Part shown: piece after piece, positions 1-64,000 of the stretch
How positions within the stretch are numbered: position 1 is the first letter of the stretch
Layout of the letters: every line of letters begins with the position of its first letter
NCBI GenBank assembly: GCA_019163175.1
Contig: JAFLKN010000020.1
Location: 62,001-126,000, forward strand
DNA: 64,000 nucleotides
Direction of reading: 5' to 3'
Source of the DNA: Prolixibacteraceae bacterium
GTDB lineage: Bacteria > Bacteroidota > Bacteroidia > Bacteroidales > Prolixibacteraceae
Program-made: the position numbers and the translations under genes
Notes under the pieces: model-generated
The model's input: only the letters and a program-made list of their open reading frames with translations
Database searches by the model: none
Told to the model about the DNA's origin: nothing

Positions 1-1341
1 GACCAGCGCCATAATAACCATCATTGAAAATACTTCAGGCGAGAGAATACCGAGGTCGTAGCCAATGTTCAGCACAACCAGCTCCATCAGGCCGCGAGTA
101 TTCATTAATGCTCCAATAGTCAGGCTGTCGCGCCAGTTTTGGCCCATTATTTTTGAGGCGATTGCACTACCCATAAATTTCCCGGTAATGGCAACCAGGA
201 TGATTAATCCGGTTATTTTCCAAAGATAAATATCATTCAGAAGGCCAATCTGGGTGCGTAATCCGGTGAAAACAAAAAAGAGCGGTAGCAATAAAACCAG
301 TGCGACATCTTCAATTTTCTGAATAAATATATTCCTGAATTTTGAATTTTCGGGCATAATGGTTCCAGCCAGAAAAGCTCCGAAAAGTGCATGTATCCCA
401 ATGATTTCAGTAGTGTACGAGGATATCAGTAGGGTTAGGAAGAAGATGGCGACCACTTGCTTGCTCATGTTTTCGCGCGAATCGTGCAAGTCGCCAACCC
501 GTTTCAAAAAAGGGCGAACCACCTTAATCATGATTATAACGTATCCGATTGCCAGCAGAATGACATAAAGCGAACTCAGAAACGATCCGGCTTTGGCAAT
601 GGCAATAATGGCTGCCAGCAAACACCATGCGGTAATATCGTCAGCTGCGGCGCAGGTGATGACCAACGTTCCAATACGAGTCCGGTGCATTCCGCGTTCC
701 TGAACAATTCGGGCTAAAACAGGAAACGCTGTGATGCTCATAGCAAGTCCGAGAAACAGACCAAATGAAAGAAATGGCACTCCTTTCGGTGCGAAATTTT
801 CATAAATAAAATAGGCTAAACCTATTCCGAGTGTGAACGGAATAAGTATTCCCGCATTACTCACTACCACAGCATCTCGCACTTTATTTTGTATCACTTT
901 GATGTCGAGTTCCATACCCACCATAAACATGAACAAGATTAAGCCGACCTGACTTAAAAGGCTAAGGTTGCCTAGCGAGTTTTCTGGAAAGAGTGCCGAT
1001 GAAAATTCAGGGAAAAGTAGTCCCAGTAAGGATGGACCCAAAGCAATGCCGGCAATAATTTCTCCAATTACTGTTGGCTGGTGAATTTTTTTGAAGATAA
1101 AAGCAAATATCCTGGAAACGATAAGAATGGTAACAATTTGCGCTAAAACCAGACCAACCGGATGTGCTAAATTGCTAGTTATTGATTGAATAAACTGGGA
1201 AAAATAGGAGTTCTGTAACTGCGGTTCAATAATATTTCTTCCTGTCTCCAGAAGTTTTCCGGTCTGTATAATCCAATACATTAAGGCAGAAAATGCGCCT
1301 AAAATTCCAAGGTAAAGTAGTGTGTTTTTTATTTTATTCAT
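1..1341 (-). CDS. cation:proton antiporter (CPA2/KefB-like), 3' end beyond the window
   Basis: I translated this open frame by hand from the ATG at 1341; it runs without a stop to the left edge, giving 447 codons. The protein is an integral membrane exchanger of the monovalent cation:proton antiporter-2 type, moving Na+ or K+ against H+ across the inner membrane. Seen: an N-terminal hydrophobic helix, a further series of hydrophobic helices, the stretch MVGMELD, the conserved ITAFPVLARI segment, an AADDITAW motif that supplies the paired aspartates used for ion binding in this family, and NTRGLMELVVLN near the visible end. Many Bacteroidota members carry a further cytoplasmic region, which would lie outside the window. 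The transported ion cannot be told from sequence. Confidence 0.93.
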   Translation of the reverse strand, partial: MNKIKNTLLYLGILGAFSALMYWIIQTGKLLETGRNIIEPQLQNSYFSQFIQSITSNLAHPVGLVLAQIVTILIVSRIFAFIFKKIHQPTVIGEIIAGIALGPSLLGLLFPEFSSALFPENSLGNLSLLSQVGLILFMFMVGMELDIKVIQNKVRDAVVVSNAGILIPFTLGIGLAYFIYENFAPKGVPFLSFGLFLGLAMSITAFPVLARIVQERGMHRTRIGTLVITCAAADDITAWCLLAAIIAIAKAGSFLSSLYVILLAIGYVIIMIKVVRPFLKRVGDLHDSRENMSKQVVAIFFLTLLISSYTTEIIGIHALFGAFLAGTIMPENSKFRNIFIQKIEDVALVLLLPLFFVFTGLRTQIGLLNDIYLWKITGLIILVAITGKFMGSAIASKIMGQNWRDSLTIGALMNTRGLMELVVLNIGYDLGILSPEVFSMMVIMALV

Positions 1342-1484
1342 CTGTTTTCAGCTAGAAAAGTTCGAAATTACTGATTGTAAATTGGTAAAATCAGGAATAA
1401 AAATAGAAGAATAAATTGGGCCGCAACGCTGCGTTTATCTGTCCTGCTTTCATTTGTAATAAACGGGTCGAAATTTGTAATAAA

Positions 1485-2213
1485 CTACCTGTTAATTTTG
1501 CTGACAAAGCCAGTCCTGTATGTTTCACCTAATGAAACGATCATCGGTTTCTCAGATTGAAAGTAAATATTGGTGGTTATTTGATCGCCTGAAAAGTATT
1601 GTACTGTACTTATTGCAATCAGTTCCTTTTTGTTTACTCGACAAAATTCTGCTGAAGGTAAAAGGGAAATAAGCTTTTCAAACGAAATATTTTTTAAATG
1701 CAGGCTGGTTCCGTTCGACAAAAGTGCTGTTTTGTCGCGGCTGTCGATTTCCGAAGTACGGACACAAATCAACTGACAGACATCTAACAATGCGATTCCT
1801 TTATCGGTATTTAACCGGAGATGTTTGCTTGTTTTATTTTCAGGATTTATTCGTTGAATAGCTTTGCTTACAGCTTGTTGGAGCCGCTCGGGTTTTACCG
1901 GCTTTATCACGTAGTCGATGGCATTGAGGTCGAAGGCATCGCTTGCATATTCCTTGTAGGCAGTTGTAAATATTACAGGTTTCCCTTCCAGCAAACTGGC
2001 CAGTTGGATGCCATTTATTCCGGGCATTTCAATATCCATTATGCAAAGGTCGAATTCCAGTCCGGAGAACTCTTTCATGAATACTTCAGAATCGTTAAAA
2101 GACCTGATCACATCAAGCTCAGGTATCTGTTCGCAGAGTAATTTCAGGTACGAAAGCCCCGGGAGTTCATCGTCCAGTAGCAAGCATTTTAGCTTTGTAT
2201 TCAAGCAAATCAA
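1485..2213 (-). CDS. LytTR-family response regulator
   Basis: Cytoplasmic transcription regulator of 242 residues. The N-terminal receiver domain (about 8-125) has the acidic pair in LLLDDE, the phosphoacceptor Asp near residue 60 in CIMDIEMPG, and the conserved Lys near 104 in VIKPVKP. The C-terminal part (about 135-240) is a LytTR DNA-binding domain, which in known members binds pairs of short direct repeats. No ATG is available: the first in-frame codon after the upstream stop region is TTG at 2213, and a second TTG at 2204 would give MNTKLKCLLLDDE, the usual length for this family, so 2204 is a strong alternative. The gene overlaps the 3' end of the histidine kinase by 38-47 bases, so the two are almost certainly co-transcribed and perhaps translationally coupled. 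Target genes are unknown. Confidence 0.93.
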   Translation of the reverse strand: MICLNTKLKCLLLDDELPGLSYLKLLCEQIPELDVIRSFNDSEVFMKEFSGLEFDLCIMDIEMPGINGIQLASLLEGKPVIFTTAYKEYASDAFDLNAIDYVIKPVKPERLQQAVSKAIQRINPENKTSKHLRLNTDKGIALLDVCQLICVRTSEIDSRDKTALLSNGTSLHLKNISFEKLISLLPSAEFCRVNKKELIAISTVQYFSGDQITTNIYFQSEKPMIVSLGETYRTGFVSKINR

Positions 2214-2940
2214 TTTTTAAATGAGCAATGTATACGTTGTCTTCGGTAAAGCGGTCGAGTTTGAATTGATCGTTGTAAATTATTTTCAGCCGTTGTTCGA
2301 GCGCTTCGGTTCCAAAACCACCTTTCTCTTTTTTGATGGGTGTTTTTTCAGATATTTTATTGGCAACAGTAAGCTTAAACGTGTTGTCGTTAAATTCGAA
2401 AGTGACAGAAATAAATGCGCCCTGACTTTGCAAATCGGCGTGCTTAAACGCATTTTCAATCAAGTCGGTCGAAATGAAGGGTGCAAGCAAATGCTGATGA
2501 TAAAGTGGTTCGTTTTCGTTAACCTTTAGTTTTACTTTCAGTTCGAATAGCGGACTTAACTTGATTTTATTGATTTCAATGAGATTTAGTGCGAACTCGA
2601 CTTCCTGTTTAGGTGTTACAAATTTCTTCCGGCTGTCGTAAAGAATGTAGTCCAATACATTAGAGAGCTTGTCAAGGGCAAAGTATGTTTGGTAGGCGTG
2701 CGATTGAACTGAGTTGAGAATATTCTTGAACAAGTGTGGATTGAGCCGGGAATCGAGGCTGTCGAGTTGCATTTGGTTAATCTGGCCTTCCATTTCCTGA
2801 TATTTGGATTCCAATGACTGTTTTCTTTTTAATGAATTATTCAGCAGTGTTATCAGGTAGATAACTGAAGCAACAGAAATAAAAAGAAGAGCTATAATAC
2901 TGTAAAGGAGCCAGGGCGACAAACTTACTTGAGCTTCCAT
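2167..2940 (-). CDS. LytS-like sensor histidine kinase (His_kinase family)
   Basis: Membrane-anchored kinase of 257 residues, partner of the overlapping LytTR regulator. There is one clear transmembrane helix at about 9-33, then a coiled-coil linker (about 36-60) and a His_kinase-type phosphoacceptor segment with the likely phosphorylated His69 in RLNPHLFKN. An HATPase region follows, with an N-box in DLIENAFKHA and a glycine-rich GGFGTEALEQRL. There is no extracellular sensor domain of any size, so the input must come through the membrane helix, the linker or a partner protein. The family consensus NPHFLFN reads NPHLFKN here. Upstream, a hairpin at 2997-3030 separates it from the CDGSH gene. 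Confidence 0.92.
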   Translation of the reverse strand: MEAQVSLSPWLLYSIIALLFISVASVIYLITLLNNSLKRKQSLESKYQEMEGQINQMQLDSLDSRLNPHLFKNILNSVQSHAYQTYFALDKLSNVLDYILYDSRKKFVTPKQEVEFALNLIEINKIKLSPLFELKVKLKVNENEPLYHQHLLAPFISTDLIENAFKHADLQSQGAFISVTFEFNDNTFKLTVANKISEKTPIKKEKGGFGTEALEQRLKIIYNDQFKLDRFTEDNVYIAHLKIDLLEYKAKMLATGR

Positions 2941-2996
2941 TCGATGTTGTTTTTAGCAAAGTTAGTGATTTTAAGAGAAGCTTCAGGGGGTAACAA

Positions 2997-3030
2997 AAAA
3001 GATCCGATCCTTTTAAAGATCGAATCTTTT
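2997..3030 (-). terminator. intrinsic terminator after the CDGSH gene
   Basis: Two 13-base arms, AAAAGATCCGATC and GATCGAATCTTTT, pair with one internal mismatch across an 8-base loop. Read on the minus strand, the hairpin is followed by a run of T, as expected for a rho-independent terminator ending the propeller-CDGSH transcript before the two-component pair. Confidence 0.75.
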
Positions 3031-3061
3031 ATATGTTATGGAAGATTTTATACTCTTTTCG

Positions 3062-3298
3062 CTAGAGTGTTTTGTGTGTTCCATCGCAATACGGTGGATT
3101 TTTAGATTGCTTGCATTGACACAACCACACATCCTGTTTATCAGCTAACTTGAAGATTACTGGTACAAATTCACTTCCGTAGTGCGAGCCATCACAGTAT
3201 GGCTGTTTAGAACTTTTTCCGCAAGAGCACCAGAAATGCATTCCTGGTTCAAGACTTACTTGCGCTGGCATTTTTGCAGCAATTAATGGTTTTTCCAT
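3062..3298 (-). CDS. tandem CDGSH iron-sulfur protein
   Basis: Small soluble protein of 78 residues with two CDGSH-type [2Fe-2S] binding motifs. The first uses C24, C26, C35 and H39 (CSCGKSSKQPYCDGSH); the second uses C60, C62, C71 and H75 (CQCKQSKNPPYCDGTH). Three cysteines and one histidine per cluster is the signature of the mitoNEET family, so each half should hold one redox-active, acid-labile cluster. Bacterial tandem CDGSH proteins of this size are known, but their physiological partners are not well defined. It lies 12 bases downstream of the propeller gene on the same strand, so the two probably share a transcript that ends at the hairpin at 2997-3030. Confidence 0.93.
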   Translation of the reverse strand: MEKPLIAAKMPAQVSLEPGMHFWCSCGKSSKQPYCDGSHYGSEFVPVIFKLADKQDVWLCQCKQSKNPPYCDGTHKTL

Positions 3299-3310
3299 TT
3301 GTAATTTCTT

Positions 3311-4135
3311 TTATTGTTTGAGGATATATGCTTCAACGCTGTTTGCAAGGAAGGTTGGGACTATAACGAGATTTTTACCGGGAATAAAATCGATATCGGC
3401 GGTATTCTTTTTGTCAACAGTGTCAAGTAATTTGATTGATTCCGAACCTTTAGTGATGAAAATAACTCCTTTCCAGTTTGAATAAATATAGTTACCGTCT
3501 TTCAGTTTTTCCAAACCGTCAATTCCACCGCAGTTATCAACTAATGCCTTTAGTTCTTTTGTTTTTATATCAGCCTGAAGAATTTGTCCTGTTCCGATGT
3601 AGAGTTTTCCTTTCTCGGCCCATAATCCATTCGGACTAACGATCAGTTTATCTTCCAACCACACTGTCAACTGATCATTTGCCAAGATATAAACTTTGTT
3701 GTCGCGAGTGTCTGAAACGAAAATGGTTCCATCTTCGGCAGCAGTAACATCATTCAGAAATATTGCCTTTTCCTGTTTTATGCGTTTGGTAATTTTTGCC
3801 TCTTTTAAACTGATGATCACCAATTCGTCAATGTCAGCAACATACAGATTCCCATTGTAAATGGCCAGCCCTTTAGGTGCATTAAGTCCGCTAACCCAAT
3901 TCAGCGTTTTTACTTTTCCATCAATACCTAATATGGAAATAAAGCCATTACCATCTTTTTCAGCAGATTGGCCATTAATGTTACTGACGTAAATACTGTT
4001 TGTTTCAGAATCATATAAAACCGACTCGGGCGTTTTTAATCCATCAGTAGTCGTCCATTGAGGGGTGAGTGTTTGTGAAAATGAATTCAGTACCAGAAAT
4101 GAAAGAACAAGCATAGAAAAGATTCGTAGTTTCAT
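3311..4135 (-). CDS. secreted SMP-30/gluconolactonase-like beta-propeller protein
   Basis: Protein of 274 residues with an N-terminal signal peptide (about 1-20, ending at FSQ). The rest is a series of propeller blades with recurring phrases such as SIYVSN, NLYVAD and IFVSD, the pattern of the SMP-30/gluconolactonase/LRE fold. I do not see a full set of the metal ligands that would prove lactonase activity, so a binding role is equally possible. It precedes the CDGSH gene by 12 bases and is divergent from the lactonase-type gene at 4218, which is also an exported propeller; the two may be functionally related. The ATG at 4135 is the only good start in front of the signal peptide. Confidence 0.8.
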   Translation of the reverse strand: MKLRIFSMLVLSFLVLNSFSQTLTPQWTTTDGLKTPESVLYDSETNSIYVSNINGQSAEKDGNGFISILGIDGKVKTLNWVSGLNAPKGLAIYNGNLYVADIDELVIISLKEAKITKRIKQEKAIFLNDVTAAEDGTIFVSDTRDNKVYILANDQLTVWLEDKLIVSPNGLWAEKGKLYIGTGQILQADIKTKELKALVDNCGGIDGLEKLKDGNYIYSNWKGVIFITKGSESIKLLDTVDKKNTADIDFIPGKNLVIVPTFLANSVEAYILKQ

Positions 4136-4217
4136 GGAATTAAATTTTTAATTTTGACTAGATAATTAACAAACAACAGAGATTCAAATAAGTTATTAAT
4201 ACTCAAAAAATATTTTC

Positions 4218-5339
4218 ATGAAACTATTCATAATCTGCTTGTTCAGCTTTTTTTTGCTTATACAGGGTGTTGAAGCGAAAAAACATATTCTTTACGTTGG
4301 AACCTATACCACAGGAATGGCTGAGGGTATTTTTGTTTATTCGTTTAATGATCAGACCGGACGACTGGTTAATTTGAAAATGCCAATCGTGTGCAATAAC
4401 CCTTCCTTTTTAACTATTTCTGCTGATAAGAAATTTTTGTATTCGGTTGACGAGACTGATGATCCGGATAAAAACCACAGTGGAGGAATTTCTGCCTTCA
4501 GGATTGAAGAAAAGGGTAGGCTTACCTTCCTCAATCATGTGCAAACGAACGGTGCGAATCCTTGTCATGTTGGTATTTCTCCCGATGGAAAGAGACTGGT
4601 CGCTTCAAATTATTCAGGTGGAAATCTATCGGTATTTAATGTTCTTCCTAATGGTAGTCTGTCTGAAATGGTTCAGCGGATTCAACACGAGGGTAGTGGC
4701 CCGTTTCCTGGCAGGCAAGCCGAGCCACATGCACATTCAGCGCGGTTTGATGCTTCCGGAAAACTTTTGTTTGCTGCCGATTTAGGTATTGACGAATTAA
4801 AAATTTACCGTGTTGGTGTAGGTGAAGTTCCATTGAAACCCGATGCCCAACCTTTCATTAAGCTTTTCCCCGGATCAGGTCCGCGCCATTTTGATTTTTC
4901 ATCTGACGGACGATTTATATATGTCATTAATGAATTGAATTCAAGCGTTGCTGTTATAATGAAATATGGCGGTGAGTGGAAGACGGTTCAAACCATAAAA
5001 ACCGTGCCCAAAGATTATGAAGGTGAAAGTTGGTGTGCTGATATTCATTTATCGGCTGATGGCCGTTTTGTGTACGGATCGAACCGGGGCCACAACAGTA
5101 TTACCGTTTTTAAACGCGACAATACCAGCGGAAAGTTGGAAATAATACAAACGATTTCGGTTGAAGGGAACTGGCCACGTAATTTTACACTCGATCCATC
5201 CGGACAGTTTTTGCTTGTTGCCAACCAAAAGAGCAACGACATCACTGTTTTTAAGATCGATGAACCATCAGGAAAACTAGCTTACACCGGAATTAAGGTT
5301 GCAAACACTTCGCCTGTTTGTTTGCAGTTTCTGAAATAA
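4218..5339 (+). CDS. lactonase-family 7-bladed beta-propeller protein (YkgB/Pgl-like)
   Basis: Protein of 373 residues with a signal peptide (about 1-20), so periplasmic or outer-membrane associated. The mature part matches the Lactonase (PF10282) type: blades with YVGTYT, CHVGISPDGKRL, EPHAHSARF, GPRHFDFSSDGRFIYVINE, WCADIHLSADGRFVYGSNRG and GNWPRNFTLDPSGQFLLVANQ. The cytoplasmic relative in E. coli hydrolyses 6-phosphogluconolactone; an exported form is unlikely to see that substrate, so I infer another sugar lactone or a structural role. It is divergent from the propeller-CDGSH pair and convergent with folE, which ends 21 bases away. Confidence 0.87.
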   Translation: MKLFIICLFSFFLLIQGVEAKKHILYVGTYTTGMAEGIFVYSFNDQTGRLVNLKMPIVCNNPSFLTISADKKFLYSVDETDDPDKNHSGGISAFRIEEKGRLTFLNHVQTNGANPCHVGISPDGKRLVASNYSGGNLSVFNVLPNGSLSEMVQRIQHEGSGPFPGRQAEPHAHSARFDASGKLLFAADLGIDELKIYRVGVGEVPLKPDAQPFIKLFPGSGPRHFDFSSDGRFIYVINELNSSVAVIMKYGGEWKTVQTIKTVPKDYEGESWCADIHLSADGRFVYGSNRGHNSITVFKRDNTSGKLEIIQTISVEGNWPRNFTLDPSGQFLLVANQKSNDITVFKIDEPSGKLAYTGIKVANTSPVCLQFLK

Positions 5340-5360
5340 TCGGAAATTGTAGAGACACAA

Positions 5361-5972
5361 TTATCTGATCAACCGTATAAATTCCTCCCGTGTGGCAACG
5401 CGCTCAAAAGCACCGGTAAAATCGGAAGTTGTGGTTGTTGAATTTTGTTTCTGAACGCCGCGCATTTGCATGCAAAGATGCTGTGCTTCAATTACAACTG
5501 CCACTCCCAGTGGATTCAGGGTTTGCTGAATGCAATCTTTAATTTGGGTGGTTAATCTTTCCTGAACCTGCAACCGGCGGGCATAGGCATCGACCACACG
5601 AGCAATTTTACTGAGGCCTGTAATGTACCCATTGGGAATGTAACCGATGTGCGCTTTGCCAATAAACGGAAGCATATGGTGCTCACACATCGAATAAATC
5701 TCAATGTCTTTCACGATAACCATCTGCCGGTAATCTTCCTTAAACATAGCCGACCGGAGAATTTCTTCCGGATCTTGCTCGTAACCCTGCAATAAAAACT
5801 GCATCGATTTGGCCACGCGAACAGGTGTTTGCTGCAATCCTTCGCGACCGGAATTTTCACCCAGCAGCTCAATTATTTTTTTATAATGATCGCTTAACTT
5901 TTGAGTAGTCTCCGGATCGTAAGTCTCAACTTTACGATAGGTTCCGTCTTCTCCGTTTAATGAAAATTCCAT
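5361..5972 (-). CDS. folE: GTP cyclohydrolase I
   Basis: Cytosolic enzyme of 203 residues that converts GTP to 7,8-dihydroneopterin triphosphate, the first step to tetrahydrofolate and related pterins. The zinc site is intact: C96 and H99 in [13 protein letters not shown] and C167 in QHLCMQMRG. The segment TPVRVAKSM and the C-terminal end are typical of the decameric enzyme, and the length fits the family. A TAnnTTTG-type element lies about 46 bases upstream at 6018-6025. It stands alone, convergent with the lactonase-type gene; no other folate gene is adjacent. Confidence 0.97.
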
Positions 5973-6345
5973 TTTAACTCCTTTCTATACTGTAATTTAT
6001 TTGGCTTAACGCAACCACAAAGGTAGTAAGTTCAGTCTTTAATGTCGATGAGAGTAAATTTTTTATATGGAAAGTATTACAAAATGACCAAAGTTTAACA
6101 CAAATCGGTTTCCTGTAAGAACTCATCTTTCCTGAGATTTATAAATTTTTACTTTTGCGAAGTTTCCTTAAAATCCTGTTGTTTTGCTTAAAATGAAGCT
6201 AATCAGGATACTAAAATCAGGAGATTGAAAGTGTAAAAAAAAGTTAATTTATTTTGGCATCGGCGTACAATATATTCGGCAAAATAAAGTTTGTATTTAC
6301 GAAAACAATGTCTCAGAAATTAACGAATGTTAATTAACTGTATAT
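5973..6345. other. intergenic region between folE and the epimerase gene
   Basis: AT-rich 373-base gap between two divergent genes. It holds the likely folE promoter (6018-6025) and must hold the promoter of the epimerase gene. I see no credible small gene or RNA structure in it. Confidence 0.6.
6018..6025 (-). promoter_or_regulatory. -7 element of the folE promoter
   Basis: On the minus strand the sequence reads TACCTTTG, an exact match to the Bacteroidota -7 consensus TAnnTTTG, about 46 bases ahead of the folE ATG. No convincing -33 TTTG is visible. Confidence 0.5.
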
Positions 6346-7311
6346 ATGATTGTAGTTACCGGAGCAGCTGGTTTTATTGGTAGTTATGTGGTCGGAAAGC
6401 TCAACAGGGAAGGATTTAAAGACATTGTTTTAGTCGATAAATACGACGATCCGCTGAAGTTTCAAAATTACCAGACAAAGACTTTTACAGAGACGATTGA
6501 TCGGGATCATTTCTTCGACTGGCTCGCCATCAATAAACAATCGGTACAGATAATTATCCACCTTGGAGCCCGAACTGATACTGTAGGTCAGGAGCCCGAA
6601 ATTTACCAGCAACTTAATCTTGAATATTCCCAGAAAATCTGGAAAGCCTGTATTCAGTATGGCCTGCCATTGGTTTATGCTTCATCAGCCTCAACATATG
6701 GCGACGGACATCTGGGATTCGACGATAACCATTCGCTTATTCCCGAACTTGAGCCTTTAAATTTATATGCACAGTCGAAACACGATTTTGATTGCTGGGC
6801 ACTTAACCAAACCGAACAGCCTTATTTTTGGGCAGGATTGAAATTTTTCAATGTCTTTGGGCCAAACGAATACCACAAAGACCGCATGGCTTCCGTAATT
6901 TTTCAGGCATTTAATACTATTTCTGAAACAGGTCGGATGGATTTATTCCGTTCGCATCACCCCGAAATTAAGGATGGAGAACAAGCGCGCGATTTTATAC
7001 ACGTTGAGGATGTAGCCAAAGTGATTCTGTTTTTCATGAATCACCACACTGATTCCGGAATTTACAATGTTGGAACCGGTGAAGCCAGAACCTATTTGAG
7101 CCTGACCAAAGCAGTATTTAATTCGATGTGTTTGTGTGAGAATATTGGCTTTGTCGACACGCCTTGCGATCTCAAGGGAAAATACCAGTATTATACCTGC
7201 GCCAACATTCAAAAGCTTAGAAGTGTTGGATACGATCAATCATTCTTTAGTCTGGAAGATGGGATTGGCGACTATGTTCGAAATTATCTTTTACCAGGGA
7301 ATTGTTACTAG
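6346..7311 (+). CDS. ADP-glyceromanno-heptose 6-epimerase-like enzyme
   Basis: NAD(P)-dependent extended-SDR epimerase of 321 residues, best matching HldD (RfaD), which makes ADP-L-glycero-D-manno-heptose for the lipopolysaccharide inner core. Seen: Rossmann motif TGAAGFIGSYV (5-15), the HLGARTDT segment, the active-site region YASSASTYGDG (111-121), the catalytic Y141-x3-K145 in YAQSKHDFD, and NVFGPNEYHKD, which is characteristic of HldD. No other heptose gene is adjacent, so the pathway assignment rests on the protein alone. The gene is convergent with yaaA, leaving only 17 bases between stops. Confidence 0.88.
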   Translation: MIVVTGAAGFIGSYVVGKLNREGFKDIVLVDKYDDPLKFQNYQTKTFTETIDRDHFFDWLAINKQSVQIIIHLGARTDTVGQEPEIYQQLNLEYSQKIWKACIQYGLPLVYASSASTYGDGHLGFDDNHSLIPELEPLNLYAQSKHDFDCWALNQTEQPYFWAGLKFFNVFGPNEYHKDRMASVIFQAFNTISETGRMDLFRSHHPEIKDGEQARDFIHVEDVAKVILFFMNHHTDSGIYNVGTGEARTYLSLTKAVFNSMCLCENIGFVDTPCDLKGKYQYYTCANIQKLRSVGYDQSFFSLEDGIGDYVRNYLLPGNCY

Positions 7312-7328
7312 CTTTTTGGGGTAAAATT

Positions 7329-8093
7329 TTATCGTGTAAATACCCAATCATTTTCTTTCGAGAGCTGATTGTTGAAGTAATACCCTTCCAAATCAAAAGC
7401 TTTCATTTCTTCCGGATCGTTAATCTGGTTTTGAATAATGAACCGGCTCATTAATCCCCTCGCTCTTTTTGCAAAGAATGACACCATTTGATATTGTCCG
7501 TTTTTATGTTCTTTGAAAGCGGGTGTGATAATGCGCGCCTTTAATTTTTTCGTATCAACAGCACTGAAATATTCGTTGGAGGCCAGATTGATCAGTATTT
7601 TCTGTCCGCTTTCTTCCAATTCCTGATTGAGTTTTGTGGTGATCTTGGTTTTCCAAAACTCGTAAAGATTTTTCTTTCGGGCAATTGAAACATTTGTTCC
7701 CATTTCCAGCCGATAAGCCTGAATCAGGTCGAGCGGTTTGAGCAGGCCATAAACGCCTGAAAGAATGCGTAGTTGCCGCTGGGCTGTTTCAAATTCGGAA
7801 ATAGAAAAGGTTTCAGCTTTCAGTCCCTGATAAACATCACCATTAAACATTAACACCGCCTGCCACGAATTATCAGGAGTGAATGGAACTGACCATGCCT
7901 GAAATCGTTGGTAATTTAATTCAGCCAATTTGGGTGAAATGCCCATCAAATCTGCCAGCACCGCAGGTTTTTTCTTTTTCATAACTGATACTATTTTCTC
8001 AGCTTCGGGTATAAAAACAGCTTCCGAAAACTTGTCTAGCTGAATAGGAGAGTGGTCGTAAAGCGATTTTGCCGGAGAAATTACAATGATCAT
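7329..8093 (-). CDS. yaaA: peroxide-stress protein YaaA (DUF328/UPF0246)
   Basis: Cytosolic protein of 254 residues, the full family length. It carries the N-terminal ISPAKSL signature and the conserved core with FNGDVYQGL, LSGVYGLLKPLDLI, LYEFWKTKI and NLASNEYFSAVD. In E. coli YaaA limits intracellular free iron and protects DNA from hydrogen peroxide, and a relative has a DNA-binding fold; the biochemical activity is not fully settled. It is a single gene, convergent with the epimerase gene and divergent from the citrate lyase operon. Confidence 0.93.
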   Translation of the reverse strand: MIIVISPAKSLYDHSPIQLDKFSEAVFIPEAEKIVSVMKKKKPAVLADLMGISPKLAELNYQRFQAWSVPFTPDNSWQAVLMFNGDVYQGLKAETFSISEFETAQRQLRILSGVYGLLKPLDLIQAYRLEMGTNVSIARKKNLYEFWKTKITTKLNQELEESGQKILINLASNEYFSAVDTKKLKARIITPAFKEHKNGQYQMVSFFAKRARGLMSRFIIQNQINDPEEMKAFDLEGYYFNNQLSKENDWVFTR

Positions 8094-8256
8094 GGTCTGA
8101 CAATTTATTTAAGTTCAGAAAAGAAAACAAAGAAAAGGTTTCAAAGTTGAATTCTCAGTTAAATGTCACTCTTTATGTGCGAATCGGGAATGAAATTTAT
8201 CACTGACTTTATGAATAATTGGTAATAAATGTCATCCTTCACCGAAATTAAAGTCC

Positions 8257-8264
8257 TACTTTTG
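8257..8264 (+). promoter_or_regulatory. -7 element of the citrate lyase operon
   Basis: TACTTTTG matches the Bacteroidota -7 consensus TAnnTTTG, 31 bases ahead of the citD ATG. No good -33 TTTG is seen at the usual distance, which would fit a promoter that needs an activator. Confidence 0.5.
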
Positions 8265-8295
8265 TGAACACAAGGTAATCAATTATAATTCTCCC

Positions 8296-8586
8296 ATGAA
8301 ACCCAAAATAGCCGCTCAGTCTGGCACCTTCGAATCAAGTGATGTTATTTTTCTGATCGAACCACTTCCTGATAATTCAGGTCGGAAACTGGAGATATCC
8401 TCTACTGTGATGCAACAGTTTGGAGCCAATTTCAACCGTATTGTGTTAGAAATGCTCGATCAATATGAGATGACAGACATTCATTTGATCGCCAAAGACA
8501 AAGGAGCATTGGAACCCACCATCAAAGCCCGTCTTGAAACAGCCATCAAACGCTCGCTCGACGAACAGGAAGGCACACTTAAGTAA
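8296..8586 (+). CDS. citD: citrate lyase acyl carrier protein (gamma subunit)
   Basis: Protein of 96 residues, the acyl carrier of the citrate lyase complex. The attachment serine for the 2'-(5''-phosphoribosyl)-3'-dephospho-CoA group is Ser14, in SGTFESSD, at the same position as in the Klebsiella protein. Other family marks are QQFG and DKGALEPTIKAR. It is the first gene of a five-gene operon; citE begins 10 bases after its stop. The ATG at 8296 gives the exact family N-terminus. Confidence 0.96.
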   Translation: MKPKIAAQSGTFESSDVIFLIEPLPDNSGRKLEISSTVMQQFGANFNRIVLEMLDQYEMTDIHLIAKDKGALEPTIKARLETAIKRSLDEQEGTLK

Positions 8587-8596
8587 ATTTACCACT

Positions 8597-9478
8597 ATGA
8601 AACGAAATTATAAGAAACGTCGGTCGATGCTTTACATTCCGGGAAATAATCCGGCAATGATTCAGCAGGGCGGAGTTTATGGCGCCGACAGTATTTTGCT
8701 TGATTTGGAGGATGCTGTTGCCCTGAATCAAAAGGATGCTGCCCGCATTTTGGTGAGAAACATGGTGAATGTGATCGATTTTTACGATGCCGAAGTTTGT
8801 GTTCGGGTGAATCACCTGAGTACGCCTTTTGGCCTGGCCGATCTCGAAGCCATTGTTCCACTGCAACCATCTGCCATTCGCTATCCGAAAACTGAATCAG
8901 CCGAAGAAGTTGCGGAATTGTTGAATATCATTGAAAAGATTGAAGACAGGCACGGACTTTCGCATACTAAAATGACGCTTCATGCCATGATCGAAACGGC
9001 GATGGGTGTTCAGAATGTGTTCGATATTGCCAGTAAGTTCGATCGCGTGGATGCCATTACCATTGGTGGACAGGATTTGACTGCTGACATGAATATCGTT
9101 TATACACCCGATGGCGCCGGAATCGATTTTGCCCGGAAGCGGATTGTCATGGCAGCAAAAGCCAGCCACATTGATGTGATTGATACCGTTTTCCCGGATG
9201 TGAACGACGAGGAAGGTTTGCGCAGAGAAACCGAATATGCCAAAAAGATAGGGTTCACAGGAAAAGCAGTGATTAATCCACGTCAAATCGAGATTATACA
9301 CGATGTGTTTACCCCGACCGAAGAAGAGATTCGGAAAGCTTACCGGATTGTCAAAGAGTTCAGGGCAAACAGCGCTGCCGGAATTGGTGTTTTTGCCATC
9401 GATGGAAAAATGATTGATGCACCCATTGTCACCCGCGCCGAATATATTCTGCGACTGGCCAATGTGACCGTTGGGTAA
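8597..9478 (+). CDS. citE: citrate lyase beta subunit (citryl-ACP lyase)
   Basis: Enzyme of 293 residues that cleaves citryl-ACP to oxaloacetate and acetyl-ACP. It is a TIM-barrel protein of the HpcH/HpaI-CitE family: SMLYIPGNNP at the N-terminus, DSILLDLEDAV supplying acidic metal-side residues, VCVRVNH, RYPKTESAEEV, and HAMIETAMGVQNVFDIA with the metal-binding Glu. I place the start at the ATG at 8597, because the frame extended to 8534 lies inside citD and adds residues not seen in the family. It sits 10 bases after citD, and 158 bases of non-coding sequence separate it from citF. Confidence 0.96.
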   Translation: MKRNYKKRRSMLYIPGNNPAMIQQGGVYGADSILLDLEDAVALNQKDAARILVRNMVNVIDFYDAEVCVRVNHLSTPFGLADLEAIVPLQPSAIRYPKTESAEEVAELLNIIEKIEDRHGLSHTKMTLHAMIETAMGVQNVFDIASKFDRVDAITIGGQDLTADMNIVYTPDGAGIDFARKRIVMAAKASHIDVIDTVFPDVNDEEGLRRETEYAKKIGFTGKAVINPRQIEIIHDVFTPTEEEIRKAYRIVKEFRANSAAGIGVFAIDGKMIDAPIVTRAEYILRLANVTVG

Positions 9479-9636
9479 ATTACGGATTTGCTGTTGGCTT
9501 TTGGCAACTAGCAACTGGCAAAAAATTATTGTTATCGTTTCCGCTTTTTGGCCAGCAGCCAGAAACAAGATGCCAGCCACTTATTTTTATTATCAAATCG
9601 TAATAAACTGAAGATAATCTTAAAAATTACCACGCA

Positions 9637-11193
9637 ATGCTAAATAGTTTAGGCAGGGAAATTCCTGAATACATTGAGGGAATCGGAAAACTGGAACCTT
9701 TTCAGGGAGCGCTCACCAAATTGAGTAAAGGCTGGATGGATGAACCAACTATTCCTGCACCAAATAAGGCATATTTGCCACACCAGAATAAACTTTGCAA
9801 TTCGCTCGAAGAAGCAATTTTGCGAAGTAATCCGCACAACGGAATGACCGTTTCATTTCACCATCACCTTCGGAATGGCGATATTCTTTTGGTTCAAACG
9901 CTTACCATTCTGCACAATATGGGAATCCGCGACATTACGCTGGCTTCCTCATCGCTTAACGAGTGCCACGATCCGATTTTGCCTTACATGAAAGACGGAA
10001 CCATTACCCGGATTTATTCATCGGGTATCCGGAGTCAGCTTGGACATGCCGTTGCATTGGGTGTACTCGATATTCCTGTGGTCATTCATTCACATGGAGG
10101 CCGGGTTCGTAGTATTCACACCGGAAAAATTCAGATTGACTTGACGGTGATTGCCGCTTCTGCTGCCGACTGTGAAGGAAATGCAACCGGTTCGCATGGT
10201 AAATCAGCTTTTGGCTCAATCGGATATGCTGTTATCGATGCCCGCTATGCGAAACAGGTGATTGTGGTTACTGATAATCTGGTTGATTTTCCTTGTATTC
10301 CGCTCTCTATTTCGCAAAATTTTGTTGATCAGGTTGTCGTTGTTGATTCTATTGGCGACGCTTCGAAAATTGCAACAGGAACCACCCGTATCACCAATTC
10401 ACCTATGGATCTCCGGATTGCCAAACTGGCGGCTGATGTGATTGAATATTCCGGATTTTTTGAACAGGGATTTGCCTTTCAGGTTGGTGCAGGTGGTGCT
10501 TCGTTGGCAGTGGCCAAATTCATTCGCGAAAAGATGAAAACCAAAGGCATCAAAGGTAGCTTTATGCTTGGAGGTATTACTTCGTATTGTGTGGATATGT
10601 TGAATGACGGGCTTTTCGAGACCATTTTCGATGTGCAGTCGTTCGATGCTACAGTAAGTAATTCGCTCCTGAATAACCGGCGACACATCGAAATTCCGGC
10701 AGCGCTTTATGCCAATCCGTTTAACTGCGGCTGTATCACCAATAAAATTGATGTAGTAGTACTCGGTGCATTGGAAATCGATGTTGATTTCAATGTGAAC
10801 GTTATTACCGGCTCTGAAGGTAAAGTCAGAGGTGCATCTGGCGGTCATTCTGATACCGCTTCAGGAGCGAAACTTACCGTTGTTGTATGTCCATCGTTCC
10901 GCGGCCGAATTCCAATCATCAAGAAACGGGTTCATACGATTGTGACTCCCGGAGAATCAATTCACGTGTTGGTTACCGAACGCGGAATTTGCGTGAATCC
11001 GGCATTTCCTGAACTGGAAGAAAATCTCAAAAGAGCAGGACTCAACATTAAAGATATTCACGACCTTGAAATTGAGGTTGACAAAATAACCGGCATACCG
11101 GCTCCACTCGAATATACCGATAAAATTGTAGGTGTAGTCGAGTACCGGGATGGAACCATCATTGATGTAATTCATCAGTTGAAGGAGAAGTAG
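9637..11193 (+). CDS. citF: citrate lyase alpha subunit (citrate:acetyl-ACP transferase)
   Basis: Enzyme of 518 residues that exchanges the acetyl group on CitD for citrate, forming citryl-ACP and acetate. The family core is complete: the N-terminal LGREIPEYIEGIGKLEPFQGA, NGMTVSFHHHLRNGD, LTLASSSL-type segment DITLASSSLN, HSHGGRVRSI, CEGNATGSHGKSAFGSIGYA, and the late GASGGHSDTASGAK region with CPSFRGRIP. Length agrees with bacterial CitF. The gap before it holds short repeated GGCAA/GGCCAGCAGCC-like words rather than a gene, and the gap after it holds a REP-like element at 11230-11297. Confidence 0.96.
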   Translation: MLNSLGREIPEYIEGIGKLEPFQGALTKLSKGWMDEPTIPAPNKAYLPHQNKLCNSLEEAILRSNPHNGMTVSFHHHLRNGDILLVQTLTILHNMGIRDITLASSSLNECHDPILPYMKDGTITRIYSSGIRSQLGHAVALGVLDIPVVIHSHGGRVRSIHTGKIQIDLTVIAASAADCEGNATGSHGKSAFGSIGYAVIDARYAKQVIVVTDNLVDFPCIPLSISQNFVDQVVVVDSIGDASKIATGTTRITNSPMDLRIAKLAADVIEYSGFFEQGFAFQVGAGGASLAVAKFIREKMKTKGIKGSFMLGGITSYCVDMLNDGLFETIFDVQSFDATVSNSLLNNRRHIEIPAALYANPFNCGCITNKIDVVVLGALEIDVDFNVNVITGSEGKVRGASGGHSDTASGAKLTVVVCPSFRGRIPIIKKRVHTIVTPGESIHVLVTERGICVNPAFPELEENLKRAGLNIKDIHDLEIEVDKITGIPAPLEYTDKIVGVVEYRDGTIIDVIHQLKEK

Positions 11194-11229
11194 GGGAGTC
11201 AGGAGTCCGAAGTAAAAATTATATTGTAT

Positions 11230-11297
11230 GTCACCCCGAATTTATTTCGGGGTCTCTTACTTAATGCAAAAAGATTCTGAAACAAGTTCAGGATGAC
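11230..11297. repeat. REP-like intergenic element with two palindromic arms
   Basis: A left arm (11230-11256) beginning GTCACCCCGAA and a right arm (11272-11297) ending GTTCAGGATGAC are imperfect inverted copies of each other, separated by about 15 bases. Each arm is itself palindromic (CCCCGAA/TTTCGGGG on the left). This layout resembles the short interspersed repeats common between Bacteroidota genes. Within the window a degenerate relative may lie at 34749-34821. It sits between citF and citXG and could form a strong mRNA hairpin. Confidence 0.65.
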
Positions 11298-11354
11298 GAG
11301 TGAAGTGACTTTTAATTAATTCAACAAAAAAATATCGAACCACTCCAATCCATA

Positions 11355-12698
11355 TTGGAAGCCCGGGATCAACGAGCTTTTTTGAAAAGCCAAATCGCGT
11401 TGAACAGCTTGCCCTGCTTAAGTTTAAGCCTGAATGTTCCTGGTTTTCCGAAAAGCAATCACACTGTTTCTGTTTTTTTTCAGTCTTGCCTGAATGATCT
11501 GAAACACTATTTTATCGCTCATCGGATAGAAATTCACGAAAATAATACCATTGAAATATGTGATGCTGCCGGAGATTTCTTTCTGGTTCCGCTTTCAATC
11601 AATGATTTTAGCCTGAATAAAATCAAGCAAATCTGTGAAGACTTCGAGGAGAGCCATCCTTTAGGTCGGTTCATTGATGTGGATTTGAATGACCATCAGG
11701 GAAACAGTGTCTCTTCTGGAAAATCAAAACTTTGTTTTTACTGTCGCGAAAAGCCAGCCATCGAATGCCGGCGCGAAAAGGCACACGATTTTGATCAATT
11801 GAGATCTTTCATGTTTTTGGTAATGGATGAATATTGCCGGAAACAGCGGGAAGAACGGATTGCCAAAAAGTTATCTGAATTGGCGCAACAGGCTATTCTT
11901 GCTGAGATTTCACTTACACCAAAGCCTGGCCTGGTCGATCAGGTGAGCTCTGGAAGTCATGCCGATATGGATTTTCAGACATTCGTAGATTCTACAAATG
12001 CAATTTCTCTGTGGTTTGGTGAATTGGTACGCGAAGGTTTTGCCTTTCATGAAAAAGATTTGACACAGGCATTACCCCGACTTCGTGAGATTGGCTTACG
12101 TATGGAATCGGACATGTTTGAAGCTACCGGAAATGTCAATACGCAAAAGGGAATTATCTTTTTGATGGGACTTTCTCTGTTCGCCTGTGGAAAGTTGCTG
12201 GGGCAAGGTGACCATTTTCAGGTAGAAGAATTCCGAAGCATTATCAAAGCAACCTGTAAGGATTTGGTAAAAAATGAAATGGTCAACGCTGTTGGTTCTG
12301 GTAAAAGTCATGGTGAGAAGATATTTCTGAAATATGGTTTTACCGGTGCGCGCGGCGAGGCCGAAAGTGGATTTGCAACGGTTTTTAATTTTGGGTTGCC
12401 GCAACTTATTCAATCCAAAGAATTGAATGATGAAGCGTTGACCCAGTGTTTCCTGGCGATTGCGGCAAACAATAATGATACGAATATTCTTTTCCGAAGT
12501 AATCCTGAAGTGCTGTACGCCTTCAGAAAGCTCTGCAAAATTGCACTGGAAGATTTCAATCTGGCAAACTATGTTGCTTTGATTGATTTTTGCAAATATG
12601 AAAATATTTCACCCGGAGGATCGGCCGATCTGCTGGCTGTGACTATCTTTGTTTGGTTGGTCATTCAGGCTGGTGATCAAGATCATTTTACCTTTTAG
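11355..12698 (+). CDS. citXG: fused holo-citrate lyase synthase / triphosphoribosyl-dephospho-CoA synthase
   Basis: Bifunctional maturation enzyme of about 447 residues. The N-terminal CitX part (about 1-165; LNVPGFPK, HPLGRFIDVD at 101-110, CFYC at 127-130) transfers the prosthetic group to CitD. The C-terminal CitG part (about 170-447; LTPKPGLVD at 187-195, SHADMDF at 201-207, KGIIFLMG, GEAESGF, NNNDTNIL) makes that group from ATP and dephospho-CoA. No ATG is available: the frame opens after a stop at 11313, and the marked start is TTG at 11355. CitX similarity (residues reading IEPLQSILEARDQR) extends upstream of it, so ATC at 11334 or ATT at 11319 may be the true start. Confidence 0.92.
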   Translation: MEARDQRAFLKSQIALNSLPCLSLSLNVPGFPKSNHTVSVFFQSCLNDLKHYFIAHRIEIHENNTIEICDAAGDFFLVPLSINDFSLNKIKQICEDFEESHPLGRFIDVDLNDHQGNSVSSGKSKLCFYCREKPAIECRREKAHDFDQLRSFMFLVMDEYCRKQREERIAKKLSELAQQAILAEISLTPKPGLVDQVSSGSHADMDFQTFVDSTNAISLWFGELVREGFAFHEKDLTQALPRLREIGLRMESDMFEATGNVNTQKGIIFLMGLSLFACGKLLGQGDHFQVEEFRSIIKATCKDLVKNEMVNAVGSGKSHGEKIFLKYGFTGARGEAESGFATVFNFGLPQLIQSKELNDEALTQCFLAIAANNNDTNILFRSNPEVLYAFRKLCKIALEDFNLANYVALIDFCKYENISPGGSADLLAVTIFVWLVIQAGDQDHFTF

Positions 12699-12707
12699 AC
12701 AGAACAA

Positions 12708-13793
12708 ATGACATTTGAAGATACCGATTTCCGGCAGGAGACACTTGATTTGGATAATCCTTTCGACCTTAAACTGGTGAAAGATTTTCTGGCAGGACTT
12801 GGTTTCGAGTTTGATCCGGTTGAGGTGGAATGCACCATGATTGTGTACAATCTGAAAGGCGAATTGGTCGGTACCGGTTCGCATTTGGGACGGATACTGA
12901 AATACGTGGCTGTTGCTCCAAAATTTCGCGATACCACTGCTTTTGCACTCATTGTCACTTATATGACCGAGAAGCTTTTAAAGATTTACAAGCACACATT
13001 TGTTTTTACCCGACCAGAAAATTCAGTGCGGTTTCGTGGATTGGGTTTTACTGAGATTGCAACTGCAGAACCTTTATATGCACTACTTGAGTTTGGGTTC
13101 GAATCAATTTTTACTTTTCAGGATTACCTTAAAGCATTGCTTGTTCCTGTTAAAACAGAGAATGTGGCTGCCATGGTAGTTAACTGCAATCCGTTTACAA
13201 ATGGTCATAAGTTCCTGATTGAAAAAGCGGCTTCGGAAAACGAAATATTGTACCTGTTTGTGGTTGAGGAAGACCGTTCTGCTTTTCCGTTTGCAGTGCG
13301 GTGGGAGTTGATTCGAAAGGGAATCGCTCATTTAAAGAATGTGGTAATGATAAAGGGCGGAATGTACATTGTTTCAGGCGCGATTTTTCCTTCGTATTTT
13401 TTGAAGCATGAAGCCATTAATGATGTGATGCAGAAGCAAGCCGAACTGGATGTAAAGACTTTTGCCAACTATGTAGTGCCGGTTTTGGGCATCAAAAAGC
13501 GTTATGTTGGTACCGAAAATTATTGTAAGGTAACTGGCGCCTACAACCTTGCAATGAAAGCCATTCTTCCTTCTTTTGGAGTTGAGGTTATTGAGGTTAC
13601 GCGGAAAGCAAGTGGTTCGGGTGATGATAATTTGCCAGACTATATAAGCGCTTCAAAGGTTCGAAAGGCCATCAAACATGATCAGCTAGAGTCGATTGTT
13701 GATTTCTTGCCCGACTCAACGCGCGAATTTCTTTTTTCCGATGCATCGCTCGAAATTCGACAGAAAATAAAAGCTGGAACAGGAAGACATTGA
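12708..13793 (+). CDS. citC: [citrate (pro-3S)-lyase] ligase
   Basis: Enzyme of 361 residues that acetylates the prosthetic group of CitD with acetate and ATP, activating the lyase. The N-terminal half (about 20-125) is a GNAT-like domain; the C-terminal half (about 150-335) is a nucleotidyltransferase with NPFTNGHKFLIEKA at 161-174 (the HIGH-like NGH) and ISASKVRKAI as the second ATP-binding signature. It starts 9 bases after citXG and closes the operon. There is no citrate carrier, oxaloacetate decarboxylase or CitAB-type sensor in the neighbourhood, unlike the fermentation clusters of Enterobacteria. The next gene is convergent, 30 bases away. Confidence 0.95.
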   Translation: MTFEDTDFRQETLDLDNPFDLKLVKDFLAGLGFEFDPVEVECTMIVYNLKGELVGTGSHLGRILKYVAVAPKFRDTTAFALIVTYMTEKLLKIYKHTFVFTRPENSVRFRGLGFTEIATAEPLYALLEFGFESIFTFQDYLKALLVPVKTENVAAMVVNCNPFTNGHKFLIEKAASENEILYLFVVEEDRSAFPFAVRWELIRKGIAHLKNVVMIKGGMYIVSGAIFPSYFLKHEAINDVMQKQAELDVKTFANYVVPVLGIKKRYVGTENYCKVTGAYNLAMKAILPSFGVEVIEVTRKASGSGDDNLPDYISASKVRKAIKHDQLESIVDFLPDSTREFLFSDASLEIRQKIKAGTGRH

Positions 13794-13822
13794 CTTTTAA
13801 AAGCCACTTCATTTCGAATTTC

Positions 13823-15352
13823 TCAGGAGTCTGTCTTTACAATCAGTTGGTTCGTTGTTTTATTTGAGTCTTTTACCTGTAGAATATATGATCCGCTCCG
13901 AAAACTGCTGAAATCAATTTCAAGCATTGATATTCTTTCCGTCATCGTTTTCGCAAAAACGTTTCTTCCGGCCAAATCAATAATCGAGATTTGCGTTCCT
14001 GCCGACCATAAACCAAGTTCAATAGTCAGTTTGTCATTAACCGGATTTGGATAAATCCGTAAATCTTGTGATTTTGTTTCCTGAATTGTAGTTGGTTGTC
14101 CGGATGATGTAATTTCAAGCCAGTTCAGGTTGAACATTCCTTTGTTTGTGAATATCCGTAATTTATGCTTTCCTGCGGTAAACGAGATATTGGTTTGAAG
14201 CGTTTTCCAGCTTTGCCAACCACCAGTTGCCGAAACCTGTAAAGTTTGGATTGCAGTGTTGTTCTCTCGCAATTCGAGGTTTGTGCTTGCGTTGGCCGAA
14301 ATGCGGAAAGAAACTGTGTATTCTCCGCTTGTTGGCACATCAATGTTGTATTCGAGCCAGTCGCTTGCGTCAATCCAGCCCACATTCGCAATTCCTGAAA
14401 TGTCTTTCGTTGCTTCAATCGCAATGCCCGACATGGCAGAATAACTTTCGGCTTCCAAACGGGCCGGAATAGGAGTGTAGCTTGATGGATCGTGTATTGG
14501 ATTGTAATTGATGTATAGCTGACCAAGTTCGGTGAGATTTCCGGACTGTGAATCAAACAGGCTGATGTAGGGAGATCCTCCTTTTCTGTCGCCGGTAAAC
14601 CAGGAATACCGGAAGACCATAGGTTCGCTTTCCAGAAAATCGATGGCGCCCATAACCAGACCTTTTTGCATATCGAGCGTAATGGTTGCCTGATCCCAAC
14701 AGGCAAATTCGGTGAGCCAAATAGGCTTGTTGTATTTCTTGAACTGATTGATGTAATCGGACAATGCGCCCGAATAGCACATGTAATTGTGAACGGCAAT
14801 ATAATCGACCTGACAATTGGGACAGGCCGCAAAGAAAGCATCGAGATAAGCTATAGGATTGGAGTAGGTAACTCCGTTTTCAGTAACTCCATCACCTGAA
14901 TAATTGACCGCCGGACCAACAATCTTCAAACCAAAATCTTTGGCAATTTTTTCGAGTTTTGGCCACAATGCGGCTGCCTCTGATGGTTTCATATTGGCCT
15001 GCGACATGAAATTGGGTTCATTAAATCCGAGCAGGTATTTTTCATTTGGATGGCTGGTGTAGAAAGCCCTTAATCCAGCTTCGTTAAACGATTTTCCCCA
15101 GGCCATTGGCACAAAGTCCATTCCGTAGTTTTGATAAACGCTGACTACCGAACTTTCAGGCTGATAATACCAATTGTACCACCAGGAAATTCCCTTCGAA
15201 ATGGTGGCCATGTCAGCTTCCGAATGATATCCGTATGCGATACCCCTTTTAGTGCTTTTGGTCTGCGAGAAAGTCTGAATTGAAATCAAAATCAGACAAC
15301 AAATACAAATGACGATTGTGGCGCAAGTCCGATTTTTGGGTTGTAGTTGCAT
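13823..15352 (-). CDS. secreted GH128 beta-1,3-glucanase with CBM6 and type IX sorting tail
   Basis: Protein of 509 residues. Order: signal peptide (about 1-30), GH128 catalytic domain (about 35-285), CBM6-like domain (about 295-420), C-terminal type IX secretion sorting domain (about 430-509). The probable acid/base is E112 in LGFNEPNFM and the nucleophile E215 in WLTEFACWD, both in the GH128/Asl1-like pattern. The CBM6 region shows ARLEAESY, GWIDASDWLEYNIDVP and GKHKLRIF. The tail has LRIYPNPVNDKL and a final GSYILQVKD, the type A signal. GH128 enzymes cut beta-1,3-glucans. Last gene of the glucan locus. Confidence 0.9.
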   Translation of the reverse strand: MQLQPKNRTCATIVICICCLILISIQTFSQTKSTKRGIAYGYHSEADMATISKGISWWYNWYYQPESSVVSVYQNYGMDFVPMAWGKSFNEAGLRAFYTSHPNEKYLLGFNEPNFMSQANMKPSEAAALWPKLEKIAKDFGLKIVGPAVNYSGDGVTENGVTYSNPIAYLDAFFAACPNCQVDYIAVHNYMCYSGALSDYINQFKKYNKPIWLTEFACWDQATITLDMQKGLVMGAIDFLESEPMVFRYSWFTGDRKGGSPYISLFDSQSGNLTELGQLYINYNPIHDPSSYTPIPARLEAESYSAMSGIAIEATKDISGIANVGWIDASDWLEYNIDVPTSGEYTVSFRISANASTNLELRENNTAIQTLQVSATGGWQSWKTLQTNISFTAGKHKLRIFTNKGMFNLNWLEITSSGQPTTIQETKSQDLRIYPNPVNDKLTIELGLWSAGTQISIIDLAGRNVFAKTMTERISMLEIDFSSFRSGSYILQVKDSNKTTNQLIVKTDS

Positions 15353-15459
15353 GCTCAGTTAATTATGAAGCATAGGAATCTGTTCGGATAAAAAACAAAA
15401 TTCTGACAGATATAAAACCTGTCAGAATTTGTGATTGAGAACCCTTAAATCTTATTTCT

Positions 15460-16305
15460 TTATTTTTTCTGATAAACTCTTACATATTCAACGGCCATCG
15501 AACGCGGGAAAATGCTATCATCAATACCTTTTGCTCCGCCCCAGTTTCCGCCAACTGCAACATTTAGCAACAGATGGAACCGTTTATCAAATGGCCATAC
15601 CTGGAAGCCTTTCTTTTCATTCACAAAGGTGAAGTAGAGTTTGTCGTCAACATACACCCTGTACTCATTTGCTTCCCATTCTAAAATGTAATTGTGGAAT
15701 TCTGTATGGCAATTGGCAACAACAAGCGTTGCATTTTTTTGAGTTCCCTGTACATGGTTGTACGATTGGGTATGTGCAGATGCAACAATAACAAGCGGAT
15801 CGTAACCTACATTTTCCATGATGTCGATTTCACCACTTGCTGGCCATCCTCCGTAGGTCCAGTCGGTTGGCAACATCCAAATAGCAGGCCACATGCCTCT
15901 TCCATCGGGTATTTTGGCACGAACTTCAATTTTTCCGTATAGCCAATCTCCTTTTGTGCGGGTAACCAATCTGGCTGAAGTATATTTCTTTCCCTCAAAA
16001 TCTTCTTTGATCGCATTGATATACAGAAGTCCATCTTTAACTTCAGAGTTTTTCAACCTACCACTGGTGTAATATTGAGCTTCATTGTTTCCCCAACCAC
16101 CTGCATTACCATCAGTGTCATAACTCCATTTTTTACTGTCGGGCAAACCTGTATAATTGAATTCGTCACTCCAAACCAATTCATAGTCTCCGGTGGTGTT
16201 TCCTGTTCCTGGTTTTACTCCGGTAGGATCTGACTTATTATCGTCGGCACATCCCCATAGCGAAAATGTACAAAGAAGCATAGTTAAAAAGAATGGTCTT
16301 TTCAT
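15460..16305 (-). CDS. GH16 laminarinase-type beta-glucanase, lipoprotein
   Basis: Protein of 281 residues with a lipoprotein signal (Cys19 in LWGCADD), so probably anchored to the cell surface or the outer-membrane inner leaflet. The catalytic site is complete: nucleophile E159, D161 and acid/base E164 in SGEIDIMENVG. The beta-bulge form with the extra Met is typical of laminarinases rather than lichenases. Other marks are LVWSDEFNY, WGNNEAQYYT, GKIEVRAKIPDGRGMWPAIWML and the closing VEYVRVYQK. There is no extra binding module. It follows the PKD lipoprotein gene by 74 bases and precedes the GH128 gene in the same direction. Confidence 0.93.
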   Translation of the reverse strand: MKRPFFLTMLLCTFSLWGCADDNKSDPTGVKPGTGNTTGDYELVWSDEFNYTGLPDSKKWSYDTDGNAGGWGNNEAQYYTSGRLKNSEVKDGLLYINAIKEDFEGKKYTSARLVTRTKGDWLYGKIEVRAKIPDGRGMWPAIWMLPTDWTYGGWPASGEIDIMENVGYDPLVIVASAHTQSYNHVQGTQKNATLVVANCHTEFHNYILEWEANEYRVYVDDKLYFTFVNEKKGFQVWPFDKRFHLLLNVAVGGNWGGAKGIDDSIFPRSMAVEYVRVYQKK

Positions 16306-16379
16306 TCGAGTATGTTTTGGGGTTCAATTAATCCTGCCCATCCGAATTGCTCCGGACAGACAGGATTTTCACTACTTAT

Positions 16380-18140
16380 TTACTTAATCAAAGCTGATTT
16401 GAGTCCTTCAACATGAGGCCCGGAAAGTTCGTCGAAATAGAACTTGTGAGTTCCTTCTCCAACGCCTGGATTACACATGATACGAACAACATTATAGAAT
16501 CCCTGATTGAATTTCGAACTGGTAGTTACATCAGATGTAAATTGGTCGCCTGTCCAGTCCCATCCGGCGCTAACTCCTGCAAAGTTGTATTCAGCAATTT
16601 CCCAGGTGTTATCTTTTTTGATTGTATAGATCAGGTCGGCAGTTCCTGTTTGCCAGGCATTGCCACCACGATCGGTATTTTCCAGTTTCATCAGAATTTT
16701 GTCGCCAGCTTTTCCGTACACCATAATTTTGAAAATATGCTGTAAGGTAAGGTCGAAACGGTAACCTGGAGCAAGTTGCATGTAGGCATTAGCCCATTGG
16801 TTGTTTGTTTTGGTGTAGTAAGCCACCTTTGACGACTTATTTGGATAAACTTTCGATGGGTTATCAACAATGGTTACTCCACAATCCTGACCAGCAACAG
16901 GCGCCATAATTACCTCGCTGAAATCGTTGTATGTAACCATCGCATCTAAAAGGAATGGTACATAGTTCGGATGATTGGCAGTTACTTCAACTGTTTTATT
17001 TGTGATAAGTGTTTCGTTTGAAGTGGTGACTGTAACCGTAACGTTGTAGGGTGCTTTACGCATGTATATATTTGTCATAGCTGCATTGTAATCAGAACCT
17101 TCTTTAACAGTTCCATCGCCAAAATCAACCTTAACTTTGGAAATTCCCAATCCTGCAGGAATTACAACATTACTTAGTTTTACAGCAAATTCATTAATAT
17201 TAGCTGTCGGGCTTACTGCTACATCAAATTTCACCTTAGGTTTTACATATCCCTTAGGAATCAATTGGTAATGCCATGCATTGCCCTCAACACGGTCGAT
17301 ACAAACCAGTTCGAGTAAGTTCTGTTCTATTTTCAGAATTTCGTATGAACCATTGGTTGCACCAACGTCGAAACACGGGAACATTGGAGTTGAGCCACCC
17401 AATGTAAGGTACGATTTGCCGTCTTTATCTTCAATAAACCAGGTTCCTGCTGATGGAGTATAATCAACGATAAAATCAGAATCTAATTCTTTTGCATTGG
17501 AATAGCCGGTGCTTGTTTTTACAAAACCTTTCACATAACTTTTGCCATGATTGGTCAATGTTGCAGCAAAGCCATTTACTTTGAAGTTGATTTCGTCGTC
17601 ATACAAAACTTTTACAGCAGCCTTAGCCAATGGACCTGCAGCCCACCATTCCAGACCAACTGTTCCGGCTGGACCAACACCAATATGGCCGGTAGCCAAA
17701 CTGTCGAGTACCCAGGTTTTACCTGCAGCAGCAGCTGTTCCACCGCTTAAGAATATAAACTTAGGATCAGTAAAAATGGAATAATCGGTTTTAGTCTGAA
17801 CAACTTTTTTCGATTTAGTTGCAATACCACCTCTGGTAATCAACGTCAGAGTAACCGTGTATTCACCCGGAAGCGCATAGGTTACAGTAGGTGATGTTTC
17901 TGTAGATTTACTTCCGTTACCCAGATCCCATGATGGAATACCAACTATTGCAGAAGTATTTTTCAGAACAAATTTGAAGTCAGTACCTCCTGAGGTAACT
18001 GAGAAGTCGAGCTGATCAGCAGTAGGAGCCTGACCGATATCAACGCTATCGTCTATTTGAGGTGCACATGCAAACATAACAAGTATGAGTGCTGCCAAAC
18101 CCAGTAGATGCTGTATATATCTCATTCTTTTCATTTTCAT
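16380..18140 (-). CDS. PKD-containing surface glycan-binding lipoprotein of the glucan locus
   Basis: Protein of 586 residues with a lipoprotein signal (Cys25 in LVMFACAPQ). A PKD-like domain follows (about 45-115; YALPGEYTVTLTL), and a second PKD-like stretch is visible around the middle (VDFGDGTVKEG). The C-terminal 150 residues look like a beta-sandwich carbohydrate-binding domain (PGYRFDLTLQHIFKIMVYGKAG is its start, shortened here by description to YRFDLTLQ). There are no catalytic motifs. Its place directly after susD fits a surface glycan-binding protein in the SusE/SusF role. ATG codons at 18140, 18134 and 18125 are all possible starts. Confidence 0.8.
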   Translation of the reverse strand: MKMKRMRYIQHLLGLAALILVMFACAPQIDDSVDIGQAPTADQLDFSVTSGGTDFKFVLKNTSAIVGIPSWDLGNGSKSTETSPTVTYALPGEYTVTLTLITRGGIATKSKKVVQTKTDYSIFTDPKFIFLSGGTAAAAGKTWVLDSLATGHIGVGPAGTVGLEWWAAGPLAKAAVKVLYDDEINFKVNGFAATLTNHGKSYVKGFVKTSTGYSNAKELDSDFIVDYTPSAGTWFIEDKDGKSYLTLGGSTPMFPCFDVGATNGSYEILKIEQNLLELVCIDRVEGNAWHYQLIPKGYVKPKVKFDVAVSPTANINEFAVKLSNVVIPAGLGISKVKVDFGDGTVKEGSDYNAAMTNIYMRKAPYNVTVTVTTSNETLITNKTVEVTANHPNYVPFLLDAMVTYNDFSEVIMAPVAGQDCGVTIVDNPSKVYPNKSSKVAYYTKTNNQWANAYMQLAPGYRFDLTLQHIFKIMVYGKAGDKILMKLENTDRGGNAWQTGTADLIYTIKKDNTWEIAEYNFAGVSAGWDWTGDQFTSDVTTSSKFNQGFYNVVRIMCNPGVGEGTHKFYFDELSGPHVEGLKSALIK

Positions 18141-18178
18141 TTATTTTAAAATTTTCGATAAAAATTTCTGAAACCTTC

Positions 18179-19774
18179 TTATTTGTAAGCTGGTACCATT
18201 TGTTTCAACACATCTTTATTCGTATTTCTGATCTCACTTGCCGGAATTGGGAACATGCCCCAGGTATTCGGATTGAATGTGCGAACAGCAAAGTCGGCAG
18301 GATTTGGAATTCCCTGTGGAGTAGTGAAACTTGCATTGATTTTGGCAGCGGCGTAATCGTTTCCTCTGCGCAACAAATCCCATTTGCGTAAGCCTTCGCC
18401 ACCAAACTCAACACGACGTTCGTGGTAGATAGCATCAAGGTTCAAACTTGTCAATGCAGCGCTGGTTCCCAAAGAACGGGTTCTTACCTGGTTGAAATAA
18501 CCAAGAGCTTTTGATGCATTGTCGGTCATATAAAGTTCGGCTGCCATCAGCAATACTTCAGCATAACGGATGTCGACGAAATTGCGTGGGAAATTGTGAG
18601 CCTGATCGCCACCACTACCAATATAAGCACTTTGAGCCATGTATTTTCTGTTGAAATAACCTGTGTTCATGAATGCCTTGTTGTATTTCGACATTTTCAC
18701 ATCAGCATTGTAGATGGTTGCATCTTTTCGTGGGTCACCAGCTTCAAATTCGTTGGCCAGACTCCAGCTCGGAATGTCGAACGACCATCCGGGGAAAATT
18801 GATGCATCACCTTCAGGATTACGAACACTCAACCAAACGCAAGAGAAATTTCCATTGATATTCCAGCCACCCCAGTCGCCTGATTTAGCTTTTTCGGAAT
18901 ACTGGATTTCGAGAATCGACTCTTTGTTATTTTGGTTGTTCCAGTCCCACAAATCAGCGTATTTAGGTAGCAGTGAATATGCATTGCTTGTAATAATCTG
19001 ATCTAATGCAGCCTGAACGTATGCCTTGTCGATAACTGTTTTTCCATCGCTAAAAGATGGAGAACCCAGCACTGATTTGGCGAAACCTTCGTGGTACAGA
19101 TAAATGCGTGCTGCCAAGGCCTGTGCAGCTGCTTTGGAAATACGACCCTTTTGTGCTGCTGAAATCTGAACAGGTAATACTGGAATTGCTTTTAACAAGT
19201 CAGTAGCTATCTGGGTGAAAATCTGGGCAGGAGTGCTTTGCGGAATAGTTTTGTAATCCTCAACACTTGGAAGAACTTCGGTAATTAGTGGCACATAGCC
19301 GTAATGACGTACTAAATCCCAGTACAAATAAGCCCTTAGAAACAATGTTTCAGCTTCCATTCTGGCTTTCAAACCTTCGGTTTTCCATTCAATGTCTGCC
19401 TGTTTTTGCAAGTAAAGGTTTGCACGGTAGATACCCGAATAGCAACGATTCCATAAATCACTTGAAGAACCATTTTCAGGAGTCATTTTGAACATTTCCA
19501 TTTCCTGCCATTGGCTCATATCGTTTACGTTGGCGCCACCACAAAATGCATCGTCAGAGTAGATGTCAGCCATTACCGGAACAAATTGCCAGTTTTGAAC
19601 TGAGTAGGCGTCGTAAACAGCAGTTAAGGCTAACATGGCCTGATCTTCTGTTTTGTAATAGTTGGCTTCAACCTGACCTGTTTTAGGCTCCAGTTCAAGA
19701 AATGAATCTGAGCAAGAGATGCTTCCGAAAGTTAAAGCCAAAAATGAGGTCACATATATTATATTCTTTTTCAT
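18179..19774 (-). CDS. SusD/RagB-family nutrient-binding outer membrane lipoprotein
   Basis: Lipoprotein of 531 residues that caps the SusC pore and binds glycan. The start at 19774 gives MKKNIIYVTSFLAL with a lipobox Cys at about residue 21 (SISCSD); the longer frame from 19801 would overlap susC and put extra charged residues before the signal. SusD marks are SFLELEPKTG, the TPR-like helices with ARMEAETLFLRAYLYWDLVRHYG, and the C-terminal FVDIRYAEVLLMAAELY and YHERRVEFGGEGLRKWDLLRRG. It lies 26 bases downstream of susC. The glycosidases downstream suggest beta-1,3-glucan as ligand. Confidence 0.96.
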   Translation of the reverse strand: MKKNIIYVTSFLALTFGSISCSDSFLELEPKTGQVEANYYKTEDQAMLALTAVYDAYSVQNWQFVPVMADIYSDDAFCGGANVNDMSQWQEMEMFKMTPENGSSSDLWNRCYSGIYRANLYLQKQADIEWKTEGLKARMEAETLFLRAYLYWDLVRHYGYVPLITEVLPSVEDYKTIPQSTPAQIFTQIATDLLKAIPVLPVQISAAQKGRISKAAAQALAARIYLYHEGFAKSVLGSPSFSDGKTVIDKAYVQAALDQIITSNAYSLLPKYADLWDWNNQNNKESILEIQYSEKAKSGDWGGWNINGNFSCVWLSVRNPEGDASIFPGWSFDIPSWSLANEFEAGDPRKDATIYNADVKMSKYNKAFMNTGYFNRKYMAQSAYIGSGGDQAHNFPRNFVDIRYAEVLLMAAELYMTDNASKALGYFNQVRTRSLGTSAALTSLNLDAIYHERRVEFGGEGLRKWDLLRRGNDYAAAKINASFTTPQGIPNPADFAVRTFNPNTWGMFPIPASEIRNTNKDVLKQMVPAYK

Positions 19775-19800
19775 CTTTTTATATTTTAAAATTGGCTTCA

Positions 19801-22800
19801 TTAAAATGTAATGTTAACACCACCTAATACTGTGCGGGCTTGTGGATAGATACCATGGTCGATACCATTGCTGAATACGCCACCGCCAATTTCAGGATCA
19901 TAGCCTTTGTAGCTGGTGAAAGTCAAGAGGTTTTCGGCAGTTACATAAAAACGTAAGTTTTTAAGTTTTATGTAATTGGTAATACTTTTTGGCAAGGTAT
20001 ATCCCAGTGTAATGTTGCGCAATCTGACAAAACTACCGTCATGAATAAAGAAATCACTAACAGTTTTCATGTTCTGGTTATCGTCAACAAATGTTACACG
20101 AGGATAATAGTTTGATGTGCCGGGTCCAGTCCAGCGATTCAGCCAGTCAGCACGGTAGTTGGTTCCGTTCATGTCGTAACGACGGGTTGCATCATAAACT
20201 TCCTGACCAAGTGCAGCATAAAGAAACATGTTCATGTCAAAGCCTTTGTATTCAAGGTTAAGGTTTAAGCCACCAGTGAAAACAGGATATGGTGAACCTA
20301 ATTCAACACGGTCAGCATCAGTAATTTTTCCATCACCGTTTTCGTCCAGGAATTTAATATCACCAGGTTTTGCTGAAGGTTGGATTTTACCGCCTGTAGA
20401 ATTAACGTAGGCTGCAATATCTTCAGTTGTCTGGAAAATACCATCGGTTTTAACGCCGTAGAAAACGCCCATTGGAGTTCCAACTTCGGCAAATAATACT
20501 CCTGCTTGTCCGAATCCTCCATCGCCGCCTTGCAGCCTTTTTTCTGAATTCTGGATGTCAAGAACTTCGTTTTTATTGTAGGCTCCGTTAATCGAAGCGT
20601 TGAAATAAACTTTACCAAATTGTTTCTTGTAGCTTACTTCACCTTCAAAACCAGAGTTGCGAACCGATCCTCCGTTGATTGTAGGAGCTGAGTTACCAAC
20701 AAGCATAGGTACCGGAGCAGTTACCAACCAGTCTTTGGTGGTTTTTACATAGTAATCAAGGGTAACGCGAAGGCTGCTTTCAAGAGTTGAGAAATCAAGA
20801 CCAATGTTTGTTTGTTCAGAGGTTTCCCATTTCAACGATGGATTGGCTATTTTGGTTGGCTGTGTGCCATTGTATTGAGTTTTGCTATCCCCAAAATAAT
20901 AAATGTTCTGGTTGCCAATAATAGATGTGTATCCGAAGTTTCCGATGTTTTCACTTCCGTTTTGTCCCCAACTGGCTCTTAATTTAAGAAGATCTACACC
21001 AGCAACACTGCTCAGAAAATCTTCTCTTGAAATAACCCAACCAGCAGCTACTGATGGGAAATAACCGTATTTATTTTCGGAACCGAAACGTGAAGAACCG
21101 TCGCGACGAATGGTTGCTGTCAACATATAACGGTCCATCAAATCATAGTTCAAACGTCCAAACAATGAAGCAACTGTATGTTCGGAATATCCGCCTCCGG
21201 CATTTACACTTTCAGGATCGGTTGCGTTGTCGATATATGCATGTTCAAAATCATCGAAAATAACATCCGATTTTTCAGCTGACAGATTTTCGAACATATC
21301 TTTAAAAGCGGTTGTACCTGCCATTACAGTAAAATGGTGTTGGTCAATCGTTTTGTCATAAGTCAAAACATTTTCGAAGTTCCATCTTGAATAGAGGTTC
21401 ATGTTTTTGTTGACTTTGTCAGTAATGGTAAAATGCATGGCATCCAAATAGTAGAATGGAGAATAACCACGAGTATTTACCAAAGCCATTTCACCGCTAT
21501 AGGTTGATTTGAAATTCAAACCTTTTAAAGCAGGATTAATTTTGCCGAAATCAACCTCAGCAAAAAGTCCTCCAATGAGCTTACTTGTTTTAGTGCTCGA
21601 ATTCAATTGGTCGAGCAGGGCAACAGGGTTGGTTATTTCCTGAAGTCCAACGCCAAAATCTTCAGGAGTAGCCCAACTTCCGTCTTCGTATTTTACAGGA
21701 ATGATCGGTGGCATATTTACAGCTTGTGCCAAACCATTTCCGAAATGACTATTAGTGTCGATACCTTTGCTGCCAATATAAGCAAGGTTGAGGTTGGTGC
21801 CAAACTTAACAAATCCAAACTCTGCAATGGTATTTAGTCTGTAACCAAATTTTTCGAATTCGGATTTTCCTTTGGCTACGATACCATCTTGTTTGAAATA
21901 ATTGAGTGATGAGGAATAACTGAGTTTGTCGTTTCCTCCATTAAATGAAACTGAGTGGTTTTGTTTTGGAGCATTGTAATTGAACATTTCGTCCTGCCAA
22001 TCGGTGTCAGCAGTATAGCTGGCCATGTTTGCAGCCGAGAATTTAGGGCTTAAACCTCCGTTAACAGCTGCTTCGTTGGTCAACATCATGTATTCCTGAC
22101 TGTTCAACATCCGAAGTTTTCTCCATGGATTTTGTACTCCATAGTAACCATCGTAAGTAACAACCATTTTTGAATCTTTTTTACCACTTTTAGTAGTAAT
22201 AAGAATAACGCCGTTAGCACCACGGGCACCATAAATAGCACTCGATGCAGCATCCTTCAAAACTTCGATTGATTCAACATCGTTCGAGTTTAGGAAATCT
22301 GTACCAGCGCCGCTCATTGGCAAACCATCGATAATATACAATGGCTCGGCATCACCGTTTGTTCCGATACCGCGGATGCGGATAGAAACCTGGTCGCCAG
22401 GTTGTCCTGAGTTGCTTGAAATTACAACTCCGGCGGTTTTACCCTGAAGAGCCTGAGTAACGCGCATGTCTGAAGTTTTTTTCAGATCATCGCTACTCAC
22501 TTTGCTAATAGCTCCGGTTACCAGACTCTTTTTCTGGGTACCGTAACCAACTACAACAACTTCATCAATATCGGTTTGCTCTGCGGCTAATACAACATTG
22601 ATTGTAGAACGCATGCTTACAGGTATTTCCTGTGTTTTCATGCCCACAAAAGAGAAGATTAGGGTTGAATTACCTGGTGCAGTTAAGGAATATTTTCCTT
22701 CCATGTCGGTAATCATACCATTTGTTGTTCCTTTAATAACAACACTTACTCCGGGAATCGGTTGTCCATCATCAGCTGATGTTACAACTCCCTTCACTTG

Positions 22801-22866
22801 TAGCCCCTGTGCGAATCCCGCAAAAGAGCTCACCAAAATTAAAAGAGCTAAAACTGCTTTTTTCAT
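19801..22866 (-). CDS. SusC/RagA-family TonB-linked outer membrane transporter
   Basis: Protein of 1021 residues. Signal peptide (about 1-19), a carboxypeptidase-regulatory-like domain (about 24-105; KGVVTSADDGQPIPGVSVVIKG region), a TonB-box-like stretch DEVVVVGYGTQKK, the plug domain with RIRGIGTNGDAEPLYIIDGLP in part and ANGVILITTKSGK, and a beta-barrel ending in a C-terminal Phe (NITF). It imports oligosaccharides with energy from a TonB-ExbBD complex; one such set lies at 52.9-55.0 kb. A TAnnTTTG element and a cluster of ACATCA half-sites lie upstream, so it probably heads the glucan transcript under control of the neighbouring regulator. Confidence 0.97.
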   Translation of the reverse strand: MKKAVLALLILVSSFAGFAQGLQVKGVVTSADDGQPIPGVSVVIKGTTNGMITDMEGKYSLTAPGNSTLIFSFVGMKTQEIPVSMRSTINVVLAAEQTDIDEVVVVGYGTQKKSLVTGAISKVSSDDLKKTSDMRVTQALQGKTAGVVISSNSGQPGDQVSIRIRGIGTNGDAEPLYIIDGLPMSGAGTDFLNSNDVESIEVLKDAASSAIYGARGANGVILITTKSGKKDSKMVVTYDGYYGVQNPWRKLRMLNSQEYMMLTNEAAVNGGLSPKFSAANMASYTADTDWQDEMFNYNAPKQNHSVSFNGGNDKLSYSSSLNYFKQDGIVAKGKSEFEKFGYRLNTIAEFGFVKFGTNLNLAYIGSKGIDTNSHFGNGLAQAVNMPPIIPVKYEDGSWATPEDFGVGLQEITNPVALLDQLNSSTKTSKLIGGLFAEVDFGKINPALKGLNFKSTYSGEMALVNTRGYSPFYYLDAMHFTITDKVNKNMNLYSRWNFENVLTYDKTIDQHHFTVMAGTTAFKDMFENLSAEKSDVIFDDFEHAYIDNATDPESVNAGGGYSEHTVASLFGRLNYDLMDRYMLTATIRRDGSSRFGSENKYGYFPSVAAGWVISREDFLSSVAGVDLLKLRASWGQNGSENIGNFGYTSIIGNQNIYYFGDSKTQYNGTQPTKIANPSLKWETSEQTNIGLDFSTLESSLRVTLDYYVKTTKDWLVTAPVPMLVGNSAPTINGGSVRNSGFEGEVSYKKQFGKVYFNASINGAYNKNEVLDIQNSEKRLQGGDGGFGQAGVLFAEVGTPMGVFYGVKTDGIFQTTEDIAAYVNSTGGKIQPSAKPGDIKFLDENGDGKITDADRVELGSPYPVFTGGLNLNLEYKGFDMNMFLYAALGQEVYDATRRYDMNGTNYRADWLNRWTGPGTSNYYPRVTFVDDNQNMKTVSDFFIHDGSFVRLRNITLGYTLPKSITNYIKLKNLRFYVTAENLLTFTSYKGYDPEIGGGVFSNGIDHGIYPQARTVLGGVNITF

Positions 22867-22936
22867 AAGTAAATAAATTTTTAGAAATGGTTTCTAAAGA
22901 ATTAAAAGAATTGATTTGGTTTGTCAATTTGAGCAA

Positions 22937-22944
22937 CAAAAGTA
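22937..22944 (-). promoter_or_regulatory. -7 element of the susC promoter
   Basis: The minus strand reads TACTTTTG, an exact TAnnTTTG match, about 70 bases before the susC ATG. There is no good -33 element, which fits an activator-dependent promoter. Confidence 0.55.
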
Positions 22945-22988
22945 ACTCGTCTATGTGAAGGAAAGAAGGATTTTTCTACAGCAAAAAT

Positions 22989-23027
22989 ACATCTGATGTA
23001 ATTTTCAATTACATCAAATATACATCA
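22989..23027 (-). promoter_or_regulatory. clustered ACATCA/TGATGT half-sites, candidate operator for the glucan regulator
   Basis: TGATGTAATT (22994-23003) and AATTACATCA (23007-23016) form a perfect 10-base inverted repeat with a 3-base spacer. ACATC at 22989-22993 forms a second small palindrome with the adjoining GATGT, and another ACATCA at 23022-23027 repeats the half-site 11 bases after the one at 23011. The cluster lies 50-85 bases upstream of the susC -7 element. That is a natural place for an activator dimer, presumably the LuxR-type regulator encoded next door. Confidence 0.55.
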
Positions 23028-23130
23028 CTGAATTATCTATTTTATTGATATTAAGAATTTTGATATTAGTTAACCTAAAAATAACAATACAACAATTGAA
23101 TTTTGGAGTTTCAGTTTCAGTTTACAAACT

Positions 23131-26061
23131 TTATAAGTCAATGATCATTCTTGTGAGGTTTTGATCACGATCGATATTCAGTTTTTTACGGACCCGGTAT
23201 CTGCAAATCTCAACCCCTCGAATAGATATATTCATTAACGGGGCAATCTCTTTTGTCGAGATATTCATTCTTAAATAGGCACAAAGCTTTAATTCTTTTG
23301 GGGTAAGATTAGGATATTGTTCTTTCAGCCGGCTAAGGAAATCTTCATGTACTTCATCAAATGCTGTTTCAAATATTTCCCATTGTTTTTTATGGTCTAT
23401 GTCTTTATCAATCTTGTTAATCAGCGATGTGATTTTGTCTTTTAATGATTCATCGGAGCTTGATCTTTTTAGTTTTTCCAATTCCTCTTTAATCTTTACA
23501 AGGAATTTATTTTTCCTGATCAAATCCATAGTCTGGTTGGCCAGTTCTTTATCCCGGTGAATCATTTCAATTTTCAGCTTCTCATTTTTTAGATTGATAA
23601 TTTTCTTTTCTGAAATTAATGCCTGTTTGATGTATTCTTGTTCTTTCTGGCGATAGGATCGCAGATGTTTAAGTCTTTCTTTCCGCTTCGATATTTCGAT
23701 TCGTTTTAATACCACCCAAAAGGCAAACAGTAATAATCCTAAAAATATCAGAGAATAAATGGCATATGCATAACTTGATCGGTACCAGGGAGGTCTGATT
23801 GTGAATGCCAGACTATCCGTTGAGCTTTCAATACCCAACTGATTCCGTGCTTTTACACTAAAAATGTAATCGCCAGGGGGTAAACTTGCATATTCATTAA
23901 ATGAAGTGTTGCTCCAGGCCGACCATTTGTTGTTATAGCCTGAAAGTTTGAAACTATATTCTATATTTTCCTGGTTATCAAAGGAAGGCGATGTGTAAGA
24001 AAATCTAAAGGTGTTGTCTTTAAATGGGAAACTAAATTCAGCTTGATCCGCATTTCCAGAGGTATTGGTGGTGTGTGAATAGAAGAAGGTGCTGTCAAGG
24101 TATAATGCGCTGGCACGGTTTATAAAAGTTGAAAATTCCGTATTATGCTCAAAATTCGCAAGTGGGGAATAATGCGCAAATCCTTCTTCTATTCCGAAGA
24201 AAACATCTTCCTTAGAGTAGGAGTATATCGACTCAAATCCGCTGATAAATTTACCTGTTAATAATCCAAACGGTGAACTTACATGCTTATAGCTTAAGTC
24301 TTCCTGGATTCTGAAGACTCCCGTTTTATTCTTCATTAAATCCCAGGCAATGTACCAGATATTGCCAGTTTTATCTTCTTTCAGATATGATATATCTTTT
24401 AAAGGGCTTAGCAATTGGTTAAAAGTGGCAGATGTTTCAAACTTGTTGGTTTTTGCATTGTATTCATAACATCCAGCATTTGATGTAATTATGATTTTTC
24501 CTTTTATTTTAAAAACGTTCAGATTATAATCAGTCGGTAATCCATCTTTTGACTTGTAAAACTGGAAAGAAGGAATGCTGTCTAGATTAGTCCCAATTTG
24601 TAATTTATATATTCCTTTAAACCCGTGACTCATCCACATATCACCATTTTGATCCTCCTCAAAAACACGAAACGATTCCTCAAATCCCTTTATTTTTTTT
24701 GAAAATACCCAATGCCCGTTTTGCTTTTTGTAGAGCGTTAATCCACTATAGGTTCCGCCGATCAAAAGTTCCGGAAACTTTCTGTGTGTATGAAATTTCC
24801 AGGCACCTGGAATTTTGCTTATCTGCCTTGCCATTTCACCTTCAACTTCATAAGTCCCATTGTTATGTCCACAAAGCAATAAGCCATCATGAATGCCCAA
24901 ATACCACACCTGTCCGTTTGTGCCGGGAATCAAGCGGAAATCATCATTCTGCCGTTTGTTTTCCCAGTCTTTAACAAATAAACCCTGATTGGTACCCACA
25001 TAAATCTTCCCTTTATAAATCATTGTAGTATAACCAGCTCCAATCCCATCTGATTGTTGCAGAAAAGTGATTGGTGAATTGATGTTGAGGTAATCAATAC
25101 CATTATCAAGTCCAAGCCAAAGGTTCCCACTCCTGTCTGCAAAAACTTTTAAAATTGTATTGTTTTGAAGTCCTTTCTGGCGATTGATGTGCTGGATAAT
25201 GTTACCTGTCTCATCGATAATGATGACTCCATCCTGAATTGTACCAATGGCATAATATTTATCCTGAAGTTTTGTTGCACTAAAAATCTGTTTTTGCCTG
25301 AAGATTTGGTTTACCGGAACTGACCATTCTCTTAGTTTGCTGCCATCATAAATGAATATTCCTTTATTTAGTGTACAAATCATGAGTTCATCTCCCTTGT
25401 TAAATGACATGATTGACCACACTTCTTCGCCCCGAATGCTTTCGCAATCGTTTAATGTTGTAAGCTTATCGTTAGAGAATTCCATTAAACCTTTCTCGAT
25501 GTCGTTCAGGTATAAATGTCCGTTTACCTGAAACGAGTTTTGAAACCGGGTTGGAGCTTTAATTACAGAGACCGTTGAATCATTCTTGAAAATAAAGGCA
25601 CAATTGTACGATTGGTAAATGATATGATCCTCAAACGAATTAATATTCCAAATATCGTCGAAATTGAGAAAGTCTTTGGGGATGTATTTCTTCAACGAAC
25701 GAAACTCCATTTTGCCAGATTTGCTTATATTCATTTTACCCAGTTCATTGTATGCTCCAACATACACTTGTCCGTTTTGGGCAATGTAAACTGACCTAAC
25801 AATCGATGAATTGGGCATTTTGTGCATTTGCCAGCTTACCCCATCAAACGAAAGTAACCCTTGGTTGTTGGCAAAATACATGAATCCTTGCTGATCCTGA
25901 TCAATCGACCAATTCTGTGTTCCGCCCCGGTATTCTTTCTTAGAATAATTGTGAATAGCAGGAACCCCGATATTGATTATTTCTGCAGAAACATGCGTTG
26001 CCGGCAACAAGAGGTATATAAATAAGTAAATCAGATTTTTGCACATAAGATTTTCATTCAT
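23131..26061 (-). CDS. membrane-spanning one-component regulator: sensor propeller, Y_Y_Y, LuxR-type HTH
   Basis: Protein of 976 residues. Signal peptide near 1-27, a large periplasmic two-component-regulator propeller (recurring GNLWLGLDNGI-like blades, about 50-680), a Y_Y_Y domain (about 690-760; ENIEYSFKLSGYNNKWS, YASLPPGDYIFSVKA), one transmembrane helix (about 770-792), a cytoplasmic coiled coil (about 795-880) and a C-terminal LuxR-type helix-turn-helix (LTPKELKLCAYLRMNISTKEI). It has no kinase or receiver domain, so it is a one-component transmembrane activator, comparable in logic to SusR rather than to hybrid two-component systems. The first ATG is 26061; the frame continues back to a TTG at 26079. 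It lies directly upstream of susC, so glucan is the inferred signal. Confidence 0.9.
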   Translation of the reverse strand: MNENLMCKNLIYLFIYLLLPATHVSAEIINIGVPAIHNYSKKEYRGGTQNWSIDQDQQGFMYFANNQGLLSFDGVSWQMHKMPNSSIVRSVYIAQNGQVYVGAYNELGKMNISKSGKMEFRSLKKYIPKDFLNFDDIWNINSFEDHIIYQSYNCAFIFKNDSTVSVIKAPTRFQNSFQVNGHLYLNDIEKGLMEFSNDKLTTLNDCESIRGEEVWSIMSFNKGDELMICTLNKGIFIYDGSKLREWSVPVNQIFRQKQIFSATKLQDKYYAIGTIQDGVIIIDETGNIIQHINRQKGLQNNTILKVFADRSGNLWLGLDNGIDYLNINSPITFLQQSDGIGAGYTTMIYKGKIYVGTNQGLFVKDWENKRQNDDFRLIPGTNGQVWYLGIHDGLLLCGHNNGTYEVEGEMARQISKIPGAWKFHTHRKFPELLIGGTYSGLTLYKKQNGHWVFSKKIKGFEESFRVFEEDQNGDMWMSHGFKGIYKLQIGTNLDSIPSFQFYKSKDGLPTDYNLNVFKIKGKIIITSNAGCYEYNAKTNKFETSATFNQLLSPLKDISYLKEDKTGNIWYIAWDLMKNKTGVFRIQEDLSYKHVSSPFGLLTGKFISGFESIYSYSKEDVFFGIEEGFAHYSPLANFEHNTEFSTFINRASALYLDSTFFYSHTTNTSGNADQAEFSFPFKDNTFRFSYTSPSFDNQENIEYSFKLSGYNNKWSAWSNTSFNEYASLPPGDYIFSVKARNQLGIESSTDSLAFTIRPPWYRSSYAYAIYSLIFLGLLLFAFWVVLKRIEISKRKERLKHLRSYRQKEQEYIKQALISEKKIINLKNEKLKIEMIHRDKELANQTMDLIRKNKFLVKIKEELEKLKRSSSDESLKDKITSLINKIDKDIDHKKQWEIFETAFDEVHEDFLSRLKEQYPNLTPKELKLCAYLRMNISTKEIAPLMNISIRGVEICRYRVRKKLNIDRDQNLTRMIIDL

Positions 26062-26273
26062 TTTAAGATATTCTTTCAACTGAACAACAAAATTGGATGA
26101 AAGAATTTAAATATACAATTATTTAGTGTGACTTGGTAAGTTTGGCTTTTTTAGCTCAACTGGTTAAGTTCGGATAGCTAAAAGATAAATAAACAGATTT
26201 GATTATATTCTCTTATTTGTTCAACTTTATTGTTTTAAATTGATAACTATATTGAGAAAATAAATTACAGAAA

Positions 26274-26594
26274 ATGAAAATCGGAATTATCCTTGAAACT
26301 AAAGAGTTTGAAAAAGCATGGAATGCTTTCCGTTTTGCTGTAACAGCAAAAAAAACTGGACACGAAGTAAAACTCTTTTTAATGGGCGAAGCCGTTGAAT
26401 GCGAAGGTTTAACCCACGAAAAGTACAACGTTGACGAACAATTGAAAAAATTCGTTGAAGTTGGCGGCGAAATTTTAGCTTGTGGCACTTGTCTGAAATC
26501 AAGGCAACTTGAAAGCACTGAAGCTTGCCCAATTTCTACGATGATTGATTGTGTTGAATTGGTGGTTTGGGCTGATAAGATGGTAACGTTCTAA
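26274..26594 (+). CDS. DsrE/DsrF-like sulfur-relay family protein
   Basis: Small cytosolic protein of 106 residues with the DsrE fold. The N-terminal KIGIILETKEFEKAWNAFRFA and the VKLFLMGEAVEC segment match the family, and C70-G-T-C73 with C85 offers candidate sulfur-carrying cysteines. Known relatives (DsrE, TusD, YchN) relay persulfide or have unknown function; no sulfur-oxidation or tRNA-thiolation gene is adjacent, so the role is open. It is a single gene with a shared terminator at its 3' end. Confidence 0.85.
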   Translation: MKIGIILETKEFEKAWNAFRFAVTAKKTGHEVKLFLMGEAVECEGLTHEKYNVDEQLKKFVEVGGEILACGTCLKSRQLESTEACPISTMIDCVELVVWADKMVTF

Positions 26595-26600
26595 AACTAA

Positions 26601-26632
26601 AAAGGCAGACTCAAAACAATGAGACTGCCTTT
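26601..26632. terminator. bidirectional terminator between the DsrE-like gene and korB
   Basis: A 12-base stem (AAAGGCAGACTC with GAGACTGCCTTT, one mismatch) around an 8-base loop, with a run of T on each side in the direction of transcription. It lies between two convergent genes and should serve both. Confidence 0.85.
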
Positions 26633-26662
26633 TTATAATTATTTATTCGTTTTGCCGAAAAT

Positions 26663-27730
26663 CTATTTTTCGAAGCATTTGTTATCAAAAAACTTAACCG
26701 GTTCGCTGCAGTTTTCACCGTCAACAGTCCATGTATTTCCCGATTGCAGCAATTCATCCATACAGCTTACTCTACGTTTTGACTGAACAGTTTCGATCTG
26801 TTTTTTCATTTCCTGATCATAAACAGGAGCTTCAACGCTGCGGACAACGCCCATAGCCACCGGAAATTCAGGAAGAGCCATGTTAATTAAGGCAACCTGT
26901 AATCCGAGGTTGTCTTCTTCCGGATGGTGTACCAAAATATCGTTGCGGGTAATGCCGTTTTCGCCGATTTTCACCACTTTCAGGTGTCCGTTTTCCAGAA
27001 TCAAACCTTTATCTTCCTGCTCACCAAAAATCATTGGCTGACCTTTTTTTAGGAACAGCTGCCGTTCGGCACGGAATTTAGGATCAGCAACGTAATCATG
27101 GATTCCATCGTTGAAAATCACGCAGTTTTGCAGTACTTCAACAACCGAAGTTCCTTTGTGTTGAGCCGCATCGGCCAAAACTTCCTGCGTGTGTTTTACA
27201 TTGCTGTCGAGCGCACGTGCAAAGAAAGTTCCGCGTGAGCCCAGTACCAATTGTCCGGGAACAAACGCATCTTCAATAGTCCCAAACGGCGAAGTTTTAG
27301 TGATAAAACCTCTGTCGGTTGTTGGCGAATACTGGCCTTTGGTTAAACCGTATATTTTGTTGTTGAAAAGAATCAGGTTAAGGTCGATGTTACGACGAAC
27401 CAGGTGAATAAAATGGTTTCCGCCGATGGCCAATGAATCGCCGTCGCCGGTAATTACCCAAACAGTCAATGCCGGATTCGCCGATTTAACTCCTGAGGCA
27501 ATAGCAGCAGCACGTCCGTGGATGGTGTGGAATCCATAGGTACTCATGTAATAAGGAAACCTCGATGAACAGCCAATTCCGGAGATCACGGCAAAATCTT
27601 TGTGGGCAATATCCATGTCGGCCATGGTCTTCTGAACCGCATTCATAATGGCATAATCGCCACAACCTGGGCACCAGCGAACTTCGGCAGCGCTTTTAAA
27701 ATCTTTGGCAGTATAATTAAATTTTGTCAT
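26663..27730 (-). CDS. korB: 2-oxoacid:ferredoxin oxidoreductase, beta subunit
   Basis: Thiamine-diphosphate subunit of 355 residues. Cys20 and Cys23 in RWCPGCGDYA and Cys54 in GIGCSSRFPYY are cluster-ligand candidates. The thiamine-diphosphate motif GDGDSLAIGGNH (95-106) and FNNKIYGLTKGQYSPTT agree with 2-oxoglutarate:ferredoxin enzymes (KorB) rather than pyruvate enzymes, though substrate choice is inference. It lies 2 bases after korA, so the two subunits are translated together. In Bacteroidota this two-subunit enzyme links 2-oxoglutarate and succinyl-CoA with reduced ferredoxin. Confidence 0.93.
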   Translation of the reverse strand: MTKFNYTAKDFKSAAEVRWCPGCGDYAIMNAVQKTMADMDIAHKDFAVISGIGCSSRFPYYMSTYGFHTIHGRAAAIASGVKSANPALTVWVITGDGDSLAIGGNHFIHLVRRNIDLNLILFNNKIYGLTKGQYSPTTDRGFITKTSPFGTIEDAFVPGQLVLGSRGTFFARALDSNVKHTQEVLADAAQHKGTSVVEVLQNCVIFNDGIHDYVADPKFRAERQLFLKKGQPMIFGEQEDKGLILENGHLKVVKIGENGITRNDILVHHPEEDNLGLQVALINMALPEFPVAMGVVRSVEAPVYDQEMKKQIETVQSKRRVSCMDELLQSGNTWTVDGENCSEPVKFFDNKCFEK

Positions 27731-27732
27731 GA

Positions 27733-29571
27733 TTAAGCCTCCAGTATTTTTTCAAAGTTTTCAACTAATTCGTGCACCGAGAATGGTAATCCTTTCATTT
27801 TATTTACCTGGTAGTAGTGAAGTCCCGGTACTTTATCGCGCAAATAGCTGGCAAATTGTCCCAGATTTAATTCGCAAACCACGATCTTTTTGAATTTGCT
27901 GAAAACTTCAGCCGTATTTTTGGGTAATGGTTTAATGTAATTGAAATGCGCCAGACTAACTTTCTTTCCGGCATCCTGCATGGCGCGTACCGAACTGATC
28001 ATGTGACCATAAGTTCCTCCCCAGCCAACAACCAGCAAATCGCCTTCCGATTCGCCAACCACTTCCAGCTCTGGAATCATATCGGCCACTTTCTCTACTT
28101 TAGCAGCCCTGATTTCGGTATTAATGTGGTGGTTTTCCGGATCGTGACTAACGGCACCGGCAGCATTCTTTTCCAATCCGCCAATGCGGTGCTCGTAACC
28201 TTCCATTCCGGGTACCGCCCACTCTCTGGCCAGTGTTTCCGGATCGCGGAGATATGGTTTAAATAATTCAGGATTGGTTGCTTTACGTGGTGTAATCGGT
28301 GGCAACTCGTCCATTGTCGGAACCCGCCATGGTTCGCTTCCGTTACCCAAAAATCCATCAGTTAAAAGCACCACCGGAACCATTCGTTCCAAAGCAATTT
28401 TTGCTGAAAGGTAGGCGTAGTAGAAGCAATCGGATGGTGTGCTTGCTGCGATAACAACAAGTGGACTTTCGCCGTTGCGTCCGTATAGTGTTTGTAATAA
28501 ATCAGATTGTTCTGTTTTTGTTGGCAAACCTGTTGATGGTCCGCCGCGCTGCACATTAACTACCACAATGGGCAATTCGGCCATTACTGAAAGTCCGAGG
28601 GCTTCCGATTTCAAGGCGAATCCTGGACCTGAAGTTGACGTTACAGCCAAATGGCCTGCAAATGCAGCTCCAATAGTGGTGCAAATTCCGGCGATTTCGT
28701 CTTCTGCCTGAAATGATTTTACGCCCAGATCTTTCCGTTCTGCCAAAGCCTGTAAAACGTCGGTTGCAGGTGTAATCGGGTAGGAGCCGATAAACAGTTC
28801 CAGACCGGCTTTTTCGGCAGCAGCTATAAATCCCCAAGCTGTTGCATTATTTCCATTGATGTTTCGGTAAAGTCCCTTTTCAATTGGCGCCGGATGAACA
28901 ATGTATTGAGGAGTGGCCTGCTGAATATTCATTCCGTAGTTGTACCCATCGTGCAATACTTTTAGATTCGCTTCAGCAATCACCGGCTTTTTGCCAAATT
29001 TTTTCTGAATAAAACCTTCAATGTAATCCAGCGGGCGATCGAACATCCAGCAAATCAAACCCAGTGCAAACATGTTTTTACACCGCAAAACACTTTTGTT
29101 GTCAAGTTCCAGATCCTTCAGACTTTCCTTAGTCATGCTGGTAATAGGAACAGGAATCTGTATAAAATCTTCCAGTTTTAATTCAGCGAATGCATCGAAC
29201 GTTTTATATTGTGCTTTCTCAAAATTCTTTTCGCTGAATGAGTCAACATCGAAAATAATTGAAGCTCCCGGATTTAAAAATGCGGCATTGGCTTTCAACG
29301 CAGCGGGATTCATAGCAACGAGCACATGAGCTAAATCTCCCGGAGTTGTAATTTTCTTTTTACCTAATTGTACCTGAAATCCTGAAACTCCGCCAACAGT
29401 TCCCTGTGGCGCCCTGATTTCCGACGGATAATCAGGAAAAGTTGAAATGTCATTTCCGAGAAGTGCCGAGGTATCCGAAAACAAGGTTCCCGTCAACTGC
29501 ATTCCATCGCCCGAATCTCCGGAAAACCGAATGGCTACCTCTTCTAGTTCAATTACTTTAGCGTCTTTCAT
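27733..29571 (-). CDS. korA: 2-oxoacid:ferredoxin oxidoreductase, fused gamma-alpha subunit
   Basis: Protein of 612 residues. The N-terminal ~190 residues are the gamma domain (RFSGDSGDGMQLTG, FPDYPSEIRAPQGTVGGVSGFQ), followed by the alpha pyrimidine-binding domain (GSYPITPATDVLQALAE, FQAEDEIAGICTTIGAAFAG, STSGPGFALKSEALGL, NVQRGGPSTGLPTKTEQSDL) and the C-terminal domain with VVGWGGTYG. It pairs with korB to form the heterodimeric enzyme typical of aerobic and facultative Bacteroidota. A candidate -7 element is present at 29627-29634. Confidence 0.94.
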   Translation of the reverse strand: MKDAKVIELEEVAIRFSGDSGDGMQLTGTLFSDTSALLGNDISTFPDYPSEIRAPQGTVGGVSGFQVQLGKKKITTPGDLAHVLVAMNPAALKANAAFLNPGASIIFDVDSFSEKNFEKAQYKTFDAFAELKLEDFIQIPVPITSMTKESLKDLELDNKSVLRCKNMFALGLICWMFDRPLDYIEGFIQKKFGKKPVIAEANLKVLHDGYNYGMNIQQATPQYIVHPAPIEKGLYRNINGNNATAWGFIAAAEKAGLELFIGSYPITPATDVLQALAERKDLGVKSFQAEDEIAGICTTIGAAFAGHLAVTSTSGPGFALKSEALGLSVMAELPIVVVNVQRGGPSTGLPTKTEQSDLLQTLYGRNGESPLVVIAASTPSDCFYYAYLSAKIALERMVPVVLLTDGFLGNGSEPWRVPTMDELPPITPRKATNPELFKPYLRDPETLAREWAVPGMEGYEHRIGGLEKNAAGAVSHDPENHHINTEIRAAKVEKVADMIPELEVVGESEGDLLVVGWGGTYGHMISSVRAMQDAGKKVSLAHFNYIKPLPKNTAEVFSKFKKIVVCELNLGQFASYLRDKVPGLHYYQVNKMKGLPFSVHELVENFEKILEA

Positions 29572-29626
29572 TTGATATATAATTTAAATATCGATCCTTC
29601 TGCTATAATTTATATTCATGCTGTGC

Positions 29627-29634
29627 CAAAACTA
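29627..29634 (-). promoter_or_regulatory. candidate -7 element for korAB
   Basis: Minus strand reads TAGTTTTG (TAnnTTTG), 56 bases before the korA ATG. No clear -33 element. Confidence 0.45.
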
Positions 29635-29881
29635 TCAAATACAAATTCTTTGACCGGACAGAGCCTGTTACTCATTTTTTAGAAGCACCAAAAATAACCA
29701 ATATTTAACAAGACCGACAGGATATTGCCAAATATTTACACTGACTTTTATACATATCTATATTTCTGCATTTTATCATACGTTACCTAAAATAGAAGGG
29801 GAAATCCACCTTTTTCTTTCTTCGGAGGTAAGTTGCCAACCTAATATTTTGGTTATAAATAAGAATTCAACTCAAGTTTAA

Positions 29882-29889
29882 TAACTTTG
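29882..29889 (+). promoter_or_regulatory. -7 element of the carbonic anhydrase gene
   Basis: TAACTTTG matches TAnnTTTG and lies 25 bases before the ATG at 29915, a short leader typical of this phylum. Confidence 0.5.
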
Positions 29890-29914
29890 TGTCCAAAATA
29901 AAAGGTTAGAATTA

Positions 29915-30427
29915 ATGGCACTTATTAAAACACTTTTAGGTAAAACTCCTGAATTTGGAGATAACTGTTTCCTTGCTGAAACAGCTACTATTATTGGAGA
30001 TGTGGTGATGGGAAATGATTGTAGTATCTGGTATGGCGCTGTTCTTCGTGGCGATGTTCATTACATTCGATTGGGCAACAATACCAATGTTCAGGATAAT
30101 GCGGTTATACATGCCACCTATCAGAAATCACCAACCAATATTGGAAATAACGTTACCATTGCCCATGGTGCAATAGTGCATGGCTGTACCATTCACGATA
30201 ATGTGATGATTGGAATGAATGCCGTGGTGTTAGACGATGCGATAATAGAAAGCAATAGTATTGTTGCGGCCGGATCGGTTGTGAGCAAAGGAACCATTGT
30301 TGAAAGTGGTACGGTTTACGCCGGAATTCCGGCAAAAAAGATAAAAGATATTGGCCCTGAATTGCTTGAAGGTGAAATAAAACGGATTGCCAAAGCTTAC
30401 GGGATGTATTCAGGATGGTATAAATAA
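29915..30427 (+). CDS. gamma-class carbonic anhydrase family protein
   Basis: Cytosolic left-handed beta-helix protein of 170 residues with hexapeptide repeats (IGDVVMGNDCSI, VIHATY, VTIAHGAIVHGC, VMIGMNAVV). The three metal-binding histidines of the family are present: H66 in AVIHATY, H84 in IAHGA and H89 in IVHGC, so the metal site is intact. Relatives include Cam and the YrdA/PaaY group; activity as carbonic anhydrase is not certain for the short YrdA-type proteins. The gene is alone and ends in a hairpin region at 30557-30584. Confidence 0.92.
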   Translation: MALIKTLLGKTPEFGDNCFLAETATIIGDVVMGNDCSIWYGAVLRGDVHYIRLGNNTNVQDNAVIHATYQKSPTNIGNNVTIAHGAIVHGCTIHDNVMIGMNAVVLDDAIIESNSIVAAGSVVSKGTIVESGTVYAGIPAKKIKDIGPELLEGEIKRIAKAYGMYSGWYK

Positions 30428-30556
30428 GTTCGAAATTCCAAATCTCAGGTTCCAAATTCAGTTTCGATCGTCCGATTCTGGTTAGAAATATTGAACCATA
30501 CAGTACACATAGTATTATTTCCCTATGTAACCTATGTGCCAATTTGGTGAAAAAAA

Positions 30557-30584
30557 GCGGGAAACTCCTTCCGGAATCTCCCGC
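30557..30584. terminator. terminator between the carbonic anhydrase and GH2 genes
   Basis: GCGGGA and TCCCGC pair around a 16-base loop that itself pairs in part. A T-run follows on the minus strand and an AT-rich tract on the plus strand, so it can end both convergent transcripts. A second hairpin, CTCCC/TGATT with AATCA/GGGAG, lies at 30608-30638. Confidence 0.65.
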
Positions 30585-30645
30585 ATTTATTTTATTGCTT
30601 CGATACTCTCCCTTTGATTTGTTTCGCTAATCAGGGAGCGGCTCT

Positions 30646-30688
30646 CCGGTTTCCGGTTTCCGGTCTTCGGTCTTCCGACTTCCGACTT

Positions 30689-30690
<2 letters not shown>
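30646..30690. repeat. short degenerate tandem repeat at the end of the GH2 gene
   Basis: A run of CCGGTTT, CCGGTCTT and CCGACTT units, about 7-8 bases each, abuts the GH2 stop codon. It looks like replication-slippage sequence of the kind often seen between Bacteroidota genes and is not a CRISPR. Confidence 0.6.
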
Positions 30691-33916
<3,226 letters not shown>

Positions 33917-33935
33917 TTACACTAAAAAAATGCCC

Positions 33936-33954
33936 ACTGGTAGGAACTGGTAGG
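33936..33954 (-). promoter_or_regulatory. tandem ACTGGTAGG repeat upstream of the GH2 gene
   Basis: ACTGGTAGG occurs at 33936-33944 and again at 33946-33954, a 10-base period, 44-62 bases before the GH2 ATG. A direct repeat at one helical turn is a plausible regulator site, but nothing else supports it. Confidence 0.3.
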
Positions 33955-34099
33955 CATGCAAAATTGAGAATTTTTCTTTGCATCGGCAAATATTCTTATT
34001 CAATTTCTGCGAAAGAATAGTTTAAGGTTAACCAAACTTTAACGAATTTTCAGAATAGCCATCAAAAATGTTGTTTTATGGGTAAGCACAAAAGTTTGT

Positions 34100-34107
34100 T
34101 ATTTTTG
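34100..34107 (+). promoter_or_regulatory. -7 element of the HAD phosphatase gene
   Basis: TATTTTTG, an exact TAnnTTTG match, 20 bases before the ATG at 34128. Confidence 0.5.
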
Positions 34108-34127
34108 TCGCCTTAAAATCTGAAAAT

Positions 34128-34739
34128 ATGAGACTTGAAATATATCCAAATGCAAAAGCTTTAATTTTTGACTTGGACGGTACATTATCTGATTCGCTTC
34201 CGGTGCATATTGCCAGCTGGAATGCTGTATGCGAAAAATTGGGTTGTACGTTTGACGAACGTATTCTGGTTGAAATGACCGGGGCGCCTACACTAAGTTT
34301 TGCTGAACGAATCAAGAGGGAACAAAATCTGGAGATTGCTGCTGAAGAACTGGTGGAAATGAAACAGCAGGAATTTTGGAAAAATATCAATCAGATTAAA
34401 CCGCACGCTGCCGTGATTGACTTAATGAAAAGTGCTCACGGAAAAATTCCAATGGCGGTTGGAACTGGTGCCAGCCGTACTAGTGCTATGCTTCAAATGA
34501 AAGAGTTGGGAATAGATGATTTATTTGATTTTATTGTGACTGCCGATGATGTGGATCGCCACAAACCAGAGCCTGATACTTTTTTGAAATGTGCTGAATT
34601 GATGGGTGTTGAGCCGAAATTTTGTCAGGTTTTTGAAGATGGTGAACTTGGTATGCAAGCTGCTCAAACTGCCGGAATGCTTTTGACAGATGTTCGTCCG
34701 TTTGTGACTGATCCATTTGCTGAAAGCGAAAATAATTAG
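34128..34739 (+). CDS. HAD-superfamily sugar-phosphatase / beta-phosphoglucomutase-like protein
   Basis: Cytosolic enzyme of 203 residues with a subclass I cap. Nucleophile D15 and acid/base D17 lie in FDLDGTLSDS; motif II is VGTGASRT; motif III and IV are in DRHKPEPDTF and FEDGELGMQAA. The size and KPEPDTF phrase resemble the YqaB (fructose-1-phosphatase) and beta-phosphoglucomutase group; the substrate cannot be fixed from sequence. It is followed after 107 bases by a transporter gene, with a degenerate inverted repeat between them. Confidence 0.9.
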   Translation: MRLEIYPNAKALIFDLDGTLSDSLPVHIASWNAVCEKLGCTFDERILVEMTGAPTLSFAERIKREQNLEIAAEELVEMKQQEFWKNINQIKPHAAVIDLMKSAHGKIPMAVGTGASRTSAMLQMKELGIDDLFDFIVTADDVDRHKPEPDTFLKCAELMGVEPKFCQVFEDGELGMQAAQTAGMLLTDVRPFVTDPFAESENN

Positions 34740-34748
34740 TCATGGCTT

Positions 34749-34821
34749 GTCATTCATAGTCGTCAAGAGGTAATTGAGCCGTTGTTGAATTATTGATTCG
34801 GAGCTTTCCTCTTGAAATGAC
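34749..34821. repeat. degenerate inverted-repeat element
   Basis: GTCATT and CAAGAGG near the left end pair with CCTCTTG and AATGAC near the right end, with about 37 bases between the inner arms. The GTCATT/AATGAC ends resemble those of the element at 11230-11297, so it may be a decayed copy of the same kind of repeat. It could also simply act as a terminator. Confidence 0.4.
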
Positions 34822-34846
34822 ATTTAAATATCTTGAATTTTAGAGT

Positions 34847-35773
34847 ATGAGCTCATTCTTTACAGCTTTTCAATCCATCGGCCCACTTTTTCTGGTCATT
34901 TTTGTTGGCATGGTCATCAGCCGGAATAAATCGGTTAACGATCAGTGGCTCGAAGTATTGAATAATTATGCCTTATGGATTGGTTTCCCTGCCTTAATTC
35001 TGGTTGCCTTGTCGCGCCTGCAATGGGATATGAATTTGTATGGCAGTTTAATGGGTTGGAACTCGTTACGGATTGTGTTTTCTATGTTGATGGTTTTTCC
35101 GGTTTCAGCTCTTTTTAGATTGCAGAACAGCACCCGGCGAACTCTTTTTCTGGCTGTTTCCTATGGCAATGTGGCTTATTTAGGCATCCCGGTTTTGCGA
35201 AGTGCCTATGGCGATCAAATCCTCCCTCAGGCTACAATGATTTCTTCGGTTTACATTTTCTGGATGTTTACATTGGGAATTTTTCTGGTCGAATATTTTG
35301 GCGATCACAAAGTTCATTTCAGGGAATTAGTACTTCGATTGGTCACAAATCCATTGTTGATTGCTGTTTTTATCGGTCTTTTTATCACAATCAATCATTT
35401 GCAATTGCCCAAAGTTGTGGTGGCCGGACTTGACATTTTTGCGAACTCGGTAACTGCAATTGTTTTGTTTTCACTCGGTATATTTATGGGAAAACAGCCC
35501 ATCGGAAAGCTCCGCGATTGGCTGCCAGTATTGGCTTTCAGTTTTGTGATCCTATTTGTTCTACCTTTTCTGTTTATGCTTGTTTTGAAGCCATATACCG
35601 ATTTCGAAATAAGCAAAGCCTGGATTTTGGAAGCTGCCATGCCAATGGGTTTAACAGCCTATGCACTTTGCCTGAAGTATAAATTAAATACGGGATTTGC
35701 TTCAAGGGCAGTAGTTGCCAGTACTTTGCTGGCTTTATTAAGTCTGCCTTTCTGGTTAGTTTTCCTGAAGTAA
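34847..35773 (+). CDS. AEC-family (auxin efflux carrier-like) transporter
   Basis: Inner-membrane protein of 308 residues with about ten hydrophobic segments in two repeats of five, the layout of the AEC (Mem_trans) family. Recognisable stretches are ALWIGFPALILVAL in the first repeat, VSYGNVAYLGIPVL with the conserved Asn-Gly-Pro-type break, and AAMPMGLTAYAL in the second. Bacterial members carry malate, malonate or other carboxylates; the substrate here is unknown. The 3' end overlaps the convergent G3E gene by 18 bases. Confidence 0.88.
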   Translation: MSSFFTAFQSIGPLFLVIFVGMVISRNKSVNDQWLEVLNNYALWIGFPALILVALSRLQWDMNLYGSLMGWNSLRIVFSMLMVFPVSALFRLQNSTRRTLFLAVSYGNVAYLGIPVLRSAYGDQILPQATMISSVYIFWMFTLGIFLVEYFGDHKVHFRELVLRLVTNPLLIAVFIGLFITINHLQLPKVVVAGLDIFANSVTAIVLFSLGIFMGKQPIGKLRDWLPVLAFSFVILFVLPFLFMLVLKPYTDFEISKAWILEAAMPMGLTAYALCLKYKLNTGFASRAVVASTLLALLSLPFWLVFLK

Positions 35774-36724
35774 GAATTGCCTGAATTCCTTTTCAATTTC
35801 AAATTTGCTGATTTCCTTTCCGATAAATACCAAAACATTTTCAATTGGCTCGTATGGATTTACAACAGATCCTTCGGTAATAGAAGTTGTCCCACCAACC
35901 GACTGAACAATACCCAACAATGGATTATTGTCCCAATTAACAATTCCCTTAATCCGGTATATCTTTTTTCTGTGTAACGAAGCAAAATACTTAAACCAAT
36001 TGCGAAATCTGGTTTCATTGATAAAACCGCCAAACCGAATAGTGAAACTGTGAAACTCAGTAACTTCAGGTTCGCTATAGAATGGCTTCTTGATTTTTCT
36101 CAAAAACTCATCCTGAAGGTTTGGGTGAAGTAAGTAAAACTGTGAATCATCAATCCTTGAATGATTTGTTTCAATGAGTGAAGCCGTATTGTTCAACGCT
36201 AGTATTGTTTTCCTGATAAGCGGGAGCTTTTTTGTATCGGTATTGTTGATTTTGTTTAAAACAATCATGTCGCTCAGTATGATTTGTTTTTTCTGTTCAG
36301 TTTGCAAAGGTTGATCCAGAAAATTCATTCCATCGACAAGGCAGATCGTGCCACTTAATTCAAATAAGCGCATTAAATCCGGATCCCTGAAAAACGGTTC
36401 GATAATCGGTCCGGGGTCAGCCACCCCCGTGGTTTCAATAATTAACTGCTCCAAATGGTCATGCTTTTTAACGAGTTCCTGAAGTGCAAGGGAAAACTCA
36501 TTGAAAATGGAACAGCAGATACAGCCATTGTTCAGCTCTAAAATACTCTCAGGCCGATAATTGGCAATAAGCCACGAGTCAATTGAACGTTCACCGAATT
36601 CATTTTCAATGATTCCGATTTTTACCCCTCTGTTCTTGGCTAAAAGATGATTGATAAGGCATGTTTTACCTGCTCCTAGGAAGCCGGTGACAATTATTAC
36701 TGGTATTTTGGGTTTTACTGGCAA
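35756..36724 (-). CDS. G3E-family GTPase (CobW/YjiA-like)
   Basis: Cytosolic metal-chaperone-type GTPase of 322 residues. Walker A is GFLGAGKT (14-21), the metal-binding CxCC is C68-I-C70-C71 in NNGCICCSI, Walker B region is IIETTGVADPGP, and the base-specificity motif is LNKINN. A CobW C-terminal domain occupies about 215-315. Zinc or cobalt delivery is the known role in the family; neither metal is indicated by neighbours. No ATG is available: the start is TTG at 36724 (MPVKPKIPVIIVTG), with an ATT one codon earlier. It overlaps the AEC transporter gene tail to tail. Confidence 0.9.
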   Translation of the reverse strand: MPVKPKIPVIIVTGFLGAGKTCLINHLLAKNRGVKIGIIENEFGERSIDSWLIANYRPESILELNNGCICCSIFNEFSLALQELVKKHDHLEQLIIETTGVADPGPIIEPFFRDPDLMRLFELSGTICLVDGMNFLDQPLQTEQKKQIILSDMIVLNKINNTDTKKLPLIRKTILALNNTASLIETNHSRIDDSQFYLLHPNLQDEFLRKIKKPFYSEPEVTEFHSFTIRFGGFINETRFRNWFKYFASLHRKKIYRIKGIVNWDNNPLLGIVQSVGGTTSITEGSVVNPYEPIENVLVFIGKEISKFEIEKEFRQFLLQEN

Positions 36725-36984
36725 AATAAATGCTGGTTAAAAATTAAACTTAGTGCTCATGCATTTGGTTTATTCACTAAAGTTAGGTCATTTCTTATAT
36801 ATTTTCATTTCAGCTTTCTATGTTTTTTACTTTCCCTGATGTTTTATTAAACAGTTAAAAAGGCAAATTTCATTAGAAAATGATGATGTAATTATTAATT
36901 GAATTACTTAACTTATAGCACATTGAAACTACAGTGTTCATTATGCGTTAAAAAAAGGCTTTTAATAAACTAAAAATTAAAACT

Positions 36985-38874
36985 ATGAACAGGTTAATGA
37001 TTGTTTTTGTTTTGCTTCTGGGAGTCGCTGCCTGTCAGCCTGCCCTTAAAAAAGCTCCACCAATTGCCATGGAAGACTTCTTCCGGAATCCGGAAAAAAC
37101 AGCATTTCGCTTATCACCCAACGGGGAGTATTTTTCCTATCTCGCTCCCTATGAAAAACGACTGAATATTTTTGTGCAAAAAATTGGCGCCGATTCAGCC
37201 GTTCGAATTACCTCAGAAACTGCCCGTGATATTTCGGGCTATCTCTGGAAAGGAAATAACCGGATATTATTTCTTAAAGATACCGGTGGTGATGAAAATT
37301 TCCAGTTGTACGGTGTTAATATTGATGGAACAGAATTAAAAGGGCTGACTATATTTGATAAAGTACGCACCGAGTTGATTGATGATCTGAAAGATGTTGA
37401 AGGTGAAATTATTGTTGGTTTGAATAAGCGTAACCCACAGGTTTTCGATCCTTTCCGTTTGAATGTTCTGAGCGGAGAAATGACTCAGTTGGCCGAGAAT
37501 CCCGGAAATATTGTAGGCTGGATGACCGACCATGATGGCAAACTTCGCCTTGCCTTTGTTTCTGATGGAGTGAATCAAACAATGCTTTACAGGGAAACCG
37601 AACAAGCTCAATTTCGGGCGGTGCTGACTACCAATTTCAAAGAGTCTGTTTCGCCATATCTGTTTACATTCGATAATAAAATGCTGTATGCCGGTTCAAA
37701 TCTTGGTCGCGACAAATCAGCTTTGGTGTTATTTGATCCGGCTGAAGGAAAAGAAAGGGAGGTGCTTTTTGAAACACAGGACGCAGATATTGATGGGGTT
37801 GATTACTCCATTAAGGATAAAAAATTACTTTCGGTATCTTGGACGACTGATCTGGAAAAAGAACATTTCTTTGATGCTGATGCAGAGGCCATGAAGAAAA
37901 AACTTCAGGAAAAATTACCTGGATACCAAATTTCAATTGGAAGCAATAACAAGGCCGAAGATAAATTTATGATTCGTACTTACAGCGATAAAAGTCGGGG
38001 GGCTTATTATTTCTTCGATAAAACTTCGGGTGAACTAACCAAATTGGCCGATTTATCTCCATGGCTCAACGAATCTGATTTGTGCGACATGAAGCCGATT
38101 TCGTACCAGTCTCGCGATGGTTTGACTATTCCGGGTTATTTGACTTTGCCCAAAGGTTATGAGGCTAAAAATCTGCCAGTTGTTATCAATCCACACGGAG
38201 GTCCATGGGCTCGCGATTATTGGGGTTTTAATCCTGAAATTCAATTTTTGGCAAACAATGGGTATGCTGTCTTGCAGATGAATTTCCGTGGATCGACTGG
38301 TTTTGGACGGAAATTCTGGGAATCATCCTTCAAGCAGTGGGGACGAACCATGCAGGACGATATTTCTGATGGGGTAAAATGGTTGGTCGATCAGGGGATT
38401 GCTGACCCCAAACGTGTTGCCATTTATGGCGGAAGTTATGGCGGTTATGCTACTTTAGCCGGGGTTACACTTACTCCCGAATTGTATGCAGCCGGAGTGG
38501 ATTACGTGGGTGTTTCGAACATGTTCACCTTTATGAATACCATCCCTCCATATTGGGAACCAATGCGCGATATGTTTTACGAAATGGTTGGTAATCCGAA
38601 AGCTGACAGTCTGATGTTGGCAGAAGTTTCGCCTGTGTTTCTGGTCGATAAAATTAAAGCACCGTTATTTGTGGCTCAAGGTAAAAATGATCCGCGTGTA
38701 AATATTGACGAATCTGATCAGATTGTAAAAGCTTTAAAAGACAAAGGCATTGCAGTGGAATACATGGTGAAAGACAATGAAGGGCATGGTTTCCATAACG
38801 AAGAAAACCGTTTCGACTTTTACCGTTCAATGTTGACATTTCTGGATAAACATTTGAAGACGCAGGAAAAATAA
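36985..38874 (+). CDS. S9-family prolyl oligopeptidase-like peptidase, lipoprotein
   Basis: Protein of 629 residues with a lipoprotein signal (Cys17 in GVAACQPA), so periplasmic. The N-terminal two-thirds is a beta-propeller (about 35-370) and the C-terminal part (about 385-629) an alpha/beta hydrolase with catalytic Ser near 482 in YGGSYGGYA, Asp near 569 in GKNDPRVN and His near 601 in EGHGFHN. It should cleave short peptides, with the dipeptidyl- or acylaminoacyl-peptidase type unresolved. It is followed by a well-formed terminator at 38893-38933, so it is a single-gene unit. Confidence 0.93.
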   Translation: MNRLMIVFVLLLGVAACQPALKKAPPIAMEDFFRNPEKTAFRLSPNGEYFSYLAPYEKRLNIFVQKIGADSAVRITSETARDISGYLWKGNNRILFLKDTGGDENFQLYGVNIDGTELKGLTIFDKVRTELIDDLKDVEGEIIVGLNKRNPQVFDPFRLNVLSGEMTQLAENPGNIVGWMTDHDGKLRLAFVSDGVNQTMLYRETEQAQFRAVLTTNFKESVSPYLFTFDNKMLYAGSNLGRDKSALVLFDPAEGKEREVLFETQDADIDGVDYSIKDKKLLSVSWTTDLEKEHFFDADAEAMKKKLQEKLPGYQISIGSNNKAEDKFMIRTYSDKSRGAYYFFDKTSGELTKLADLSPWLNESDLCDMKPISYQSRDGLTIPGYLTLPKGYEAKNLPVVINPHGGPWARDYWGFNPEIQFLANNGYAVLQMNFRGSTGFGRKFWESSFKQWGRTMQDDISDGVKWLVDQGIADPKRVAIYGGSYGGYATLAGVTLTPELYAAGVDYVGVSNMFTFMNTIPPYWEPMRDMFYEMVGNPKADSLMLAEVSPVFLVDKIKAPLFVAQGKNDPRVNIDESDQIVKALKDKGIAVEYMVKDNEGHGFHNEENRFDFYRSMLTFLDKHLKTQEK

Positions 38875-38892
38875 AATTGAAAGGATCAATTG

Positions 38893-38933
38893 AAGTCAGG
38901 GCCTCACTATAAGTGAAGTCCTTACTTTTTTAT
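38893..38933 (+). terminator. intrinsic terminator of the S9 peptidase gene
   Basis: Fifteen-base arms AAGTCAGGGCCTCAC and GTGAAGTCCTTACTT pair at 12 positions (others are mostly G-T) across a 5-base loop and run into a T-rich tail. Confidence 0.8.
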
Positions 38934-38958
38934 TTTTTTCAGAAAATAAATTTTTTAT

Positions 38959-38988
38959 TTTGAAATTAAAATATTAAGTCTATTTTTG
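38959..38988 (+). promoter_or_regulatory. promoter of the TetR cluster
   Basis: TTTG at 38959-38962 as -33 and TATTTTTG at 38981-38988 as -7, with an 18-base spacer, is a good match to the Bacteroidota promoter. The candidate operator at 38991-39006 begins 2 bases after it, right where transcription should start. Confidence 0.65.
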
Positions 38989-38990
38989 TG

Positions 38991-39006
38991 GAGTGATTAG
39001 TCAATC
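38991..39006 (+). promoter_or_regulatory. candidate TetR operator, copy 1
   Basis: GAGTGATTAGTCAATC, repeated with 15 of 16 bases at 39597-39612. It lies between the -7 element and the regulator ATG, where a bound TetR protein would block transcription. Confidence 0.6.
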
Positions 39007-39015
39007 TTTAATTTG

Positions 39016-39576
39016 ATGGATAAACAGGAACAAATATTAAAAGCTGCACTGAAACTCTTTGTTGAATTTGGTTTTCATGGAACTCCAACGAGCAGGATTG
39101 CACAGGAAGCCGGTGTTTCAAACGGAACACTGTTTCATTATTATAAAACCAAAGACGAATTGGTTGTAGCTTTGTATATCTATATAAAGAGCAATCTTGC
39201 AGCCTGTATGAGTGGCAACCGGCCTGCCGGTGAAACAATAAAAGCAACTTTTAAACGAGAGTTTATTGCAACTTTATACTGGGCGAAAGAAAATCCTATG
39301 GAGTTTAGGTTTACTCAACAATTCCTTTCATCTCCTTATTTGTCAATGATATCAATCGATGAGATAAAGAAACAAACCAAACATTTTTTTGATTTGATGC
39401 AGGAAGCAATTGATGCCCGTGTTTTAAAACCACTTCCTTTGGATTTGCTGTTTACTTTATTGAGCAGTCATATTTCGGGTATAAACCAGTATTTAATTAC
39501 TTCGAATTTAGATGCAGCCAAAGAACAGGAATTGATTCAAACATCATTTGACTTGGTTTGGGACATGATAACTTAA
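39016..39576 (+). CDS. TetR/AcrR-family transcription regulator
   Basis: DNA-binding protein of 186 residues. The N-terminal helix-turn-helix (about 5-50) is typical: ILKAALKLFVEFGFHGTPTSRIAQEAGVSNGTLFHYYKTKDELV. The C-terminal two-thirds is the ligand-binding and dimer domain and has no assignable ligand. The ATG at 39016 is preferred over the TTG one codon earlier. Two near-identical 16-base sites, one before this gene and one before the SDR gene, suggest that it represses itself and the downstream oxidoreductase operon. Confidence 0.93.
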   Translation: MDKQEQILKAALKLFVEFGFHGTPTSRIAQEAGVSNGTLFHYYKTKDELVVALYIYIKSNLAACMSGNRPAGETIKATFKREFIATLYWAKENPMEFRFTQQFLSSPYLSMISIDEIKKQTKHFFDLMQEAIDARVLKPLPLDLLFTLLSSHISGINQYLITSNLDAAKEQELIQTSFDLVWDMIT

Positions 39577-39596
39577 ATTTTTTTACCATTTTAATA

Positions 39597-39612
39597 GAGC
39601 GATTAGTCAATC
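39597..39612 (+). promoter_or_regulatory. candidate TetR operator, copy 2
   Basis: GAGCGATTAGTCAATC, differing from copy 1 at a single base, 21 bases after the tetR stop and 30 bases before the SDR ATG. The core GATT-AGTC-AATC has matching 4-base ends (GATT/AATC). Confidence 0.6.
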
Positions 39613-39642
39613 AATATAAACAATTAAACAAGTTCAGAAAAC

Positions 39643-40458
39643 ATGAAAAAAGTAGTATTAATCACCGGTGCATCAGCAGGGATTGGGAAAGAGACCGCAA
39701 AGCTTCTGGCTGAAAATGGTTTTATAGTTTATGGCGCTGCACGCCGGCTCGATAAAATGGAGGAGTTAAAAAGTGTTGGTGTTCGTTTGCTTGAAATGGA
39801 TGTAACCGACGAAGACAGCATGGTTAAAGGTGTGCAGCAAATTCTTCAAGACGAAAATCGGATTGATGTTTTAGTTAATAATGCCGGGTATGGTTCTTAC
39901 GGCGCTTTGGAAGATGTGCCATTGTCAGAAGCCAGATATCAGTTCGAGGTCAATATATTTGGACTTGCCAGATTGTGCCAATTGGTGCTACCAACTATGC
40001 GTGCTCAACGTTTCGGAAAGATCATCAATATATCTTCCATCGGTGGTAGTTTTGGCGAACCACACGGAGCATGGTATCATGCTACCAAATTTGCAGTTGA
40101 AGGTTTGAGCGACAGTCTGAGAATGGAGTTGAAACAATTCGGCATTGATGTGGTTGTTATCAAACCCGGAGCCATTATTACGGAATGGAATACCATTGCA
40201 CGTGAAAATTTGGAGAAAGTTTCAGGGAAAACAGTTTACAAAGATTTGGCATTGAAGCACGTCAAAATGATGGAACGTGCTGATGGTCGGATGGGATCGA
40301 AGCCTATTGTTATTGCCCGTGCAATTAAAAAAGCAATTGATTCGAAAAACCCTAAAACGCGCTATTCTGTTGGAGGCGGTGCTAAAATGATACTGTTTAT
40401 GAGAAGAATCCTTTCGGATAGAATGTTTGACCGGATGCTGTTAAGTATGATGAAGTAG
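39643..40458 (+). CDS. short-chain dehydrogenase/reductase
   Basis: Classical SDR of 271 residues: cofactor motif TGASAGIGKE (about 6-16), NNAGYGSYG, catalytic Ser in INISSIGG, and Y-x3-K in YHATKFAVEGL. Arg residues following the first strand (AARRLDKM) favour NADP(H). The C-terminal region past residue 190 resembles the retinol-dehydrogenase-like or lipid-acting SDRs. It starts the run of four genes after tetR (SDR, NAD(P)-binding protein, hydrolase, GNAT), with short gaps that suggest one transcript. Confidence 0.92.
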   Translation: MKKVVLITGASAGIGKETAKLLAENGFIVYGAARRLDKMEELKSVGVRLLEMDVTDEDSMVKGVQQILQDENRIDVLVNNAGYGSYGALEDVPLSEARYQFEVNIFGLARLCQLVLPTMRAQRFGKIINISSIGGSFGEPHGAWYHATKFAVEGLSDSLRMELKQFGIDVVVIKPGAIITEWNTIARENLEKVSGKTVYKDLALKHVKMMERADGRMGSKPIVIARAIKKAIDSKNPKTRYSVGGGAKMILFMRRILSDRMFDRMLLSMMK

Positions 40459-40480
40459 TTTTAACCAGAATTTATTTACA

Positions 40481-41161
40481 ATGAGCAAACTAAAAGTTAT
40501 TCTTACCGGCGCCACCGGAATGATTGGCGAAGGCGTTCTTTACGAATGCCTGCATCACCCCGAGGTGGAAAAGGTTTTGGTGATAAGCCGAACTTCATGT
40601 GGATACTCGAATCCAAAACTTACAGAAATCATTCACAGCGATTTTTCCGACATTTCCTCGCTGAGCGATCGGCTAATAGGCTACAATGCCTGTTATTTCT
40701 GCCTTGGCGTTACTGCGTTGGGCAAATCCGAGGTCGACTATACGCGCTTAACTTATACCCTGACATTAAATTTCGCCGCAACACTTGCGACTCTAAATCC
40801 TGACATGGTTTTCTGCTATATATCTGGAGCCGGAACCGACAGCAGCGAAAAAGGAAGAACCATGTGGGCGAGGGTGAAGGGTAAAACCGAAAATGATCTA
40901 ATGAGATTGCCATTCAGGAAGGTTTACAATTTTCGTCCGGGAGGAATTGAACCATTTTTGCCACTGAAACCGACTCAAACGTATTATAAAACCTACAAAT
41001 ACCTGAAGGTCTTGTTTTCGCTTATGAAAGTAATTGCACCAGGACTTGTGATTACCCTGAAGGATTTGGCAGCGGCTATGATTAATGCTTCTTTATTTGG
41101 CGATCCAACAAACATTCTGGAAGTGAAAGACATGAAGGCTCTGGCAAAAGCGAAACTGTAA
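40481..41161 (+). CDS. NAD(P)-binding epimerase-like protein (HTATIP2/TIP30-like)
   Basis: Rossmann-fold protein of 226 residues: GATGMIGEGVLYECL at the N-terminus binds the dinucleotide; YISGAGTDSSEKGRTMWARVKGKTENDL occupies the active-site position but carries no clear Y-x3-K. The sequence matches the small atypical SDRs related to human HTATIP2, often annotated as oxidoreductase or epimerase with unknown substrate. It lies 22 bases after the SDR gene and 1 base before the next gene. Confidence 0.85.
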   Translation: MSKLKVILTGATGMIGEGVLYECLHHPEVEKVLVISRTSCGYSNPKLTEIIHSDFSDISSLSDRLIGYNACYFCLGVTALGKSEVDYTRLTYTLTLNFAATLATLNPDMVFCYISGAGTDSSEKGRTMWARVKGKTENDLMRLPFRKVYNFRPGGIEPFLPLKPTQTYYKTYKYLKVLFSLMKVIAPGLVITLKDLAAAMINASLFGDPTNILEVKDMKALAKAKL

Positions 41162-41162
41162 A

Positions 41163-42269
41163 ATGAAAAAACTGATGTATATTTTAATATTTATTCTGCT
41201 TACGGTAACAGTAACCATTGTTATCATTATAAATCAGGCCAGTTTTGGCAAACATGCTGCCGGAGATCGGCTCAGCAGGATTCAAAAATCACCAAATTTT
41301 AAGGATGGGCAATTTCAAAACCTGAGCTTTACACCCACATTTGCTGAAGATGTATCGAAATGGGAAATGATCAGGGATGGCATTTTCAAAATTAGTAAAC
41401 GTAAAGCTCCAGCAACAGCTTTACCTTCAGTAAAAACTAATCTGCTCAATCTCGATCCTCAAAAGAATTTGCTGGTTTGGTTCGGGCATTCGTCGTATTT
41501 TATGCAAATTGATGGCAAACGAATTCTGGTTGACCCTGTTTTCAGCGGAAGCGCATCTCCCTTTTCGTTTATGGTAAAAAGCTTCAAAGGCAGTGATGTT
41601 TATGTGCCTGAAGACTTCCTTGAAATCGACTACCTTTTCATTACGCACGATCATTGGGATCATTTGGATTACAAAACTGTACTGAAACTGAAGTCGAAAG
41701 TTGGTAAAATAATTACCGGATTGGGAACTGGTGAACATTTGGAACATTGGGGATTCGATCCGGCCAAAATCATCGAAAAGGACTGGAATGAGTCAGCCGA
41801 ACTTGATACCGGATTTCAGATAACTGCTACTTCTGGAAGACATTTCTCCGGAAGAACATTCAAGCGTAACCAGTCCATTTGGTGCTCGTTTGTGCTGAAG
41901 ACACCTACAAAAAAGATTTTCATTGGTGGTGATTCTGGTTACGATACGCATTTTGCGAAGATCGGCATTGATCATGGCCCGTTCGATCTGGCTTTGCTGG
42001 AATGTGGACAATACAACAAGTCGTGGAAATACATTCACATGATGCCAGAGCAAACTGTTCAGGCAGCTATCGATTTGAAAGCAAAAATATTGATGCCTGT
42101 TCATTGGGGCAAGTTTGCACTTGCGCTTCATGCCTGGGACGAATCGATTGAACGTGTCACCAAAGAGGCGTACCGCTTAAATGTTCCGATCATTCATCCT
42201 ATGATTGGAGAAGTAGTGGATTTGGATGATTCCGGAGTTCAACACGAATGGTGGAAAGGAATAAATTGA
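41163..42269 (+). CDS. metallo-beta-lactamase-fold hydrolase (UlaG / NAPE-PLD-like), membrane-anchored
   Basis: Protein of 368 residues with an N-terminal hydrophobic helix (about 4-24) that anchors or exports it. The metal-binding motif is THDHWDHLDY, preceded by VWFGHSSYFMQIDGKRILVDPVF, and later GGDSGYDTHF and MPVHWGKFALALHAWDE supply further ligands. The arrangement is that of the NAPE-phospholipase D-like MBL proteins. A lipid or lactone phosphodiester substrate is plausible but not proven. Its ATG lies 1 base after the preceding stop, so translation is coupled. Confidence 0.88.
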   Translation: MKKLMYILIFILLTVTVTIVIIINQASFGKHAAGDRLSRIQKSPNFKDGQFQNLSFTPTFAEDVSKWEMIRDGIFKISKRKAPATALPSVKTNLLNLDPQKNLLVWFGHSSYFMQIDGKRILVDPVFSGSASPFSFMVKSFKGSDVYVPEDFLEIDYLFITHDHWDHLDYKTVLKLKSKVGKIITGLGTGEHLEHWGFDPAKIIEKDWNESAELDTGFQITATSGRHFSGRTFKRNQSIWCSFVLKTPTKKIFIGGDSGYDTHFAKIGIDHGPFDLALLECGQYNKSWKYIHMMPEQTVQAAIDLKAKILMPVHWGKFALALHAWDESIERVTKEAYRLNVPIIHPMIGEVVDLDDSGVQHEWWKGIN

Positions 42270-42301
42270 TAAATTTGGCTTATTAAAGCTTTAATCGTTT
42301 A

Positions 42302-42796
42302 ATGAAACTTTCAGACATAACAATTCGCTTGATCCAGCCCTTAGATAATCCAAGTCTGGCCGTGATCGTTAGAAATACACTGACCGAATTTGGAGCAAAT
42401 GTTCCGGGTACAGTTTATTTCGATCCGACAACTGATGCCCTTTTCGAGTTATTTCAAACGCCAAAGTCGGTATACTTTGTTGCCGAGACAAAAGGTGGGT
42501 TATTGGGTGGTGGCGGAATCTTTCCAACCGAAGGACTGCCTGAAGATACCTGCGAGTTGGTTAAAATGTATCTTCTGCCCGAAGCTCGCGGAATTGGGTT
42601 GGGTCGTACTTTGATTGGAAAATGTTTGGAGAGGGCAATAGAAAATGGTTTTAGGCAGGTTTACCTCGAAACTTTGCCCGAATTAAAGCTGGCCCTTCAG
42701 TCGTACGAAAAATTTGGATTTGAATTTCTTAAGGCTCCGATGGGAAACTCCAAACACTTTGGCTGTGGATTGTGGATGCTGAAAAAGCTAGACTGA
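42302..42796 (+). CDS. GNAT-family N-acetyltransferase
   Basis: Protein of 164 residues with the acetyl-CoA-binding motif A in LLPEARGIGLGRTLIGKCLE (about 95-114) and the surrounding GNAT order: VAETKGGLLGGGGI in motif B-like position, VYLETLPELKLALQSYEKFGFE in the C-terminal part. The substrate is unknown. It follows the hydrolase gene by 32 bases and is likely the last gene of the TetR cluster. Confidence 0.9.
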   Translation: MKLSDITIRLIQPLDNPSLAVIVRNTLTEFGANVPGTVYFDPTTDALFELFQTPKSVYFVAETKGGLLGGGGIFPTEGLPEDTCELVKMYLLPEARGIGLGRTLIGKCLERAIENGFRQVYLETLPELKLALQSYEKFGFEFLKAPMGNSKHFGCGLWMLKKLD

Positions 42797-42891
42797 GTAG
42801 CTGAAAAACACTAACTTTTGTGGGCAAAAAATAATTTTGGAATTGGTTTCGTTTTCTTAAATTTAGTAAAAATAAACCAATCCTCTTTCCG

Positions 42892-44961
42892 ATGTTCAAG
42901 TATATCATTTTGCTCGTCATTGCATCTTCCCTCTGTTATAGGCTTCATGCCGAAAAGATTTTGTTCGAAAAGGTTCAGATTACAGGTATCGAAAATCCGG
43001 TTTCATTTGCATTAAGCCTCGACGGCTTAAAATTGATTATTCTCGACCGGCCTTCAAAAGGTTTACCCACAGTAAAACAAGCTTCGCGACTGAAAAAGGA
43101 AACAGCCTGGAGTGCTGCCATTGTTATTCCGGCTTTAAATAAATTCATCGATAAAACTACCATTATTGACGGGCTGTTCATCAGTCACGATGGATCGAAA
43201 CTTTTCTTTGCTGCAAATTTTCCCGGATCACGAGGTGGAATGGATATCTATTACTGCACTTTGAAAAACGGAATTTGGTCAGAGCCTCAGAATCTCGGGA
43301 CGCCGATCAATACTGAAATAGACGAAAATTATCCATCACTTTCAGGAAACAACCGTAATTTTTACTTTACCCGGAAAATAGTATTAAAGAAGCTGGAAGA
43401 TTTTTCCTGCGGTGAAATTCTTATGAGTGTGCTCGATAGTACTTCATCGATTTGGCTTAAACCTGAAAAGCTGAATACTGAAATAAATGCCGGGGGCATT
43501 TCATGTGCAAAAATTCTTGACGATAACAACACTCTTTTTTATTCGCGTCTGAACGATGACAAATACAAATGGGACATTTTTTGGGCAAAACATTTTGGAG
43601 AAGAGCATTGGTATCTGCCAATCCGTATCGATACTATTTGCAGCAAAGAGAGTGAGACTTGCCCGGTTTTTTGTAAGCCTGAAGGAAAACTATATTTTAT
43701 AATCAACGAAGGTTCCGACATAAAGCCCAATGGAACTATTTACAAAGCAACTATCGATCCCAAATTTACACCCGACAAAACGATCAAAGTAAATGGAACA
43801 GTTTGGGATACTTACAACAAAAAGCCAATAAAAGCTCATATTCTCATAACCGACCCGGTTTATGGTAAAATCCGCAATTATCAGCAGTCAGATTCGATAA
43901 GCGGTAAATGGGAGGCTCTGCTAAATACAAGTAACAGCTATGTTTTTCATGTCTGGCGATACCGCTACTCACATCAGTACGAACTTTTACCAGTTGAGAA
44001 AAGTGAATCGGATAGAACCATCGATTTTAAGATTTTTCCTGTCTCAAAAGTTACAATCAATGTTTACGATCAGGAATCGCTAAGCCCTTTGGAAGCAAGT
44101 ATTTCCGCTTCCGATAAAAACCAAACGGCAATTGCTATTGATCCTCAAAATTTAGGGGCTGGTCAGAAGCAGTTTCAACTTCCATTGGGTAGGGACTTTA
44201 CGGTTAAAACTGATTTAAAAGACTTTTATCCAAACATGCTTAATCTGGGACTTTCCACTATAGTTCTTTTTGATCACTTTGTTCGCGATATTGAAATGAA
44301 ACCTGTGCTTCGTAAAATCGAATTCTATGTAACCAGCAGTGAAAATGATTCGGCCATTGTAGCCAATATCGATATGACTGAGCAGCAAAAAGGAACTCAT
44401 TTCACTCCGGAACAAGTAGCTGGACAAGCCGGGTTATCGTCGATTACTGTGCGCGAAGGAACAAAGTATGGGATCGATGTTCGTGGCCCCAAAGGATTTG
44501 CATTTAAGCATACAGAATTGGATCTCGATCAGGATCGCGACATAAAGCGAGTCAGCATCCAGCTGACCAAGCTGAATAGGAAAGTAGCCATTAAACTGAA
44601 TAATATAAATTTCGAATTTAACTCAGCCGACCTTATCGAATCTTCTTATGAAGAGCTTAACCGGCTGATTCAGCTCATGAAGGATAATTCCGATATTAAA
44701 GTGGAAATACTTGCCCATACTGACGACTTGGGTACCGATGAATACAACATTAAACTGTCTGATAAAAGAGCTCGTTCTGTACTCCAATATCTGGTTTACA
44801 AGGGTATTCCCGAAGAACGACTTATCTCGAACGGCTATGGCGAAACTATTCCGCTTGTTCCCAATACTTCTGATGAAAATAGGGCACTCAACCGACGTGT
44901 TGAGATGAAAATTATTGGCTTTGTGACAGAAACCGTTAACCCTGAAAGCAAAGAAGAGTAA
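42892..44961 (+). CDS. OmpA-family protein with PD40 propeller and carboxypeptidase-like domain
   Basis: Protein of 689 residues. Signal peptide (about 1-20); a PD40/WD40-like propeller (about 45-295) with GLFISHDGSKLFFAANFPGS-like and ENYPSLSGNNRNFYFTRK blades; a carboxypeptidase-regulatory-like domain (about 300-350; NGTVWDTYNKKPIKAHILI); a second beta region; and a C-terminal OmpA peptidoglycan-binding domain (about 570-680; NINFEFNSADL, HTDDLGTDEYNIKLSDKRA, NRRVEMKI). The propeller-CRD-OmpA order recalls PorE of the type IX secretion system, but the N-terminal TPR domain of PorE is not seen. It probably spans from outer membrane to peptidoglycan. The next gene follows by 18 bases. Confidence 0.88.
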   Translation: MFKYIILLVIASSLCYRLHAEKILFEKVQITGIENPVSFALSLDGLKLIILDRPSKGLPTVKQASRLKKETAWSAAIVIPALNKFIDKTTIIDGLFISHDGSKLFFAANFPGSRGGMDIYYCTLKNGIWSEPQNLGTPINTEIDENYPSLSGNNRNFYFTRKIVLKKLEDFSCGEILMSVLDSTSSIWLKPEKLNTEINAGGISCAKILDDNNTLFYSRLNDDKYKWDIFWAKHFGEEHWYLPIRIDTICSKESETCPVFCKPEGKLYFIINEGSDIKPNGTIYKATIDPKFTPDKTIKVNGTVWDTYNKKPIKAHILITDPVYGKIRNYQQSDSISGKWEALLNTSNSYVFHVWRYRYSHQYELLPVEKSESDRTIDFKIFPVSKVTINVYDQESLSPLEASISASDKNQTAIAIDPQNLGAGQKQFQLPLGRDFTVKTDLKDFYPNMLNLGLSTIVLFDHFVRDIEMKPVLRKIEFYVTSSENDSAIVANIDMTEQQKGTHFTPEQVAGQAGLSSITVREGTKYGIDVRGPKGFAFKHTELDLDQDRDIKRVSIQLTKLNRKVAIKLNNINFEFNSADLIESSYEELNRLIQLMKDNSDIKVEILAHTDDLGTDEYNIKLSDKRARSVLQYLVYKGIPEERLISNGYGETIPLVPNTSDENRALNRRVEMKIIGFVTETVNPESKEE

Positions 44962-44979
44962 CCTTTAAACAACTTTACC

Positions 44980-47199
44980 ATGCGCTATATTTTTACCTTG
45001 TTAGTTATATGTTTTTTCAGTTTTAACTCTTTTGCTCAAACTGATTTCAAAGATTTATTTGAATCGATGAAAAATAATGACCGATTCAGTAATGTGCTGC
45101 ATCTTCGCTATTATCAAAAGGAAAAACCCGAACATGCCATTGCGTATTACCTTTTGGGCGATGCCTTCGATAAATATATGCGTGAAACAGATCCGCTTAA
45201 ATATTTTTTCAACCTCAACAACTATTACCAACAGGCAAATACATGTTACGGACTTGCCAAAGGAAAGCTCGACGAAAAGCAGGCAAGAGCAGATCGGGAA
45301 TATTTTGGCGATATTAAAATTTTGGATGGTGACCGAAAGGTTGATTATGAAGATATCAGTTTTGAAATCGAAAAACGACTCAACGCGCTGGAGGAATACT
45401 ACCAAAATGCATCAAAAGTGAACGATTTTTATGTCCGGTTTGTCAACAAGTACAACGAATGTCTTTTCGGATTCCGAAATATACTTAGCTATTATCCATA
45501 TTACAAAGATTTGTGTCTGCTTGCCAATCCGGCACAGATCAAGAGTATTGAGAAAATAGGGGCCAATTTTGAGGAATCGCTCTCGTATTTTAATTCATAC
45601 ACCGCGGCGTGTAAAACATTGCCCTATTTTTCAAAAATCCCAGTTTCTAAACTGAAACCAATTATTACTTATCGCCTCGAAGGGCTTGTTGAATCGGATT
45701 ATTCGGCACCGCTGGTGGAGTTGTGGGATTACAAGTCATGGGCAAATGATTTTGTAAATGTGATTGATAAAGACATAAAAACAATAAGAAAAGAGCTCCT
45801 TTCTACTGATACAAAGCTCGATGCACAAATCAAAAAACTTCAGGAAAATGAATTTTACAGCGATGAACTGAATGTATTTAAAGCCGACGAGCGTTTTAAA
45901 TTTCTGATCGGAAAGTACGATTACAACTCGCTTAGCAACAAGTTACTCAACTACAAAGAGGCAAAAATCGATTTCCTGAAATTTTCAAGAAGTAAGATCA
46001 ACGATCCGATGGATACAACGGATACTTATCTGATCAACCGCTTGACTTTTTGTAAAGACCTGGCTCTGAAGTTAAACGCTTTGAATACTGAAGCCAGCGA
46101 CTTGGGAAAGTCAGTAACCATAGCCGGTGTTGAGAAATACAATGACTTTTATGAAACCCGTTATCAAGGAATGGACAGGTTTATCCGTTGGTGCAATGCA
46201 GAGCGCTTTAATAACACGAAAACGTTCAATAAAAACCTGAAAAATCTGGATTTGTTTCTGAAACGGGAAGAAGAGAAATACGATTACAAAGGAATTGATG
46301 TAGTATATTCAACTAAGAAATTGGCTCTTGGAGTTCAGCATCCGAATGATGTTTTGAAGCCAGACCAGTTGATTACACAAAAGTTCTTCCCTTTTGCCAA
46401 AAGCACTTATTACCTTTCTGGCATCGAGGGTGCAAAAGATTCGCTTGCTCATCCTTTTATAGCTCAGGCAGACACCAGCAGAACTGTGCGATGGTTTGTT
46501 TCTCCTCATTTTCAAAAGGAAAAGGATGAAAAGTCGTCGGTTGTGGTTTCGGAAATGAAATTACTCGACGACAGCACACTCTTAATTCTTTTTCACAAGC
46601 AGCACAAAAGCCCAACAGGTAATAAATTCCAGAATTTTGTAGCAAAGTACGACTGGAAAGGGAAGGAGCTTTCGAGAATGTTGATCGATACGCTTGGGGT
46701 ACCACAATTTTTTTATTACGATGATATTTCGGATGAATACTTTTTAGCCACCAGACAAGATTTAAATAAAGATACCAGCAATGGTATGGAGCAATTAAAC
46801 TGTCATCTTCTGGCTGGTAATGGTGATGAAAAATGGACAAAACAATTCAGCATGAAAGGAAATTTGGTTGATGTCGTTTTGACCAATTCCAACTACTTTG
46901 TTTTTGTCAATGCCAGCAATTTTTCCGGTGGAACTGATTTTCAGTTCGACGGTAAAGGCGATACTTCAGCATTGGGAATATATATTAACCACGATGGATC
47001 AATAAAAGGACATCATCAATTTAACTGCGAAGGTGGATTAGTCCTTTCGTCAGTCCTGAAAGTTAACAGCAATAATCTCAGTCTAATCGGAAAATACAAT
47101 CCAAAAATTAAGAATGAAAATGTTTTTCTGCTAATCAGTCCTGATGGAGAAATAGTATTCAAAAACAAAGAAGATATCCGAAATTCATTTAAACCCTGA
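44980..47199 (+). CDS. unrecognised secreted protein, helical N-terminal and beta-rich C-terminal part
   Basis: I do not recognise this 739-residue protein. It has a signal peptide (about 1-19; SFNSFAQ) and no lipobox. Residues 20-430 are rich in Lys, Asn, Tyr and Glu with heptad-like and TPR-like helical stretches (HAIAYYLLGDAFDKYM, LNNYYQQANTCYGLAKGKLDE). Residues 440-735 read as beta strands with repeated loops, like an incomplete propeller (SEMKLLDDSTLLILFHK, NSNYFVFVNASN, NNLSLIGKYNP). It starts 18 bases after the OmpA-propeller gene and the two are very likely co-transcribed, so a shared envelope role is inferred. Its 3' end overlaps tsaD by 11 bases, tail to tail. Confidence 0.82.
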   Translation: MRYIFTLLVICFFSFNSFAQTDFKDLFESMKNNDRFSNVLHLRYYQKEKPEHAIAYYLLGDAFDKYMRETDPLKYFFNLNNYYQQANTCYGLAKGKLDEKQARADREYFGDIKILDGDRKVDYEDISFEIEKRLNALEEYYQNASKVNDFYVRFVNKYNECLFGFRNILSYYPYYKDLCLLANPAQIKSIEKIGANFEESLSYFNSYTAACKTLPYFSKIPVSKLKPIITYRLEGLVESDYSAPLVELWDYKSWANDFVNVIDKDIKTIRKELLSTDTKLDAQIKKLQENEFYSDELNVFKADERFKFLIGKYDYNSLSNKLLNYKEAKIDFLKFSRSKINDPMDTTDTYLINRLTFCKDLALKLNALNTEASDLGKSVTIAGVEKYNDFYETRYQGMDRFIRWCNAERFNNTKTFNKNLKNLDLFLKREEEKYDYKGIDVVYSTKKLALGVQHPNDVLKPDQLITQKFFPFAKSTYYLSGIEGAKDSLAHPFIAQADTSRTVRWFVSPHFQKEKDEKSSVVVSEMKLLDDSTLLILFHKQHKSPTGNKFQNFVAKYDWKGKELSRMLIDTLGVPQFFYYDDISDEYFLATRQDLNKDTSNGMEQLNCHLLAGNGDEKWTKQFSMKGNLVDVVLTNSNYFVFVNASNFSGGTDFQFDGKGDTSALGIYINHDGSIKGHHQFNCEGGLVLSSVLKVNSNNLSLIGKYNPKIKNENVFLLISPDGEIVFKNKEDIRNSFKP

Positions 47200-48226
47200 T
47201 ATCCATCCGGGCAAAAGGCACTGCATCCATTCCAATAAATTCGCCTTTCTGGTATTTGAAATAACCAGTAATGGCAATCATAGCAGCGTTGTCGGTGGTA
47301 AATGCAAATTTCGGGATGTGCATTTTCCAATGGCGCTTGGCGGCTGTTTCGATTAAAGCGCTTCTTAACCCGGAATTGGCCGAAACTCCACCTGCTACAG
47401 TAATTTCATTAATGCCTGTTTCTTTGGCAGCCTTTATCAGTTTATCAAGAAGAATATCAATAATAGTCTTTTGCAACGAAGCGCACAGATCGGCTTTACG
47501 CTCTTCAATAAAATTTTCGTTCTCTTTCAGTTGGTCACGCAAGAAATAGAGAAAACTGGTTTTTAGTCCGCTGAAACTGTAATCGAAGTTTGGAATTCGG
47601 GGCTTCGAGAATTTAAAAGCATCCGGATTTCCTTCTTTGGCCAGTTTATCAACAAACGGCCCGCCAGGGTAGGGAAGTCCCATTACTTTGGCACATTTGT
47701 CAAATGCCTCACCCGCTGCGTCATCAATGGTTTGACCAATCACCTCCATATCGAGGTAATCTTTCACCAGAATAATTTGAGAGTTACCTCCTGAAACCAA
47801 AAGGCAAAGAGATGGAAATTTGGGTGGATCGTAGGGCGTATCGTATTCCTGAATAAAATGAGCCAAAACGTGCGCCTGAAGATGGTTGATTTCAATCATG
47901 GGAGCGCCTGTTGCGAGCGAGAACCCTTTCGCAAATGAAGTGCCAACGAGCAACGAACCTAGCAAGCCCGGTCCGCGGGTAAAAGCAATAGCAGTAATGT
48001 CCTCATTTTTTACACCCGCTTGTTTAATGGCCTGATCGACAACAGGAATAATATTTTGCTGATGAGCTCGGCTGGCTAATTCCGGAACTACGCCGCCATA
48101 TGCTTCGTGTACCTTTTGCCCGGCAATGATGTTCGAGAGCAAAAAGCCGTTTTTTATCACCGAAGCCGAGGTGTCGTCGCATGATGATTCGATGCCTAAA
48201 ATCAGTATATCTTTTTCTTTGTTCAT
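47189..48226 (-). CDS. tsaD: tRNA N6-threonylcarbamoyladenosine transferase TsaD
   Basis: Essential cytosolic enzyme of 345 residues that adds the threonylcarbamoyl group to A37 of ANN-decoding tRNAs with TsaB and TsaE. The ASKHA fold is clear: ILGIESSCDDTS at the N-terminus, metal-binding H115 and H119 in INHLQAHVLAH, LLVSGGNSQI, and the late VAGGVSANSGLR and KFAFTTDNAAMIA. The length is standard. It is divergent from tamB, a pairing often seen in Bacteroidota, and convergent with the 739-residue protein gene. Confidence 0.97.
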   Translation of the reverse strand: MNKEKDILILGIESSCDDTSASVIKNGFLLSNIIAGQKVHEAYGGVVPELASRAHQQNIIPVVDQAIKQAGVKNEDITAIAFTRGPGLLGSLLVGTSFAKGFSLATGAPMIEINHLQAHVLAHFIQEYDTPYDPPKFPSLCLLVSGGNSQIILVKDYLDMEVIGQTIDDAAGEAFDKCAKVMGLPYPGGPFVDKLAKEGNPDAFKFSKPRIPNFDYSFSGLKTSFLYFLRDQLKENENFIEERKADLCASLQKTIIDILLDKLIKAAKETGINEITVAGGVSANSGLRSALIETAAKRHWKMHIPKFAFTTDNAAMIAITGYFKYQKGEFIGMDAVPFARMDIRV

Positions 48227-48351
48227 TTATGTCAATAAAAAGGCTGCTTATTCGTTAATTTCATAGGCAGGCTGGTTTTTATCCGTGTATTTGTATTATT
48301 TTGCTTTAAAATTAGATCGACAAAAATATCAAAAAAACGCTCAAAATAGGA

Positions 48352-51300
48352 TTGTCAATTCTGGGTACGGTTTTTATCCTACTCTTTTCGTTATACCTCA
48401 TTCTTCAAAGTCCGGTAGTGCAGACCTATTTAACCAAAAAAATGGCCTCCTATCTGTCTGAAAAATATCATACAACCATCACTGTTAAAGGTGTTTCTAT
48501 TGCTTTTTTTAATAAGGTAGTTCTCGAAGAAGTCCTTATCCGGGATCAGGTTCAAGACTCGCTTTTGTTTGTTAAGGAACTGGAGGCAAGTATCGATTCG
48601 TTCAGTGTAAAGAACAGATATTTTACTATCGATCAGCTTAAATTGAATCAGTCATTTCTTAAAATCGCTTCCGATTCGGCTGGAGTACCAAATTATAAAT
48701 TTCTTTTAGATCAGCTTGTAACAAAGGATACGCTAAAGACAGACAGCCTGCATTTCGATTTTATTCTGAATAAGTTTGACCTGAATGATGCCAGGTTTAC
48801 TTATTCTTATCGCGACAGTACCGGAAATCGTCGGATTTCGCTTAACGATATTTCTTTTGGAATGAAAGAACTTGCAATTGGTGATCAAAAAACAGCATTT
48901 CAGATTGATCATTTTCAGATGAATAATCAGAAAGATTTTCGGTTGCAAGATTTTTCAGCAAAAATGACTGTTACCCCTGATTCTATTTTGTTGAATCACA
49001 TTCATATACAAACTTCAAATTCAGAGATTTCGGAAGCCAACATCACTGTAGATAAAAGCAAGATTGGGAAAAATCTTGATTTGAATAAATTGAAGATTGA
49101 CCTTGAATTGAAAAAATCAACAGTCAGCCTGATTGACATTGCCCAGCTTGTTCCTTCACTGAAAGGCATGGATGAAAATATCGAGATTAGTGGATTGATT
49201 TCGGGTAAAATTGCCGATTTGAAAGGTAAAAATATTGAGCTCAGTCTTGGACAGAATACCCGTTTGGCATTCGATTTTTACTTGAATGGCCTTCCTGAAA
49301 TTGAAAATACATACATGCACGTTGATCTGAAAAAATCATTTGCTGACTTAAATGATATTAAAAACGTCAAACTTCCTGATAATTTTCCGCTTCAGATGCT
49401 GGATATTCCGTCATCATTGCGTGAGGCCGGAATCATAGAATACAAAGGTAATTTTACCGGATTCCTGAGTGATTTTGTGGCTTACGGAACTTTTCGGTCT
49501 AAATGGGGCGTGCTGACAACTGACTTGTCGTTTGTACCCTCGGAAGGTGAAAAGCTGAAAATTAACGGGCGGCTGAAAACAGTAAATTTTCAATTGGGAA
49601 AGCTTGTGAAAACGGACTTACTCGATCGGATTACTTTTAATGGCGACATACAAGGCGTTCTGAATCCTCAGACTCATGATTTTCTGGCTAGTGTATCTGG
49701 TCAGATCGATAGTGTTAGGATTAATCAATATCAATACAAGAACATTGAATTAAGTGGCGATATTTTGAACAAGCGATTTGACGGGAGTTTAATTGTTGAC
49801 GATCCAAACTTACGGTTCAGATTCGATGGACAGTTTGATTTGAACGTGCCTGTTCCGGTTTTTAATTTCAATATGCAGGTAGAAAAGGCCGACTTAAGAG
49901 CATTAAACCTGATTCATACGTTTAAACAATCAGAAATATCGTTTGCGTTAAATGCCAATTTTACAGGTAGCAATATCGATAATCTGGATGGCCTGATTCA
50001 TTTTGCCAAAGGCAGTTACCAGAATGAAAACGGGCTTTTGTCGTTCGATAATTTTGATCTGAAAACGTTCAGTGAAAGTGAACCTGTTTTGCAGGTTCGA
50101 TCCGACTTTTTGGATGCCGATATTCGTGGACAATACGAATTGCACAATCTGCATCATTCCATAAAAAAAATCATCGCCAACTATTTACCTTCAGCCGGGC
50201 TTCAGGTTTCTGATCAAAAGACAAATAATAATTTCGACTTCCGGTTCAACTTAAAAGACATTAATCGCTTTACTCAGGTCTTAATTCCTGAATTAAAGAT
50301 GAATGCCGCGAAAATTGAAGGCCGGATCAGTTCTGCAAAAAACAGTTTCGTTTTAAACGGTGTTTTCCCCGAATTGCAGTATAAATCAACTGTGTTCCAG
50401 AAAATAACGATTAATGCTGATGGAAATTCGAAACTGAACATCCGGAACAAAGTTGATGAGATTGCGGTTGGAGAGGATTTTAAAGTGTATAATTTGTCTT
50501 TGATATCTGAGGCTGCCAGCGATGTGATGGACTCGAAGCTTTCATGGAATAACTTTGGTGCTGTTTCTTACAGCGGATCAGTTAACACAAGCACCCGGTT
50601 TTTTAAACAGGAAAAAAGTCCGCATATTGAAATTTCGGTCAAACCCACGAAGCTTTTTCTGGCCGATAGCTTATGGCAAATCAATTCGGCGCTGATTACC
50701 ATTGATTCGACTTTAATCAAGTTCAACAAGCTTGGACTTACTAGCCGGAGTCAGTCGCTGATTGCTGATGGATCGATTGATAAAGACCAAAATAACAAGC
50801 TGAATCTTATCTTCAATCAGATTGATCTTAGTTCGCTGAATACCATTGTGCCCGGAAATTTAAAACTTAAAGGCGAATTAAATGGAAGTGTTTCGTTGTT
50901 CGACATTTATAAACAGACTTTATTTCTTTCTGATTTAAAAATCGACGGATTAAGTCTTTTAGGGCAGGCCTTGGGTAATGCTTCGGTTCAAAGTCGCTGG
51001 GACCGCGAGGCCAAAGAAATTAATGCAGAATTGGTCGTTGAGTCCAATCAGAAGAGGGCGCTTCATGCCTTCGGTATTTATAATCCCGACCGCGACAGTC
51101 TTTCTATCAATACCAATTTCGACCATTTCTCACTATTAATTCTTCAGCCACTTCTGGGAAGTAGTTTTGCCAATTTCCATGGCGATGCAACAGGTAAAGT
51201 TCATATTTATGGCTCTCCCAATTACATTCAGCATGATGGTGCGCTGAAAGCTGCCAATGCCGGTCTAATGCTTTCTGATTTGAGGGTCAACTATAACCTG

Positions 51301-52746
51301 AACGATTCAGTCAGATTTGTCCGCGATAAAATTGTTTTTCCTGATATTAAAATTCAGGATGATCTGGGAAATACAGGCGTATTTTACGGTTCCATACAAC
51401 ATCGTTCATTTTCGAAGATGATTTACGACCTTACTGTGAAATCAGACAAGATAATGGCTATTAATACTACAATTTCAGATAATGAGCAGTTCTACGGAAA
51501 GACTTTTGGTAGCGGAGTCGTCCGTATTACAGGCAAAGGTGCTACCGTTTTTATTGATGGTGTTGCTCGCACCGAAAAAGGAACCGAGATGAATATCTCA
51601 CTTGAATATGAAGAAGATGCCCAGGAATACGATTTTTTGAGTTTTGTTTCGCATAGCTATCAGCCCAAATTTAAAGTGGTGAAACCCCCAGTTTCTGAAT
51701 CGAACGTTCAGATGAAATTTGATATTGAGGTGACTCCTGAAGCCAAGGCACAGCTGATTTACAATTCCAAAATAGGCGATGTTATCCGCTCACAGGGATC
51801 AGGAAATTTGCAATTGGATATTGACAACAACTACAATGTTTCACTTTTTGGCGAATACACCGTTTCACAAGGAGACTACCTTTTTACCCTACAGAATGTG
51901 ATCAACAAAAAGTTCGAAATTCAGCGTGGCGGAACCATTTCGTGGAACGGTGACCCGTATGACGCAATCCTTAACCTGAATGCGATTTACCGGTTGAAAG
52001 CCTCGTTGAAGGAGTTGTTTGCCAATACCATTGAAAATGCAGAATACAACCAGCGAATACCGGTACTGTGCAAAATCAACCTGACCAATAGTTTAAATAA
52101 TCCGGATATCCGCTTTGATATTGAATTGCCCACAACAGAGGATCGCGTAAGAGATGAAGTAAAGCAGTATATCAGTTCGGAAGAAGATTTGAACAAGCAA
52201 ATTTTATCACTTTTGGTGTTGGGTAAGTTTTATACACCAGAATATTTAAGAGGAACTTATTCCGGAGCCAGCAACAGTTTGGTGGGTTCAACCGCTTCAA
52301 CGGCCAGTGAGTTGTTCTCGAATCAGTTTAGCAACTGGTTATCGCAAATCAGTAACGATTTTGATATTGGCTTTAATTATCGACCAGGCAATGAGATTAC
52401 CAACAATGAAATTGAATTTGCGCTTAGTACGCAAATGTTCAATGATCGGGTAAGTATCAACGGAAATATTGGCAACAACGCATCGCAGCGAACCACTGCC
52501 AATAACAATAGTTTGGTAGGCGATGCCGATGTGAATGTGAAACTAACCAATAACGGAAAATTGCAGTTAAAAGCTTACAACCATTCCAACAATAACCTGA
52601 TTTACGAAACATCGCCTTATACACAGGGAGTTGGTATTTCATACCGCGAAGACTTTAACGACTTTAATGAGTTGTGGCAGAAAATGCTTAAAATCTTCGG
52701 TAATCAAAAAAGAAAAGCGAAATCGAAAATTAAATCAGACCTCTAA
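48352..52746 (+). CDS. tamB: TamB-like translocation and assembly module / DUF490 protein
   Basis: Protein of 1464 residues or slightly longer. One N-terminal transmembrane helix, then a very long repetitive beta-strand region that should form a periplasm-spanning hydrophobic groove, and a C-terminal DUF490/TamB domain (about 1100-1440; YNVSLFGEYTVSQGDYLFTLQNV, DPYDAILNLNAIYRLKAS, EIEFALSTQMFNDRVSINGN). Known members move lipids or assist outer-membrane protein assembly. No ATG exists at the 5' end: the frame opens after a TAG at 48313 and TTG at 48352 is the nearest strong-looking codon. The residues upstream of it (KNIKKTLKIG) are basic and would satisfy the positive-inside rule, so ATC at 48328 or 48316 may be used instead. 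Confidence 0.92.
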   Translation: MSILGTVFILLFSLYLILQSPVVQTYLTKKMASYLSEKYHTTITVKGVSIAFFNKVVLEEVLIRDQVQDSLLFVKELEASIDSFSVKNRYFTIDQLKLNQSFLKIASDSAGVPNYKFLLDQLVTKDTLKTDSLHFDFILNKFDLNDARFTYSYRDSTGNRRISLNDISFGMKELAIGDQKTAFQIDHFQMNNQKDFRLQDFSAKMTVTPDSILLNHIHIQTSNSEISEANITVDKSKIGKNLDLNKLKIDLELKKSTVSLIDIAQLVPSLKGMDENIEISGLISGKIADLKGKNIELSLGQNTRLAFDFYLNGLPEIENTYMHVDLKKSFADLNDIKNVKLPDNFPLQMLDIPSSLREAGIIEYKGNFTGFLSDFVAYGTFRSKWGVLTTDLSFVPSEGEKLKINGRLKTVNFQLGKLVKTDLLDRITFNGDIQGVLNPQTHDFLASVSGQIDSVRINQYQYKNIELSGDILNKRFDGSLIVDDPNLRFRFDGQFDLNVPVPVFNFNMQVEKADLRALNLIHTFKQSEISFALNANFTGSNIDNLDGLIHFAKGSYQNENGLLSFDNFDLKTFSESEPVLQVRSDFLDADIRGQYELHNLHHSIKKIIANYLPSAGLQVSDQKTNNNFDFRFNLKDINRFTQVLIPELKMNAAKIEGRISSAKNSFVLNGVFPELQYKSTVFQKITINADGNSKLNIRNKVDEIAVGEDFKVYNLSLISEAASDVMDSKLSWNNFGAVSYSGSVNTSTRFFKQEKSPHIEISVKPTKLFLADSLWQINSALITIDSTLIKFNKLGLTSRSQSLIADGSIDKDQNNKLNLIFNQIDLSSLNTIVPGNLKLKGELNGSVSLFDIYKQTLFLSDLKIDGLSLLGQALGNASVQSRWDREAKEINAELVVESNQKRALHAFGIYNPDRDSLSINTNFDHFSLLILQPLLGSSFANFHGDATGKVHIYGSPNYIQHDGALKAANAGLMLSDLRVNYNLNDSVRFVRDKIVFPDIKIQDDLGNTGVFYGSIQHRSFSKMIYDLTVKSDKIMAINTTISDNEQFYGKTFGSGVVRITGKGATVFIDGVARTEKGTEMNISLEYEEDAQEYDFLSFVSHSYQPKFKVVKPPVSESNVQMKFDIEVTPEAKAQLIYNSKIGDVIRSQGSGNLQLDIDNNYNVSLFGEYTVSQGDYLFTLQNVINKKFEIQRGGTISWNGDPYDAILNLNAIYRLKASLKELFANTIENAEYNQRIPVLCKINLTNSLNNPDIRFDIELPTTEDRVRDEVKQYISSEEDLNKQILSLLVLGKFYTPEYLRGTYSGASNSLVGSTASTASELFSNQFSNWLSQISNDFDIGFNYRPGNEITNNEIEFALSTQMFNDRVSINGNIGNNASQRTTANNNSLVGDADVNVKLTNNGKLQLKAYNHSNNNLIYETSPYTQGVGISYREDFNDFNELWQKMLKIFGNQKRKAKSKIKSDL

Positions 52747-52818
52747 TTTTTGCAACAGGCTTATAATCTTGAAGATGTTGACCTTTTCCTGAATTTTAAA
52801 TAATACTTAAATAAATTG

Positions 52819-52826
52819 TATTTTTG
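52819..52826 (+). promoter_or_regulatory. -7 element of the exbB-exbD-tonB operon
   Basis: TATTTTTG, an exact TAnnTTTG match, 57 bases before the ATG at 52884. Confidence 0.5.
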
Positions 52827-52883
52827 CCGGGCATACTATTTGTATGGAAGAATCGTTTTTAAATAAGTTTGACTCAAAACTAA

Positions 52884-53597
52884 ATGCATATGTTGAATTT
52901 TATCTTATTACAGGCAAGTCAAAATTTAACCGAGGGCGCAAAAGCTGTCGGTAAGGCTGTTCAGCCTAGTGGAATTGAATTGGGATTCTTTGATATGGCC
53001 ATTAAGGGCGGACCAATTATGATCCCTATTATCCTTTTGTCATTTATTGCGGTCTTTATCTTCTTCGATCGTTATTTTGCTATTCGTAAGGCTGGCAAAC
53101 CAGCTCCACAACTTATGGAACGTATCCGGAAATATATTCTGGATGGGAAAGTTGAATCGGCTTTTGATTTATGCCGGAGTGAAAATTCGCCAACATCGCG
53201 AATGATTGAAAAAGGTATTTCACGTATCGGACGTCCAATGTCTGATGTTACAACTGCTATTGAAAATGTGGGTAACCTCGAAGTTTCAAAACTCGAAAAA
53301 GGACTTCCGGTTCTGGCCAGTGTTGCCGGAGGAGCTCCTATGCTGGGATTTTTGGGTACCGTAACCGGTATGATTTCTGCTTTTTACGATATGGCAAATG
53401 CAGGAAACAACATTAATATTGGTCTGCTGTCTTCGGGTATTTACCAGGCAATGGTAACTACTGTAGCCGGACTTATTGTGGGTATTGTAGCTTATTTTGC
53501 CTACAATATTCTGGTAGCCAATGTCGAGAAAGTTGTATTTAATATGGAAGCTGCGACCATCGAATTTATGGATATGTTAAACGAACCAGCTAAATAG
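52884..53597 (+). CDS. exbB: ExbB/TolQ/MotA-family proton channel protein
   Basis: Inner-membrane protein of 237 residues with three main helices: about 34-55 (PIMIPIILLSFIAVFIFF), 140-165 and 185-210. The family signature lies in PVLASVAGGAPMLGFLGTVTGMISAFYDMA, with the conserved Thr/Gly helix that lines the proton path, and SSGIYQAMVTTVAGLIVGIVAY follows. With ExbD it uses the proton gradient to power TonB. It is the first gene of a tight three-gene operon; exbD follows after 6 bases. ATG at 52890 is an alternative start. Confidence 0.95.
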   Translation: MHMLNFILLQASQNLTEGAKAVGKAVQPSGIELGFFDMAIKGGPIMIPIILLSFIAVFIFFDRYFAIRKAGKPAPQLMERIRKYILDGKVESAFDLCRSENSPTSRMIEKGISRIGRPMSDVTTAIENVGNLEVSKLEKGLPVLASVAGGAPMLGFLGTVTGMISAFYDMANAGNNINIGLLSSGIYQAMVTTVAGLIVGIVAYFAYNILVANVEKVVFNMEAATIEFMDMLNEPAK

Positions 53598-53603
53598 AAA
53601 ATC

Positions 53604-54011
53604 ATGGCTTTGAAACGTCGAAATAAGGTGGAAGTGAGTTTTAGTATGGCTTCGATGACTGATATTGTTTTTCTATTGCTTTTATTTTTCATGATTACGT
53701 CAACCATGGTTGCGCCTAATGCCCTGAAATTATTGTTGCCGCAAAGCAATAATCAAACCGTTGCAAAGGCGATTACTACCATTTCAATTACCGCTGACCT
53801 GAAATTTTATGTCAATGATAATGGTGAGCAAAAAAGGGTCGCATTTTCCGAAATTGAGCCTTTTATAAAACGCATGATCAAGATCGATGAGGAAACGTAT
53901 ATTGCGCTTCATGCCGATAAAACTGTTCCTATTGAACAGGTTGTCAACGTAATGAATATTGCAAAACGCAATCAGGTCAAAATGATTCTGGCCACAGCTC
54001 CTGAAGAATAA
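53604..54011 (+). CDS. exbD: ExbD/TolR-family protein
   Basis: Protein of 135 residues with a short cytoplasmic N-terminus and one helix (about 15-38; MASMTDIVFLLLLFFMITSTM) that holds the essential membrane Asp in MTDIVF. The periplasmic part includes NALKLLLPQS and a C-terminal ALHADKTVPIEQVVNVMNIAKRN of the family type. It partners with ExbB and shares the last base of its stop codon with the tonB start, so translation is coupled. Confidence 0.95.
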   Translation: MALKRRNKVEVSFSMASMTDIVFLLLLFFMITSTMVAPNALKLLLPQSNNQTVAKAITTISITADLKFYVNDNGEQKRVAFSEIEPFIKRMIKIDEETYIALHADKTVPIEQVVNVMNIAKRNQVKMILATAPEE

Positions 54012-54970
54012 TGAATTACATACTGGAACATAAAAGGGGACTTATAGGTACCATTATTACGCACGTCGTAGTTTTGGCTCTTTTGTTGTTCTTTGGTTTT
54101 TTTACACCACTGCCCTTGCCTGGGGAAGAGGGTATTTTGGTAAATTTTGGGGATTCAGAAACAGGTTTTGGAATGGAAGAACCAGCACCCAGTGAATCTG
54201 CACCTTTAAAGGATCAGGAAGAGAAAAAGGTTGAAGCCAAAACGCCTCCGCCTCCACCCCAGAAAAAAGTGGTTACTCCAATCGAGAAAGAAGCCCTGAT
54301 GACTCAGGATTTGGAGAAAACTGTTGCAATGGAAAGTGCAAAAAAGAAAAAGGCGATCGAAAAGGCTAAAGATCTCGAAAAAGAAAAGGTACAGAAGGAG
54401 ATACGGGAACAGGAACGTTTGGAAAAACAACGTCAGAATGAGGCCGAGCGAATTCGTCAGGCCGAAATAGCCCGCGAGAAAAGAGAAGAAGAGCAGCGAC
54501 TGGCACAAGCTGCTGCAGAACAACGCAAAGTTGGGGAAATTAATAGCCGTGCGAAGAATGCTTTTGGCGGAAACGGCAAAGGTACATCCGACTCAAAAAG
54601 CACTTCTCAGGGAGTTGCTTTTGGTGCTGGAAATCAGGGAAGTCCTCAGGGAACTGCCAATGCAGAAAAATATGGGCCAGGCGGTGGTGTGGGTAACGGT
54701 GTTTCATTTAGTCTTGATGGGCGAAGTGCTCAATCGCTTCCCAAACCTTATTATCCCGGAAACGAAGAGGGTGTTGTAGTTGTTCAGGTTACAGTAAATA
54801 AATCAGGACAGGTTACAAAGGCCGAAGCTGGCGTTCGAGGCTCAAATACTGCTGATCCGGAATTAATTGCCTCAGCTAAAAAAGCCGCACTTCAGGCTAA
54901 ATTTAATGTCGACGACAATGCTCCTGCATTCCAGACAGGAACCATTACTTACCGGTTTGTACTTGATTAG
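54011..54970 (+). CDS. tonB: TonB-family energy transducer
   Basis: Protein of 319 residues with an N-terminal membrane helix (about 13-33), a proline patch (KTPPPPPQKKV), a long charged coiled coil (about 95-180, rich in Glu, Lys, Arg and Gln, as in TolA), a Gly/Ser-rich linker and a C-terminal TonB domain (about 240-319; GVVVVQVTVNKSGQVTKAEAG, ending ITYRFVLD). The long coiled coil resembles TolA, so a TolQRA-type role is an alternative to nutrient import. No TolB/Pal gene is adjacent. It would be able to energise SusC-type transporters such as the one at 19.8-22.9 kb. Confidence 0.9.
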   Translation: MNYILEHKRGLIGTIITHVVVLALLLFFGFFTPLPLPGEEGILVNFGDSETGFGMEEPAPSESAPLKDQEEKKVEAKTPPPPPQKKVVTPIEKEALMTQDLEKTVAMESAKKKKAIEKAKDLEKEKVQKEIREQERLEKQRQNEAERIRQAEIAREKREEEQRLAQAAAEQRKVGEINSRAKNAFGGNGKGTSDSKSTSQGVAFGAGNQGSPQGTANAEKYGPGGGVGNGVSFSLDGRSAQSLPKPYYPGNEEGVVVVQVTVNKSGQVTKAEAGVRGSNTADPELIASAKKAALQAKFNVDDNAPAFQTGTITYRFVLD

Positions 54971-55083
54971 TCTCCTGCCGATTAAAGTTTCAATCTTTGT
55001 TTATAGTATTGATTGGAAAAGCTTTTTTGCATGAATTTATAGCTATCAGCTGTTGAATATTTACCATCTTCAATATGAAATAA

Positions 55084-55123
55084 AAAACGCAAGCAACCGG
55101 TTTTACCCGATTACTTGCGTTTT
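55084..55123. terminator. bidirectional terminator after tonB
   Basis: A perfect 10-base stem, AAAACGCAAG with CTTGCGTTTT, closes a 20-base loop that can pair further. T-rich tracts follow on both strands; it lies between convergent tonB and the Gfo/Idh gene. Confidence 0.85.
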
Positions 55124-55154
55124 AGTTTTGCGCCCTCAGCTACTGCTTTTTTAA

Positions 55155-56480
55155 TTACAATAAAGTATAGCCTGAGCGATATTCGTAATGCATAAGTTTG
55201 GTAGCTGCACCATCCACATCGTCAACAAATGTTTCGGTAGCCGGATCCCATTTGATTGTACGTTTCAGTTCGCATGCAATATTTCCAAGTGTACAAACGG
55301 TACAGCTGCTGTGTCCGATTTCAACCGGAACAACCGGATCTTTGCGCTGAAGTACTGACTCAACAAAATTAATCTGGTGAGGAATTTTTGTTTCGTATGG
55401 GCCTGTGTCGCCTGCTGGTTGAGCCGGTGGAAGAAATTTGTCGTCAGAAGCCTTATAATAGCCGCGGGAAACTTCGATCCAACCATCTTTACCAATAAAT
55501 TTTACTCCTTTGGTCTTGCCTTCATCAAAGGGCTCCGAAGTCATAATGGTTCCACTGGCATATTTAAATTGCATGTATTCAGTTCCGTCGCCAATTGGTG
55601 AAGCTTCAACCGGGCCGTTTCTGTCCATTCCAAGACCCCACTGAGCGATGTCGAACATATGGGCACCCCAATCGGTTGTGAAACCGCCACCCATTTCTTT
55701 GTACCAACGCCATGCACCCCAGATTTCTTCATCTTTTTCAGGGTCAAGACTAATTGGCGGGTCTAATTCGTGATTGTAATGGATCGGATTTGGAAGAGAT
55801 CCCAGCCAAAGATCCCAGTTCAAATCGGCAGGTAAAGCCTCTTCTGGTAAATCGTATGGTTTTGGAGGTGCGCCAACATAGGCATGAACTTTTTCAATTT
55901 GGCCAAGAGCACCATCCTGAACCAATTTAACGGCATGCTGAAAGTTAGGATCAGAGCGCTGTTGACTTCCAACTGCTAAAATGCGGTTGGTTTCGCGAAC
56001 CACCTTGCGTAATTCCTGACCTTCTTTAATGGTGAAAGTCATCGGTTTTTCCAAATAGACATCTTTGCCAGCTTTACAAGCTGCAATGGCAATTCTTGCA
56101 TGCGAATGGTCAGGAACAGCTATAATTACAGCGTTGATATCTGGCCGGGCCAATATGTCTTCAAATTTTTCGTAGGTCTGAACTTCGATTTGTTTACCTG
56201 CTTTTTCATAGAAACCTTTAACTCGTTTTTCGAAACGCTGACGTTTAATTCCGTAAACATCACATCCTGCTACTACTTTTACTCCGGGAATCTGAAGAAA
56301 TCCGTTCATCAGGAACATGGACTGACGTCCCATGCCAATGAACCCAAGTTTAAGATCAGTATCTACTACTTTTTGTTTACAGGCCGATAATGATGAAAAC
56401 ATTGCTACACCAGCTACACCAATAGCTGCAGTTCCAAGAAAATGACGTCTTGAAACTCCTTTTTTCATTTGATTTTCCAT
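55155..56480 (-). CDS. Tat-exported Gfo/Idh/MocA-family oxidoreductase
   Basis: Protein of 441 residues. A twin-arginine signal SRRHFLGTA (about 9-17) ends in a lipobox-like LSACKQK (Cys near 34), so the folded protein with its cofactor is exported and probably lipid-anchored. The NAD(P)-binding domain (about 40-160; KLGFIGMGRQS) carries LEKPMTFTIKEGQELRK with the family Lys-Pro, followed by the C-terminal substrate domain (GGGFTTDWGAHMFDIAQWGL). Pre-bound dinucleotide is typical for such exported members. Glycoside-acting GH109 enzymes have similar folds, but their hallmark residues are not seen. The substrate is unknown. Confidence 0.9.
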   Translation of the reverse strand: MENQMKKGVSRRHFLGTAAIGVAGVAMFSSLSACKQKVVDTDLKLGFIGMGRQSMFLMNGFLQIPGVKVVAGCDVYGIKRQRFEKRVKGFYEKAGKQIEVQTYEKFEDILARPDINAVIIAVPDHSHARIAIAACKAGKDVYLEKPMTFTIKEGQELRKVVRETNRILAVGSQQRSDPNFQHAVKLVQDGALGQIEKVHAYVGAPPKPYDLPEEALPADLNWDLWLGSLPNPIHYNHELDPPISLDPEKDEEIWGAWRWYKEMGGGFTTDWGAHMFDIAQWGLGMDRNGPVEASPIGDGTEYMQFKYASGTIMTSEPFDEGKTKGVKFIGKDGWIEVSRGYYKASDDKFLPPAQPAGDTGPYETKIPHQINFVESVLQRKDPVVPVEIGHSSCTVCTLGNIACELKRTIKWDPATETFVDDVDGAATKLMHYEYRSGYTLL

Positions 56481-56491
56481 GTGAATTAATT

Positions 56492-56508
56492 ATTCAATTT
56501 GTTTGAAT
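56492..56508 (-). promoter_or_regulatory. 6-base inverted repeat upstream of the Gfo/Idh gene
   Basis: ATTCAA and TTGAAT are perfect inverted arms separated by 5 bases, 12-28 bases before the ATG at 56480. Position suits an operator; it could be chance in AT-rich sequence. Confidence 0.3.
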
Positions 56509-56770
56509 TCGTGCTGTGAAAACGTAAAAATACCTTTTTGTAAGTTTTACGCAAAATATAATAGCGAATCTTTCATTGTCTTTTTACATTCTTTTATTCA
56601 GGTAAATAGTATTGAGTTAAATGATTTTTATTCAATGTTTTAAGTATGTCTTTGGAAGTGTGAACTGTCTTTGGAACGCTTGAAATGATTACAGTGTGAT
56701 TAATATTTTGTGTTTTTTCTGAATTTCTTGTCATATCCAAACATTTTTTTTGATTTTTGTCTGTTATTGA

Positions 56771-57832
56771 ATGAATTCAATTATGGAAAAATACATTAAT
56801 CTGCTGAAATCGCTTATAGCTGTTCCTTCTTTAAGTCGGGAAGAGCAGGAAGCTGCGCGGTTAATCCGCCAGTTTTTAACTGAAGAAAAAATCCTATTTG
56901 AGATCAGCCAGAACAATACATGGGCGCGAAATAAACATTGGAAAGAGGGACTTCCTGTAATTTTGCTGAATTCGCATATCGATACAGTTAGGCCGGCAAG
57001 TGGTTATACACGTAATCCATATTCTCCTGACATCGAAAATGGAGTACTTTTTGGTTTGGGCAGTAACGATGCAGGTGGTCCGTTAGTTACTTTACTTGCA
57101 GTTTTTGTGCATTTTTATTTGATCGAAAATCTTCCTTTTAATTTAGTTTATGCAGCAACGGCTGAGGAAGAAATTTCAGGAATAAATGGCTTGGCAAGCA
57201 TTCTAAAAGATATTGGACCTTTGGATCTTGCGATTGTAGGCGAACCTACCAAAATGCAAATGGCAATAGCCGAAAAGGGCTTGATGGTACTGGATTGTAC
57301 TGCGCATGGAAAGTCGGGGCATGCTGCAAGAGAAGAAGGCGAAAATGCTATTTATAAAGCAATTGCCGACATTGAAAAGATTAGAAATTACAGGTTTGAG
57401 AAAGTCTCTGAGATTCTGGGTCCGGTGAAAATGTCGGTTACTGTGATTAATGCCGGAACTCAGCACAATGTGGTTCCAGACACCTGTAGTTTTGTAGTTG
57501 ATGTGCGCACCAACGAGTTTTATTCCAATGAGTTGGCTTGTGAAATTATTTCTCAATTGCTGGTTTCTGAAGTCAAGCCACGTTCATTTCGTTTAAATTC
57601 CTCAGGAATTCCGGTTAATCATCCAATTGTTCAGCGCGGAATTAGTATGGGATTGAGTTATTATGGTTCGCCAACAACTTCCGATCAGGCTATTTTGCCC
57701 TACACTTCAATAAAAATAGGCCCCGGAGATAGTGCCCGTTCTCACACAGCTGATGAATATATCTTGATCTCGGAATTGGAAGACGGCTTCCGGATTTACG
57801 TTGATTTATTAAATAACCTCAAATTACGATAA
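56771..57832 (+). CDS. M20-family deacetylase, ArgE-like
   Basis: Cytosolic zinc amidohydrolase of 353 residues. The metal and catalytic motifs are complete: His in NSHIDTV, Asp in GLGSNDAGGP, the catalytic Glu pair in TAEEEISG, Asp/Glu in GEPTKMQMAIAEKG, and the late His in ARSHTADEYI. A dimerisation lid domain lies at about 170-285. In Bacteroidota such enzymes act as N-acetyl- or N-succinyl-ornithine (or citrulline) deacetylase in arginine synthesis. The start of argH 6 kb downstream is consistent but does not prove it; DapE-type substrates remain possible. Confidence 0.85.
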   Translation: MNSIMEKYINLLKSLIAVPSLSREEQEAARLIRQFLTEEKILFEISQNNTWARNKHWKEGLPVILLNSHIDTVRPASGYTRNPYSPDIENGVLFGLGSNDAGGPLVTLLAVFVHFYLIENLPFNLVYAATAEEEISGINGLASILKDIGPLDLAIVGEPTKMQMAIAEKGLMVLDCTAHGKSGHAAREEGENAIYKAIADIEKIRNYRFEKVSEILGPVKMSVTVINAGTQHNVVPDTCSFVVDVRTNEFYSNELACEIISQLLVSEVKPRSFRLNSSGIPVNHPIVQRGISMGLSYYGSPTTSDQAILPYTSIKIGPGDSARSHTADEYILISELEDGFRIYVDLLNNLKLR

Positions 57833-57838
57833 AAAAGA

Positions 57839-57866
57839 GAGGGACCTGTCCCCCAACAGGTCCCTC
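57839..57866 (-). terminator. terminator of the porin-PII-amtB operon
   Basis: A perfect 11-base stem, GAGGGACCTGT with ACAGGTCCCTC, around a 6-base C-rich loop. On the minus strand it is followed by CTCTTTTTT, so it can end the amtB transcript; on the plus strand it lies 6 bases after the M20 stop but has no T-run. Confidence 0.7.
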
Positions 57867-57873
57867 AAGGAAT

Positions 57874-57895
57874 GCTTCAGTTTTAAAACTGAAGC
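57874..57895. repeat. 22-base perfect palindrome
   Basis: The 22 bases beginning GCTTCAGTTTT are their own reverse complement. It adjoins the 57839-57866 hairpin and may form a second stem in the intergenic RNA or be a protein-binding site. No T-run follows on either strand. Confidence 0.6.
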
Positions 57896-57922
57896 GATTA
57901 TACGAATTGTTATAGAATTATA

Positions 57923-59296
57923 CTATTCACTTTCACTATATGCAATTTCATTGTGCTGTGTAATATCCAGACCAGCAATTTCTTCTTTCTGGTTAGCACG
58001 AATTCCAAACAGTTTATCTACAATTTTGAAAAGTACAAATGTCATTACTCCGGAGAATACTATTGTTGCAACGGTTGCAATAAGCTGTATGTAAAGCTGT
58101 TTTGGATTTCCATAGAATAAGCCACTATAAGAAGATTGGATGGCTGGGGTAGCCAACAAACCAGTAGCAAGTGCTCCGATTATACCACCAATTCCGTGTA
58201 CTCCAAAAGCATCAAGAGAGTCATCATAACCAAATTTGTGTTTTACAACTGATACCATGAAGAAACAAACTAATGCAACTATTAAACCGATTACTACTGC
58301 ACCTAAAACTCCAACAAATCCCGCAGCAGGAGTTATCGCAACAAGTCCTGCTACTGCACCGGTAGCGATACCAATAACTGTTGGCTTTTTATTGATTGTC
58401 CAATCGAGTAATGCCCAAACAAATGCGGCTGTTGCAGTTGCTACATGAGTTGCAAGGAATGCGCTAATGGCTAGACCGTCAGCAGCTAATCCGCTTCCTG
58501 CATTAAACCCAAACCAACCGAACCACAATAATGCGGCTCCAATTACCACTAATGGAATGTTGTGGGGTGCAGTTGGATGATTGTTGTAATTTTTTCTTGA
58601 ACCAATCATAAGTGTCATAACAAGGGCGGCAATACCAGCATTAATGTGAACAACGGTTCCGCCAGCAAAGTCTAAAGCTCCCATTTTAAATAACCAACCA
58701 TCAGCTGACCATACCCAATGTGCAACAGGGTTGTAAACAAAGATTGCCCACAAAACTGAGAATATAAGAAATCCACGGAATTTAATGCGTTCAGCATAAG
58801 CACCAATAATTAATGCTGGAGTTATTACAGCAAACATACACTGAAACAATACAAAAGAAAGGTGAGGAATGCGGGCTGTAGCCTGTGAGATGTAGTAAGG
58901 ACTAACGTCGTTAATTCCAATTCCGTTGAGGAATGCCCAATCAAAACCACCAATATATGGAGCAAGAGCTCCGGTGGATGAACTAAATGACAAACTGTAT
59001 CCGAAGAAAACCCATTCTAAAGTAATAACGGCAGTTAAAATAAAACACTGCATGAGGATGTTCAATACGTTTTTCTGACGAACCAACCCACCATAGAATA
59101 AAGCCAAGCCTGGAATGGTCATAAGCAAAACTAAAGCAGTTGCTACTATCATCCATGCAGTATTGCCAAAGTCAATGTAGGGTGTTGGTTCTGGTGCTGC
59201 TACTGCTGCTACCGTTGCCGCTTCTTGAGCAAAAAGTAAGGTTGGGGCGATTAAACCTAGTAAAGCCAGCCCTGTATATCGTAATTTTGTCTTCAT
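57923..59296 (-). CDS. amtB: ammonium transporter
   Basis: Inner-membrane channel of 457 residues. An N-terminal signal-like helix (about 1-23) precedes eleven predicted helices of the Amt fold (AWMIVATALVLLMTIPGLALFYGGLVRQKNVL, WVFFGYSL, FAGGTVVHINAGIAAL with one pore His, DDSLDAFGVHGIGGIIGALATG with the second). It passes ammonium into the cell. The C-terminal tail is short. The gene follows the PII gene by 33 bases; PII proteins of the GlnK type block Amt channels, so the pair should be coupled in function. Confidence 0.97.
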   Translation of the reverse strand: MKTKLRYTGLALLGLIAPTLLFAQEAATVAAVAAPEPTPYIDFGNTAWMIVATALVLLMTIPGLALFYGGLVRQKNVLNILMQCFILTAVITLEWVFFGYSLSFSSSTGALAPYIGGFDWAFLNGIGINDVSPYYISQATARIPHLSFVLFQCMFAVITPALIIGAYAERIKFRGFLIFSVLWAIFVYNPVAHWVWSADGWLFKMGALDFAGGTVVHINAGIAALVMTLMIGSRKNYNNHPTAPHNIPLVVIGAALLWFGWFGFNAGSGLAADGLAISAFLATHVATATAAFVWALLDWTINKKPTVIGIATGAVAGLVAITPAAGFVGVLGAVVIGLIVALVCFFMVSVVKHKFGYDDSLDAFGVHGIGGIIGALATGLLATPAIQSSYSGLFYGNPKQLYIQLIATVATIVFSGVMTFVLFKIVDKLFGIRANQKEEIAGLDITQHNEIAYSESE

Positions 59297-59329
59297 ATAT
59301 TTCTTCTTTAATATTTACTAACTGAGGGA

Positions 59330-59674
59330 TTATTTGTTGTAAAGAGATTCGTCACCTTTGTCTTTGGTGCGGATTCGGATAGATTGTTCTATTTCACTAA
59401 TGAAAATTCGTCCGTCACCACTTTCTCCGGTATAAGCTGATTCAAGAATCGCATTTACCGATTTTTCAACGTTAATGTCGCGAACAACAAATGAGATATA
59501 CATGCGGGCAACAGAGTTTACATCATATGCAATACCTCTGAAGATTAATCCTTGCCGGGCAGTACCCTGTCCTTTTACTTCCCACCAGGACAGAAAGTCT
59601 ATATCAGCTTCGTGTAATGCTGCACGTACTTCTTCGAACTTGGTTTTTCTAACGATGGCTTCAACTTTTTTCAT
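59330..59674 (-). CDS. PII-family nitrogen regulator with a Tyr-to-Phe change in the T-loop
   Basis: Trimeric signal protein of 114 residues. N-terminal KKVEAIVRKTKFEEVRAAL, the B-loop region TGESGDGRIFISE and the C-terminal SIRIRTKDKG are standard. The T-loop reads VKGQGTARQGLIFRG: compared with the E. coli consensus it is one residue shorter, lacks the GRQKGH pattern and has Phe where the uridylylated Tyr51 normally sits. It therefore should not be uridylylated and would sense ATP/ADP and 2-oxoglutarate by binding alone. It lies between the porin and amtB genes, 31 and 33 bases from each. Confidence 0.95.
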   Translation of the reverse strand: MKKVEAIVRKTKFEEVRAALHEADIDFLSWWEVKGQGTARQGLIFRGIAYDVNSVARMYISFVVRDINVEKSVNAILESAYTGESGDGRIFISEIEQSIRIRTKDKGDESLYNK

Positions 59675-59705
59675 AATGTCTTTTTTTGAGGGTTTTAAAT
59701 ATTTT

Positions 59706-60371
59706 TTATAAACTGAATCCTACAACCATGAACATTTGATTTTTGTCTGGATTGAAAACGACTTGTCCGGTGACCGGAACTGAAAAACTGTCGGTTATTT
59801 TGATAACTTTTCCTGTGCCTAATGCAATATTACAAACACTGAATTTTCCATCAGAAGTGTGCCATCCATCACCAGCTCCAACTGTAAGATTGAAGTTTTT
59901 AAAGGCGTAAGCGGCCTGGAAATATTTATCTTTTCCTGCTGAAGCGGGTACTGCTGCTTCGTTTAAAATGTAGTTTGCGCTTAAACTTAAACCACCAACG
60001 GTATAGCCAAGATTGATCTCAACAGCATTTGTAGAATCGGCTGTAAAAGCTCCGCCAGCTCGTGGGTAATAATAGTCTGTTAAACCAATGCTAAGGCCAT
60101 TCGAAAATGCATATGAGATATATGGATCGGCTTCGGCATAACCAGCTGCATCGAAAGATCCCCAAACTCCAATGGTTAATCCACCTGTATTAAACTTTAC
60201 TGAGGGTTGAAATGCAGGTCCGGTTCCAAATAATGAACCTCTCCAGACATAATTGCTGTAAAAGTCAGCACCTGCGGTGAATGAAGATTTCTTTTCTTCT
60301 TCTTGTGCTTTTACATTTAGGGTGCAAATTGCAAGAATTGTAAAAACGAGGAGGGTAATTTTCTTTTTCAT
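59706..60371 (-). CDS. TorF-family putative porin
   Basis: Predicted outer-membrane beta-barrel protein of 221 residues with a signal peptide (about 1-22; NVKAQ). The mature part starts TAGADFYSNYVWRG, the hallmark of the TorF/gcw_chp family, and alternates hydrophobic strands with short turns to a C-terminal aromatic-rich strand (MFMVVGFSL). It is 31 bases ahead of the PII gene, in an operon with amtB, so it may admit ammonium or small nitrogen compounds through the outer membrane. The start at 60371 is chosen over 60380 because MKKKITLL is the usual signal start. Confidence 0.85.
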   Translation of the reverse strand: MKKKITLLVFTILAICTLNVKAQEEEKKSSFTAGADFYSNYVWRGSLFGTGPAFQPSVKFNTGGLTIGVWGSFDAAGYAEADPYISYAFSNGLSIGLTDYYYPRAGGAFTADSTNAVEINLGYTVGGLSLSANYILNEAAVPASAGKDKYFQAAYAFKNFNLTVGAGDGWHTSDGKFSVCNIALGTGKVIKITDSFSVPVTGQVVFNPDKNQMFMVVGFSL

Positions 60372-60432
60372 GATACACAATTTTAAGGGTTAAACTTTAT
60401 TTATTTTAAATATCAATTCTATGTTTTGTTTT

Positions 60433-60478
60433 AGGGGGTTGTTCTAACAAAAACTTACTTTTTTCTGATTGACCCCCT
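60433..60478 (-). promoter_or_regulatory. G5/C5 hairpin in the leader of the porin-PII-amtB transcript
   Basis: AGGGGGT (60433-60439) and ACCCCCT (60472-60478) form a 7-base stem around a 32-base loop, within the region that would be 5' leader if the -7 element at 60499-60506 is used. It could act as an attenuator or RNA-binding site; the loop is T/A-rich and no T-run follows. Confidence 0.4.
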
Positions 60479-60498
60479 TTTTATTTGATATGCTTGGT

Positions 60499-60506
60499 CA
60501 AAAGTA
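60499..60506 (-). promoter_or_regulatory. -7 element of the porin-PII-amtB operon
   Basis: Minus strand reads TACTTTTG, an exact TAnnTTTG match, 128 bases before the chosen ATG. The expected -33 position holds no TTTG. Confidence 0.5.
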
Positions 60507-60535
60507 TTTATTTTTTGAAATATTGGGTGGTTGAA

Positions 60536-60660
60536 AAATGGGGGTGTGTGTGAATTAAGGATAAATTAACAAACGAAATGGATTAAAAAATGGGGGTATG
60601 TGTGTAAAAAGTGTAAAATATTTCGATTTTTATTAAAAAAATAGGGGTTTGTTTGAAAAG
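60536..60660 (-). promoter_or_regulatory. three G-tract motifs at ~52-base spacing upstream of the nitrogen operon promoter
   Basis: AAAATGGGGGTGTGTGTGAA (60536-60555), AAAATGGGGGTATGTGTGTA (60588-60607) and a weaker AAAATAGGGGTTTGTTTGAA (60639-60658). The G-tracts start at 60540, 60592 and 60644, 52 bases apart, about five turns of DNA, so all face the same side. They lie 35-150 bases upstream of the -7 element on the minus strand. A fourth G5 at 60434 is 106 bases (about twice 52-53) further on. The layout suggests binding sites for an activator that contacts the promoter cooperatively. Confidence 0.6.
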
Positions 60661-60971
60661 TAGTAGAAATCGACAAGTAGATTCTTGATTATAACTCTAT
60701 GAATATCAAATAGTCTTATTGAATTTTATAAAAAATACTAAAATGATACATATATGTGTTATTAAGTAGAATAAAGATAGATTAATTGATTTATATTGGA
60801 AAAGTGTAAATATATTTTAGAAATGTGATTTTTATTTTAGATGACCTCAAATTCGGGGTTCAAGCTGAATTTTTAGGGCAAGAAACTTTGAAACAATAAT
60901 TCTGCATTGTTACATGTATTAATAATTGCTTTTAAAAGTTTGATGTCAAAGGACTAAAGGAGCAGTTTTTA

Positions 60972-60979
60972 TATATTTG
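60972..60979 (+). promoter_or_regulatory. -7 element of the LtaS-like gene
   Basis: TATATTTG, an exact TAnnTTTG match. It overlaps the earliest in-frame codon (TTG at 60977), which argues for the ATG at 61010 as the real start. Confidence 0.5.
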
Positions 60980-61009
60980 CAATCCTTTTGTAAATCAATT
61001 TTAATTATC

Positions 61010-62854
61010 ATGCCTTTGTTAGCAAATCAGATTGTTCGGTTCCTTAAGTATTTCATCTTCTGGATGATTTTCTTTTGGATTGCCAAAGTTTTTTTTCTGG
61101 TATCTAATTTTGAGCAAACAAGCCAATTGTCTGCGGCGGAGATATTTGGGATATTTGGCTTTGGATTAAAAATGGATGTTTCCACAGCCTGCTATTTACT
61201 TATTATTCCTGGGTTGATGCTAGGACTGAAGATATTTCTGTCTGCCCGATTTGTGAACCGGTTCATTTGGATTTATACCCTTACTATTTTAATTGTTGCT
61301 TCGTTTTTAGTAGTGCTTGATTTGGGTTTATATCCGCATTGGGGAACCCGCGTGAATATTACTGCATTCAATTACATTGACGATCCTGTGGCAATGAGTG
61401 CATCTGTTTCTATTACTGATGTTTTGCTTGGCTTGTTGATAGTCGGAAGTCTGCTGGTTGTATTCAGCTTCCTTTATCGCCGTATTTTTCCCGAAGGTAT
61501 TGCTATCAATGGTAAACTAAACTGGTATGCTTCTCTTTTGCAGCTTTTCCTTGTTGCTACTTTAATTATTCCGATACGTGGTGGCTTGGATACTTCACCG
61601 CTTAACCTGAGTTCGGTAGCTTTCAGTCCCAAATTATACGTTAATCAGGCGGCAAGCAACTATTTATGGAATTTTGCTAAGTCGGTGGAAAAAAGGAAGC
61701 GCTTATCCAATCCTTGTTCCTATATGTCGAAGGATGAGAGCGTGAGTTTATTCAATACATTTATGCAGAATAACACGCCTGTATTTCGACCACAACTCAT
61801 TAAGCAGAATCCTGAAAAACAGCCTAATGTAATCCTGATTATTCTGGAAAGTTTCTCGAATAAGGTAATTGCACCTTTAGGTGGGCTGCATGGAATTGCG
61901 CCCAATTTAGATTCACTTTGCACCAAGAGTACTGTTTTTACAAATTTTTATTCTACCGGGAATCGTTCAGATCGCGGGATCTCTGCTGTTTTGGGTGGAT
62001 ATCCATCTTTGCTCAGTACCTCTATTATGGTTTATCCTGAAAAGGCAAGGAGTTTAACTTTACTTCCGGAGTACTTCAACCGTCATGATTACAATACCTC
62101 ATTTTATTATGGAGGTGATATTAATTTCTATAACCTTAAAACTTTTGTTCTTCAGAGTAATTGCGGAAAAATAACGACTAAAGCTGATTTTCCTTCTGAA
62201 TTGGGCCGGATGACAAAATGGGGTGTTCCGGATGGCTACATTTTTGACAGGGCTTTGGATGACTTAAAATCAGAAAAAGAACCATTTATGAAAACCATTT
62301 ACACGGTTAGCAGTCATCCGCCTTACGATGTGCCTTACTCAAAGATAAAGGGTAGTTCAAATGAAGCAAAATACCTGAATTCAGTTGCATATACCGATAG
62401 CTGTTTGGGTGCGTTTATTGAAGGGTTTCGTAAATCGCCGCTTTGGAACAATACTTTATTAATTGTTACTGCTGACCATGGACATATGGAGCCAGGTCCA
62501 ACAGATATTACTGCTCCGGCCAGCTATCGTATCCCTTTAATTTGGACTGGAGGAGTTGTTGATTCGCTAGAGCGGATTGAAATCATAACTCAACAGGTTG
62601 ATTTTAGTACATCATTGGTTCATCAATTGGGTTGGGAGGCAGATTCTTCAAAGTTTGCAAAAGATTTCTTTACTTCGCACCCGTTTGCATTTTATATGCT
62701 AGATTCTGGTTGGGGATATGTGACTCCTGAAGGATACCATTATTTCGATCAGGATGTCAACAGTTTTACAGCTAATCCTCAAAAACTGACATTTAATCAG
62801 GACTTTGCCAAAGCTTACATGCAAGTGTTACACGATGACTTTATTGGTAGATAA
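61010..62854 (+). CDS. LtaS/sulfatase-fold membrane phosphotransferase
   Basis: Membrane enzyme of 614 residues: about five N-terminal helices (to about residue 200), then a periplasmic alkaline-phosphatase-superfamily domain (about 265-560; VILIILESFSN, YSTGNRSDRGISAVLGGYPS, YTVSSHPPYDVPY, LLIVTADHGHMEPG). Relatives transfer glycerol-phosphate or ethanolamine-phosphate groups to cell-surface glycans or lipids. The site normally written RTDRG, whose Thr is the covalent nucleophile in LtaS-like enzymes, reads RSDRG here, so Ser would be the nucleophile. Gram-positive teichoic acid is not expected; a lipid A or surface polysaccharide substrate is more likely. The lipid kinase gene follows after 62 bases. 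Confidence 0.87.
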   Translation: MPLLANQIVRFLKYFIFWMIFFWIAKVFFLVSNFEQTSQLSAAEIFGIFGFGLKMDVSTACYLLIIPGLMLGLKIFLSARFVNRFIWIYTLTILIVASFLVVLDLGLYPHWGTRVNITAFNYIDDPVAMSASVSITDVLLGLLIVGSLLVVFSFLYRRIFPEGIAINGKLNWYASLLQLFLVATLIIPIRGGLDTSPLNLSSVAFSPKLYVNQAASNYLWNFAKSVEKRKRLSNPCSYMSKDESVSLFNTFMQNNTPVFRPQLIKQNPEKQPNVILIILESFSNKVIAPLGGLHGIAPNLDSLCTKSTVFTNFYSTGNRSDRGISAVLGGYPSLLSTSIMVYPEKARSLTLLPEYFNRHDYNTSFYYGGDINFYNLKTFVLQSNCGKITTKADFPSELGRMTKWGVPDGYIFDRALDDLKSEKEPFMKTIYTVSSHPPYDVPYSKIKGSSNEAKYLNSVAYTDSCLGAFIEGFRKSPLWNNTLLIVTADHGHMEPGPTDITAPASYRIPLIWTGGVVDSLERIEIITQQVDFSTSLVHQLGWEADSSKFAKDFFTSHPFAFYMLDSGWGYVTPEGYHYFDQDVNSFTANPQKLTFNQDFAKAYMQVLHDDFIGR

Positions 62855-62916
62855 AAATGTTTCTTTTCTTTTGAAACCAAAGCAAAATGAAATTATACAG
62901 ATAGTAAAAATTAGAA

Positions 62917-63807
62917 ATGATAAGTACTAAAGAGCGAAAAATATTTTTGGTTATTAATAGATATGCCGGACACAAGGAAGGTGCCAAAGCACTTGATATT
63001 GTTGTTCCATATTTAAAAAAGAAAGAATATTTGGTTGACTATTCTTTCACAAATCATCGGAAACACGCCGTTGAATTGGCTGCAAAAGCAGCTAATGATG
63101 GTTACGATTTGGTGGTTGCAGTTGGTGGAGACGGAACTGTGAATGAGGTAGCACAAGGTTTATATGGAACTGGAATAAAAATGGGTATTATACCAATGGG
63201 TTCGGGAAATGGATTAGCCCGAGAACTTGGTATTCCGATGGACATGAAAAAAAGTGCTAAGGCTCTTACTAAAGGCAAAAACTTGCAAGTTGATGTTTGT
63301 AAACTTAATGATCAGCGGTTTTTATGCACCAGTGGAATTGGTTTCGATGCGATGATTGCTGAAAAAATGAGTAAAGCTTCGTCGCGGGGATTTTTGAAAT
63401 ATGTCCAATTGGTTATTCAGGAGAGCATTTTTTTTAAACCTGTTGATGTGAGAATGAAAATTGATGGAGTTTTAATAGAAGCATCTGTTTTTTTGATCAC
63501 TTTTGCCAATGCTTCTCAATTTGGTAACAATGCGTTTATTGCACCAAAAGCAAGTATGACCGATGGATTAATTGATGTGATAGTGGTGCGTAAATTTTCA
63601 AAAATATGGATGCCAGTCTTTGCTGTTGCACTTTTCTCGAAATTGATTCCAAAACTTTTTTTTGTTGATTGTTATAGAGCCAAACATATTGAATTGGAAG
63701 TTGCAGAAACACCTTATTTTCATTTTGATGGTGAGCCTGGGAAATTAACTATTCCAGCTGAAATTGGGCTTGATTCGACAAAAATTTGGGTGAAGTGTAA
63801 AAAATAG
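62917..63807 (+). CDS. diacylglycerol/lipid kinase (YegS/BmrU family)
   Basis: Enzyme of 296 residues with the DAGK catalytic domain: NRYAGHKEGAKAL at the N-terminus, the nucleotide-binding VAVGGDGTVNEVAQGL (about 68-83) and IPMGSGNGLARELGIP (about 92-107), and the acidic FDGEPG near the C-terminus. It phosphorylates diacylglycerol or a related lipid. LtaS-type enzymes release diacylglycerol when they use phospholipid donors, so its place after the LtaS-like gene suggests that it recycles that product; this is inference. It is a peripheral membrane protein. Confidence 0.93.
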   Translation: MISTKERKIFLVINRYAGHKEGAKALDIVVPYLKKKEYLVDYSFTNHRKHAVELAAKAANDGYDLVVAVGGDGTVNEVAQGLYGTGIKMGIIPMGSGNGLARELGIPMDMKKSAKALTKGKNLQVDVCKLNDQRFLCTSGIGFDAMIAEKMSKASSRGFLKYVQLVIQESIFFKPVDVRMKIDGVLIEASVFLITFANASQFGNNAFIAPKASMTDGLIDVIVVRKFSKIWMPVFAVALFSKLIPKLFFVDCYRAKHIELEVAETPYFHFDGEPGKLTIPAEIGLDSTKIWVKCKK

Positions 63808-63890
63808 TTTTCATTCAAACACGGCATAAAGCTTCTGGGCAAGGCTTTTGTCAGATAAACTTTCCTTCTTAATTGTACAATTGGCCTAAA

Positions 63891-63920
63891 TTGCTCCTTC
63901 GTTATTTTACTTTATCTTTG
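63891..63920 (+). promoter_or_regulatory. promoter of argH
   Basis: TTG at 63891-63893 and TATCTTTG at 63913-63920, separated by 19 bases, match the Bacteroidota -33/-7 elements; the -7 lies 23 bases before the ATG. Confidence 0.6.
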
Positions 63921-63943
63921 AAGCTTCAAAAAATAAATGCACT

Positions 63944-64000
63944 ATGAAACTTTGGGATAAAGGAACTTCGGTCAATGAACTCATTGAAATTTTTACGGTT
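63944..64000 (+). CDS. argH: argininosuccinate lyase, 5' end only
   Basis: Only 19 codons are in the window: MKLWDKGTSVNELIEIFTV. This is the conserved N-terminus of Bacteroidota argininosuccinate lyase (pattern MKLWxKG...IExFTV), which releases arginine and fumarate. The assignment rests on this short segment and on the matching promoter, with mild support from the ArgE-like gene at 56.8 kb. Confidence 0.75.
   Translation, partial: MKLWDKGTSVNELIEIFTV

Follow-up and report, generated by a model that had tools for sequence, protein, structure and literature searches.

The 64,000-nucleotide window (the whole stretch of DNA that was analysed) carries an array of short G- and C-tracts at the promoter of a porin-PII-amtB operon, and comparison with related genomes suggests that these words are probably operator half-sites of a nitrogen-responsive DNA-binding regulator of Bacteroidia, set in a lattice of dyads and most plausibly used by a class II-like activator. 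The sites, their spacing, their register with the promoter, their conservation and the set of genes that they precede were all established at the level of sequence (Table 1).

A phased array of tracts at the porin-PII-amtB promoter

An earlier note on this DNA had placed G5 tracts at 60540, 60592 and 60644, with a fourth at 60434, and had regarded all of them as lying upstream of the promoter. The plus-strand G5 tracts at 60540-60544, 60592-60596 and 60434-60438 were located exactly there, and the remaining word does begin at 60644, its tract being a G4 (60644-60647) and not a G5. Start-to-start spacings of the tracts are 52, 52 and 106 (taking the T side of each tract instead gives 52 and 51 for the first two), and the proposal that 52 bases amount to five helical turns, with the sites in helical phase, holds. 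As the -7 element TACTTTTG lies at 60506-60499 on the minus strand, the tract at 60434 falls in the leader, ~60 nt past the inferred start, and only the other three words are upstream of the promoter. Relative to the porin ATG at 60371, the coding-strand C-tracts start at -276, -225, -173 and -67, and a coding-strand G-tract at ~-106 to -102 is a further tract that had been overlooked.

Named relatives indicate that the genome is a Prolixibacteraceae-like one within Bacteroidales. Across its 5.92 Mb, a search for the 20-nt word that tolerated up to 3 mismatches gave exactly three occurrences, all in this array, which is also the single match in the genome for GGGGT-N44-52-GGGGT-N44-52-GGGGT. 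When the 638-bp intergenic region was shuffled 20,000 times with dinucleotides preserved, three consecutive tracts at 50-55 bp arose in 0.01% of the trials. The array is thus very unlikely to be a product of chance, and it is conserved. A chance or tandem-repeat origin was ruled out, two units being alignable over only ~38 bp (79%) and conservation following the slots.

Table 1. Features of the porin-PII-amtB operon and its upstream array (positions are those of the window)
Feature	Position	Strand	Description
Slot A half-site, distal upstream	60638-60657 (G4 60644-60647)		CAAACCCCTATTTT in coding sense; ~-144 to -150 from inferred start; filled in 17/18 same-genus operons
Slot B half-site	60587-60606 (G5 60592-60596)		~-92 to -100; filled in 18/18 same-genus operons
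Slot C half-site, promoter-proximal dyad	60535-60554 (G5 60540-60544)		Centre ~39-41 bp before inferred start; filled in 17/18 same-genus operons
Slot D half-site, downstream, opposite orientation	60473-60477		CCCCC on plus strand, GGGGG in coding sense; ~+13 to +17; filled in 17/18 same-genus operons and 31/49 other promoters
Slot E (fourth G5 of the earlier note)	60434-60438		CCCCC in coding sense; in leader, ~+56 to +60; filled in 16/18 same-genus operons and 3/49 in other genera
AT element TTTGTTAATTTATC-TTAATT, between slots B and C	60553-60573	-	~-75 to -58; near-invariant in alignment; -63 to -47 before TA in promoter-aligned profile
-7 element (TAnnTTTG) of porin promoter, TACTTTTG	60499-60506	-	Conserved in alignment; inferred start near 60494-60495
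TorF-like porin gene, first in operon	59706-60371	-	Weak TIGR02001 match, below cut-off
PII (GlnK/GlnB) gene	59330-59674	-	PF00543
amtB ammonium transporter gene	57923-59296	-	PF00909, TIGR00836

Conservation of the slots in related genomes

Relatives of the porin are present in 112 of 149 related genomes, and upstream regions were compared for ~70 operons and for 74 loci from a named genome collection, two sets that partly overlap. The tracts in these regions occur in either of two orientations. Same-orientation spacings of 51, 52, 53 and 54 bp were found 8, 25, 33 and 13 times (79 pairs), compared with one pair each at 50 and 55 bp, and a second cluster of same-orientation spacings lies at 103-107 bp. 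In an alignment of 27 upstream regions, the top conserved blocks were the ACCCC slots, TTTGTTAATTTATC-TTAATT, TACTTTTG and the downstream GGGG. The earlier note had named a lack of conservation of the words or their spacing in relatives as the outcome that would speak against it; instead, each slot held a tract of at least 3 in 16-18 of the 18 same-genus operons, while windows displaced by 16 or 26 bp were filled in 0-2 of them. What is conserved is the sequence of the tracts and their exact place relative to the promoter, and not the sequence of the spacers between them. Tracts in register also occur in Mangrovibacterium lignilyticum (L254), a relative in culture.

Within the operon (57923-60371), the porin is ~90% identical to porins that are paired with a different type of PII and AmtB, and the PII and AmtB of the window are ~95% identical to ones paired with a different porin, so that, judged from these identities, the operon looks as if it has been reshuffled between two paralogous sets. 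At several loci (L106, L113, L119-L121, L307, L310 and L317) the first gene is swapped for an unrelated outer-membrane-like protein of ~260-270 aa, with the array and the promoter kept; the one such protein that was tested (L119) had no Pfam match.

Promoter architecture and the dyad unit

The -7 element TACTTTTG is the sole TAnnTTTG on its strand of the intergenic region, and a search of that region for TTTG-N17-23-TAnnTTTG returned nothing, which bears out the earlier description of a -7 element without a -33 TTTG at normal spacing. With TA at -11 or -12, as is usual for Bacteroidota, the centre of the proximal dyad, which lies ~28 nt before the TA in the place of the absent -33 box, would fall near -39. 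An operator centred near -40 relative to this inferred start, together with the absence of a -35/-33 box, is the arrangement of a class II-like promoter. The near-invariant AT element occupies the place (~-75 to -58) where alpha-CTD binds at class II promoters, and it is possibly an alpha-CTD (UP-like) site or the site of a second factor. The spectrum of A/T runs in 67 aligned promoters, which were selected for tracts and not for A/T content, peaks at 10.5 bp. A separate TATATTTG element at 60972 (60965-60979, plus strand) belongs to the divergent sulfatase-domain gene, which starts at 61010; this element and the array are more than 300 bp apart, so the porin operon is most likely the only one that the array serves.

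The register of the tracts was counted on 98 TAnnTTTG elements with no selection for tract position (126 distinct upstream regions). C-tracts start 36-38, 88-91 and 140-144 nt before the TA, and G-tracts end 16-19, 69-72 and 121-123 nt before it; downstream of the TA, a G-tract ends at 32-35 nt and a C-tract lies at 65-68 nt, so that the lattice extends through the promoter and past the inferred start. The two series repeat every ~52.5 bp, with an offset of ~19 nt between them; they are most simply read as one dyad per slot with either half dominant. The unit of a slot is accordingly well supported, by tract positions and partner halves, as a putative dyad ACCCC-N11-GGGGT (~21 bp) that usually has one strong half. 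At the two proximal slots, the partner-half G fraction was 0.19 and 0.32, compared with 0.03-0.22 in shifted windows, and the partner-half C fraction was 0.20 and 0.33, compared with 0.05-0.11. The third slot has little dyad symmetry, which leaves the support for the dyad short of proof. The directional G-tract word that had been taken as the unit gives way to this description, as half of such a dyad describes the sites better.

The array pattern precedes nitrogen-assimilation genes

Arrays in relatives precede genes for glutamine synthetase, GSIII, PII-amtB, amtB, asparagine synthetase B (asnB) and NifA-like proteins. In 392 Bacteroidales genomes, the G-oriented pattern with a promoter gave ~47 matches versus ~12 for a reversed control, and 21 of the 30 loci that were read precede GSIII (12), porin/PII/amtB (7) or NifA-like genes (2), the remainder being about the number that chance would give. 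With the C-oriented pattern, ~26 of 30 loci in 149 relatives lie before porin/PII/amtB or GSIII. The matches cover more than 10 family labels within Bacteroidales. A phylum-wide sample added two matches outside the order, both in one family of the same class, before a porin-amtB operon and before a gene whose product we read from its sequence as a UrtA-like binding protein; most other matches outside the order look like chance. The signal is not particular to the porin-PII-amtB operon; it is a putative operator pattern common to GSIII, glutamine synthetase, PII-amtB, asnB and NifA-like genes, as expected of a nitrogen regulon.

In the genome of the window itself, a two-site pattern gave 15 matches, no more than its control. 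The clearly A/T-rich ones were the porin array and one directly before a second amtB (L135/L189, contig C18 near 61217), which has array-like G-tracts upstream. The GSIII promoter of this genome (L191, upstream of 1655) has two ACCCC words ~31 bp (three turns) apart, and a full 52-bp array is absent before this gene. Searches for the full dyad with a promoter were confounded by terminator hairpins, though amtB, GSIII and porin-PII again followed several of the A-rich matches. In other genomes, the bare three-site pattern picked up REP-like tandem repeats with a period of 50-56 bp as well, which were set aside for want of an A-rich context. These repeats, with ACCCC/GGGGT cores, occur in G045 C10, G173 C20, G200 C6, G149 C107, G479, G451 and G068 C43 and mimic the spacing by coincidence.

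Candidates for the regulator

Clustering of 965 neighbouring ORFs from 74 operons revealed no conserved regulator near the operon, with gltB found near 24 of the 74, and the GSIII loci examined likewise had no regulator beside the gene. One amtB (L124) is followed by an NtrC-type response regulator, which fits poorly, since it is of the sigma-54 type and the promoter is TAnnTTTG. MerR-family operators are ~21 bp wide and have ACC...GGT ends. The geometry of the 21-bp ACC...GGT dyad fits this form; its position at ~-39 does not fit the usual location in the promoter spacer. The MerR_1 profile finds just two proteins in the genome, one of which has 111 aa, lacks a ligand domain and matches many structures of the MerR family, including GlnR, weakly in sequence. 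We treat this protein as a lead only, and think it unlikely to be the regulator of the array.

A model for the lattice and its alternatives

In the arrangement that we consider probable, a dimeric regulator would occupy dyads spaced 52.5 bp apart (five 10.5-bp turns), and, as the slots recur at five turns, the bound dimers would face the same way. Bound at ~-39, it would contact and recruit RNA polymerase of the sigma-A type in a class II-like manner; the proximal slot, ~39 bp before the start and over the missing -33 box, makes a class II-like activator the most likely form. The upstream slots (~-92 and -144) and the downstream slots (~+17 and +60) may contribute cooperativity in binding, and bending of the DNA may be eased by the A/T periodicity of 10.5 bp. 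The signal is likely to be low nitrogen, given that the targets serve ammonium assimilation and that the orthologous genes of Prevotella ruminicola 23 change together with ammonium, the direction of the change being stated inconsistently in the text of that study (PMC5552732). Occupation of all slots by one protein, its cooperativity, activation and the low-nitrogen signal are what we infer beyond the sites themselves. A stronger form, which we hold only tentatively and think somewhat improbable, is that the regulator forms one continuous nucleoprotein lattice across the class Bacteroidia, with a strict five-turn period unbroken through the promoter (~-144, -92, -39, +13 to +17 and +60) and RNA polymerase inside it.

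Slots that lie downstream, over the start region, would suit repression equally well, and the main rival to activation uses the same sites as operators: a protein would bind under nitrogen excess, block polymerase over ~-39 and +17 and be released at low nitrogen, following the logic of AmtR or of Bacillus GlnR. The slots do flank and overlap the promoter, and slot D, just past the start, is among the most conserved. However, with no -33 box the promoter looks weak without help, and a slot exactly in the -33 place together with an AT element in the alpha-CTD place fits activation better; neither is decisive, and we regard repression as the unlikely, though still serious, reading. The A/T runs at 10.5-bp periodicity would also suit intrinsic curvature or a general nucleoid protein, in which case the bend would come from phased A-tracts, the G-tracts would be just one component of it, and no regulator would be dedicated to the sites. 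This is very improbable, as the sites are restricted to nitrogen genes and conservation covers the tract sequence and its exact promoter place but not the spacer sequence. More improbable still is an RNA element in the 5' leader, in which the coding-strand GGGGG (60477-60473) would pair with CCCCC (60438-60434). The leader folds best with a GGGGGU/ACCCCC stem, but the z-score of the fold is only -1.58 and there is no Rfam match; both tracts lie on the upstream lattice, the arms have no compensatory change in the leader alignment, and of 49 promoters in other genera, 31 keep slot D but only 3 have slot E.

Comparison with known nitrogen-control systems

The earlier note had remarked on the absence of sigma-54/NtrC-type sites, and a pattern search of the intergenic region agrees: it contains no sigma-54 -24/-12 match (TGGY-N7-9-TGC or GG-N10-GC), NtrC box (GCAC-N5-GTGC), NifA upstream activating sequence (TGT-N10-ACA), GlnR/TnrA operator (TGTNA-N7-TNACA), NtcA site (GTA-N8-TAC) or CRP site (TGTGA-N6-TCACA) near -41.5. 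GlnR and TnrA of Bacilli are small MerR-family regulators that act at ordinary sigma-A promoters through a short dyad with an AT-rich centre, on a nitrogen regulon including glutamine synthetase and amtB-PII. The array resembles this system in its nitrogen targets, glutamine synthetase and amtB-PII among them, and in its short dyad with an AT-rich centre, but has ACCCC-N11-GGGGT in a five-turn lattice and no TGTNA-N7-TNACA. At class II nitrogen promoters of cyanobacteria, the CRP-family regulator NtcA uses one operator near -40 in place of a -35 box. Nitrogen genes and an operator near -40 that replaces a promoter box are shared with the array, whereas its half-sites are further apart and it has several sites, repeated every 52.5 bp and present beyond the start as well. 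In the sigma-54/NtrC and NifA systems, too, sites lie upstream of glnA, amtB and nif genes; here, in contrast, the promoter is TAnnTTTG and NifA-like genes are themselves targets. The -7 element TAnnTTTG matches the consensus of ordinary Bacteroidota sigma-A promoters, from which this one differs in that an operator slot occupies the place of the -33 TTTG. We know of no promoter in bacterial nitrogen-control systems that is built as a continuous five-turn lattice with polymerase inside. A survey of the sigma-54 regulon did not find nitrogen metabolism enriched outside the classes that it lists (PMC12316311). No Bacteroidota nitrogen operator or named regulator was found in a library of open-access literature, and within that scope the novelty of the array is provisional.

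Guts, rumen, soils and sediments harbour abundant Bacteroidia, which take up and assimilate ammonium via GSIII, GOGAT and AmtB-PII. Control of nitrogen-assimilation genes by ammonium has been measured in Prevotella (PMC5552732). An array conserved before such genes across Bacteroidia points to a nitrogen regulator for which no published description was found, and an operator of exact geometry makes the question of the Bacteroidota nitrogen regulator directly approachable by experiment, with the five-turn lattice as a testable model of cooperative control.
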